Made by a program: the position numbers and the translations under genes. From a virus, in the IMG/VR virus record IMGVR_UViG_3300030103_002448, positions 1-35,420 of that record: a stretch of 35,420 nt of DNA; one strand, given 5' to 3'. The notes beneath the pieces are model-generated. The model was not told the origin of the DNA, ran no database searches, and saw only the letters and a list, made by a program, of their open reading frames with translations. Positions 1 to 35,420 of the stretch are shown piece after piece (within the stretch, counting starts at the first letter, position 1; each line of letters starts with the position of its first letter).

Positions 1-100
1 CAGCAATACCACTTACAAAGTCAACTATAGATTCTTTTTTGGTAGCGTTTGAATCATCAGCATCTACAATAGCAATACTATCATTAGCTACATTTACAGT
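1..100. repeat. Terminal repeat, left copy (circular-assembly overlap)
   Basis: The first 100 bases recur at 35321-35420. They differ at one position: base 2 is A here and G at 35322. The repeat lies inside the tail fibre gene, and the reading frame continues through the join, so the most economical reading is an overlap left when a circular or circularly permuted molecule was written as a linear contig. The difference is synonymous (GCT against GCC, Ala). A physical terminal repeat of a packaged genome is possible but less likely inside a coding region. Confidence 0.93.
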
Positions 101-469
101 ACCACTAGATAAATCATTAAGGTCAAGATTAATATCATTTGTGTTTATTGATAAACCTCCATTTGTAGCATTTACTACATTTAAAGTAGCATCTCCTGAA
201 GTAGCATCACCTGTAAGCCCATTACCTGCCGATATACCTGTGATATCTCCATCAAACTTTTGCTCCCAAGTAAACCCTGTTGTAGCAGAATCATAAGTCA
301 ATACATAACCATCTATAGGTGAATTAGTAACTTTTAAATTTGGTTCATCAACGAAGTCAGCTCCATATACCTCGTCAAAATTATCATTTATTTTATCGAA
401 TGCGGTTCTTAACGGATCACCTGTTCCATCGTTTGCTACCGAACCAATACCTACTGTCTGTTGTGCCAT
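1..469 (-). CDS. Tail fibre protein, N-terminal part (gene continues across the contig join)
   Basis: The start codon at 469 opens a frame that stays open to base 1. On the circle it continues in frame at 35320 and stops at 34575, giving 404 residues in all; the same gene is listed again at 34575-35420. The N-terminus carries the motif GTGDPLRTAFDKINDNFDEV, which is common near the start of phage tail fibre and baseplate-attached structural proteins. It is followed by Gly/Thr/Asn-rich beta-type sequence. It follows two tiny ORFs that come after the portal and connector genes. A role in host binding or fibre attachment is inferred from the motif and position. The receptor is unknown. Confidence 0.8.
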   Translation of the reverse strand, partial: MAQQTVGIGSVANDGTGDPLRTAFDKINDNFDEVYGADFVDEPNLKVTNSPIDGYVLTYDSATTGFTWEQKFDGDITGISAGNGLTGDATSGDATLNVVNATNGGLSINTNDINLDLNDLSSGTVNVANDSIAIVDADDSNATKKESIVDFVSGIA

Positions 470-485
470 TTCTTGTTATTATTAA

Positions 486-590
486 TTATAGACAAGGGGG
501 TTTAGAATCTATATCTACAGTAGACTGATTGGAGTTATTACCCCACCAACTACTACAATATGAAACCGCCCAATTTATTGTATTTGCCAT
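486..590 (-). CDS. Small Trp-rich protein, 34 residues
   Basis: A 34-residue frame begins MANTINWAVSYCSSWWGNN and ends in PPCL. Its start codon overlaps the stop of the preceding ORF as TAATG, and the fibre gene starts 17 bases after its stop, so it sits in a tightly coupled series. The Trp/Gly/Tyr-rich N-terminus resembles the repeated W-G-x-I-Y motif of the upstream 57-residue protein, which suggests they are related. No function is recognised. Position between connector and fibre suggests a minor structural or fibre-associated peptide. It is short, so the call rests mainly on the overlap arrangement. Confidence 0.55.
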   Translation of the reverse strand: MANTINWAVSYCSSWWGNNSNQSTVDIDSKPPCL

Positions 591-763
591 TATTCACTAT
601 AAAAATTACTTGCAAGATAATTGATAGCATCTGCGAATAATCTAGATGTACTTGCCAAAGGTCTTACAAAAGTGTTAACGATAGTCTCGTAAATATCGCC
701 CCACCCAATATTATTATTTATTTCTCCGAAATGTGTTGTCTCGTATATCTTTCCCCAACTCAT
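590..763 (-). CDS. Small protein with repeated W-G-x-I-Y motif, 57 residues
   Basis: The frame starts MSWGKIYETTHFGE and has a second copy of the motif at about residues 20-27 (GWGDIYET), so the protein contains a short internal duplication. The C-terminal half is amphipathic with an aromatic end (NYLASNFYSE). The start is preceded by an A-rich stretch typical of Bacteroidetes initiation sites. The stop overlaps the next start as TAATG. I do not recognise a named family. The neighbours (connector upstream, tail fibre downstream) suggest a minor virion or fibre-related role; this is inference. Confidence 0.7.
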   Translation of the reverse strand: MSWGKIYETTHFGEINNNIGWGDIYETIVNTFVRPLASTSRLFADAINYLASNFYSE

Positions 764-833
764 TTTTATTCTTTTTAAGATAACTATTTAACTTTATTTC
801 GTTATCTTTCTTTATCTTATACTGTTTCTTCAT
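714..833 (-). CDS. Possible small basic protein, 39 residues
   Basis: The start codon overlaps the stop of the connector gene as ATGA, the junction style used throughout this genome. The product is very Lys/Asn-rich, beginning MKKQYKIKKDNEIK. It overlaps the next ORF (590-763) by 50 bases in another frame, which is more than the usual overlap here and lowers confidence. The composition could simply reflect AT-rich DNA. If it is not translated, the 763-833 segment is a short leader for the downstream small ORFs. Confidence 0.35.
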   Translation of the reverse strand: MKKQYKIKKDNEIKLNSYLKKNKNELGKDIRDNTFRRNK

Positions 834-1333
834 AAAACCCAGCCTGAATAAGTGCTGTCCTTATCAGGATAAATATCTTCATTATTATTACTATAATATT
901 CTGGGAACTTACTAGGAGCGTTAAAATTCATATAATCAATAAACCTATCAGTATAGTATTGAGCATAATCTCTTTCTTTTGCTGTAAGTGAATCTATTTC
1001 ACTTTTTTCTGGTTGTGTTGAATTCTCGCTATTATGTTTATATATTCCTCCATTACTTATAGTATAAGCTGCAAAAGGTAAGTATTCTGCCATAGCAAAA
1101 TGAATAAGCATAGGCTGTATATAATCATTAACTAACGATAAATAATCTCCAGATAAATTACTAGATACAATATCGCTACTAATTTTATCATATAAATCAG
1201 TTCCTAAATAATTCCTTATATGTATTTCTTGAGCTAGTTTTATAAATTGTAGAAACTTATCAGGATCTACACTACCACTTAAAGCAGTATTTCTTACTAT
1301 ATCAGCTCTTTTTATAAATAGTGCAGTAGCCAT
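830..1333 (-). CDS. Head-tail connector (adaptor-like) protein
   Basis: A 167-residue, mostly alpha-helical protein directly after the portal gene, with TAATG overlap. Its composition and length fit the gp6/gp15-type adaptor that docks under the portal: an N-terminal helix followed by a segment around residues 28-48 (DKFLQFIKLAQEIHIRNYLG), repeated aromatic helices, and an acidic, Tyr-rich C-terminus (YYSNNNEDIYP). In siphophages such adaptors sit between portal and tail and close the neck after DNA packaging. The assignment rests on position, size and general pattern and not on a decisive motif. Confidence 0.6.
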   Translation of the reverse strand: MATALFIKRADIVRNTALSGSVDPDKFLQFIKLAQEIHIRNYLGTDLYDKISSDIVSSNLSGDYLSLVNDYIQPMLIHFAMAEYLPFAAYTISNGGIYKHNSENSTQPEKSEIDSLTAKERDYAQYYTDRFIDYMNFNAPSKFPEYYSNNNEDIYPDKDSTYSGWVL

Positions 1334-2562
1334 TATTCTTTTTCTTCTATTTGTTCGTCAATCGTCTCTTCAACGTCTCTTTTTACACCAGTTTCTTTTT
1401 CTATTTCAGAATCACTAATTGCATTTGTTAAATCAGTAAATTCTAAAGGTTGTAATGTTTTAAAGTATATGTCTAAATTAATATTATTAAACTCTAATAT
1501 TTTTTCTAGTTCATCAAGTATTGTAACCTGCATAGGTCTAATAACAGTATTGTCCATAAGTAAAGAAGCTGTTTGAAGTTCTTCTGCATTGTTACCTAAT
1601 CCACTATTATCTTTAATACCAACCAACATTGGAGAAACTATCCTATGGGATACCATAACCTTTTTCATAGACTCATCAGATAAGAATTGATACTGTTGAT
1701 GAGCATCATTTAGTATAATTGGATCTACAGTTGCTGCTAGTTCTTTACTATCGTTAAAAGCTAATATAAATTTACCTGCATTACTACTCCCACTAAACTT
1801 CTCATATATTGCTCTTTCAATCATATCTCTCTGCTCTTTATCAGGAGTACCATTATTAAAGTTAATCAACATACTTGGTTGTAATCCATTTTGGATATTA
1901 CTTATATGGTAATTTGCTATCTCCTCTTCTAATTCAGCATATTGTAAACCTCCTTGATAATCAACTGGAGAATAGTAATAGTAACCTGCTCTATAAGGTC
2001 TAATATAAAGTATCTCAATACCATCTTTACTCATTCCAAAAGCTGAAATTCTCTTTGGTCTTTCATTAGGTTTAACTTCGCTCCAATCAGGTGAGTAATA
2101 ATACCCCTTTATTTCGCCATTTAAAGCCTTCTCCGCCCTTAACGTCTCTACAGGCATATGTGATACCTCTACGATCTCTGAATGATCTTTAGAATAGATT
2201 ATTTGAAGTGCAGCTTGACCCATCATTTTATAATCATAACAAACCTTCTTCATACAATCTTTAGAAAATAGTTCTTTCATTTTCTTGTATTCTTTTGGCT
2301 TGATTTCTGAATCAGTAGCATCTAATCCTCTACCATAAATCATTTCTGATATACCATTTACGGCAGCATTGTTAGTTGGAGATCCATTGTATCTGTCTAT
2401 AAGATATTGAAAGTACATATTATCATCACCGTATCCCACCCAATCATATCTCTTTGATTCTATAACCTCTGGAGCTGTATAACTCGATAAACTAACAACA
2501 TGAACGCTATCTTTTATTTTAGGTAGCGGTTGAGGTTTTCTGTTTGGTATTCTTTTTCCCAT
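1333..2562 (-). CDS. Portal protein
   Basis: A 409-residue portal protein, the dodecameric ring at one capsid vertex through which terminase pumps DNA and to which the neck attaches. Features that fit: an N-terminal WVGYGDDNMYFQYLIDRYNG segment (about 41-60); the NAAVNGISEMIYGRG segment that follows; a long central alpha/beta region with SHMPVETLRAEK; the stem/crown part with RIVSPMLVGIKDNSGLGNNAEE, where Pro-Met-Leu-x-G and the Asn/Glu-rich stretch are common in HK97/SPP1-type portals; and an acidic C-terminus. Both ends overlap neighbouring genes as TAATG. It lies downstream of the capsid gene, the reverse of the usual portal-protease-capsid order. Confidence 0.85.
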   Translation of the reverse strand: MGKRIPNRKPQPLPKIKDSVHVVSLSSYTAPEVIESKRYDWVGYGDDNMYFQYLIDRYNGSPTNNAAVNGISEMIYGRGLDATDSEIKPKEYKKMKELFSKDCMKKVCYDYKMMGQAALQIIYSKDHSEIVEVSHMPVETLRAEKALNGEIKGYYYSPDWSEVKPNERPKRISAFGMSKDGIEILYIRPYRAGYYYYSPVDYQGGLQYAELEEEIANYHISNIQNGLQPSMLINFNNGTPDKEQRDMIERAIYEKFSGSSNAGKFILAFNDSKELAATVDPIILNDAHQQYQFLSDESMKKVMVSHRIVSPMLVGIKDNSGLGNNAEELQTASLLMDNTVIRPMQVTILDELEKILEFNNINLDIYFKTLQPLEFTDLTNAISDSEIEKETGVKRDVEETIDEQIEEKE

Positions 2563-2909
2563 TATAATATTATAAATTCATTGTCGTAGCTACTTTCTTC
2601 TATATATTGAGAATCATTAACAAAGTATTTTTCTACGTTATTTTGATTGGTAGAGTATATTAAGCCTCTATAAATTTCTTCTGTATTTGAACTAGATAAC
2701 TCCACAGAGTATCTATATAAAGTATCTTCTGAAAGATTAAATGTTCCAGTAAGCACCATATACTGACCTTCGCTAGTTTTTGTTGGAGTAACTGTAACAG
2801 TCTTATTAGTATCCTTATTAGTCAATTTAATTATTGGATCACTCGTATCTTTACGAGGTACAATTTTAAGAACTTGACTCCCTGTTGTTGGTAATATATT
2901 CATATACAA
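2562..2909 (-). CDS. Small beta-rich structural protein, 115 residues
   Basis: The protein is Thr/Ser/Asn-rich with alternating hydrophobic residues, consistent with a beta-sandwich. It has no transmembrane segment. Its stop overlaps the portal start as TAATG. It follows a rho-independent terminator after the probable tail-tube gene. The first codon at 2909 (MYMN) or the ATG at 2903 (MNILPTTGSQVL) could be used; the second looks like a more usual N-terminus. Position between tail tube and portal suggests a minor virion protein such as a head decoration or neck component. I do not recognise the family. Confidence 0.65.
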   Translation of the reverse strand: MYMNILPTTGSQVLKIVPRKDTSDPIIKLTNKDTNKTVTVTPTKTSEGQYMVLTGTFNLSEDTLYRYSVELSSSNTEEIYRGLIYSTNQNNVEKYFVNDSQYIEESSYDNEFIIL

Positions 2910-2947
2910 AATAACTAAACGGTAGTCGTTTTGTTTTTACAAGATAC

Positions 2948-2972
2948 AAAAAAAGGGGCATATAGCCCCTTT
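2948..2972 (-). terminator. Rho-independent terminator after the probable tail-tube gene
   Basis: On the minus strand an 8-bp perfect stem (AAAGGGGC paired with GCCCCTTT) with a five-base loop is followed directly by a run of seven T. It lies 20 bases after the stop of the gene at 2993-3541 and before the 115-residue gene. It probably limits read-through from the strongly expressed capsid and tail-tube genes into the portal group. Confidence 0.85.
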
Positions 2973-2992
2973 CTATAGTACCCTATGTAATA

Positions 2993-3541
2993 TTAGGGAG
3001 TTCTTTGTGTTGAAGGAGTATCAGGATTACTAGCCATTCCTGCGAATGGGTCAGCAGCAGTTGCTCCATTTACAAAGTTAGGAGGTGTTACCTCGTTTGC
3101 AGTAAGAGTCAAGGTATATCCTTGAAGATCCCCCATTGCACTTCCAGTTACCATTGTTCCTCCAGTAACTTCAGCACCATGTTCACGTCCTACTAAAAGT
3201 AAATTACCGTCAAATGTTTCAACGAAAATATGAGGTCTTCCAAAGGACATTAGTTTAAGTTCTTTGTTATCCTCTTTAGTAAGTTTGTGTAGTGTCAAAT
3301 TCACAACAGATTCAAAGAATGTTGTACCATTCTCTAAAGATGTTTGAATGTTAGTTTCTAAAGAAGAATTACCCTTTACATCGTATGTATGGAAAGTAAA
3401 AGCTCCATCCATATCTGTTACTTCGTCATCAGTTAGGGTAATATTTCCTAAATCTCCGAAGTCAACAAAATGAATTTTTCTAATACCACCTACAGCATCT
3501 TTACAGGGTTTTTTTCTTCCTCCAGTTAAATCACAAGCCAT
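2993..3541 (-). CDS. Probable major tail (tube) protein
   Basis: I choose the start at 3541 (MACDLTGGRKKPCKD), giving 182 residues. The longer frame, starting at 3583, would add 14 residues encoded by the terminator hairpin at 3555-3592. The mid-to-late region has EHGAEVTGGTMVTGSAMGDL followed by QGYTLTLTANE. From memory, this pattern recurs in small major tail or virion proteins next to the capsid gene in environmental and Bacteroidetes siphophages. The rest is beta-rich, with an N-terminal Cys pair. A terminator on each side suggests a separately tuned, high-copy product, as expected for a tube protein. A capsid decoration protein is the main alternative. Confidence 0.6.
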   Translation of the reverse strand: MACDLTGGRKKPCKDAVGGIRKIHFVDFGDLGNITLTDDEVTDMDGAFTFHTYDVKGNSSLETNIQTSLENGTTFFESVVNLTLHKLTKEDNKELKLMSFGRPHIFVETFDGNLLLVGREHGAEVTGGTMVTGSAMGDLQGYTLTLTANEVTPPNFVNGATAADPFAGMASNPDTPSTQRTP

Positions 3542-3554
3542 AATTATAAATATT

Positions 3555-3592
3555 AAAAAAGGGTAGGTAGGCTTTAGGCTCACCCACCCTTT
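3555..3592 (-). terminator. Terminator or attenuator between capsid and tail-tube genes
   Basis: On the minus strand a long stem of up to 15 pairs (AAAGGGTGGGTGAGC against GCCTACCTACCCTTT, with two G-U pairs and one mismatch) is followed by a run of six T. It lies just after the capsid gene stop and ends 14 bases before the ATG at 3541. Because no room for a promoter remains between it and that start, the next gene probably depends on partial read-through. That would set a ratio of capsid to tail-tube transcripts. Confidence 0.8.
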
Positions 3593-3612
3593 AAAGTTAG
3601 TTGATTAATTTA

Positions 3613-4563
3613 TTAGTTAGCAGAGTTCGTAATGCCATAAGTAACGATATCTGTAACAATACCATACTGTACACCTGCACTAAATCTCATAACAACTCTC
3701 ACATTTTGAGAACCATCAAGATCTGCCATATCTATAACTTTTACTTCATTATGATCAGACAGTAAGCCTGTTCCAAAGAATAAGTTAGATTTTTCAGCAG
3801 CGATAGCTGTATTGTCAGCAAGACCATTAGCAATAAATATTTTTACACCATCAAAAGATAATGCTCCATTATTCCACCATTGTGTACCTTTACTATCAAC
3901 ACCAGCAGATCCTACTCCACTAGCAAATCCACCTAAAGCTCTCACATAAGCTCTTGCTATATTTTGAGAAACATATAAGAATAGATCTTCACTTCCATAA
4001 AGAGCAGAAGGAATAGCATCTACAATAGACCCTAATTGAGCAATAACATTAGAAGATGTTATTGTAGTTCCTGAAACCTCTTGTCCTGAAGGTAAGTCAG
4101 CATCTAGAGCTATTTGAGTAGTTAGACCATTAAACTGTCCATTTGTTGAAGTATCTCCTGTCCAGATTGAGTTTTCTGTTCTTTGAGCAACTTTAGCAGC
4201 AACGTGACCGATTAAGAAATCACTAAACGCTGGAGGTAAGTTACTAAATGAAGAGTATCCCATTTGAACTGCTTCCCAGTCAGAAACAAAATCTTTCTTA
4301 CATAGTTGTAAATTAACTTGTTGCTCTTCTGGTTGAAGAATTCTTTCAGTAAGTGTTAATGTTGAAGTAGCTGAAAAATCACAAGTTGCATCCTTAACAA
4401 TATCGTTAGAAGATACTTTCTTTATAACCTCTTTTAACTTTACATTAGGTTTTACTGTAATACCACCGTTAGCGATGGTAGCACCTTCTAGTAGAGCTGC
4501 AGCGATATATTGACCTGCAAACTCACCAGCATAGGTAGTAGTAATTGAAGTAGTAGTAGCCAT
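3613..4563 (-). CDS. Major capsid protein (HK97 fold)
   Basis: A 316-residue protein that fits an HK97-fold shell subunit of a small siphophage. It has a short Thr/Ser-rich N-terminal arm (MATTTSITTTYAGEFAGQ), an early mixed region with TSTLTLTERILQPEEQQVNL, the helix FSDFLIGHVAAKVAQRTENS (about 114-133) that looks like the spine helix, a central A-domain-like stretch with LYVSQNIARAYVRALGG, and a C-terminal beta section ending RFSAGVQYGIVTDIVTYG. It follows a coiled-coil scaffold-like gene and a protease gene, as expected for capsid assembly, and is followed by a strong hairpin. Gene size and context make this the best capsid candidate. Confidence 0.85.
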   Translation of the reverse strand: MATTTSITTTYAGEFAGQYIAAALLEGATIANGGITVKPNVKLKEVIKKVSSNDIVKDATCDFSATSTLTLTERILQPEEQQVNLQLCKKDFVSDWEAVQMGYSSFSNLPPAFSDFLIGHVAAKVAQRTENSIWTGDTSTNGQFNGLTTQIALDADLPSGQEVSGTTITSSNVIAQLGSIVDAIPSALYGSEDLFLYVSQNIARAYVRALGGFASGVGSAGVDSKGTQWWNNGALSFDGVKIFIANGLADNTAIAAEKSNLFFGTGLLSDHNEVKVIDMADLDGSQNVRVVMRFSAGVQYGIVTDIVTYGITNSAN

Positions 4564-4583
4564 TTTTAATTAAATTTAGACGT

Positions 4584-5120
4584 TTATTTATTATTACTTA
4601 TTCTAGCCATAACACGATCAAACGTGCTAATTGGTTTATTTTGCCCATATTGGAAATCGAATTTTCTAGGATTTCCCTCTTCTGGGTTATGTTTGATTGC
4701 TTCTGCAGCAGGTTCTTTAGAAAGCTCTTTTACTTGCTCTGATAGAGCTTCTTTCTCTTTCTTTATATAACCCATTTCTTCATCAATCATTTTCTTAATA
4801 GCATTAATTTCAGCTTTTAAAGCTCCCATATCTGCTTGATATTTTTCCTCCGAAACATAACCTTCCATTAGATCTGTTTCTTCTCTTTCCTCCAACTCAT
4901 CTTCGGATGCTTCTACTTCTGAAACTTCTGTTTCTTCGGTAGCAACCTCTTCAGACAACTCGGTAGTAGTTTCCTCTTTAACTTCCTCTGTTGTCTCACT
5001 TACAGCTTCTACAACCTCTTCTTGAACTTCCATTTCTGAAAGCTCTTGTGGAGTTGGTTGCTCATCTGATAGTTTAGACAACTTTTGGAGAATCTCATTT
5101 AAAATAGTTGTCGCACTCAT
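4584..5120 (-). CDS. Scaffold-like acidic coiled-coil protein
   Basis: This 178-residue protein is extremely Glu-rich over about residues 20-85, then has a heptad-like coiled coil (YVSEEKYQADMGALKAEINA, continuing to about residue 135) and a basic C-terminal tail with NPRKFDFQYGQNKPISTFDR. Acidic, helical, Glu/Lys-rich proteins directly before the capsid gene are typically internal scaffolds that template the procapsid and are removed by the prohead protease. The basic C-terminus may bind the capsid subunit. The role is inferred from composition and location; there is no diagnostic motif. Confidence 0.65.
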   Translation of the reverse strand: MSATTILNEILQKLSKLSDEQPTPQELSEMEVQEEVVEAVSETTEEVKEETTTELSEEVATEETEVSEVEASEDELEEREETDLMEGYVSEEKYQADMGALKAEINAIKKMIDEEMGYIKKEKEALSEQVKELSKEPAAEAIKHNPEEGNPRKFDFQYGQNKPISTFDRVMARISNNK

Positions 5121-5173
5121 AATAATTATTAAGGTTTATAAAAGTAATTGGTTGTAAATTAAGTGTTAGGTTT

Positions 5174-5389
5174 TTAGGAGCTTGTACTTGTAATTGTAAC
5201 TGTTGTATCAATAATAGTTATTGTGCCTGCAGAATCTGTCGCTCCTATTGTAACAGATCCCACTCCTTGAGCCTCTAAAGTTCCATCACAACATTTAGAT
5301 GAATAGGTTTTACCATCTGAACATAAACATCCTCTTTTTCCTCCTTTTGGTGATGATCTAGATACTGTAGCGTTTTTTCTTCTTCTCAT
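5174..5389 (-). CDS. Small Cys-rich protein between protease and scaffold genes
   Basis: A 71-residue protein with a very basic N-terminus (MRRRKNATVSRSSPKGGKR), a Cys cluster (GCLCSDGKTYSSKCCDG, about 19-35) and a Thr/Ile-rich beta C-terminus ending in TSTSS. Its start overlaps the protease stop as ATGA. The Cys spacing could bind a metal or form disulphides. The family has no function known to me. Position among capsid genes suggests a minor capsid component or an assembly factor; this is inference. Confidence 0.6.
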   Translation of the reverse strand: MRRRKNATVSRSSPKGGKRGCLCSDGKTYSSKCCDGTLEAQGVGSVTIGATDSAGTITIIDTTVTITSTSS

Positions 5390-6969
5390 TTTTTACTTTT
5401 TGGATGTTTCTTTGGTAGTAAGTCATAATCAGTTGTATATTTAGCATTTTGAGGTCTCCCATTCTTAACTAAATACATATAAGCATTTACTCTAGCGTGT
5501 GCCCATTGAGATGCAGATTTAACTTTTGGAGAGTGACCTGTATTAAACGCACCTAATCCTCTTTGAAATACACTAGATAAAACACCTACAGTCACACCAT
5601 AGCCTAATTTATCTTTATATTTCTTATTAAATTCATCAGCTTTCTTTTGTAATGAAGCTTTATCTTTAGCAGATACTTTTGCTCCTGTTTTACCTTTTGC
5701 ATTTCCTTTAGCTGTGCCTTTACCTTTTGGATTTTTATTAGGTGTACTTGATGCAGGTGCTTTTGGTGATTTTTTTATACCACCTCTTTCTCCTACTTCA
5801 GCATAAGATGATTTACGTTTTACACATTTACCAGCTTTATCTTTAACAAAACCCTTCGGACATTTTTGTAATTTCATATCATCTTTAACATGGGTCTTAC
5901 ATGGCATATACCAAGTTTTACCCTCAAATTCATGAGTATGGAAACCTTCACATCCTATATTTTTAGCCATTTCTTCTGCTTTTTCTTTTGTAGAATAAGC
6001 AAGTCTATCATCAATAATAGCAAAATCATTATCTATAACTTGTGATGCTAAATCTAATTCTCCTATTTCTTTAAGTTTAGACTTTGCCCATCTAAACCCT
6101 GCTTTTCCTCCCCAAGCATCATACATCAATTTACCACACCCATCAGAATAGCTTTTAGAGGCTTCTAGATCCTTTTCGTGGCGAGCTAGGAAGCTATGCA
6201 TTCTTTTTATCGTAGATACTGTTAGATTAGCTCTAGAGGCTAATTGAGAGGCTCTACGCTTCCCTACGGCAGTTCCACAAGATCCCCATCCATTTTTATC
6301 CACATATTCTAATACTTTTTTAGCATTACTTACAACTCCATCAGGATAATCATTATAAGACTTTAATTGATACTTTTCAGCGTTTAGATAATCTTTTACC
6401 TCTAGAAGTATTTCATTAGCTTCGCTTTCGTTTATCTTTTCGATTTCCGCCATATTGACCTTATCAGTAAAGTATCCTTCTATAGAGAAACCTTTTACCA
6501 AACCAGTTTTAACATAATTTTCCCATACATCATCATTATTTACCTTCATAGAAACCATCCAAGTACCTACAGGAAGATCCATATCGTACTTTTTTGATTT
6601 ATCATATTTTTCATCTTCTATAATCCAAGATTCTACAACAGAAAGACCATGAAGTTGTGCTTCGTGTTCTAGAGTAGATTTGTTTTGATTACCCCTCATA
6701 AGAAATAATTCAGAAGCTTTTCTTACTGTATCTTCTGAAAAATAAATATAATATTCATCATCACCTTCTTGACGGTAAATATTCTTATTAGGAATTAAAG
6801 CTGCCCCCATAAGTATTCGTTTCTCTTTATCTACCTCTGCAAGTTCTAATTTAGCTTGCTCACTTAAAGCAATAAAGTTCTCTTGAATTGCTGGACGATC
6901 TACAATGGAAATAGCTTCTATTCCAGATAGCAATTCGTCTTCATCTATAAGTAGTTCTATAATTCTCAT
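5386..6969 (-). CDS. XkdF-type prohead protease fused to several accessory domains
   Basis: A 527-residue protein with a modular layout. Residues about 1-170 match the XkdF-like putative prohead protease pattern: a SIVDRPAIQENF start motif, EHEAQLHG (His102, His107), VVESWIIED, and VKGFSIEGYF (Ser162), the likely catalytic His and Ser regions. Residues about 205-300 contain CGTAVGKRRASQLASRANLT and SDGCGKLMYDAWGG, a helical module often attached to phage capsid proteins. Residues about 324-360 contain a YSTKEKAEEMAKNIGC...HTHEF...YMPCKTH motif. A Lys/Gly-rich linker (about 395-435) leads to a C-terminal domain (about 455-518) that resembles DUF5824. It probably processes scaffold and capsid. 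It is much longer than a simple prohead protease. Confidence 0.75.
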   Translation of the reverse strand: MRIIELLIDEDELLSGIEAISIVDRPAIQENFIALSEQAKLELAEVDKEKRILMGAALIPNKNIYRQEGDDEYYIYFSEDTVRKASELFLMRGNQNKSTLEHEAQLHGLSVVESWIIEDEKYDKSKKYDMDLPVGTWMVSMKVNNDDVWENYVKTGLVKGFSIEGYFTDKVNMAEIEKINESEANEILLEVKDYLNAEKYQLKSYNDYPDGVVSNAKKVLEYVDKNGWGSCGTAVGKRRASQLASRANLTVSTIKRMHSFLARHEKDLEASKSYSDGCGKLMYDAWGGKAGFRWAKSKLKEIGELDLASQVIDNDFAIIDDRLAYSTKEKAEEMAKNIGCEGFHTHEFEGKTWYMPCKTHVKDDMKLQKCPKGFVKDKAGKCVKRKSSYAEVGERGGIKKSPKAPASSTPNKNPKGKGTAKGNAKGKTGAKVSAKDKASLQKKADEFNKKYKDKLGYGVTVGVLSSVFQRGLGAFNTGHSPKVKSASQWAHARVNAYMYLVKNGRPQNAKYTTDYDLLPKKHPKSKK

Positions 6970-6980
6970 ATTAAAGTAAT

Positions 6981-9344
6981 TTATAATCCTGCGGTTGTTG
7001 CAATATTGCGATCAAGTTCTTGTTGATTTGTCATATCTTTAGCTACGACAAAAGCTCTTAATGGTTTTGTTTGTTGTTCTGATATGGATGCGGCTAATTG
7101 TGATTCTGGAGATGCACCTACAACATTAAAGTCAGGAGCTTCTACATTTCTTGAACCTGAAGACCCTCCTGCACCGCCTCCACTTAAATTCTTACTGTTA
7201 TACTTTGTACTAGCTATAGCTGCTATCTGTGCAGCACCACTTGCTAAAGTTAATGCTTGTGCTATTTGGGCTCTTACAGGGGATGTGGGGTCTCCAATTA
7301 TTAATTGCGATCCATAAGACAACCACCCTGCCTGAATAGTGTCCATAATAACTTTACTTATTTTAAGACCCTGTTCTACTTTCCAAGCCTTTTTATTAGC
7401 TTCTTCTATCTTTTTATCAAATTGCTTTTTAGCTTCTACCTCATCATGACCTGCTGCTACTCTAGCTTCATATTCTTCTCTAGCATTATTTATCTCTATA
7501 TTTTTTCTAGTATCAGATATTCCTTTTATAACACCAACACCTTGTTTATATATTTCTTGAATTTCAGCGAATCTTCTTTTTTGACGAGCTATTTCAGCGT
7601 CTGCTAATTCTTCTTGTAGTTGTGCTAATTCAAGTTCAGCATTTGCTCTTTCTACAGTACCTTCTTTATATATTTTAACTATACCTTTTTGTAATTCTAC
7701 TTGTGATGTCAATTGTCTAATATTAACCTCTTCAGCCTTACTTTGGAATATATCTAAAATACCTGATTGTGCATCCGCTGCTTTAGCTTGAGCTAATTCT
7801 GTTTCATAAGCTGTTTGTAATACTCTTTTAGCTAATTCTTCATCAAGAATAACCCTTCTATCATTAAAGTTCTCATTAATTGCTTCTAATACCTGATTTA
7901 ATTCTATTTCACCATTTATTATAGATTCATTTAGTTCTTTCTTTGAATCTAACACCGCATCATTAAATCCTTTTCTAGCTATTGCTCTTTTCTTTTCATC
8001 TTTTTCTTCTTTAAGGAATCTATCCAACCTTGTTTGTTGCTGTTCTACAAATTCTTGTTGCCTTAAAGCTTGCGTATCTTTAAATACATTAAATCTTACC
8101 CTATATATATTTTTTTGATTAGCCTCCTCCTGTGTTAGTTTAGCTTGTTCGGTTTGAAGAAATCTGTTTAACGAATCTTGTTCTATCTTTTCAATATCCT
8201 TATCTAAATTAAACAATCCTTGTCTGAAATCACTAAATCTAGCAGTTCTGTCTCTTTTACCTGTGCCGCCATTACCTCCATCAGGATCAGCAGTAAGTTG
8301 TTTCTCTATTTCAATTATTTTAGCAACAACTTTTTCATATTCTTCTACTGTACCTTTAGATATCTCTTGAAATCCTTTTAAAATATCTACATCATCTTCA
8401 CCTGTTAAGAATCTAGCAATAAGTCCTTTTTTACCTACAGTTCCTTGTCTTAAAGCTTCAAGCTCTTGAAATATATTAGTATTTTCATCTAGTATTTTTC
8501 TTCTATCTTCTTCTGAATCAGCACTTATAATAGCTTGTTCAGCAGCTCTTATCTTTTCTCTTTTAACAAACAGTTCTTGATTAGCATCTAATAATGCTTC
8601 TAACTCTCCTCTTAATCTTTGTTGACGAATATACTCTTCTACTTGCTTTGTTAATTTCTCTAATGATGTTTTCTGTTTGTCATAACTATCAATAATGCCT
8701 GGAGAAGCTGCTTCTAGTTCCTTTAAAGCATTAAGCCTTGCTTTTTCAGATATATTATTATCTTTTAATACTTCTATATACCCAAGAAGCTCTCTCCTTT
8801 GACTCTGTACAGTTTCTTCTAAATCCTCTAGTGATTTTTCAAAGTCTTCTACTGCTTTTTGATTACCCTTGAAGAAGTTTATAACGTCATTTCCGTAGGT
8901 AATTAACAACTGAATACTAATTAGAAATATTGATTGAGCTGTAAATAAAGCTGCTATAGCTGACCTTAATCCACCAGCAGCATTTGCTGAAGCAGAAAAT
9001 AAACTTACTAATTGACCCAAGTTATTAGCTATAGCTGTAAACCCATAACTAGCATCTGAAGCTAAACGAGCTGATTCTGCTATGATTGCATTGTTCAGTC
9101 CAGCATTGGTTTTCATATTATTTAGCCCTTTTGAAGCATTAAGAGCTTCAGCAGCTAATCCACTAATTTCAGCTTTTGCTTGTAGATTTTTTATTCGCAG
9201 CATTTCTGCTGCTACCATATTATCTTTTTCAGCTTTAGTTAACTTACTTAAATCTTTGACAGCTTTACTAGTTGCTTGAGAAACTTGTTTAGCTCCAACT
9301 TCCTTAACCTCAACACTAATTATTATCTTTTTAGTATCTGCCAT
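6981..9344 (-). CDS. Tail tape measure protein
   Basis: A 787-residue protein, among the longest here, dominated by Lys/Glu/Gln-rich coiled coil (about 150-650). A hydrophobic segment lies around residues 122-155 (AAGGLRSAIAALFTAQSIFL and following), which may insert into the host membrane during DNA entry. The N-terminus resembles tape-measure starts (KIIISVEVKEVGAKQVSQAT), and the C-terminus is Ala/Ser/Gly-rich. The tape measure sets tail length and is ejected before DNA. The overlapping 49-residue gene just upstream may be translationally coupled. Unusually, it lies at the end of the tail module and directly before head genes. Confidence 0.85.
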   Translation of the reverse strand: MADTKKIIISVEVKEVGAKQVSQATSKAVKDLSKLTKAEKDNMVAAEMLRIKNLQAKAEISGLAAEALNASKGLNNMKTNAGLNNAIIAESARLASDASYGFTAIANNLGQLVSLFSASANAAGGLRSAIAALFTAQSIFLISIQLLITYGNDVINFFKGNQKAVEDFEKSLEDLEETVQSQRRELLGYIEVLKDNNISEKARLNALKELEAASPGIIDSYDKQKTSLEKLTKQVEEYIRQQRLRGELEALLDANQELFVKREKIRAAEQAIISADSEEDRRKILDENTNIFQELEALRQGTVGKKGLIARFLTGEDDVDILKGFQEISKGTVEEYEKVVAKIIEIEKQLTADPDGGNGGTGKRDRTARFSDFRQGLFNLDKDIEKIEQDSLNRFLQTEQAKLTQEEANQKNIYRVRFNVFKDTQALRQQEFVEQQQTRLDRFLKEEKDEKKRAIARKGFNDAVLDSKKELNESIINGEIELNQVLEAINENFNDRRVILDEELAKRVLQTAYETELAQAKAADAQSGILDIFQSKAEEVNIRQLTSQVELQKGIVKIYKEGTVERANAELELAQLQEELADAEIARQKRRFAEIQEIYKQGVGVIKGISDTRKNIEINNAREEYEARVAAGHDEVEAKKQFDKKIEEANKKAWKVEQGLKISKVIMDTIQAGWLSYGSQLIIGDPTSPVRAQIAQALTLASGAAQIAAIASTKYNSKNLSGGGAGGSSGSRNVEAPDFNVVGASPESQLAASISEQQTKPLRAFVVAKDMTNQQELDRNIATTAGL

Positions 9345-9480
9345 AATACACTCTCTTTAATTGTTTCTTAACGTCAGTCATATTGGAACAAGCTTTATAC
9401 TTTCCTTTGGCAATATCAATATTCTCTGATACCCCATACCAATCATCTACCGCTAGTAGTTCTAATATTTGTTTTATCAT
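9331..9480 (-). CDS. Small protein before the tape measure gene, 49 residues
   Basis: The start overlaps the stop of the 751-residue tail gene as ATGA, and the frame runs 14 bases into the tape measure gene. It fills an otherwise empty gap exactly. The sequence has a conserved-looking core, DDWYGVSENIDIAKGKYKAC, and a basic C-terminus (VKKQLKRVYYGRY). It is probably a cytoplasmic tail-assembly factor or minor tail component. The family is unknown to me. The tight overlaps at both ends are the main evidence that it is real. Confidence 0.7.
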   Translation of the reverse strand: MIKQILELLAVDDWYGVSENIDIAKGKYKACSNMTDVKKQLKRVYYGRY

Positions 9481-11732
9481 ACTATATCTTTAGCAAATAT
9501 GTTATATAATTCAATTTCTGATTTACCTGTTATAAGATTAGTTGTTATTGAATTAATTCGAAACATCTTATCTTGTATCTTAATCTGATGATTTAATCTA
9601 TAATTAACTAAAATATTTGGAGGAAGAAAAGCTGTTATCTTAAACATTCTTCTAGCAGCGTTAAATACTCCTTCAACATAAGATTTATAAAACTTATTGT
9701 ATAATGAATTACTTGATATATGGTAATTTATTCTATTCCATTCATCAAATTCATTATCAAAGTTTAATTGTACTGTTGGAGCTGTTTGTGCATCACCTTC
9801 ATCACTCCCATTAGAAGGTCTATAGTAATTTGTTATAGATTCTACACTTGTAGAATTATTTACCCAAGCTATACCTGTAGATATAGATGTTTCTCTTACT
9901 CCATAAAACAATAATGGTTTAACTAAAAGAGTATCATAATCTGCTGTCGGAGGATCTACATCTGAATCTGAATTAAATTCACCACCAGCACAATAGCCCC
10001 ATTGGATATCTGTTATTGTACCTGCTGCTCCTGTATCTAACATTCTCTCATATTTAAAATGAGAAAAAGGTGCTTTTATTTCATATTTAGTTCCTCTATC
10101 AATAATATCTGGGAAGTTTCTCCTAACATTGAATTCTCCATTACCAAATATTTCACCAAATTGATTCTCATGGTTTTTCATTAATACTGTATCAGTTTTC
10201 TCAAACTTAAAGTCTATATCAGTAAAAGGTAATGTTGATTCAACTTCGTGTTGTTTTATATCAACATATTTATCTAATGTTATTGTTTGGGTTAGTTGAT
10301 TATTTACAGCATCACTATAAAAATTATCTAGAGTATCCACATATATTTTATCATAATCACTATCAGTAGGATCTTCTATATAATAAGCTGTAAGGTTAAA
10401 TAACTTAAATATCCCAGTTATAAAATCTATAACTTTCATTGAAGGGAATCTTTGATCCATCAATAATTCAAATGAAGTTTGAGGAGATGTAGAAATAGTA
10501 TAGGTTGAATTAATATTAGTACCAGATAAAGGTGAAGATTCTGTTGCTAATGATATATTAGATATAGTTAATGCTGTTTCTGATTTTATTTCTATTTCTA
10601 TATTAACATTAGTAAAAGTAGTAGTCCCCACAGTAGAAAGAAAAAGTATTACTTCATTAGAAGTATTGCCTACTTTAGATACTACAGTCTCTTCTTTATT
10701 TATTACATCTCTTGTTATTATATTGTATTTAACATTTGCATCACTAACATCAAAAGATAAAGTAAATTTAAAAAATCCAGCACCTGCTGTATTTAATGAT
10801 AAAGTAGTTCCTGTTATTGGAGATGCTCCATTATTTATTCTAAAATCAGGACTCGATGAGGTAAACCCAGATAATTTTTTAGTGAATAGATATCCTTCAT
10901 CATCATCTCTATCATTAAATTCACCTTTCTTACTATTTACCCAAAAATATAAATTACTAAAAGTAGACGAACCAAAGAAGTCTCTAGTAAATGTAATTGC
11001 TGGGTATTGATTTTCTATAGCTTCTATTATATGGATTGCTTTAATGGCAGGTTTTAAATCAGTAAATTTTAATCCTCTACCAAAATTATCGTTACGAGGG
11101 CTACTAGAAGTATCTCCACTATAATATAGATTACCATTAAAAGCATTAGGTGTAGTAGAATTTGTATAAGTCTCTGAATTATAAAATAATCTTTTCTTTG
11201 ATGTTATAAGTGGGTATATAATTGCATCAGATTGAGATACTCCATCAACAGTAAAATCAAGACCATTTTGAAAACCATCTTTAACATTAGTATTTGTATA
11301 TTCATGGTTATAGTTTTCTAGATAGGTAAGATCTGATATTTCATCATCTCCAATTAAATCCTTTATAGAAACTGTTTTACCATAAAATATAATATTATAT
11401 GAATTAGGTTTATTATTTTTTAGTTTAACATTATTGATATTAATCTTGCCTTCTCTAAATCTTAAATGATTTATTTCAATAATAGCTTCTCTTTTCTTTC
11501 TAGAATCAAATGCACCACCTGTTATATTGAAATTATAAAAGTGTCTAAATATTTTATTATTAGTATCGGAAGCTGGTACGTTAAATGATTGAGAAAAGTC
11601 AGTAAATATTTTACCTATATCTCTTAAATCTTGTATTTTAGAAGTAAGCTCTATTGTCTCATTAGAGTATAAATCAACTCTATCATAGTTTCCACTATCA
11701 TTTTTTATATATAACTGTACTTTGTTTTGCAT
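9477..11732 (-). CDS. Large tail protein (baseplate/tail-tip candidate)
   Basis: A 751-residue protein upstream of the tape measure. The N-terminal 130 residues (DLYSNETIELTSKIQDLRDI, IFTDFSQSFNVPAS, NKIFRHFYNFNI) follow a pattern I associate with the first domain of tail-tip or baseplate proteins in Bacteroidetes siphophages. The middle is Ser/Thr/Asn-rich and beta-type. The C-terminus (NHQIKIQDKMFRINSITTNL, LITGKSEIELYNI) looks like a hub-type beta domain. Its start overlaps the stop of the upstream tail gene. It probably forms part of the distal tail structure that contacts the cell surface. No enzymatic motif was seen. Confidence 0.6.
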   Translation of the reverse strand: MQNKVQLYIKNDSGNYDRVDLYSNETIELTSKIQDLRDIGKIFTDFSQSFNVPASDTNNKIFRHFYNFNITGGAFDSRKKREAIIEINHLRFREGKININNVKLKNNKPNSYNIIFYGKTVSIKDLIGDDEISDLTYLENYNHEYTNTNVKDGFQNGLDFTVDGVSQSDAIIYPLITSKKRLFYNSETYTNSTTPNAFNGNLYYSGDTSSSPRNDNFGRGLKFTDLKPAIKAIHIIEAIENQYPAITFTRDFFGSSTFSNLYFWVNSKKGEFNDRDDDEGYLFTKKLSGFTSSSPDFRINNGASPITGTTLSLNTAGAGFFKFTLSFDVSDANVKYNIITRDVINKEETVVSKVGNTSNEVILFLSTVGTTTFTNVNIEIEIKSETALTISNISLATESSPLSGTNINSTYTISTSPQTSFELLMDQRFPSMKVIDFITGIFKLFNLTAYYIEDPTDSDYDKIYVDTLDNFYSDAVNNQLTQTITLDKYVDIKQHEVESTLPFTDIDFKFEKTDTVLMKNHENQFGEIFGNGEFNVRRNFPDIIDRGTKYEIKAPFSHFKYERMLDTGAAGTITDIQWGYCAGGEFNSDSDVDPPTADYDTLLVKPLLFYGVRETSISTGIAWVNNSTSVESITNYYRPSNGSDEGDAQTAPTVQLNFDNEFDEWNRINYHISSNSLYNKFYKSYVEGVFNAARRMFKITAFLPPNILVNYRLNHQIKIQDKMFRINSITTNLITGKSEIELYNIFAKDIV

Positions 11733-12898
11733 TACCTAACATTTTGTATATAACTGTTAGCATATTCAAATTCTACTTCAAAGTTTAATAATTTATCATT
11801 TACTTCAGATTTTACTACAAACGATGATGTAATAGGCTTTACAGGAACTGGTTCTTCTCCTATAGCATTATTTTCTAGTATCCAGCAGTATTCTGTAACC
11901 ATAAGTTGTCTTATAACTTCATTATGATCTTCACTTATAAAACCTGTATTAAGTGTTAATGTTTCTGTATTTTCTACATTTAAAAGTGAATTAGTGTGGG
12001 CGAACCTACTAAAGTCAACTCCAGCAGATGAAGTTGTAAGTATTGTTTTATTATAATCTTCTCTTTCTACAGAAAATTCATCTGTACGTTTTTTAAAGAA
12101 CCATAAATCTTGTAATGCACCAAATTTATTTATAAATGTTATTTTATATGGGCGATGCTTACATTCTTCTATAAGCTCTATAGGATATGAAACTTCAAAT
12201 CCTTTATGGGTTACAAAATTTACAGTATTTACTTCTTCATATTCAAGCTCTTCTCTATTAGTATCAACTGAACTATTATTTCTTATATGGGTCATATCAG
12301 CTCTATATATTTGAGAAGATCCAGTATCTACATCAGCCTTTATATCATCTCTATCTGATGTTATTCTTTCTGTATTACCTCCGAGTATAATTGATTTAAC
12401 AGTTGTAACATCTTTTTTATATTGTATTTTATGGACTCCATCGTTTGCATTATAAAAGGGTATTCGTAGAGGTTCATCTTTTAAATGGAATATTTTAGAG
12501 TTACTAATTAACATATCTTTAGATAATGTAGGATTAATATTCTTATCGTAATATGGAGAATCTTCATATAAGTTCTTATCTTCTGTTTCACCATATCCTC
12601 TAAAAGCAATATATTTTAATCTATTACCTGCTTCTGTGTGGGTTACTTCTGTTCCATTACCGCAGGTTTCAGTAAATGTTCTAACTACTTGCACATCTAC
12701 AAGTTTTGATATTGTAGCATTCCCATAATCACCTCTAAAATCTATTTCAACATAATCTTTTATTAGTTCAGATATCTCAAAGTTTATAGAGGATTCTCCT
12801 GATAATACGTTTTTAGATACAGAGTATTGTGGGGTTGTTGGAGGATTACCAGAATCATATATATATATATTTATTTGTGCTGACTTTAATGTACTCAT
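11732..12898 (-). CDS. Tail/baseplate structural protein, 388 residues
   Basis: A beta-rich protein starting MSTLKSAQINIYIYDSGNPP. Features are an ISELIKDYVEIDFRGDYGN segment (about 42-60), a pair of conserved-looking repeats around FNKFGALQDLWFFKKRTDEF-type sequence in the C-terminal half (the written sequence reads INKFGALQDLWFFKKR), and a C-terminal strand region. It overlaps the next gene by one base and follows another tail gene by six bases, so it is co-expressed with the distal-tail set. The Leu-Trp-Phe-Phe stretch is common in phage tail proteins that neighbour the tape measure in this type of genome. Exact role unknown. Confidence 0.55.
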   Translation of the reverse strand: MSTLKSAQINIYIYDSGNPPTTPQYSVSKNVLSGESSINFEISELIKDYVEIDFRGDYGNATISKLVDVQVVRTFTETCGNGTEVTHTEAGNRLKYIAFRGYGETEDKNLYEDSPYYDKNINPTLSKDMLISNSKIFHLKDEPLRIPFYNANDGVHKIQYKKDVTTVKSIILGGNTERITSDRDDIKADVDTGSSQIYRADMTHIRNNSSVDTNREELEYEEVNTVNFVTHKGFEVSYPIELIEECKHRPYKITFINKFGALQDLWFFKKRTDEFSVEREDYNKTILTTSSAGVDFSRFAHTNSLLNVENTETLTLNTGFISEDHNEVIRQLMVTEYCWILENNAIGEEPVPVKPITSSFVVKSEVNDKLLNFEVEFEYANSYIQNVR

Positions 12899-12904
12899 AT
12901 TTGA

Positions 12905-14233
12905 TTATTTTTTCTGGCTTTGAGTTCCGTATGGGTATAAATTCCATCTATATACATTACCTTCTGCATATACTTGATAATAATTACCTGCATCAAATTC
13001 ATGGTTAAAACTACCTCCCCTAACATTAGCAGGTGGATTAGATAATGATAATCCTGAATATTGACTAGGTATCACTAAACCTTCAACTGTATCTGTTTGA
13101 TAGTAAAATTTAATTTGAAATGGAGGTTTTTTTCTTCTATCTCTTGGATGATAATTTTCTTGAATTTCATATTTATAGTAATTAACATTATTTACTCCTG
13201 TTGGGAAGAATCCTATTTCATTACTTATTTGTATTGAAGATCTTGGTTGTGCATAATTCCATTGTGAATTAGCATAGAATAATCCAGTTCTAAAGAATTT
13301 AAATTTATAAACCCCTCCATTAGAAGATCCTTTTGGATCTATTGTTAATACTATTTCATTTACTCCATCTCTAAAATAAGTTGATTTATCATATCTTACA
13401 GCATCAGTATATTCTCCTAAACCTATTTGATTACTCATTTCAGTTTCTCCATCACTCATACCTAATTCTGTTGTGGCATTATAATCTGAAAAAAAGTGAA
13501 CTCTTCCATCAGCTAAATCAGAACTAACCAAAGTTCCATTGACTTCTAACTTAACGCTTGTTCCTTGTAGTTTTCTCCCAATACCAAATGCAGGTATATT
13601 TTCTACAAGTCTCTCGTGAGTAGGGTCAGCTAAAACTTGTGATACTGGAGGTGTTGGGTCAGGTACTATTGCTGCTGCTGCTGGACAGTTAAATGTTAAA
13701 GAATAATCATCTGTAGGTATTGGAGCTCCTACAACAACTTCTACTGTTTCTGGTGTTTCTGCGGTTTTATTAATGGTTATTGTACCTGTTTGTTCTCCAC
13801 TAGCTAAACCACTAGTATTACCTATTCCTGCATCTATTAAATCTTGTTCAAAATCACTATTGCCTACATACCCTGTCATTTGTAATCCGGGTATTGGAGC
13901 ATTCCATAATGCAACTATAGTTACAGGTATATTAACTTTATAATCTATAGTTACATTGCCTGTTACCTTACCAACTTCTAAAACATATGTTTTTACACCA
14001 ACATCTTCTCCTATATTTATAGTCTCTCCACAATATACGTGTTCAGTTAATTGATCAGGCTGTACATATTCTGGTTGTGGAGTTGCATCATTTGTAGGGG
14101 TTGGTATATCTATAGGTGTAGCTGAAACATCAACTGGACAATCAACAGATAAATCTGGTGAGCCTTCATCTGTTACTGTTATGTAGAATGGACTTCTAAC
14201 ATTTATTTTTTGGGGTATGAGTTTATCTGACAT
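12905..14233 (-). CDS. Tail structural protein with Ig-like/beta repeats, 442 residues
   Basis: The N-terminal half is Pro/Thr/Val-rich and looks like beta-sandwich repeats (VYCGETINIGEDVGVKTYVL, GNVTIDYKVNIPVTIVALWN, SGEQTGTITINKTAETPETV). The C-terminal half is Tyr/Asn-rich with EIGFFPTGVNNVNYYKYEIQ and RRKKPPFQIKFYYQT. Such mixed proteins often decorate tails or act in adsorption. Its start overlaps the stop of the neck-protein gene by one base. No signal peptide or enzyme motif was seen. It could be a tail-surface or baseplate accessory protein. Confidence 0.5.
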   Translation of the reverse strand: MSDKLIPQKINVRSPFYITVTDEGSPDLSVDCPVDVSATPIDIPTPTNDATPQPEYVQPDQLTEHVYCGETINIGEDVGVKTYVLEVGKVTGNVTIDYKVNIPVTIVALWNAPIPGLQMTGYVGNSDFEQDLIDAGIGNTSGLASGEQTGTITINKTAETPETVEVVVGAPIPTDDYSLTFNCPAAAAIVPDPTPPVSQVLADPTHERLVENIPAFGIGRKLQGTSVKLEVNGTLVSSDLADGRVHFFSDYNATTELGMSDGETEMSNQIGLGEYTDAVRYDKSTYFRDGVNEIVLTIDPKGSSNGGVYKFKFFRTGLFYANSQWNYAQPRSSIQISNEIGFFPTGVNNVNYYKYEIQENYHPRDRRKKPPFQIKFYYQTDTVEGLVIPSQYSGLSLSNPPANVRGGSFNHEFDAGNYYQVYAEGNVYRWNLYPYGTQSQKK

Positions 14234-14811
14234 TATTCAGTTTTTATTTCGTAATTATCTCCCTTTTTAATATAACCTGATTTGATAAAAATGTCCTCTA
14301 CATTATCCATCACATCTTGTCCTACAGCTCCTCCAAGAGTATCTAATTTTCCAATAGAAGCTTCTAGAGCCTCCGATATAAAGTTAGTAGGTGCTGTCCC
14401 ATAGAAGCCTATAGAACGTGATATAACACCAGCTAAATTATTTATCTTTTTATCATTCATCGAGACAAACTTACCATTCGCCTCTCGTAGCCTTATAGGT
14501 TTTGCTTTTATCCATTTTGCTATATCTCTTACTGGAGGAGGTTTTTGTCCAGCTTTCCTCCCTTTATCTACAGTAGTAACATAATTAAGAGCTTCTATAT
14601 TAAAAGTTATTTTACCCTCTTCTTCTTTAGGATCTATAGATATATTTCTTCTTAATTGTTTACTAGCATCAATAGGGCTATTAGTATTTCTCCCTCTAGG
14701 ATTCATGGAACGTCTTTTCCTAGAACGACCTATCTCTATCTTTAGTAGTTTTACAATCTCCTGTGAGAAATTATTTAGATAAGATTTAGTATTTTTAAAG
14801 TTGTTAATCAC
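14233..14811 (-). CDS. Neck / tail-completion protein (HK97 gp10-like)
   Basis: A 192-residue basic protein. An N-terminal helix is followed by a charged stretch (RSRKRRSMNPRGR), then SPIDASKQLRRNISIDPKEE, a central beta strand pair ending NYVTTVDKGRKAGQKPPPVR, a WIKAKPIRL motif, and the C-terminal FISEALEASI helix. The order of strand, GRKAG-PP turn and W-I-K motif is typical of gp10-like neck proteins that join head and tail. It overlaps the tail terminator gene upstream by eight bases, which is the expected neighbour. Confidence 0.65.
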   Translation of the reverse strand: MINNFKNTKSYLNNFSQEIVKLLKIEIGRSRKRRSMNPRGRNTNSPIDASKQLRRNISIDPKEEEGKITFNIEALNYVTTVDKGRKAGQKPPPVRDIAKWIKAKPIRLREANGKFVSMNDKKINNLAGVISRSIGFYGTAPTNFISEALEASIGKLDTLGGAVGQDVMDNVEDIFIKSGYIKKGDNYEIKTE

Positions 14812-15286
14812 AAGCAGTTCCTCCGAAAGTTACATTATCATTTCTCATCTCAATACTCATAGTAAGTGACCATCCAGTTAGTAAGTTCTCAAATCTATCT
14901 TCAAACTGACTAGCTGATGGAGTGCCTGATATTTCATACCCTTCATCATTTAAAGAACCCTGTCTAACAGATCCTTGTAATCTATTTATAACAGAAAGCA
15001 TAGTATTTAGAACATCTTGTTTGTTATCTGATAAATATTGTGGGTTATTAGTAGACTGTTTATTATCCTTATGTTCATCTACTATATCCATAGCAATAAC
15101 ATTAAATGTAAAAGTCATTAGTCCTTGACCAAATGAAATATCTGATATTATTAGATGGGCTAATGGGAATATAGTTTGTTTAGATAAGTCTACATCAAAG
15201 ATATCTCCAGATGTAACTGTATTTATAGAATTATCAGATATTAGTGTATTGTATATATTATCTATTAAGTCGTAATATTCTTTCAT
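14804..15286 (-). CDS. Tail terminator (tail-completion) protein
   Basis: A 160-residue alpha/beta protein: N-terminal helix MKEYYDLIDNIYNTL, beta region with VDLSKQTIFPLAHLIISDIS, a strand FTFNVIAMDIVDEHK, helix QDVLNTMLSVINRLQGSV and a final beta section with LLTGWSLTMSIEMRN. This layout is that of small tail terminators which cap the tube when the tape length is reached. The start codon overlaps the stop of the frameshifted chaperone product (TGA inside ATGA). It sits between the chaperone and the neck protein, which is typical. Confidence 0.65.
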   Translation of the reverse strand: MKEYYDLIDNIYNTLISDNSINTVTSGDIFDVDLSKQTIFPLAHLIISDISFGQGLMTFTFNVIAMDIVDEHKDNKQSTNNPQYLSDNKQDVLNTMLSVINRLQGSVRQGSLNDEGYEISGTPSASQFEDRFENLLTGWSLTMSIEMRNDNVTFGGTACD

Positions 15287-15546
15287 CGTTTCATTGATTT
15301 TTTAATCATCATCGCTTCTAATTCGTTTTTCTCCTTTTCAAATACTAAATACATTAAACATTTGTAAAGTGGTTCTTCTGTAACTGTGTCAAACTTTGTG
15401 AGGTCTCCTTTAGCGAGTCCATAAATTGATTGATACCAACCCCATTTTTTTCCAAAGCCTCCTTGAGGTGAGAGGTCTTGACTTTCTTCGCCTGATTCTC
15501 CAAAAAGTTCAGGGAAGCTTTCGATAACTCGATCCCTAAATGATAA
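15283..15546 (-). CDS. -1 frame extension of the tail-assembly chaperone (gpT-like part)
   Basis: This frame is open for 88 codons to a TGA at 15283-15285 but has no ATG until near its end, so it should be reached by frameshifting from the gene at 15354-16046. A slip on the heptamer T TTT TTT gives codon TTA at 15546, then SFRDRVIESFPELFGE, KKWGWYQSIYGLAKGD and PLYKCLMYLVFEKEKNE. The aromatic KWGWYQSIY motif and the following LAKGD are what one expects of the T half of G/GT chaperones, which recruits the tube protein onto the tape measure. The full product would be 254 residues (167 plus 87). No start of its own or alternative function is supported. Confidence 0.82.
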   Translation of the reverse strand, partial: LSFRDRVIESFPELFGESGEESQDLSPQGGFGKKWGWYQSIYGLAKGDLTKFDTVTEEPLYKCLMYLVFEKEKNELEAMMIKKSMKR

Positions 15547-16046
15547 AAAAAAACCACAGCTCCCATAACAACACTTAAAGGCATCTCCCTCATAAGTTCT
15601 TTAACCTCTTCACTAGGACTATAAGGAGCAATAGTATAACTATCTTTTTGGGAGAAATTGACAGGTCTATACAACACAGCCATTACTTTATGCATTTCTT
15701 GCCAATCTCCAATAGAACCTTCTACATCTACATATTCTCCTAAACTCATATCATCTAGTTTAGGTATAAATCCCATATCTACATCTAGAAGCTTGAATCT
15801 TTTAGTTAGTCCCCATTTCTTCTCAAAGGCTTCTTGTATTATTCCTAGTACCTTTTCGAATTCTACTACAGGAATAGACTCCACATCATTAAGGTCAACA
15901 TTACAAAATATTTCAACGAGCTTCTTGTTTAGAAAATCGTTATACTCTTCTCCTTTATTATTATCAGCAATCTTTAAGTATTTCTGATACTGCCCTAAAG
16001 TTATAGACTCTAAAGAAGCTGGTACTGTTAGTTCTATTCTCTTCAT
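15354..16046 (-). CDS. Tail-assembly chaperone (gpG-like), frameshift donor
   Basis: The unshifted product is 230 residues and starts MKRIELTVPASLESITLGQY, with a KKLVEIFCNVDLNDVESIPV segment and a hydrophobic helix at about 157-172 just before the slip site. It is likely to coat the tape measure during tail assembly, with the 254-residue shifted product bridging to the tube protein. The frame-0 tail beyond the slip site (residues 168-230) is Lys/Glu/Leu-rich. Translation of both frames through 15354-15546 means this DNA is coding twice. It is the first gene of the structural operon, after the regulatory region at 16.05-16.7 kb. Confidence 0.75.
   Translation of the reverse strand: MKRIELTVPASLESITLGQYQKYLKIADNNKGEEYNDFLNKKLVEIFCNVDLNDVESIPVVEFEKVLGIIQEAFEKKWGLTKRFKLLDVDMGFIPKLDDMSLGEYVDVEGSIGDWQEMHKVMAVLYRPVNFSQKDSYTIAPYSPSEEVKELMREMPLSVVMGAVVFFYHLGIELSKASLNFLENQAKKVKTSHLKEALEKNGVGINQFMDSLKETSQSLTQLQKNHFTNV
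15545..15555 (-). other. Slippery sequence for -1 frameshifting
   Basis: On the minus strand nine consecutive T lie after GG. Frame-0 codons are GTT TTT TTT TAT (residues 165-168), so bases 15552-15546 form the heptamer T TTT TTT, which allows both tRNAs to re-pair one base back. The -1 frame is blocked by a TAA about 18 codons upstream and stays open downstream to 15283, which limits the shift to this interval. A run of nine identical bases could also allow polymerase slippage. Confidence 0.78.
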
Positions 16047-16181
16047 ATTAAAAGTAATTGTATTTTAAATTATTGTATCTATTCTATTTACAGATGCCAA
16101 AACGGCATAGAGATATATATAGTTATACTGTATATATAGTTACTCATATTACTACATATAGTTATACTACTAATAATAAAC

Positions 16182-16220
16182 TATATATTATATGTGTGCC
16201 ATTTTAGCAGTTCTAAAGAG
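16182..16220. repeat. 39-bp dispersed repeat, copy A
   Basis: It matches 27679-27717 at 33 of 39 positions in the same orientation, including the block TATATATTATATGT and the core GCAGTT. On the minus strand both copies read ACTGCYAAAAYGGCA followed by ACATATAATATATA. Both copies sit at the end of one gene and are followed, in the direction of transcription, by an AT-rich stretch and then the next gene. Confidence 0.75.
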
Positions 16221-16221
16221 T
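16207..16221 (+). repeat. 15-bp direct repeat, left of the 81-residue gene
   Basis: GCAGTTCTAAAGAGT here is repeated exactly at 16492-16506, 285 bases away. The two copies bracket the 81-residue gene. Both also contain the genome-wide TTTTGGCAGTTCTAAA motif in plus orientation. Confidence 0.7.
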
Positions 16222-16467
16222 TTAAGTGCTGTACTTCAGGTACATATGGACATATAGTTCCCATACTTTAGTATCCACTTCATTCTTCTTATATTTTTTT
16301 TCACTAGTAGTTATATTTCCATTGTTATTTACCTCAATAGCATATCGATTATCTCCCCTTTTAACTGGGAGGCAATATACCTTTATATTATTTTCAATAC
16401 ACCATTGAAAAGCTTCATATTGCATCGTGTCAAACATACCTATTAGATTCATAATATAAAGATACAA
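16222..16467 (-). CDS. Hypothetical protein, 81 residues, isolated in the regulatory region
   Basis: The product has a helix-like N-terminus (FDTMQYEAFQWCIENN), a short beta section (IKVYCLPVKRGDNRYAIEVN) and a C-terminal helix (VDTKVWELYVHMYLKY). Starts at 16467, 16452 (MNLIGMFD) or 16437 (MFDTM) are all possible; the leading MYLYI looks dispensable. It is the only gene between 16.05 and 16.75 kb and is flanked by 15-bp direct repeats, which suggests a separately acquired accessory gene. No family or function is recognised. A host-interaction role would be a guess. Confidence 0.6.
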   Translation of the reverse strand: MYLYIMNLIGMFDTMQYEAFQWCIENNIKVYCLPVKRGDNRYAIEVNNNGNITTSEKKYKKNEVDTKVWELYVHMYLKYST

Positions 16468-16491
16468 ATAATACCTATTGAATTCACATTG

Positions 16492-16506
16492 GCAGTTCTA
16501 AAGAGT
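16492..16506 (+). repeat. 15-bp direct repeat, right of the 81-residue gene
   Basis: This is an exact copy of 16207-16221 and lies just upstream of the 81-residue gene in the direction of transcription. It is preceded by a TATTGAATTCAC segment (16477-16488) that also occurs at 18129-18140 in the repeat cluster there. Confidence 0.7.
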
Positions 16507-16725
16507 CCATAAATAGAGTGTAGGTTATTTAGTCCACTCACCAAATATCCTGTCAGAGTCCATTTAAAACCCTTAAATTGTAGCTATGGTAGGTATATAC
16601 CAAATAAACTTAAAACGCTCTTAAAAGGGGCTTAAAATGCGTTTGTGAGGGTGTAAGTAAAGACCGCCCCAGCTATTTAAACTCATTTATAATGATTATC
16701 AAGCAATTAGATAAGATCAGGCAAT
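16507..16725. other. Noncoding region with short repeats and a palindrome
   Basis: No convincing gene is seen on either strand; the longest minus frame starting with ATG here is about 12 codons. It contains a 10-bp palindrome GGTATATACC at 16592-16601, three contiguous 11-bp units at 16609-16641, and a GC-richer block around 16660-16675. Together with 16047-16221 it is the largest noncoding area of the genome, so it is a candidate for a replication origin or a major control region. Direct evidence for either is lacking. Confidence 0.5.
16609..16641 (+). repeat. Three contiguous 11-bp direct repeats
   Basis: The units are CTTAAAACGCT, CTTAAAAGGGG and CTTAAAATGCG. Each begins with CTTAAAA and has a GC-rich end, and the period is exactly 11 bases, about one helical turn. 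This phasing is expected where a protein binds repeatedly to one face of the DNA, as at iterons. Confidence 0.6.
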
Positions 16726-16747
16726 AAAAAAACCCCTAAAAAAGGGG
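16726..16747 (-). terminator. Rho-independent terminator after the 17.9-16.8 kb gene group
   Basis: On the minus strand CCCCT and AGGGG form the stem around an all-T loop, followed by seven T. It lies 33 bases after the stop of the 46-residue gene and ends transcription of the preceding four small genes. Confidence 0.8.
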
Positions 16748-16779
16748 CTTATATTTAATTAAAGATTATTTTATTTTAT

Positions 16780-16920
16780 TTAATAAAGGTTAACTTTTCC
16801 AAAATTAGAAGTAATATAATTTAATTCTAAATCCGTTTTTTCTTGGATCAACAGTTTTTTAAGCTTCCTTTCTTCCTTAATCTTTTTTATATTGTGATTA
16901 AATTTTATTTTATTACTCAT
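16780..16920 (-). CDS. Small basic protein, 46 residues
   Basis: The product begins MSNKIKFNHNIKKIKEERKL and is Lys-rich and probably helical, followed by a short beta-like tail (NYITSNFGKVNLY). The start lies two bases after the stop of the preceding gene, and a terminator follows it. No family is recognised. A nucleic-acid-binding or regulatory role is possible from its charge, but that is a guess. Confidence 0.6.
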   Translation of the reverse strand: MSNKIKFNHNIKKIKEERKLKKLLIQEKTDLELNYITSNFGKVNLY

Positions 16921-16922
16921 GG

Positions 16923-17084
16923 TTAAAATATTTTAAATTCTGTTATTAAGTTATTATTCATTAAGTATTTTATTTGTTTATATAGTTTTGTTTTTTTCGG
17001 ATACTTGCAAAATTTAGTATAATTTCGACTATATTCGTTTCCGTCTTTTATATATGTTATTTCGAATGTGTGGAGATGTGCCAT
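16923..17084 (-). CDS. Small hypothetical protein, 53 residues
   Basis: It begins MAHLHTFEITYIKDGNEYSR and continues with Lys/Tyr-rich sequence. The first part looks like two beta strands and the end like a helix (LYKQIKYLMNNNLITEF). It starts 11 bases after the stop of the 247-residue Cys-motif gene and ends two bases before the next gene. The function is unknown. The pattern, a short strand pair with a basic helix, is frequent in phage accessory proteins. Confidence 0.65.
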   Translation of the reverse strand: MAHLHTFEITYIKDGNEYSRNYTKFCKYPKKTKLYKQIKYLMNNNLITEFKIF

Positions 17085-17094
17085 AATATTATTT

Positions 17095-17838
17095 TTAAAT
17101 TACAAATCCTGATTTATCTTTTTTTGCTTCTCCTTTAGCTTTTAAACCTAAAACAACATTCTTATTATATATCATTTCAAGATCACTTCTATCACCATTT
17201 ATAACTTTATAGCCCCTCCAAAAATTAGGGAGCTTATCTCTAAAAACTGCTGCAACGTTTGCTCCATCATTTAGAGCTGCTATTGCTGCGCTTTCATTTT
17301 CTTCTGATCTGGAAAAGGTTAAAAAGTAATTTACATGGTTTTTATACCTTTTTATTTTAGATATTAGCTTTGTATAATCATAAAAAAATGCTACGTCTTT
17401 ATATTTACTTATATCAAATTTAGCGTATTTTTCAAGTAAGTATATAAAATCAATGTCAGACGTTCCATTTAGCCTGAAAGCTATTTTTTCATTTCTTTTA
17501 TAAGCTGTCAAACATTTAATTTCTATTTCTTGAGCTAATTGATTTATAAATGCTTTTTTGTCTCTGATAAAATATTCTGTTTTTTTAACACGTCCAGCAA
17601 TTACAGGAGTCATAACACCACGCCCAGCAGTAAATAAACAAGCAGCAGCACAGCCTTTTGAAGCCATTGGGCAAAGATTATGTTTTTTGCTGTTTTGGTT
17701 ATAAGGGGCTAAATACAGGATAAATGTTTTTAGGCTGTTTTTAGCTGTCTTACTGTTACTTATTCCAGTACTTAAAAGGTTTTTTGGAATATCTTTTTTT
17801 ATTGATATTTCTTTTATAATGTTTTGTATTTTTTCCAT
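17095..17838 (-). CDS. Conserved phage protein with a C-x6-C-x3-C motif (Gp88-like, function unknown)
   Basis: A 247-residue protein. Cys56, Cys63 and Cys67 form the motif LCPMASKGCAAACLFTAGRG, followed by a basic stretch, then FRLNGTSDIDF (about 121-131), a YDYTKL segment (about 153-158), FLTFSRSEENESAA, GANVAAVFRD and a C-terminal GLKAKGEAKKDKSGFVI. This set of motifs belongs, as I recall it, to a widespread phage family annotated as unknown or gene product 88-like, with a barrel-like layout that may resemble radical-SAM enzymes. Three Cys could bind an iron-sulphur cluster. The biochemical role is not established. A 35-residue membrane peptide gene immediately precedes it. Confidence 0.65.
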   Translation of the reverse strand: MEKIQNIIKEISIKKDIPKNLLSTGISNSKTAKNSLKTFILYLAPYNQNSKKHNLCPMASKGCAAACLFTAGRGVMTPVIAGRVKKTEYFIRDKKAFINQLAQEIEIKCLTAYKRNEKIAFRLNGTSDIDFIYLLEKYAKFDISKYKDVAFFYDYTKLISKIKRYKNHVNYFLTFSRSEENESAAIAALNDGANVAAVFRDKLPNFWRGYKVINGDRSDLEMIYNKNVVLGLKAKGEAKKDKSGFVI

Positions 17839-17841
17839 TGA

Positions 17842-17949
17842 TTAAGCTTTTAAGATGATCTGAATAAATACCCATATAAAAAAAGGTATATATAAATACG
17901 TTAAATATTTACTTGTTTTGTCTATTAGTGTAATAATCTTTTTTTCCAT
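17842..17949 (-). CDS. Small single-span membrane protein, 35 residues
   Basis: The product starts MEKKIITLIDKTSKYLTY and ends with a hydrophobic helix (YIPFFIWVFIQIILKA). Its stop lies three bases before the start of the 247-residue gene, which suggests translational coupling. It is the first gene of the group that ends at the 16.73 kb terminator. A promoter upstream is not clear: CATATTTG at 17998-18005 is one base off the -7 form, but no -33 box is at the correct distance. Confidence 0.6.
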   Translation of the reverse strand: MEKKIITLIDKTSKYLTYLYIPFFIWVFIQIILKA

Positions 17950-18083
17950 TGTTTTAAGTTTTAATTAATATTTGCTTTTGAGCTTTTTTGCTCTATGCAA
18001 ATATGGAACAATTTAACCAATGTAAAAAATATTTTGTTGATAAAATGTTAATTTATATTAATTCTAAATAAGCTAAACCCAAT

Positions 18084-18106
18084 AAAAAAAGGGCTTCGCA
18101 GCCCTT
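18084..18106 (-). terminator. Rho-independent terminator of the 19.5-18.2 kb operon
   Basis: On the minus strand a perfect 7-bp stem (AAGGGCT with AGCCCTT) around a four-base loop is followed by seven T. It is the clearest terminator in the window. It lies 67 bases after the stop of the 56-residue gene, with the TATTGAATT repeats in between. Confidence 0.9.
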
Positions 18107-18108
18107 CG

Positions 18109-18198
18109 TACCCTATTGAATTTATGGGTATTGAATTCACAAAGGGGTATTGAATTGCTACCCCTATTGAATTTACATCGTTTGAGATTCTATTGAAT
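18109..18198. repeat. Cluster of five TATTGAAT repeats with two hairpins
   Basis: TATTGAAT(T) occurs at 18114, 18129, 18148, 18165 and 18191, all in the same orientation. Two hairpins place copies in their loops: TACCC/GGGTA at 18109-18130 and GGGGTA/TACCCC at 18144-18164. The last copy lies inside the C-terminal codons of the 56-residue gene. The function is unknown; protein binding, RNA structure before the terminator, or iterons are possible. Confidence 0.7.
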
Positions 18199-18343
18199 GC
18201 ATAAGATCAATCAACTCTTCATCAACTAAATTATAATTTTTATCTTCTCCAATTCTTTGAGCAATAAGATCCTGAATAATATTTAATTCATCTCTAGATA
18301 CTTTTAGATTTATGTTCCTTAATTTATCAGATAAATGTACCAT
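18173..18343 (-). CDS. Small helical protein, 56 residues
   Basis: The product starts MVHLSDKLRNINLKVSRDEL and is rich in Leu, Ile, Asp and Glu with a two-helix look, ending IDLMHSIESQTM. It starts seven bases after the stop of the 40-residue gene and is the last gene before the operon terminator. It has no recognisable domain. Its acidic helical character would suit a small regulator or inhibitor, but there is no direct evidence. Confidence 0.65.
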   Translation of the reverse strand: MVHLSDKLRNINLKVSRDELNIIQDLIAQRIGEDKNYNLVDEELIDLMHSIESQTM

Positions 18344-18349
18344 AGTTAT

Positions 18350-18472
18350 TTAATTGTCTGGTTCAGTTTTCCAACTATTCATAATACGCTCTCCTGTGGA
18401 GTCATCAATATAATATGTATAATCACCTATAGTAATGTATACGCTATTTTCACTTCTTACATCTATTATCAT
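18350..18472 (-). CDS. Small beta-rich protein, 40 residues
   Basis: The sequence MIIDVRSENSVYITIGDYTY followed by YIDDSTGERIMNSW has the strand-turn-strand look of a compact beta hairpin protein. Its start overlaps the stop of the upstream 91-residue gene as ATGA, which supports translation. The family is unnamed to me, though short proteins with this GDYTYYIDDSTGE pattern seem to recur in environmental phages. Function unknown. Confidence 0.7.
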   Translation of the reverse strand: MIIDVRSENSVYITIGDYTYYIDDSTGERIMNSWKTEPDN

Positions 18473-18744
18473 ATCTCGTAACTTTTACCGTTAATTGTAA
18501 TTCTAAATGCATTGTCTAGGTTAATAAATCTATATTGATTCTTCTCCAGATCAAATACTCTCATCTTCCCTATCTCTAATGGATGGGAGGTTTTTATTCT
18601 CTTACCGTTTGGATTAAGATGTTTCTTAACTCCACTACGACAAATCATCTTTCTTTTAGTTTGGTCGGCTTTCACGAACTCAATACTAAATATTAAACCA
18701 TTAGCTGATTTAATTGCGTTGTAAACTTTTTCTCTTTTATTCAT
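18469..18744 (-). CDS. Hypothetical protein with small barrel-like fold, 91 residues
   Basis: The sequence contains FSIEFVKADQTKRKMICRSG, a VKKHLNPNGKRIKTSHP loop and a C-terminal strand region (MRVFDLEKNQYRFINLDNAF). The repeated short strands with a basic loop resemble small nucleic-acid-binding or SH3-like accessory proteins seen in many phages and plasmids. It lies in the middle of the six-gene accessory operon. No enzymatic residues are evident. Function unknown. Confidence 0.65.
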   Translation of the reverse strand: MNKREKVYNAIKSANGLIFSIEFVKADQTKRKMICRSGVKKHLNPNGKRIKTSHPLEIGKMRVFDLEKNQYRFINLDNAFRITINGKSYEI

Positions 18745-18745
18745 T

Positions 18746-18931
18746 TTAAGTTGTTTTTATGTTTCTAGCTTCACCTAGTTCCTTGATTATTTCTGTAGAT
18801 TCATTCACACTTATTTGATCATCTTCAATCATATCTATTATAATAGAATGTATTTTGTAGGATAAAATATAATTGCCTGAATTATTTACGTCTCCATATA
18901 ATTTAACTAATTTATTTATATATTTAATCAT
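18746..18931 (-). CDS. Small helical protein, 61 residues
   Basis: It starts MIKYINKLVKLYGDVNNSGN and continues as an amphipathic helix pair (YKIHSIIIDMIEDDQISVNE). It overlaps the upstream gene by eight bases and ends one base before the next start codon, so it sits in a compact operon. No domain is recognised. The alternating Ile/Asp pattern could support dimerisation. Confidence 0.6.
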   Translation of the reverse strand: MIKYINKLVKLYGDVNNSGNYILSYKIHSIIIDMIEDDQISVNESTEIIKELGEARNIKTT

Positions 18932-19154
18932 TGTCTTTATTTAAATTATTACAATGGTCAGCAAATGCATCAGTATTAAGTTGAAGAATTGCTCCATTCA
19001 TATATACACTTTCTACTTCAAGAGATTTTACAACTCCATCTTCGTAATGTGGTATATCTATATGCTTACTCATAAGGTTGAGTAAATGCTCCATTTGATT
19101 AAGTGAGAGGTCTTTGTAGATCTCTAATACTTGTTGAAATTCTGTTTGTTCCAT
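18924..19154 (-). CDS. Hypothetical protein, 76 residues
   Basis: The N-terminal half is helical (MEQTEFQQVLEIYKDLSLNQ) and the second half has short strands (VVKSLEVESVYMNGAILQLN). It starts four bases after the stop of the upstream gene. Many flavobacterial phages carry such small acidic proteins between the packaging and structural genes. Nothing in the sequence shows a specific role. Confidence 0.6.
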   Translation of the reverse strand: MEQTEFQQVLEIYKDLSLNQMEHLLNLMSKHIDIPHYEDGVVKSLEVESVYMNGAILQLNTDAFADHCNNLNKDND

Positions 19155-19158
19155 AATT

Positions 19159-19530
19159 TTAAATTAAGCAGGTTGTTTTAAGTTTATCCGTATCATGATA
19201 AGTCATTAGACTTTCTTCTTTTTCATCTTCCCTTATTCTTATGATCTTACCTGATAACATTATTATAGAACTAGAACGATCAGATAATTTCCAATCAGGA
19301 ATATCATCATAAATATCACTTACCTCTTTATCCCATCTCCATCCACAGCAATCGCAATACTCATTAAAATCAGCTTCTCCATATGACTCTTCAATAGAAT
19401 GATATATAATAAATGCTTCATCTTCACTTCTAGCCTCTATAAACATATTAGCATCTACCCCAAGACCATTATCTCTAATGAAATAGCCTTCTGAATTATT
19501 TTGTGTAAATAAATAAAACTTTGTTTTCAT
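19159..19530 (-). CDS. Conserved phage hypothetical protein with CDCCGWRW motif, 123 residues
   Basis: The protein begins MKTKFYLFTQNNSEGYFIRD and has a Cys motif YCDCCGWRWDKE (about 58-69), with an acidic centre and a basic end. The pattern of a TQNNS start, an EAxSxDEA segment and a C-x-C-C-G-x-R-W motif is one I associate with a family of unknown function in marine phages (probably DUF7296-like; I am not certain of the number). The Cys cluster may bind a metal. It is the first gene of the operon driven by the promoter at 19555-19586. Confidence 0.65.
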   Translation of the reverse strand: MKTKFYLFTQNNSEGYFIRDNGLGVDANMFIEARSEDEAFIIYHSIEESYGEADFNEYCDCCGWRWDKEVSDIYDDIPDWKLSDRSSSIIMLSGKIIRIREDEKEESLMTYHDTDKLKTTCLI

Positions 19531-19554
19531 AATTTTAAATTGTTAATGTTTGTT

Positions 19555-19586
19555 CAAATATAAATACTTTTTTTAGAACTGCCAAA
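19555..19586 (-). promoter_or_regulatory. Bacteroidetes-type promoter for the six-gene accessory operon
   Basis: On the minus strand TTTG (19586-19583), a 20-base spacer and TATATTTG (19562-19555) match the Bacteroidetes -33/-7 consensus TTTG...TAnnTTTG. The spacer begins GCAGTTCTAAA, part of the 16-bp motif found at seven places in the genome. The first start codon is 25 bases downstream, and a terminator is just upstream. Confidence 0.85.
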
Positions 19587-19594
19587 TAAAATAT

Positions 19595-19629
19595 AAAAAA
19601 AAGGGTACTTATTTCTAAATACCCCTTTT
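19595..19629 (-). terminator. Rho-independent terminator after terL
   Basis: On the minus strand an imperfect stem (GGGTATTTA with TAAGTACCC, one mismatch, four-base loop) is followed by eight T. It lies 50 bases after the terL stop and directly before the next promoter. A weak ATG-led frame across it (about 40 residues, Phe-rich) is not credible as a gene. Confidence 0.8.
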
Positions 19630-19678
19630 CAAAACAAATGAAAAAAAAGTCTATCATGACTATGCTAATATACAAAAA

Positions 19679-20896
19679 TTATTTAACTATATACATTCCT
19701 TTAGGAACTGAACGAGTAAGTAAGTATTGAATTCCGTAACGGCTAGCATCGCAAAGGTGATTGTAGGAATCAATCGGCTTCACACCGTTAACTGCCCAAA
19801 CATAATTATTAAATTCTTTGATCAGGTTTTCTCCTTCTACATTTATATTGTAATCTTGCATCAATGATATACCAGTAACAATAGATCCTTTTGCTTTTAT
19901 TGTTGGAGTAATATTAAGTGGAGGATTCTTCATCTTCATTTCTGATAGTAAACGAGGTTCAGAGTTATCCGACACTATTAGATTTCTACCAGCAATTCTA
20001 ACGCAATAATCATATATCTGGGAGGTAACTAAACCTTTTTTATATAAATGCTCCTTTAACCAAATAATTTTCCTTTCTTTGTCAACTGCAATTTCTACAA
20101 GTGCAGTAGGATCATTAGAGAATCCAAAGTCCAACCCATATATTGAATCTATATCCCTATTGAACTCACCGATCTGCCAATGTTTAAATATTACACCCTC
20201 TGCTCTTTGTAGCCATCCACCTAGTATTTGATGTTGATACTTCTCTGGTCTACGTTCTTTCATCCTCTCTATTTGATTCACAAAGGAATTACTTAAATGA
20301 GGCAGGTTGTCTAGGTAAGTTGTATGGATATAAGTAACACCTTCTTTAGTACCATTAAATCCATCAGGAATAGATCTATTCTGGAAGAACCTTTGGTATA
20401 TCCAATGTTCTTTTGTAGTAGGGTTTAAAATCAATATACAACGGTTTTTAGAGGTTTTACTACGGATGGAGTAGTCTATCTTATCGAAAGATAGTTCGTC
20501 CATTAGCTCCTCTGCTTCGTCCAATACAAAGGTGTTTATACCCTGTATAGACTTTAGCTTCGCAGTTTGATCTCCAGATGCAGTTTTGATCCCACTAAAA
20601 TATATAGAGCTTCCATTACGTTTATTTGTTATTTCTGTCTTGGTAATCTCAAATTGATCTTCAATCCCCATAAGCTCTAACTTCTCCTTAAATTCAGGAA
20701 TAATACTCATAGATGCTGAACTCATGGTATAGCGAGTGAATAATGTTTTGGTGTTCTCTTCGTAAGTAAGTAGAACTAAAAATGTATTTACAGCGAAAGA
20801 TTTCCCAGAGCCACGACCTCCTGTGATGACAAAGTATCTACTGTCTTCACTAAATAACTTTTCGTACTTTGGGTTTAAATCTATCTTATTAGCCAT
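19679..20896 (-). CDS. terL: Terminase large subunit
   Basis: A 405-residue packaging motor with ATPase and nuclease domains. The Walker A loop is GGRGSGKS (26-33) and Walker B is FVLDEAEE (123-130); a coupling motif ILNPT follows at 156-160. The nuclease half has YGLDFGFSNDP (253-263, Asp256), SDNSEPRLL (309-317, Asp310) and DSYNHLCDASRYG (376-388, Asp383), consistent with an RNase H-like metal site. It resembles the phage Terminase_3/Terminase_6C group. The start overlaps the preceding gene as TAATG. It drives DNA into the procapsid through the portal. Cleavage mode cannot be decided here. Confidence 0.93.
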   Translation of the reverse strand: MANKIDLNPKYEKLFSEDSRYFVITGGRGSGKSFAVNTFLVLLTYEENTKTLFTRYTMSSASMSIIPEFKEKLELMGIEDQFEITKTEITNKRNGSSIYFSGIKTASGDQTAKLKSIQGINTFVLDEAEELMDELSFDKIDYSIRSKTSKNRCILILNPTTKEHWIYQRFFQNRSIPDGFNGTKEGVTYIHTTYLDNLPHLSNSFVNQIERMKERRPEKYQHQILGGWLQRAEGVIFKHWQIGEFNRDIDSIYGLDFGFSNDPTALVEIAVDKERKIIWLKEHLYKKGLVTSQIYDYCVRIAGRNLIVSDNSEPRLLSEMKMKNPPLNITPTIKAKGSIVTGISLMQDYNINVEGENLIKEFNNYVWAVNGVKPIDSYNHLCDASRYGIQYLLTRSVPKGMYIVK

Positions 20897-21012
20897 TATT
20901 TTTTACTATTATAAATATCTTCTATTATCTTTTTTCTATTTAATTCATCTTTTGAATTAGCTCTCCATTTACGTCTCCTTCTTAATCTAGACAACTTTCC
21001 TTTTCTACTCAT
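20896..21012 (-). CDS. Small basic protein, 38 residues
   Basis: The product starts MSRKGKLSRLRRRRKWRANS and is almost entirely basic, which suggests nucleic-acid binding. It overlaps the upstream gene by eight bases and its stop overlaps the terL start as TAATG, so it is very likely translated. Placement between the terminase subunit genes suggests a packaging accessory role. No family is known to me. Confidence 0.6.
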   Translation of the reverse strand: MSRKGKLSRLRRRRKWRANSKDELNRKKIIEDIYNSKK

Positions 21013-21259
21013 ACTTCATTATCCTTATGAGAACCTCCTTCTGTCTTGGTGTAGGCATCTTTCCTCTCTTACCTATAGATATAATAAAATCCCTATCCTC
21101 TTTATTTGTTGTTCTTTTTAATAAGTTCCTTAACCATTTTACCGCTTCCTCTGTCAAAGGTTTTCTACCTTTATCACCAGCAGGTCTATAGTTTATACCG
21201 TACTTGTATCCACTACAATAGTTAGATCTTCTTTGATTACTGAATCTATTCTTCGCCAC
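21005..21259 (-). CDS. Small basic hypothetical protein, 84 residues
   Basis: It has an Asn/Arg/Tyr-rich N-terminus (MAKNRFSNQRRSNYCSGYKY) and a helical C-terminus with GRKPLTEEAVKWLRNLLKRT and GKRGKMPTPRQKEVLIRIMK. The PTPRQKEVL end resembles short recognition helices in DNA-binding proteins. It overlaps the small terminase gene by 14 bases and the 38-residue gene by eight. Location between terminase subunits suggests a DNA-handling role in packaging or late regulation. Confidence 0.6.
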   Translation of the reverse strand: MAKNRFSNQRRSNYCSGYKYGINYRPAGDKGRKPLTEEAVKWLRNLLKRTTNKEDRDFIISIGKRGKMPTPRQKEVLIRIMKYE

Positions 21260-21605
21260 TATCTATTATTTCTTCGTGATCTACATCTACTGTTTTAGGT
21301 TTACCGAAATCAATTATTGGTATATTTAAGTTTGTGTTTACATTTAACTCTTGTTGATCTTTAGGTTTACCATAACGATATTCCCATAACATCCTAACGT
21401 AATTAAAGTTACCTTCAGAGGCTTTCTCTGCTATAAATATCCAAGCCTTCTCCTCACTACCAAAAGCCTTTTTAAGAGCCTTTAAGGTAAGTGCATTAGT
21501 TTCTTTCTCTTTTATCTTTGGAGGTCTACCTTGACCCCTATATATACCTTTAACTGCACCATTGTTTCTTCTCCCATCTAATTTCTTTGGTTTCTTTTCT
21601 TCCAT
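21246..21605 (-). CDS. terS: Terminase small subunit-like protein
   Basis: A 119-residue protein. The N-terminus is basic with an AT-hook-like YRGQGRPPKIKE (about 22-33), followed by a helix-turn-helix-like stretch (NALTLKALKKAFGSEEKAWI), the segment KASEGNFNYVRMLWEYRYGK, and an acidic C-terminus. This layout (DNA-binding N-terminus, helical core, acidic tail) fits small terminase subunits, which recognise the packaging site and recruit the motor. It overlaps its neighbours and lies two genes before terL. Function is inferred from layout and location. Confidence 0.7.
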   Translation of the reverse strand: MEEKKPKKLDGRRNNGAVKGIYRGQGRPPKIKEKETNALTLKALKKAFGSEEKAWIFIAEKASEGNFNYVRMLWEYRYGKPKDQQELNVNTNLNIPIIDFGKPKTVDVDHEEIIDSGEE

Positions 21606-22141
21606 TAACCTATAATATATCCGTTTCTCTTATAATAACGCTCTCTAGCATCGGAGGACTCTTTTAACTTCTTGTACTTCTCATTTATCTTTTCGCTGTC
21701 TATAACTAAAACATTATGTATCTCCTTTAGTTTATTATATTTGTTTTTAATCTCATTGAAGCTAGTAAGGAGATCAATATACTGTGGGTTATCAAATTCA
21801 GCATCAACAAACTTTTCTGTGAGTATCTTATCTATAGAATCTAAAAACATACGATTTATGGTAATGTAATCAATTCTCAATGAAGAATCATATTCCATAT
21901 AACCTTCTAATTGTTTTATAGAATGGAGAACTGTTGCATGGTTCTTATTAAATATACTTGCTATCTCTTGAAATGACATTTTAGTATTATCCCTTAATAC
22001 TTTATAAAATATAGATCTAGCTAACACATATCTACGTTGCCTAGTGTTTCTGTTTATACTTATATTAAAATAGTTGTTTACTATTGTTAAAGCTATTTTC
22101 TTTGTTTGTTTATTCAGGGCTATTTGCTCTATCGAGTTCAT
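21605..22141 (-). CDS. DnaA domain IV-like DNA-binding protein
   Basis: Residues about 35-79 match the DnaA C-terminal helix-turn-helix: RRYVLARSIFYKVLRDNTKM, then SFQEIASIFNKNHATVLHSI, where the HATVLHSI segment corresponds to the DnaA signature helix that contacts the DnaA box. No AAA+ ATPase domain is present. The C-terminal 90 residues are a Lys/Glu-rich coiled coil, which suggests a dimer. It could bind the phage origin or host DnaA boxes to direct initiation, or act in packaging, since its stop is next to terS. Stand-alone DnaA-like HTH proteins are known from phages but their roles vary. Confidence 0.75.
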   Translation of the reverse strand: MNSIEQIALNKQTKKIALTIVNNYFNISINRNTRQRRYVLARSIFYKVLRDNTKMSFQEIASIFNKNHATVLHSIKQLEGYMEYDSSLRIDYITINRMFLDSIDKILTEKFVDAEFDNPQYIDLLTSFNEIKNKYNKLKEIHNVLVIDSEKINEKYKKLKESSDARERYYKRNGYIIG

Positions 22142-22310
22142 GGTCTTTATTTTTATAATCTTTATATGCTTGTGCTATTCCACTACAACATTCGTAGTAT
22201 TCTAAATCTCTATAATAACGTAATAGATGATGAACTTCTTCTTCACCTAATAAACCTATACACAGAGATAGGTAAGTATCATTGTAACATTCTTCTTTAC
22301 TAAAGTACAT
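22110..22310 (-). CDS. Hypothetical protein, 66 residues
   Basis: It begins MYFSKEECYNDTYLSLCIGL and has a Cys/Tyr-rich helical middle (YYRDLEYYECCSGIAQAYKD) and a charged C-terminus. It overlaps the nuclease gene by 11 bases and the DnaA-like gene by 32 bases. The C-terminal overlap is long but plausible in a densely packed phage. No family is recognised. Four Cys residues could bind metal but no standard motif is seen. Confidence 0.6.
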   Translation of the reverse strand: MYFSKEECYNDTYLSLCIGLLGEEEVHHLLRYYRDLEYYECCSGIAQAYKDYKNKDHELDRANSPE

Positions 22311-23082
22311 CGTACAGATAAAATTCTTTAATTGATTTCTTTTTCTCTATGAAGAAGTCTTTATATATTCTAATAGCTTGTAATGTTTTAATCTTTCCAG
22401 ATTTATAAAAGTCCTTACTGCATTCAAATATACCCAAACATTTGCTATACTTATCGACTACAACAAATGTAAAATTCTTATATGATATATCAAAAAGAGT
22501 ACAGTAAATGTACATCTGCATATCATAGTTCCATTTATCAGCACTCCATCTAAATTTTTGTAGATCACCAGAAGTAGTTTTTAAATCCACAATATAGTCC
22601 CCTCCAAGAATATCTGCTTTTGCACGAAATGGTATATCAGATATTTCTCCTATTGCTGGAACTTCTGTCCTTGCTCCCTTCAACATATCAAGACATTTTG
22701 AATTACCTAAAATAACCTCTGATAAATCTTCAGCCATCCATTGTTCTTTATATGTAAATACATGATTATGTTCAGCCAAAGCTTCTTTATAAACCTTACT
22801 GTTCTTACTAGCAACATCTACAAAGTGTAAATCTTTCCACCTTTCTGGTTCTAATATTTTACAATGGAGCAGCCACCCATCTCTTAATGCTTGATGATTA
22901 TCTCCAGATCTTTCATTTAAACTGTTTTGATATTTTGTAGGAGAATCTAATAGCTTGGTACAGCTAGAGCTAGAAAGTACATTACTCCCAAGATATCCAT
23001 AATAGAAATCATCATCCATCATATTACTTAATAGCTCTTGCTTATCCCAAAACTTACCATCAAATGTTGTTATTGTATTCAT
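22300..23082 (-). CDS. PD-(D/E)XK exonuclease (RecE/exonuclease VIII-like)
   Basis: A 260-residue nuclease-like protein. The core has RAKADILGGDYIVDLKTTSG (Asp157, Asp166, Lys168), the usual D-x(n)-D-x-K site, followed by NYDMQMYIYCTLF, the Q-x-x-x-Y helix seen in PDDEXK exonucleases, where Gln189 lies. Earlier, LSSSSCTKLLDSPTKYQNSL and ALRDGWLLHCKILEPERW match the substrate-entry helices of the RecE-like group. It probably degrades one strand of linear DNA to give 3' ends for the ERF annealing protein encoded upstream at 28.3-28.9 kb. Confidence 0.8.
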   Translation of the reverse strand: MNTITTFDGKFWDKQELLSNMMDDDFYYGYLGSNVLSSSSCTKLLDSPTKYQNSLNERSGDNHQALRDGWLLHCKILEPERWKDLHFVDVASKNSKVYKEALAEHNHVFTYKEQWMAEDLSEVILGNSKCLDMLKGARTEVPAIGEISDIPFRAKADILGGDYIVDLKTTSGDLQKFRWSADKWNYDMQMYIYCTLFDISYKNFTFVVVDKYSKCLGIFECSKDFYKSGKIKTLQAIRIYKDFFIEKKKSIKEFYLYDVL

Positions 23083-23240
23083 ACTAATATTGCTTTAATG
23101 ATTATCTTTTTCATCTCTGGAGATACTTCGGGATCAATCAAATCTTCTTGACATTCCTTTAATAAATTAAGCCTTGCATAAAACTCAACAGCACTATCCT
23201 CGTGATTTAACTGTTTAAATAAATCTTTTGTTTTTCCCAT
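23079..23240 (-). CDS. Small helical protein, 53 residues
   Basis: It begins MGKTKDLFKQLNHEDSAVEF and is acidic and helical throughout, ending MKKIIIKAILV. Its stop overlaps the nuclease start as ATGA, and the gene follows the 56-residue membrane protein gene by two bases, so it belongs to a tight operon. It has no recognisable motif. It might modulate the nuclease, based only on the coupling. Confidence 0.65.
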   Translation of the reverse strand: MGKTKDLFKQLNHEDSAVEFYARLNLLKECQEDLIDPEVSPEMKKIIIKAILV

Positions 23241-23242
23241 AA

Positions 23243-23413
23243 TTATTGTATTTGATCTAATATATATTTTATTGCCTTCTCTATATAATGTATAGAAAAA
23301 GCAAAAGGAGTTACTATAACATTTAAGATAAAGTCAACTATAAATAATATAACTATAGCAATGAACAGAATAAGGTTCTGTGGGCTAAAAAGAATAAGTT
23401 TAAGCGTTTTCAT
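23243..23413 (-). CDS. Small membrane protein, 56 residues
   Basis: It starts MKTLKLILFSPQNLILFIAI and has one or two hydrophobic helices (LILFIAIVILFIVDFILNVI, then VTPFAFSIHYIEKAI). The C-terminus is polar. The gene is the first after the promoter at 23429-23458. Single-span proteins expressed in the early region can affect host membrane or exclude superinfecting phages, but no such motif is seen. Confidence 0.65.
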   Translation of the reverse strand: MKTLKLILFSPQNLILFIAIVILFIVDFILNVIVTPFAFSIHYIEKAIKYILDQIQ

Positions 23414-23428
23414 TGTTTATCTTTTCAA

Positions 23429-23458
23429 CAAAGATATAACAATTTTTGAACTGACAAA
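23429..23458 (-). promoter_or_regulatory. Bacteroidetes-type promoter inside the early region
   Basis: On the minus strand TTTG (23458-23455), an 18-base spacer and TATCTTTG (23436-23429) match TTTG...TAnnTTTG. The spacer starts TCAGTTCAAAA, a variant of the shared motif (GCAGTTCTAAA elsewhere). It is 16 bases upstream of the membrane protein gene at 23243-23413 and would boost the genes from there to terL. Confidence 0.75.
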
Positions 23459-23464
23459 AGAATA

Positions 23465-23620
23465 TTATTTTTTTGGAGTAAATTGATCTTTCCATATTGT
23501 TTGACAAACTGCAAATCTCTGGTCTCTGTCATTATATTCAGCCCCCATCTTTGCATTCCCCATACATCTTCTGGTGAAATCTTTATTCGTCTCGTACTTC
23601 TTTGGTTTTAAAAGCGGCAT
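23465..23620 (-). CDS. Small protein with DxDQRxAVC motif, 51 residues
   Basis: It begins MPLLKPKKYETNKDFTRRCM and contains the segment YNDRDQRFAVCQTIWKDQF. The DQR-x-AVC-x-x-W motif with a preceding C-M pair is usually part of larger phage capsid or protease proteins; here it is a separate gene. It overlaps the upstream 43-residue gene by 38 bases in another frame. The stop lies just before the 23.43 kb promoter. A link to capsid maturation is suggested by the motif, but early-region placement argues for another role. Function unknown. Confidence 0.7.
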   Translation of the reverse strand: MPLLKPKKYETNKDFTRRCMGNAKMGAEYNDRDQRFAVCQTIWKDQFTPKK

Positions 23621-23714
23621 CTTCTAATCTTTTTATTTTTTCTAAAGCTACGACAAGAGCTTGTTGTGTGATTTTAATGTCGTGTTTCATTTTAAATAAC
23701 TCTGATTCTTTCAT
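23583..23714 (-). CDS. Small coiled-coil protein, 43 residues
   Basis: It begins MKESELFKMKHDIKITQQAL and is a single charged helix (VVALEKIKRLEDAAFKTKEV). The start overlaps the stop of the upstream endonuclease-like gene as ATGA. Overlap with the next small gene is 38 bases. No domain is recognised. The helix has leucine-type spacing, so oligomerisation is possible. Confidence 0.55.
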   Translation of the reverse strand: MKESELFKMKHDIKITQQALVVALEKIKRLEDAAFKTKEVRDE

Positions 23715-24214
23715 TTGTTTATACTATATAATTTATAATTCTCAATCTCCCAGTTATCAGCATCTAATTTAAATGAAGTTCCATTATCTCTAGTTCTAAT
23801 AAAACCCTTCTTATAAAGTTTAGCTTCATCTAGAAATTCCTTTTTAGTTATCCATCCACATACCCATAGATTTTTAGTCCTAGTATTTACAGAGCAAAAC
23901 ATAAAAGCATCTGCTTTATGATTTCTTTGATAATCTACAAAATTATTAACGTAGTGAGGTCTTGGATTTACAGCTCTCTCCATAGATTTTATATCTACCT
24001 TATATCCATTCCATTCTATATCATACCCTCCATCAAATCCATTTAACATCATAGGTTTAAAACCAAGATATTTCCTTACTACATTCTCTGAAACAACTCC
24101 GATAAATTGTTGTCTTGGCGATCCATCATACTTCCCTCTCCTACCAAAGTTTTTATTTTTAGTAAGTTTCCTAGAATATTCTATTATGTTTTGATCTATA
24201 TGAAGTTCTATCAC
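23711..24214 (-). CDS. PD-(D/E)XK-like endonuclease or resolvase-like protein
   Basis: A 167-residue protein with FGRRGKYDGSPRQQFIGVVS (about 23-42), then SENVVRKYLGFKP, GFDGGYDIEWNGYKVDIKSM (about 59-78, with Asp64, Asp74 and Lys76 in D...D-x-K arrangement), a strand DAFMFCSVNTRTKNLWVCGW and a C-terminal region. The glutamate before YDIEW, the DIKS segment and the strand order fit an endonuclease fold. It lies among replication and repair genes and is coupled to its neighbours by ATGA overlaps. The substrate is unknown. It might cut host DNA or resolve branched DNA. Confidence 0.6.
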   Translation of the reverse strand: MIELHIDQNIIEYSRKLTKNKNFGRRGKYDGSPRQQFIGVVSENVVRKYLGFKPMMLNGFDGGYDIEWNGYKVDIKSMERAVNPRPHYVNNFVDYQRNHKADAFMFCSVNTRTKNLWVCGWITKKEFLDEAKLYKKGFIRTRDNGTSFKLDADNWEIENYKLYSINK

Positions 24215-24477
24215 TTGTTTAGATTCTTAATTTTCTCTAGGTACAGTATAAAATCCATAGCTTCTTCTTGAGCGTGTTGAATCCATTTGTAGAACCCATC
24301 TGGATTATCATGAAGGGTAGTTCCATACTTTAATATGCCGTCTCTAGATCTAGATCTAAAACTATCTATTACCCTTTCAACTACAGGATCTTTAGGTAAA
24401 TGTTTATATCCTGTTGAATCTGAAGTCCATTCACCAGATTCTATCATCTCATTATATTTTTTTACACTATCACTCAT
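24211..24477 (-). CDS. MazG-like / nucleotide pyrophosphohydrolase-family protein
   Basis: An 88-residue all-alpha protein. The core reads RSRDGILKYGTTLHDNP followed by WIQHAQEEAMDFILYLEKI. The KYG-T-L and H-x-x-E-E-x-x-D pattern is that of short all-alpha NTP pyrophosphohydrolase-like proteins in phages. The two Glu and the Asp would bind Mg. Such enzymes hydrolyse dNTPs or lower (p)ppGpp-like signals. The protein is shorter than full MazG and has only the second helix pair, so activity is uncertain. Confidence 0.6.
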   Translation of the reverse strand: MSDSVKKYNEMIESGEWTSDSTGYKHLPKDPVVERVIDSFRSRSRDGILKYGTTLHDNPDGFYKWIQHAQEEAMDFILYLEKIKNLNK

Positions 24478-24899
24478 TGCTTATCATATTCTTTATAAAC
24501 TCTTTCTAACTTCTTATATACATTATTCAAGAAACAAGACCCACAAGAAGTCATTTCAACATTATCTTTAAATATTCTATTATAAACGTCTAATAAAGCT
24601 TCCTGCTCATTTGGTTTTATCTGGGGGTGTCTAGTCTCAAAGAACTTTGATAAGAAGTTATATTCCTTCTCGTTTAAACATTCTGGTTTTTGATAAGGAA
24701 ATACTTTATTTAAAATCTCACGTCTATCGGAGCAGCCACAATCCTCTCCAGCTATAAACTTCACAGCCTTATCTATTCCTACAGCTTTAAACACTTTTTC
24801 TACTGTATCACCTAAACCTGTTGATTTAGTCTTTTGATTTCGATTTAAGGTACTTCCTGTATTCTTCAATCGCCCCTTCCCTGATTTTTTTCTTGCCAT
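24474..24899 (-). CDS. Conserved hypothetical protein with two Cys pairs, 141 residues
   Basis: The N-terminus is Lys/Thr/Ser-rich. The core starts at about residue 28 (GLGDTVEKVFKAVGIDKAVK), followed by EDCGCSDRREILNKVFPYQK and a C-terminal MTSCGSCFLNNVYKKLERVY. The Cys-x-Cys and Cys-x-x-Cys pairs could form a zinc site. It overlaps the sigma-like gene by 74 bases in another frame, so translation may start later than 24899, but no other ATG precedes the core. The family occurs, as I recall, in Bacteroidetes phages; the function is unknown. Confidence 0.6.
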   Translation of the reverse strand: MARKKSGKGRLKNTGSTLNRNQKTKSTGLGDTVEKVFKAVGIDKAVKFIAGEDCGCSDRREILNKVFPYQKPECLNEKEYNFLSKFFETRHPQIKPNEQEALLDVYNRIFKDNVEMTSCGSCFLNNVYKKLERVYKEYDKQ

Positions 24900-25374
24900 T
24901 ACTTAATGTATTAAAAATTGAACTTAAACTTATTTTAGTTTCTCTTGATATCTTCCTCATACTCATCTGGTTAAAGAAATGTATATTAAATATCTTTTTA
25001 TCATACCAATACCAGTTTTGAGTTATCTTATCTATCCTGTCAAAGATCTCATCAAATTTTTTCTTTTGCTGTTCTAAACTTTCTGGAAGAAGTATTTCTT
25101 CTATATCTTTTTGATCATCGATATACACAGTATTCTTCTTATTTAGATGATGTTTAGATAAATATAAGTTACGAAGAGTTACATAAACATAATATGTATT
25201 AACCTCTATTTCGTTATACAATATCTTTTTAGGGTTAGTTACATAATCTGTAATTCTAATATACATCTGCTGAACTAACTCGTTAGCATCCTCTGGAGAG
25301 ACTCCAAATGATTTTGCCATATTGATCCAGTCATTGTGCTTTTCAGCTAGTATATCTATTACTCTTTTCTCCAA
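24826..25374 (-). CDS. Sigma factor-like (ECF-type) DNA-binding protein
   Basis: A 182-residue protein. Residues about 13-78 look like sigma region 2: SPEDANELVQQMYIRI, then EVNTYYVYVTLRNLYLSKHH. Residues about 137-175 form a region 4-like helix-turn-helix (FNQMSMRKISRETKISLSSI). The acidic/Lys linker between them is long. Such proteins may direct RNA polymerase to phage promoters or act in other DNA contacts. It is a candidate for recognising the AT-rich element that precedes the primase and tail operons. Full sigma function is not shown, since region 2.4 is not strongly conserved. Confidence 0.6.
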   Translation of the reverse strand: MEKRVIDILAEKHNDWINMAKSFGVSPEDANELVQQMYIRITDYVTNPKKILYNEIEVNTYYVYVTLRNLYLSKHHLNKKNTVYIDDQKDIEEILLPESLEQQKKKFDEIFDRIDKITQNWYWYDKKIFNIHFFNQMSMRKISRETKISLSSIFNTLSNGKKKIREGAIEEYRKYLKSKSKD

Positions 25375-25514
25375 ACGTGAAATGATATTCCGATTACACC
25401 GATAAGAAATTGAAATAGATGTTCTGTCTCATCAGATTCTATTTCATCCATTTTTGAATTCCAATAATTGAATCCAACACTAAACCCATAAATGGGGAAA
25501 AGTTGAAAATACAT
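25359..25514 (-). CDS. Small protein with hydrophobic segments, 51 residues
   Basis: It begins MYFQLFPIYGFSVGFNYWNS and has a central acidic part (MDEIESDETEHLFQFL), then a hydrophobic tail (IGVIGISFHVWRKE). It overlaps the sigma-like gene start by 16 bases and starts three bases after the stop of the RusA-like gene. The sequence could be a membrane-associated peptide. The family is unnamed to me. Confidence 0.6.
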   Translation of the reverse strand: MYFQLFPIYGFSVGFNYWNSKMDEIESDETEHLFQFLIGVIGISFHVWRKE

Positions 25515-25517
25515 ATT

Positions 25518-25907
25518 TTATAATTTAGTTATCATTACATCTAATCTAGGGTCTTGTTTATCAATTCCCATGTAACAAGAATTAACCTCCACAACAGTAG
25601 ATAAATCATCAGATTCAATACAACCTCTATCAACCATAGCATCTTGAAAAAACTTATCTATTACCGATATCACATTCATTAGGTCTCTAGTTCTCTTATC
25701 AGGAGCAAAATAAAAGTATTCTATTTTTACTTTACCCTCAATCTTAAAATCTAATTTATCAAATACTTCACTTTTAAATCTACGTTTAATATCATTACTA
25801 ACTTGATAATGCCAATTACGATAATTATTCAAAGTTAACCATTTTCTTTTATTACTCCGATTCGTTATGAATAATGGGAGTGACATTGTTATTACATCTT
25901 TCTTCAT
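25518..25907 (-). CDS. rusA: RusA-like Holliday junction resolvase
   Basis: A 129-residue protein with the RusA core: FYFAPDKRTRDLMNVISVID (about 65-84) then KFFQDAMVDRGCIESDDLST. The pattern of Asp70, Asp75, Asp84, Asp89 and the DD pair near 100-101 supports a metal-dependent dimeric resolvase that cuts four-way junctions formed during replication and recombination. Its start lies inside the end of the primase-helicase gene (56-base overlap). The ATG at 25886 (MSLPLFITNR) is an alternative start and would look more typical for the family. Confidence 0.8.
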   Translation of the reverse strand: MKKDVITMSLPLFITNRSNKRKWLTLNNYRNWHYQVSNDIKRRFKSEVFDKLDFKIEGKVKIEYFYFAPDKRTRDLMNVISVIDKFFQDAMVDRGCIESDDLSTVVEVNSCYMGIDKQDPRLDVMITKL

Positions 25908-27603
25908 CTATCTCTGTGAAAGGGGTTTTGTTATTAAAGTAATAACGCTGCTCTTTTATGTTGAATTGTATATTCTCAACATCTTGAGGATATCCTACTA
26001 ATTTCTGTTTCTTAATCTTCTGTGAACCAAAGATAACAGATTTATCTGAAAAGTCAACTGCCCTATTTGGTCTCCAAACATATAATAGATTATCACACTT
26101 ATTTGCAAACTCACTTCCTCCCTTAACATAGTTAACATCTGGTTTTGGATATCTACCAGTTTCATCTCTTCTTGGAGTAACTTGATGTGCTACTAAATGA
26201 ACAGAAACTTTATTGTCAATAGCAAATCTTTTAAGCTCTGCCATAAACCTAGATATATATAAATCCTCTCGCTCTCCATTCATTATCTTATGGTGAACTG
26301 TATTGTATGGGTCAATTATTAAACTATTAATTCCTCTAGATCTTACTAAATATTTCGCTTTATCAAATATAGTATCAAGTAAAAAATACTTATTAGGATA
26401 TATTAAATAGAAATGTTTTTTAGCAAATTGCATTCCTTCCTTCATCTCATCAATAGACATTTGATGTGGGTATTTTGGATTTGTTGATTTACCAATATAC
26501 ATCTCTATTAAATCATTATAGAAATCTGTCATTGGCATATTTTCTGGAGAGAAAACAGCAAACTTATAATCTTCTTTAGCAGCCTTTACAACACACAACT
26601 GATTTAAGAATAAACTTTTACCCTCATTTTGATATCCTGTCCAAACATTTACCTCACCATTTCTCCAAGTCCATGCAGCATCTACTTGAGGAACATAGGT
26701 AGTTGTTCCCATATCTTGACCTTTATGATATCCAGCTAATAAATCATCTTCAACATCATCTAGTGAAAAGATACCCTCCACTTTAGGTGTTTCAGCTAAT
26801 TTAAGCCTCTCTAATAGACTTTCTTTACCTTCTTGGAGTAATACCTCATTAGCATCTTTAAAAGGGCTAAAATCGACTATTTTACATTTCTCTACTCCAA
26901 TACGTCTAATTAGTTCCTTTTCTAGATATCGACCATTCTCGTCATTATCAACTGCTATATAAACGCATTTAGATACTTCAAAGACGTTATAACAATTGTC
27001 TATACACTCTAACTTCTTTGATATATTCTTATCTGCTGTATTAGGCGCTCCCATATTTACAGATGTATGGGTATTTACACCAGCAACTTCCCAAGACAAT
27101 GAATCTATCTCTCCCTCACAAATAACTATTGGAGTTTTATTAACTACTCCATCATAGTTATATATAATTGGCTCTGCATCTTTAGATTGTGTAAAGAACT
27201 TTCCATCTATACCTCTAGTTTTGTAATTGACTATTTCTCCATCACGATAGTATGGGAATACGATTATATCTCCTCTTTTAGTTGATTTAATCCTGTTATT
27301 TCTAATAACATCATCAGTTATACCTCTAGAATTTAAATATTCTTTACCCTTTTTATTTAAAGGTTGTAATAAGTTTTCATTAGGCACTTTATATACCTTT
27401 GGTTCTTCCATTTTGTTTTTGTTTAAATTACCTTTAAAACCACATTTATGACATAAAAATACTCCCTTATCTAAATTAATTGCTAAACATTTATCTTTAT
27501 AATGGGTTTTACCAATCTTTATACAATTCGGACAAGTTACTTTAACTTCAGTTCTTGCAGTATTAGGTAGTGTTATTCCTAATTCATTTAGTTTATCTAA
27601 CAT
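25852..27603 (-). CDS. Bifunctional primase-helicase (T7 gp4/Twinkle-like)
   Basis: A 583-residue replication protein. The N-terminal zinc finger uses CPNC (24-27) and CHKC (51-54). A TOPRIM primase domain has VICEGEIDSLS (160-170, Glu163) and VDNDENG (218-224, Asp219 and Asp221). The helicase domain has Walker A GYQNEGKS (323-330), Walker B LIIDPYN (428-434) and a following VHLVAHQVTPRR (468-479). It should unwind DNA at the fork and make primers. Because no DNA polymerase gene is present, it probably works with the host polymerase. The gene is preceded by an AT-rich region with inverted repeats. Confidence 0.92.
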   Translation of the reverse strand: MLDKLNELGITLPNTARTEVKVTCPNCIKIGKTHYKDKCLAINLDKGVFLCHKCGFKGNLNKNKMEEPKVYKVPNENLLQPLNKKGKEYLNSRGITDDVIRNNRIKSTKRGDIIVFPYYRDGEIVNYKTRGIDGKFFTQSKDAEPIIYNYDGVVNKTPIVICEGEIDSLSWEVAGVNTHTSVNMGAPNTADKNISKKLECIDNCYNVFEVSKCVYIAVDNDENGRYLEKELIRRIGVEKCKIVDFSPFKDANEVLLQEGKESLLERLKLAETPKVEGIFSLDDVEDDLLAGYHKGQDMGTTTYVPQVDAAWTWRNGEVNVWTGYQNEGKSLFLNQLCVVKAAKEDYKFAVFSPENMPMTDFYNDLIEMYIGKSTNPKYPHQMSIDEMKEGMQFAKKHFYLIYPNKYFLLDTIFDKAKYLVRSRGINSLIIDPYNTVHHKIMNGEREDLYISRFMAELKRFAIDNKVSVHLVAHQVTPRRDETGRYPKPDVNYVKGGSEFANKCDNLLYVWRPNRAVDFSDKSVIFGSQKIKKQKLVGYPQDVENIQFNIKEQRYYFNNKTPFTEIDEERCNNNVTPIIHNESE

Positions 27604-27717
27604 ATAGTTTTATTTTTAATATATAGTACTATATATAAAACAATATATAACTATATATAAAATTATTATATAGTTATATATATATTATATGTCTGCCGTT
27701 TTGGCAGTTGTAAGGAC
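27604..27717. promoter_or_regulatory. AT-rich control region before the primase-helicase gene, with element copy B
   Basis: It contains a perfect 14-bp inverted repeat (TATATAACTATATA at 27644-27657 with its complement at 27667-27680, nine-base spacer), a palindrome CTGCCGTTTTGGCAG at 27693-27707 and the 39-bp element copy B at 27679-27717. The last part overlaps the 3' end of the winged-helix gene, which stops at 27685. A typical TAnnTTTG promoter is absent. The region may be an origin, a phage-specific promoter, or both. Confidence 0.65.
27679..27717. repeat. 39-bp dispersed repeat, copy B
   Basis: It matches 16182-16220 at 33 of 39 positions. Part of it encodes the last residues of the winged-helix protein, so the DNA carries both coding and probable regulatory content. 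The palindrome in its centre is also found, in inverted orientation, at 16095-16107. Confidence 0.75.
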
Positions 27718-27987
27718 TCTTATGGTTCTAAATTTACCATGACCCCTACCTGATGCTTTTGTTTCACGTTTTATTAGATTCTTACCCTCCAAATCATTAA
27801 GAATTCTATATAAAGTTCTTTCACTTACATTCAATGTTTCTGATAGTGAATTACTACTTGCAAAGCAATATGGCTTTACTCCTTTACATAATGATTTTAT
27901 ATGGGAGAAAACCATAAGTTCGTTATTTGTAAGTCCCTTCATTTTTAAATCTATATTAACGTATTTAACTTTGTTTTTTTTACTCAT
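27685..27987 (-). CDS. Winged-helix DNA-binding protein (replication organiser or regulator)
   Basis: A 100-residue protein. After a basic strand (VKYVNIDLKMKGLTNNELMV) it has SHIKSLCKG, then a helix-turn-helix: SNSLSETLNVSERTLYRIL followed by DLEGKNLIKRETKASGRGHG. This is the winged-helix fold used by phage replisome organisers and MarR/GntR-like regulators. It lies between SSB-like and primase genes, so it may be an origin-binding protein. The 39-bp element at its 3' end could be its own target. I cannot tell activator, repressor or initiator apart from sequence. Confidence 0.7.
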   Translation of the reverse strand: MSKKNKVKYVNIDLKMKGLTNNELMVFSHIKSLCKGVKPYCFASSNSLSETLNVSERTLYRILNDLEGKNLIKRETKASGRGHGKFRTIRVLTTAKTADI

Positions 27988-28000
27988 AATAATAAAATTA

Positions 28001-28022
28001 AAGGGGAGTGTTAACCCCCCTT
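28001..28022 (-). terminator. Weak terminator or attenuator before the winged-helix gene
   Basis: On the minus strand a 6-bp stem (AAGGGG with CCCCTT) around a loop of about ten bases is followed by an interrupted T-rich stretch (TAATTTTATTATT). It sits in the 42-base gap between the SSB-like gene and the winged-helix gene. It might reduce expression of downstream genes or serve as an RNA-processing site. Confidence 0.5.
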
Positions 28023-28029
28023 AAATCAG

Positions 28030-28296
28030 CTAGAATGGTAAATCTACCTCTTCAACATTACTATCAGCTTTGGTTTTAGCTTTAGCTGGATCTGGCTTGT
28101 AATCATTTATCCATACGCTATGAGTTTTCCCATACTGATCAGTCTCTTTTAAACTACCTATAGTTAACTTAACATAATGTTCTCCCTTATACTCAAACCA
28201 ATTACCTTCTAGTTGACTTTTTTTAATGGATATGTTAATCATATCGTAGTTCCCTACTTTCTTGCCGTTACCGACATACTTTCTATCTTTATTCAT
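28030..28296 (-). CDS. Small single-strand-binding-like protein, 88 residues
   Basis: A beta-rich protein with NYDMINISIKKSQLEGNWFE followed by YKGEHYVKLTIGSLKETDQY and VWINDYKPDP. It ends NVEEVDLPF: an acidic stretch closing in a hydrophobic Leu-Pro-Phe, the same plan as the DDIPF tail with which bacterial SSB recruits partners. The fold looks like a small OB barrel. It is next to the annealing protein and before the primase. It could be a phage SSB or a replisome adapter. The full family match was not tested. Confidence 0.6.
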   Translation of the reverse strand: MNKDRKYVGNGKKVGNYDMINISIKKSQLEGNWFEYKGEHYVKLTIGSLKETDQYGKTHSVWINDYKPDPAKAKTKADSNVEEVDLPF

Positions 28297-28298
28297 AA

Positions 28299-28850
28299 TT
28301 ATAATTCTAATAATTTTGCTACTTCTTTACTAACTTTATACTTCTTTCTAATATCAGTCAAGGAGAAGCCCTCTTGCATTGCTTTTCTAGCATTGTTAAA
28401 CTGAACAGAATCTTTTTGCAACCAAGCTTTACCTGACTCAATAGGAGTTACTGGAGTATCATGTTTATTAGTTGCATCAGCATCTTTGGTATCGTCTATC
28501 AAAAACAATCCATTAAGAGCATACTTTCTAGCATAACTACTAGAAGCTCCAAAAGATTGTGCTATATCCATACCTTTCTTATTTATGTTTATACCAGCTT
28601 GAGCCTTGACAGAAATGCTTTTTTCTCCATCTGAAATAACAGCAATAGCTTGTATAAAATATAAATCACCTAATTGGATCGTCTCATCAGTAAGATTAAC
28701 TGTGAGTTTATGCTCTAATAGTATTGGTTTTACAGCCTCTAGAATATCTTCACAGCTTCTATAATTATAATTACCAAAATTATTACGTTGATTTTTCGGT
28801 GCTTTCAGTCTCCCCTGAATATCCACCAGTTTTTCATTAATTGTTTTCAT
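28299..28850 (-). CDS. erf: ERF-family single-strand annealing protein
   Basis: A 183-residue protein with KPILLEHKLTVNLTDETIQL (about 41-60), the middle strands, and GASSSYARKYALNGLFLIDD (101-120), which is the ERF signature region. A Lys/Asp linker leads to a short C-terminal helical domain ending VSKEVAKLLEL. ERF proteins anneal complementary single strands in recombination and in circularising linear phage DNA. Its partner is probably the exonuclease at 22300-23082. It is the first gene of the early operon, behind the promoter at 28856-28887. Confidence 0.85.
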   Translation of the reverse strand: MKTINEKLVDIQGRLKAPKNQRNNFGNYNYRSCEDILEAVKPILLEHKLTVNLTDETIQLGDLYFIQAIAVISDGEKSISVKAQAGININKKGMDIAQSFGASSSYARKYALNGLFLIDDTKDADATNKHDTPVTPIESGKAWLQKDSVQFNNARKAMQEGFSLTDIRKKYKVSKEVAKLLEL

Positions 28851-28855
28851 AAAGA

Positions 28856-28887
28856 CAAATATATAATATTATTTTAGAAGTGCCAAA
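28856..28887 (-). promoter_or_regulatory. Early promoter ahead of the ERF gene
   Basis: On the minus strand TTTG (28887-28884), a 20-base spacer and TATATTTG (28863-28856) match the Bacteroidetes consensus. The spacer starts GCACTTCTAAA, close to the shared 16-bp motif. The ERF start codon is six bases downstream of the -7 box, so the message would be leaderless or have a very short leader. The -33 box overlaps the T run of the upstream terminator. Confidence 0.85.
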
Positions 28888-28910
28888 AAAAGAGGGGATA
28901 GATATCCCCC
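28885..28910 (-). terminator. Terminator at the end of the lysis/structural operon
   Basis: On the minus strand a 6-bp stem (GGGGAT with ATCCCC, four-base loop) preceded by extra G and followed by TC and seven T. It ends transcripts coming through the lysis genes and also the short transcript predicted from the promoter at 28985-29016. It is immediately followed by the ERF promoter. Confidence 0.8.
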
Positions 28911-28978
28911 CTTACTATATATAAAACAAAAACAAACAATGAATTAAGGTGAATGCCTAAATTTATTATTTATGAAAC
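28888..28978 (-). ncRNA. Candidate small RNA, about 90 nt
   Basis: A good promoter (28985-29016) and a terminator (28885-28910) lie with no gene between them. No ATG occurs on the minus strand in the interval, and GTG or TTG frames are very short. Transcription should start about seven bases after the -7 box and stop in the T run. A tandem promoter feeding read-through into the ERF operon is the alternative. Expression is not shown. Confidence 0.45.
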
Positions 28979-28984
28979 ACAAGA

Positions 28985-29016
28985 CAAATATATAATTTAT
29001 ATTCTATATAAACAAA
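28985..29016 (-). promoter_or_regulatory. Bacteroidetes-type promoter after the 44-residue basic gene
   Basis: On the minus strand TTTG (29016-29013), exactly 20 bases, then TATATTTG (28992-28985). Unlike the other promoters it lacks the GCAGTTCTAAA motif in the spacer, so it would escape regulation through that site. It begins within three bases of the stop codon of the 44-residue gene. Confidence 0.78.
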
Positions 29017-29018
29017 AA

Positions 29019-29153
29019 TTATCTTCCTTGTCCTCTATATTTTTTCTTATAATTCTTTGAAGACTTTACAGAGGAACTTTTAGACTTACTATGGGTATTA
29101 GGTCGCTTTACTTTTTTCTTCTCTCTATATACAAATATATTGCCTTTAGCCAT
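29019..29153 (-). CDS. Small basic protein, 44 residues
   Basis: It begins MAKGNIFVYREKKKVKRPNT, followed by Ser/Lys-rich sequence and an end motif KKKYRGQGR. The composition suggests nucleic-acid binding, as in small ribosomal or nucleoid-type proteins. Its start overlaps the stop of the holin-like gene as TAATG. Proteins of this form are frequent in marine phages, without a known role. The charge pattern and coupling support translation. Confidence 0.7.
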   Translation of the reverse strand: MAKGNIFVYREKKKVKRPNTHSKSKSSSVKSSKNYKKKYRGQGR

Positions 29154-29572
29154 TATTTATGTTTTGAGTTGCCAAATACTTTTTCTACACCTCTAGAACC
29201 AAAGTATCCTCCAATTACGATTGATAAAAGACCAGTAATTGAATCTAAAGGATAACTTAAATACCATCCAACAACATAGGAAACCGTTAGAAAAACTAAA
29301 ACTAATGGGCGAACATTTGATGCTAACCATGAACCTGATCTAGCGTCAGCTACCCAGCGTCTAGTTGTACCATCTATTTCAGCTCTTTCCAGCTTTAGCT
29401 TCTCCAACGCAACCTCTTTATCGGCATCACTCATATCAGACCCACCGATAATAGCCTGTATAACACTACCTACTGCTGTATTACCTGCTACAGCTCCAAC
29501 TACGTCAGGTATTTTATCTAGAAGGAATTGACCTACTTTAGTATCTTTAAATTTCTTTTTGGGAGTAGACAT
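29153..29572 (-). CDS. Holin-like membrane protein
   Basis: A 139-residue protein. Features are an N-terminal soluble part with IPDVVGAVAGNTAVGSVIQA, a charged linker (DADKEVALEKLKLERAEIDG), the segment RRWVADARSGSWLASNVRPL and two hydrophobic helices, VLVFLTVSYVVGWYL and a following SIVIGGYFG segment. This is the layout of the three-helix holin family of gene transfer agents and phages (DUF3154-like). Holins pierce the inner membrane to let endolysin out and set lysis timing. The gene follows the endolysin gene by 18 bases. Confidence 0.7.
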   Translation of the reverse strand: MSTPKKKFKDTKVGQFLLDKIPDVVGAVAGNTAVGSVIQAIIGGSDMSDADKEVALEKLKLERAEIDGTTRRWVADARSGSWLASNVRPLVLVFLTVSYVVGWYLSYPLDSITGLLSIVIGGYFGSRGVEKVFGNSKHK

Positions 29573-29590
29573 AATGTGCTTCCTACTGTA

Positions 29591-29947
29591 TTAGTAAGTC
29601 CAAACTGAATTTGGTTTTGTATCATCGGTATCGCAATGTATAAAGGTTTTAGCGATTCCCAACCTTTTGAATCCTGCTTTAATAAGGGCATTAAGAATAA
29701 TGTATCTTTGGTTTCCTCCGCTAACAGCAATATCGGCTGCAACTCCGATGAGGTGGCTTGAGTTTGGTACTCCTCCAACTTTAGCGTTGTGGTCTTTTGT
29801 CCTGTAACCACTTGTGATCTTAAAGGGTACACCTGCAAGTTCTCTAGCGTGTTCAAGTTTATAAAGAAAGTTAATATCCATATTCTTACCTGAATCAGGT
29901 AAACTAGGGCAGTTAAACTCATCAAGGGAAAAGTAATTAAGATTCAT
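29591..29947 (-). CDS. M15-family peptidase endolysin
   Basis: A 118-residue enzyme with the peptidase M15A pattern: FKITSGYRTKDHN (42-54), SSHLIGVAADI (63-73, His65 and Asp72) and FIHCDTD (103-109, His104 and Asp106). These residues bind zinc and act as catalytic base in D-Ala-D-Ala-type peptidases. It cleaves peptidoglycan cross-links at lysis. No signal peptide is present, so it needs the holin. The start overlaps the upstream membrane protein stop as ATGA. The gene product is short, typical of catalytic-domain-only endolysins. Confidence 0.9.
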   Translation of the reverse strand: MNLNYFSLDEFNCPSLPDSGKNMDINFLYKLEHARELAGVPFKITSGYRTKDHNAKVGGVPNSSHLIGVAADIAVSGGNQRYIILNALIKAGFKRLGIAKTFIHCDTDDTKPNSVWTY

Positions 29948-30099
29948 ACAAATATACTATAAAGTAGTTTCCAAATCATAAAGAATAATACAACTCCTAT
30001 AAATATAATTTTACTTTTATTGTAATATCCGTCACTCTGCCAATTTGTAGAAACGTAATCAATTACTTTTTCTTTAGCTAAAATCCAATATCTTTTCAT
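29944..30099 (-). CDS. Small single-span membrane protein of the lysis cassette, 51 residues
   Basis: It begins MKRYWILAKEKVIDYVSTNW and has a C-terminal hydrophobic helix (IIFIGVVLFFMIWKLLYSIF). Its ends overlap neighbours as ATGA at both sides, giving good support for translation. Directly before the endolysin, it might be an antiholin or spanin-like factor, but the C-terminal placement of the helix and the lack of a lipobox leave this open. Confidence 0.65.
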   Translation of the reverse strand: MKRYWILAKEKVIDYVSTNWQSDGYYNKSKIIFIGVVLFFMIWKLLYSIFV

Positions 30100-30179
30100 A
30101 ATTTATTATTTAAGTGTGAACCGTCACAATAACCATTAGGGTCGCTAGTACAACCACATTTACATTTTATTTCTTTCAT
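30096..30179 (-). CDS. CDGSH-like mini protein, 27 residues
   Basis: The product is MKEIKCKCGCTSDPNGYCDG plus SHLNNKL. It holds Cys6, Cys8, Cys10, Cys18 and His22; the CDGSH end is the signature of iron-sulphur CDGSH proteins, which bind a [2Fe-2S] cluster by three Cys and one His. Spacing differs by one residue from the published consensus whichever Cys pair is used, so this is a resemblance only. It overlaps both neighbours as ATGA, which strongly supports translation. Location in a lysis cassette is odd. It may bind zinc or iron. Confidence 0.65.
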   Translation of the reverse strand: MKEIKCKCGCTSDPNGYCDGSHLNNKL

Positions 30180-30586
30180 AATTTTTCTTTTGGTGGGTTA
30201 TTTTTATCATCAAAATCCATAGCTGCTTTTAATATAATTTTATCCATCATATTGTCTTGGTTTTGTAGCATTTCTCTTTGGAGGTTTATAACCATTTCCT
30301 CTAAATTATCTTTAGCTTTTACAAGCATTTCAATTTGGTGTTCCTTTTTTTCTAAAGATTGTTTTAGAGAGTTTATATCATCTGGTTTACTTCCTGTTAT
30401 AGTAGCTACGGTTATACCGATACTCGCACTAATTGTTCCAATTAACATCATTACGACCTCCTTGTTAGTATCTAGTACAGGAAACTGAATTAGAGCGACT
30501 ATAAGTCCTATAACAAATAAAAATATTAGTAGTGACCCTACATAACTTCTTATTTCTCTTGCTACGCCATTTTTAGGAAGTGCCAT
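30176..30586 (-). CDS. Membrane protein with coiled coil (holin-like)
   Basis: A 136-residue protein. It has two hydrophobic helices (SLLIFLFVIGLIVALIQF at about 18-35, and MLIGTISASIGITVATITG at about 47-65), followed by a coiled coil (SLKQSLEKKEHQIEMLVKAK and on to about 120) and a charged tail. Helices first, then a cytoplasmic or periplasmic coil, fit a phage holin-like or spanin-like protein. Both ends are coupled to neighbours by overlaps. Two holin-like genes in one cassette suggest a holin and an antiholin pair, though this is inference. Confidence 0.65.
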   Translation of the reverse strand: MALPKNGVAREIRSYVGSLLIFLFVIGLIVALIQFPVLDTNKEVVMMLIGTISASIGITVATITGSKPDDINSLKQSLEKKEHQIEMLVKAKDNLEEMVINLQREMLQNQDNMMDKIILKAAMDFDDKNNPPKEKL

Positions 30587-30726
30587 TATTTTAATTTTTT
30601 ACTAATACTAATTATTGTATATGCTATTGCTAATAATAAAGAAACAGCTTGTAGAATAGGATTTATAGAACTAATTGAAAAAGCTAATGCTATTGCGTTT
30701 AAACTATAAATCTTTAAATCTTCCAT
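30586..30726 (-). CDS. Small membrane protein, 46 residues
   Basis: It starts MEDLKIYSLNAIALAFSISS and has a hydrophobic helix (PILQAVSLLLAIAYTIISIS) with a Lys-rich end. Its start overlaps the stop of the LamG protein gene and its stop overlaps the next start (TAATG twice). The size and topology resemble small phage holins of the lysis region. The cytoplasmic Lys tail favours an N-out or hairpin topology. No family is recognised. Confidence 0.65.
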   Translation of the reverse strand: MEDLKIYSLNAIALAFSISSINPILQAVSLLLAIAYTIISISKKLK

Positions 30727-33700
30727 TATTTTATTGCTAAATAGATGTAATCTACATCATAAGAGTTATGCCAAGTTCCTGTGCTATTTACAGTAAATTT
30801 ATTAGTGCCTAAAACAAAAGCAGTTGCTGAAGCATCTTCTGCATCACTTAAATTAGCATATAATTCTTTTGAACCTCTTTGTGAATCTATTAAAATCCAT
30901 CCTGTTGAACCTACTCCTTTGACTAATAAGAATCTTGGACTAAAACTTAAAGAAACATCAAGACCTGAAACCCCTGTTCCTGTATAACTCCCCACTTTCT
31001 GATAACCTGTTACAGAGTGGAAGCAATATCCAATTACATCTCCAACACCTCCTAATGCACTATTCCAATTATTATCAAATGTAGTAGATGTGGGTAAAGA
31101 CATTGTACCATCTGATGAACTTAATTGAGCCAAACTACCTGTATCAAACTCTAAATAATCATAAGGATTATTATTCAAGAAAAAAGGTCTAATTCTCCAA
31201 TCTCCAGATGAATCTATCCTCTTACTAATTATTAGTTCAGGAGGTGAACTTAATCCGTGTCCTACGGAGATATTCCCAGAGCTTGTTAAAGTTCCTGTCC
31301 ACTTCACAATACTAAATCCTGCCTCTGCATTTACTGAAACTATACTTTCAAAAGTAGAGCCTCCACTACTACCTTCTGTGTTTATCTGTGGTAAATTTTT
31401 ATCGTGGTCTCCTGCCTTGAAAACCCATGCGACGTATTCTCTACCACTTGTATTTACTTCACCACCACTACCTGCACCATCTAAACTAAAACCATTATCT
31501 GTTAAAGAAACAAAACCATTAGCAGTTGTAGATTCTGCTGATGTTGTATCTGAACTAATTCTACTAAATTCACCTCTTACAGAATCGTGTAATTCGTGGC
31601 TTGTTGAATGACTTCTTGATTTAATCCAAGCAAAGTCAGGTTTGAAGCTTGTAACAATTTCTTGTGCTGCTCCTGTTCCTGTATAAGTAACAACATCAAA
31701 ACTATTCGCTACAGTTGGAGTAGTAGTATCAGGGTCTGCTGCTATAGCTAGGTAGATGTAAGTACCATTATTTGCATTTAAAACCCCATCCGTAGTGTTT
31801 ATGCTAAATCCATTTGATAAGAAATTAATACCATTAGTTGCTCCGAAAGTAGCTTCTTGTGCTGTATCTTGTGCATCTAAAAAGTCATCCATATTAGTCA
31901 AGGCATCTGCTCGTTTATTATCAGCCATTAACCATCTATCCCCACTATCTGTTCTTTTAAACAATATAAATGCACATTCAAATCCTGTTTCAACTAAATT
32001 ACCTGAAGCTCCTGTACCTGTATAAGTACCGACTTTTTGTATTCCGTCTACGCTGTGGAAAGCATATATTATTTGAGAAGTTGAACCTGTATAGCCAAAA
32101 TAATAACTATAAGCTGTTGTAGGGGTAGTTATAAAAGTATCATCGACTGTAGGTGTATATCCTTGTCCAGAAACTCCACCGTTACCAGAGCCGTTTGAAG
32201 TGTTCAGATTCATATAATAACCTGTAGACAATATACTTGGTAAAAAAACACCCCAATAAAGAGATAAATTTAAAGATTTTGTAATTAAAAGTTCAGGTGC
32301 TTGAGATAATCCGTGAGGTATTGTTTGATTGTTAGATGTTTGGGGGTTGTGTTTTATAATACTAAATCCTGCTTCTTGGTTCGCACTTATATCAGCATTA
32401 AGGTCTCCGCTTGTGTCTGTAGAAGATGCACCTCCTGCATTGAAGCACCAAGCAGCAAACGTTTGACCTGACTGACCGACAAAAGCATTACCAGTCACAG
32501 AGAATCCATTACTATCAAAAGACGGTAAATAACCTGTACCGCCTCCATCATATTGTGCTTGAGTACTATTTGGAATAATTACTATATCAGCACCTCTAAC
32601 AGAATCAAACAGCATATGGTCAGAATTTGAAGAAGAGCTTCTTTTCTTTATCCAAACCAAATCAGGAGAAAAATTCGTAGCATCTTGATAAGTTACGTTT
32701 GTAGCAGTACCATCATAATTTGAAGGAGCAGTATAAGTCATACCTGATATATTTCCTGTATAACTTCTTGTTTTATCATTAACAGAACCTGAATTATTAT
32801 TATCAAAATTAAACCAACTTTCAGGAGTAGATATTACATTCAAATTAGTGAAATTGTCATTATATAAAGCTGTTCTATCTGTGTCGCTTAATGCTCTTGA
32901 ATATGTTCTAATTTGCTTATATTCTATATTGGCATCACTTGCAATTACAGAACTTAAAGGGTTATCTCCAAAATAAATATCTCCTCCATTTTGAATATTT
33001 GTACTTGCAGCTGATACAGTTGCTTTTAATACATTGTTTTCATAAATTCTTGCTTGAGTACTTTCTAATATAATTAAGAAATGCTTATATACATCCGATT
33101 CAGTTGATGACCAAGTTCCTGTGCTATTATTTGAACTCGTAGCATAATCAGAAAATTCAAGTTCATTATTATTTGAAGTTGTTCTCAATAATATTCCTGA
33201 CTCCCCCGAACTATTTCTTGTGTCAAGTAATGACCTATTACCACCTGTTGATGTAGGTATTTTTGCCCAAAATGAAATTGTTTGAGTTTGTAATTGATCT
33301 ATATTAGTATCAAAATAATCACCATTAGATGATGATCTTATTGAACCATCAATAGAATATCCTCCATCAGGACCTGTATCATTGGCATTACCATCTAATC
33401 TATATAAAGCAACACCTGAACTATCAGAGAATATATCAGTAACTGATTTAGATGCTGAAGCAAATGTTTCTCCATATAGAGTAGTTACTTCTGTAGTTGT
33501 AAGCTCTCTATTGAATATTCTAAATTGGTCTATTGCACCGTTAAAATAATCTACTAATACTCTTGAAAGCCTACCAATTATAAAATTTTGATTTGCAGTA
33601 GTTGTAAAGGCAGAAGAAGTTCCTGTTAATTCAGCAGTAGAATTACCATCAAGATATACATTAAAATCTCCATTATCATAATTAACTACAACGTGATGCC

Positions 33701-34091
33701 AATTTCCATCATTTATGGTAGTTGTTCCTGTATCAGTAACACTTGTTCCACTTGTATTTGCCTGAAAATAAAGCACACCTGAAGCTAAAGATTTTAAAGC
33801 TAAACCTGTAGAGGATGAGTCGTTACCGCCATTATTCCAAATCAATCCTGCTGAAGTAGAAGAAGTTCTAAACCAACAAGAAACAGATATTAAAGAGCCA
33901 TTATTTGATGAATTATTACCTAAATCAATATAACTACTACTCCCATTAAAAACAGCACCTCTATTTATATAACCACCTATTTTTTGAGTACTTCCGTTTC
34001 CTGTATATAAAACTGTATTGAAATAACCTGATGGTAGATTGGCAGGTGCATCTCCTGCTACCTTCTTAAATGTCTTTCTATTTAAAGCCAT
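30726..34091 (-). CDS. Large LamG-domain tail or fibre protein, 1121 residues
   Basis: The N-terminal 210 residues form a LamG (concanavalin-like) domain (RGAVFNGSSSYIDLG, DGNWHHVVVNYDNG, IDQFRIFNRELT). A second LamG-like domain covers about 228-413 (LQTQTISFWAKIPTS, YKQIRTYSRALSDTD). Residues about 450-1121 consist of two copies of a unit of about 300 residues, each with F-x-PD-x-x-WIK, DSVRG, NGFS, AGFSI-x-K, GLS-x-PEL, HSV-x-G-x-QKVG-x-YTGTG and IYLAI landmarks. LamG domains bind glycans, so it is a likely receptor-binding fibre. The repeat unit resembles DUF7483-type phage domains. The gene is coupled by overlap to the lysis gene that follows. Confidence 0.75.
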   Translation of the reverse strand: MALNRKTFKKVAGDAPANLPSGYFNTVLYTGNGSTQKIGGYINRGAVFNGSSSYIDLGNNSSNNGSLISVSCWFRTSSTSAGLIWNNGGNDSSSTGLALKSLASGVLYFQANTSGTSVTDTGTTTINDGNWHHVVVNYDNGDFNVYLDGNSTAELTGTSSAFTTTANQNFIIGRLSRVLVDYFNGAIDQFRIFNRELTTTEVTTLYGETFASASKSVTDIFSDSSGVALYRLDGNANDTGPDGGYSIDGSIRSSSNGDYFDTNIDQLQTQTISFWAKIPTSTGGNRSLLDTRNSSGESGILLRTTSNNNELEFSDYATSSNNSTGTWSSTESDVYKHFLIILESTQARIYENNVLKATVSAASTNIQNGGDIYFGDNPLSSVIASDANIEYKQIRTYSRALSDTDRTALYNDNFTNLNVISTPESWFNFDNNNSGSVNDKTRSYTGNISGMTYTAPSNYDGTATNVTYQDATNFSPDLVWIKKRSSSSNSDHMLFDSVRGADIVIIPNSTQAQYDGGGTGYLPSFDSNGFSVTGNAFVGQSGQTFAAWCFNAGGASSTDTSGDLNADISANQEAGFSIIKHNPQTSNNQTIPHGLSQAPELLITKSLNLSLYWGVFLPSILSTGYYMNLNTSNGSGNGGVSGQGYTPTVDDTFITTPTTAYSYYFGYTGSTSQIIYAFHSVDGIQKVGTYTGTGASGNLVETGFECAFILFKRTDSGDRWLMADNKRADALTNMDDFLDAQDTAQEATFGATNGINFLSNGFSINTTDGVLNANNGTYIYLAIAADPDTTTPTVANSFDVVTYTGTGAAQEIVTSFKPDFAWIKSRSHSTSHELHDSVRGEFSRISSDTTSAESTTANGFVSLTDNGFSLDGAGSGGEVNTSGREYVAWVFKAGDHDKNLPQINTEGSSGGSTFESIVSVNAEAGFSIVKWTGTLTSSGNISVGHGLSSPPELIISKRIDSSGDWRIRPFFLNNNPYDYLEFDTGSLAQLSSSDGTMSLPTSTTFDNNWNSALGGVGDVIGYCFHSVTGYQKVGSYTGTGVSGLDVSLSFSPRFLLVKGVGSTGWILIDSQRGSKELYANLSDAEDASATAFVLGTNKFTVNSTGTWHNSYDVDYIYLAIK

Positions 34092-34092
34092 A

Positions 34093-34575
34093 TTATAAGT
34101 TTATGTCGTACTGTACTACTTGTGCTTTTGTGGTCTTGGCGTTTATTTCGCCCTCTTTTGTTTCTACAGTTGTTCTTATTGCTGCTCTAGCATCTGTTAT
34201 ATCAGAATCAGTAGTATTACCTAATTCAGTATCTCTTATAATTACCCAATCAGTTTCAGATAGTTTACTATTAGCAATAGATTTTAAGTTGGCTATCTTT
34301 TGAGTTTTTAACTCTGCTAAAGTTTGTGTCCAAGTTTTATTTGTTTTAGGATATGTAAATTGAATATTTTCACTATCCCAAAATATTTCTCCTAAATCGT
34401 GAATTTGTGAGTTATAACCATCTGGTAATACTACATCAAACAAACCTTCTGATTTTTGTTCTGATCTTGGTAATTGGTCAAACCCTCCTAGATATTCTTT
34501 TTGACTACCTTTAAATGCTTTTGGTATTGATGTATATACCTGTATTGTTCCGTTTCTATTTATTGCGTATGCCAT
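34093..34575 (-). CDS. Tail fibre assembly-like protein (DUF4376-type)
   Basis: I choose the start at 34575 (MAYAINRNGTIQVY), which overlaps the fibre stop as TAATG and gives 160 residues; a start at 34605 would lie inside the fibre gene. The C-terminal half (LAELKTQKIANLKSIANSKL, then SETDWVIIRDTELGNTTDSD) matches the domain often found in tail fibre assembly chaperones and fibre-tip proteins: a helix ending in the D-W-V/T-I-R motif, then a helix with ITDARAAIRT. It sits between the fibre and the LamG protein. A chaperone role for fibre folding is likely but not certain. Confidence 0.7.
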   Translation of the reverse strand: MAYAINRNGTIQVYTSIPKAFKGSQKEYLGGFDQLPRSEQKSEGLFDVVLPDGYNSQIHDLGEIFWDSENIQFTYPKTNKTWTQTLAELKTQKIANLKSIANSKLSETDWVIIRDTELGNTTDSDITDARAAIRTTVETKEGEINAKTTKAQVVQYDINL

Positions 34576-35420
34576 TATGATCCTATTTGTGAGATTTGAT
34601 ACCACGCTTCAGACGTTGATATAAATTTAAATTCTATTAAGTTTTTTGCAGAACCTGTGTCACTATAAGTTCCCCCTAGCTTGTTAAAAGTTCCTGCTGA
34701 ACCGTTTATAGTACCCAATGCTAAACCAAAAGTTCCACCACTACCTGTTATTTGTAAAACACAAGTAGAACCTATTTTAACATTTGTAAAGGATACTGTA
34801 GCTGTGTGTCCTGCTGTCCAAGTAAATACATCTGCTGTTGAGGTATCTATTGTTATTGCAGTTGCTGATGTTACAGCACTACTAGCAGTATATCTATTTG
34901 CTAATTGGTCGTGGTCTATAGCATTGTCAGCCATCATTGAATTAGATACACTATCTGTATCACCTGTACCAACTAATGTACCTGTAGCTGTAGGTAAGGT
35001 AAGTACAGCACTACTAGATGCTGAATGAGGTTGTGCTTTTAATGTTTGAAAATGTGCATTACTCGATTCACAATACATTCGTATTTCAGCAACATTACCT
35101 GTTCCTGTTCTCATTTGTATACTACCATCAGAAACAGTTACACCTCCTGTAGACCCATCTCCATCTACTACTAAATTATTACCATCAAAAGTTAAATCTG
35201 CTTCTGCATTACCACTTGCAGAATCTACTGAAGTGACTACCCTATTGTTAGATGAGTTAGCAACAGAATAACTACTGCCAGATGCACTTAATTGTCCATT
35301 ACTAGCAGATAATCCTGATCCGGCAATACCACTTACAAAGTCAACTATAGATTCTTTTTTGGTAGCGTTTGAATCATCAGCATCTACAATAGCAATACTA
35401 TCATTAGCTACATTTACAGT
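34575..35420 (-). CDS. Tail fibre protein, C-terminal part (continues at 469-1)
   Basis: This frame is open at the window edge and equals the continuation of the gene that starts at 469. Across the join the frame is preserved: 35420 to 35114 is 102 codons, and 469 to 100 is 123 codons. The C-terminal segments LTLPTATGTLVGTGDTDSVS and SMMADNAIDHDQLANRYTAS, then a beta-rich end (STCVLQITGSGGTFGLALG and KFISTSEAWYQISQIGS), resemble C-termini of phage fibre or capsid-spike proteins, where the AWYQIS end is common. The whole protein is 404 residues. The C-terminus probably forms a trimeric tip. Stop codon overlaps the next gene. Confidence 0.8.
   Translation of the reverse strand, partial: TVNVANDSIAIVDADDSNATKKESIVDFVSGIAGSGLSASNGQLSASGSSYSVANSSNNRVVTSVDSASGNAEADLTFDGNNLVVDGDGSTGGVTVSDGSIQMRTGTGNVAEIRMYCESSNAHFQTLKAQPHSASSSAVLTLPTATGTLVGTGDTDSVSNSMMADNAIDHDQLANRYTASSAVTSATAITIDTSTADVFTWTAGHTATVSFTNVKIGSTCVLQITGSGGTFGLALGTINGSAGTFNKLGGTYSDTGSAKNLIEFKFISTSEAWYQISQIGS
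35321..35420. repeat. Terminal repeat, right copy
   Basis: It repeats bases 1-100 with one difference (35322 G against A at base 2). It should be removed to obtain one unit of about 35,320 bp. The difference lies at a wobble position and does not change the protein. Confidence 0.93.

Follow-up and report, generated by a model that had tools for sequence, protein, structure and literature searches.

A diverse clade of Bacteroidota phages and prophages may set the ratio of the G and GT products of a tail chaperone by programmed slippage of the RNA polymerase on a run of nine or ten T's, which lies inside a dual-coding overlap of ~60 codons, with at least one lineage carrying a ribosomal heptamer instead. 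We give this composite reading an even chance, and its parts differ in strength. That the G-like gene is expressed as two products by way of a frameshift is, given the conserved sequences, almost certain. The two frames, the run, its conservation, and the dual coding can be read directly in the DNA; the slip itself, its level, its ratio, and the role as a chaperone are inferred.

Two overlapping frames of a G-like gene

The window, as we call the whole 35,420-nt stretch of DNA that was analysed, carries the gene on its minus strand, together with the following features:

15354..16046, minus strand: G-like gene, frame-0 product of 230 aa, with a conserved N-terminal domain to about residue 165 followed by a C-terminal tail of its own (ORF; phrog_32199, E 5e-19; AF2 model with a mean pLDDT of 86; homologues)
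15545..15553, minus strand: putative T9 slippage run, with the heptamer T_TTT_TTT at 15546-15552 inside it, in the -1 register (sequence and 369 homologous junctions)
15283..15552, minus strand: -1-frame extension (T-like domain), two Phe codons plus 87 residues and the stop TGA (sequence; conserved in the alignments of relatives)
15403..15450, minus strand: KKWGWYQSIYGLAKGD, the conserved motif of the extension (alignments)
15354..15544, minus strand: dual-coding overlap of the frame-0 C-terminal tail (~62 codons) and the -1 extension, both constrained
15283..16046, minus strand: predicted GT-like fusion product of 254 aa (from the two frames; single-ORF fusions in the relatives L168 and L384)
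14804..15286, minus strand: next gene, 160 aa, phrog_30964, function unknown, named tail terminator in the original prediction (ATGA start/stop overlap; order shared with L109, L167, and L168)

The frame-0 codons across the T9 run are GTT(15554) TTT(15551) TTT(15548) TAT(15545). The original prediction had pointed to T TTT TTT on frame-0 codons of the 230-residue gene, and this heptamer is present, in a run two T's longer than the one named. The sequence also bears out a -1 frame that is open for 87 residues to 15283, with its first ATG at extension residue 65, and an ATGA at 15286-15283, in which the stop TGA (15285-15283) shares bases with the ATG of the neighbouring gene. The 71 bases said to look intergenic correspond to the distance between the two stops, whereas the actual gap from the frame-0 stop to the next gene is 67 bases (15353-15287). 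In the coding sequences of the window there is one run of at least nine T's, that of the G gene, against 0.49 expected under codon shuffling.

Immediately upstream of the G gene, positions 16222-16047 form an AT-rich non-coding stretch with a repeated tatata-type sequence, which may hold a late promoter.

Conservation of the junction among relatives

Relatives were gathered along several routes. Querying IMG/VR with the extension returned 80 relatives, and a second query, made independently from just the N-terminal domain and hence blind to the slip site, returned 80 loci with the same junction, recovering the T run and the extension alike. Scans with diverged members and of bacterial genomes raised the total to 505 loci; E-values from the collection scans are relative to the candidates. 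Identical contigs are counted once, but as close relatives are still included, junction counts do not represent independent events. The collections include incomplete contigs.

Every one of the 369 distinct run-bearing junctions has exactly nine or ten T's, never fewer or more, while in the 0.91 Mb surrounding these homologous sites we found only 53 other runs of at least nine T's. The upstream gene stands in a clear -1 relation to the extension at 365 of the 369, which thus have, in layout, the short product and -1 extension from a slippery site expected of a lambda G/GT system. At three of the remaining four the upstream open frame does not extend far enough for a decision, in one case being truncated by the contig end, and the fourth (L168) is in frame.

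As far as their sequences place them, the run-bearing relatives are highly diverse phages and prophages of Bacteroidota, with contigs from Flavobacteriaceae, Dysgonomonas, and Prevotella genomes and the isolate Nonlabens phages P12024L and P12024S (~30% identity). Genes 40/41 (38/39) of the latter, assigned to phrog_32199 and phrog_38404, are direct homologues that follow the terminase as in the window and combine a T9 run with a -1 extension. They differ from the window gene in a frame-0 tail of just 27 codons past the slip, and in their annotation, which lists two distinct hypothetical proteins and has the second begin inside the extension.

This annotation would fit an extension that is a separate downstream gene, with its own coupled start and no fusion. 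In the window, however, the -1 frame has no ATG, GTG, TTG, or CTG for 66 codons, the first such codon being number 67 of 89, beyond the conserved motif, so there is no ordinary start from which the extension could be made as a protein of its own. Sequence conservation among the relatives begins at the T run, and single-ORF fusions exist (L168 and L384). We rejected the separate gene for its missing start codon ahead of the motif and hold it to be very improbable.

The exceptions fall into two kinds. Both domains lie in one frame in the genome itself in L168, a Dysgonomonas prophage with a T10 run, and L384 is a single-ORF fusion with no T run. The long run is replaced in L396 (identical to L508), and in L509 from a second metagenome, by A_AAT_TTT, a canonical ribosomal heptamer, and by its sequence at least this lineage appears to use the ribosomal route. 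The fused and other-heptamer exceptions indicate that the relatives keep a joined protein. Two further loci, L504 and L506, match weakly or are truncated.

Since the run and the -1 extension are kept across the relatives, with in-frame fusions among the exceptions, the second, frameshifted product is very probably real. The run and the extension occur together in nearly all relatives, those retrieved with the N-terminal domain alone included; homologues that lack the run, or whose -1 frame is interrupted by stops, had been named in the original prediction as contrary evidence and did not appear save for one other-heptamer lineage and one single-ORF fusion.

Homopolymers are error-prone, and a frameshift mutation or a homopolymer assembly error could also split what is truly one ORF, as the in-frame fusions of L168 (T10) and L384 might suggest. 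Hundreds of independently assembled contigs, isolate phages, and prophages nevertheless show one and the same state, and stops are far scarcer in frame 0 past the run than chance would allow. Given the agreement of so many independent contigs and isolates, we rejected such an error, which is scarcely credible.

Three loci deserve separate mention. Dysgonomonas sp. 520 has two related prophage-like regions, one with a T9 run and split frames (L167) and one with a T10 run and fused frames (L168). On a Dysgonomonas contig of 46% GC (L170, positions 2025-2773), a G/GT-like gene with a T9 run has neighbours that resemble cellular genes more than phage ones, and this copy is possibly a remnant or domesticated. 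Flavobacterium phage 6H (L261), a weak fold match, has no T9 at its gene 10044-10927 on the minus strand; an unannotated open frame of 105 codons follows this gene and overlaps its stop by ~10 bases, and the pair is possibly another recoding or coupling arrangement.

Dual coding downstream of the run

The 230-aa product has a real tail of ~62 aa: judged by stop counts and substitution patterns, frame 0 past the slip is itself under selection. Across the first 55 extension codons of 213 loci we counted 57 frame-0 stops against 355 expected from synonymous shuffles of the extension codons, whereas the third frame, used as a control in the same test, had 1196 against 1053 expected. Frame 0 stays open for a mean of 61 codons, against 31. 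This retention past the run implies ~60 dual-coding codons. Of the substitutions, 68% fall on frame-0 codon position 3 before the run and 58% on position 3 of the -1 frame past the frame-0 stop, with a spread between both frames within the overlap. A BLOSUM test of the overlap was discarded, as it counted stops on the condition that their positions were equal and its control frame deviated too, and the codon-shuffle test was used instead.

The earlier account of two products missed the selection on frame 0 past the slip. The overlap is longer than in the SEA-PHAGES training cases, in which the distance from slip to stop averages 26 nt (PMC10885494).

Length of the run and route of slippage

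Ribosomal -1 slippage on the heptamer T_TTT_TTT requires just seven T's. Across the junctions compared here, the conserved feature is the length of the run at nine to ten T's, more than a mere heptamer. The run is kept from 28% to 52% GC, with T9 present also in Bacteroidales loci of 45-52% GC, and it occurs in several codon registers (GTT TTT TTT TAC; ATT TTT TTT TTG; GCT TTT TTT TTG; ATG TTT TTT TTT TAC; GAC TTT TTT TTT CAG). The run classes 2+6+1, 2+6+2, 1+6+2, 0+6+3, 0+6+4, and 1+6+3 all total nine or ten, and Fitch parsimony on a tree of the N-terminal domain places 20 changes of run class, every one of them staying within this range. In all 19 loci without the additional T on the 5' side there is one more T on the 3' side, although some are close relatives (four changes on the tree), so that the independent events number fewer than 19.

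Two routes could join the frames at such a site, and the hallmarks of both are found. A run of about nine or more A's or T's conserved where frames join, as expected of transcriptional slippage, is seen in several registers at the 369 distinct junctions; an in-frame X_XXY_YYZ heptamer, as expected of ribosomal -1 slippage, is seen as T_TTT_TTT in the window and as A_AAT_TTT in L396.

Classical programmed -1 ribosomal frameshifting at U_UUU_UUU would follow the lambda precedent, with the extra T's either incidental or strengthening the slip. The heptamer stands in the right register in the window and in relatives, a canonical heptamer takes the place of the run in one lineage, some of the additional T's fall on codons that are under constraint in one of the two frames, and the in-frame T10 fusion (L168) is a single prophage. 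Frameshifting in G/GT genes is conserved in tailed phages (PMC5009743), and a frequency of 6-7% has been measured for a phage tail chaperone cluster (PMC3711429). Against the ribosomal route, no run-bearing homologue has fewer than nine T's over ~20 changes of run class, even though seven would be enough, and the type of heptamer is nearly constant across a very diverged family. At 271 sites, moreover, replacing T with C at run position idx 8 is silent in both frames and would leave T_TTT_TTC, which none of the 271 uses, while TTC makes up 29% of Phe codons and CTR 32% of CTR plus TTR Leu codons. A search for a nested consensus RNA structure downstream of the run gave none in 32 homologues, and the fold z-scores there lie near 0, as for ordinary folding energies. 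The presence of the heptamer and the apparent reliance of L396 on one make a ribosomal slip possible, but we regard it as a rather doubtful explanation for the family.

The fixed length of nine to ten T's, the lack of a consensus downstream structure, and the ordinary folding energies lead us to favour programmed transcriptional slippage, which on balance is probably the main route. The original prediction of a ribosomal frameshift therefore stands in so far as frame 0 and the -1 extension meet at a conserved slippage site; its assignment to the ribosome is put in doubt by a run that exceeds the heptamer and by the lack of detected downstream structure.

By transcriptional slippage, the RNA polymerase would add a U (or lose two) while copying the nine T's, and part of the mRNA would then carry the second frame fused in frame. 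Most copies would yield the 230-aa frame-0 protein, while a fraction of expression would enter the -1 frame at the T9 run and yield the 254-aa protein, in which the same N-terminal domain is followed not by the frame-0 tail but by the 87-residue, α-helical T-like domain. Slippage of the ribosome on U_UUU_UUU may add to that of the polymerase, or replace it.

Homologous dnaX genes use the transcriptional or the ribosomal route in different bacteria. Shigella mxiE and spa13, Thermus thermophilus dnaX, and IS elements resemble the present gene in that a run of about nine A's or T's joins overlapping frames; they differ from it in that the candidate here is a phage morphogenesis gene, spread over a large clade. 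Bacterial slippage at nine A's or T's has been described with mxiE, spa13, and dnaX as examples (PMC1088944; Atkins et al. PMC5009743), an extended product being made from mxiE and spa13 (PMC1088944; PMC5009743), and Baranov et al. searched for runs of nine A's or T's as slippage sites (PMC1088944). Our literature search for phage tail chaperones with transcriptional slippage returned general works only. In the coding sequences of the window, runs of at least eight A's are depleted (1 vs 7.8 expected under codon shuffling), as are shorter A runs.

Putative role in tail assembly

The lambda G and GT genes are located between those of the major tail protein and the tape measure, and their products, which virions do not contain, bind the proteins of the tape measure and the tail tube at a fixed ratio. 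The G-like gene is likely to be a G/GT-like tail-assembly chaperone of a Bacteroidota phage, a reading that draws on its layout, its neighbours, and one weak structural match. As with gpG and gpGT in lambda, two products in a set ratio would bridge the tape measure and tail tube proteins. The comparison can be set out as follows:

(i) As in lambda G/GT and its HK97-type homologues, a single gene would encode both a short product in frame 0 and a longer -1 fusion. The slippery site precedes the second domain, and the gene lies in the structural/tail region of the genome, both as in lambda.

(ii) Unlike that of lambda, the site is a run of nine to ten T's, and frame 0 runs on for ~60 codons past the slip, under selection.

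(iii) Homology to gpG or the T domain is not detectable in either sequence or fold, nor was a match of either sort to HK97-type chaperones obtained.

(iv) The gene follows the terminase block, whereas that of lambda sits between the tail tube and tape measure genes.

Sequence searches of Pfam, PHROG, and PDB assigned no function to the G-like gene or its extension, although one family member gave a weak Phage_TAC_7 match (E 0.043). AlphaFold2, run without the Nonlabens row in the alignment, predicts a confident N-terminal domain, with a mean pLDDT of 86 over the G protein and a long helix running through the slip site. The extension is modelled as all-helical at a mean pLDDT of 80, the other four models reaching 57-66. 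Foldseek and VIA searches against the PDB turned up no convincing hit with the G model and, with the extension model, no chain, which is not proof of a new fold. Among BFVD models, the matches were many uncharacterised phage proteins and, weakly, an annotated tail assembly chaperone (E 0.04, probability 0.96). The KWGWY core of the KKWGWYQSIYGLAKGD motif is invariant or nearly so in the alignments of relatives. The motif had been taken as typical of lambda-type T domains; it belongs instead to the present family and matches no named family or solved structure.

The G/GT assignment thus keeps its layout, its neighbours, and a weak structural hit, but lacks a direct match in sequence or fold. 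A frameshifting, dual-coding phage gene with some other role would account for the absence of a matching solved structure or named family, and for the distance from the tape-measure candidate of the window. The neighbours argue against it, as does the G/GT-like layout. The gene adjoins conserved connector/tail-like genes, and the downstream order of G/GT, a phrog_30964-like gene, and a gp10-like gene is common to the window, L109, L167, and L168; in L171, a tape-measure match lies directly upstream of G/GT. With the weak match to an annotated chaperone added, another role seems unlikely.

In the window itself, the G gene comes after the terminase block and five genes before a 787-aa tape-measure candidate at 6981-9344, with a tail-tube candidate at 2993-3583, the labels gp10-like, tape-measure, and tail-tube for window genes being our reading of the sequences and not database assignments. 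The order of genes in the window is unusual, in that tail-like genes follow the terminase block and are followed in turn by head genes (protease, scaffold-like, capsid-like, and portal).

Implications

The two-product strategy of tail chaperones is known as a ribosomal one in lambda-like phages. If the reading proposed here is true, the same strategy can run at the level of transcription, with the length of the run as its tuning knob. It would account for many unannotated or split 'hypothetical' genes (phrog_32199 and phrog_38404) in marine and other Bacteroidota phages, and the natural series of T9, T10, in-frame T10, A_AAT_TTT, and single ORF would allow the study of how recoding mechanisms replace one another.
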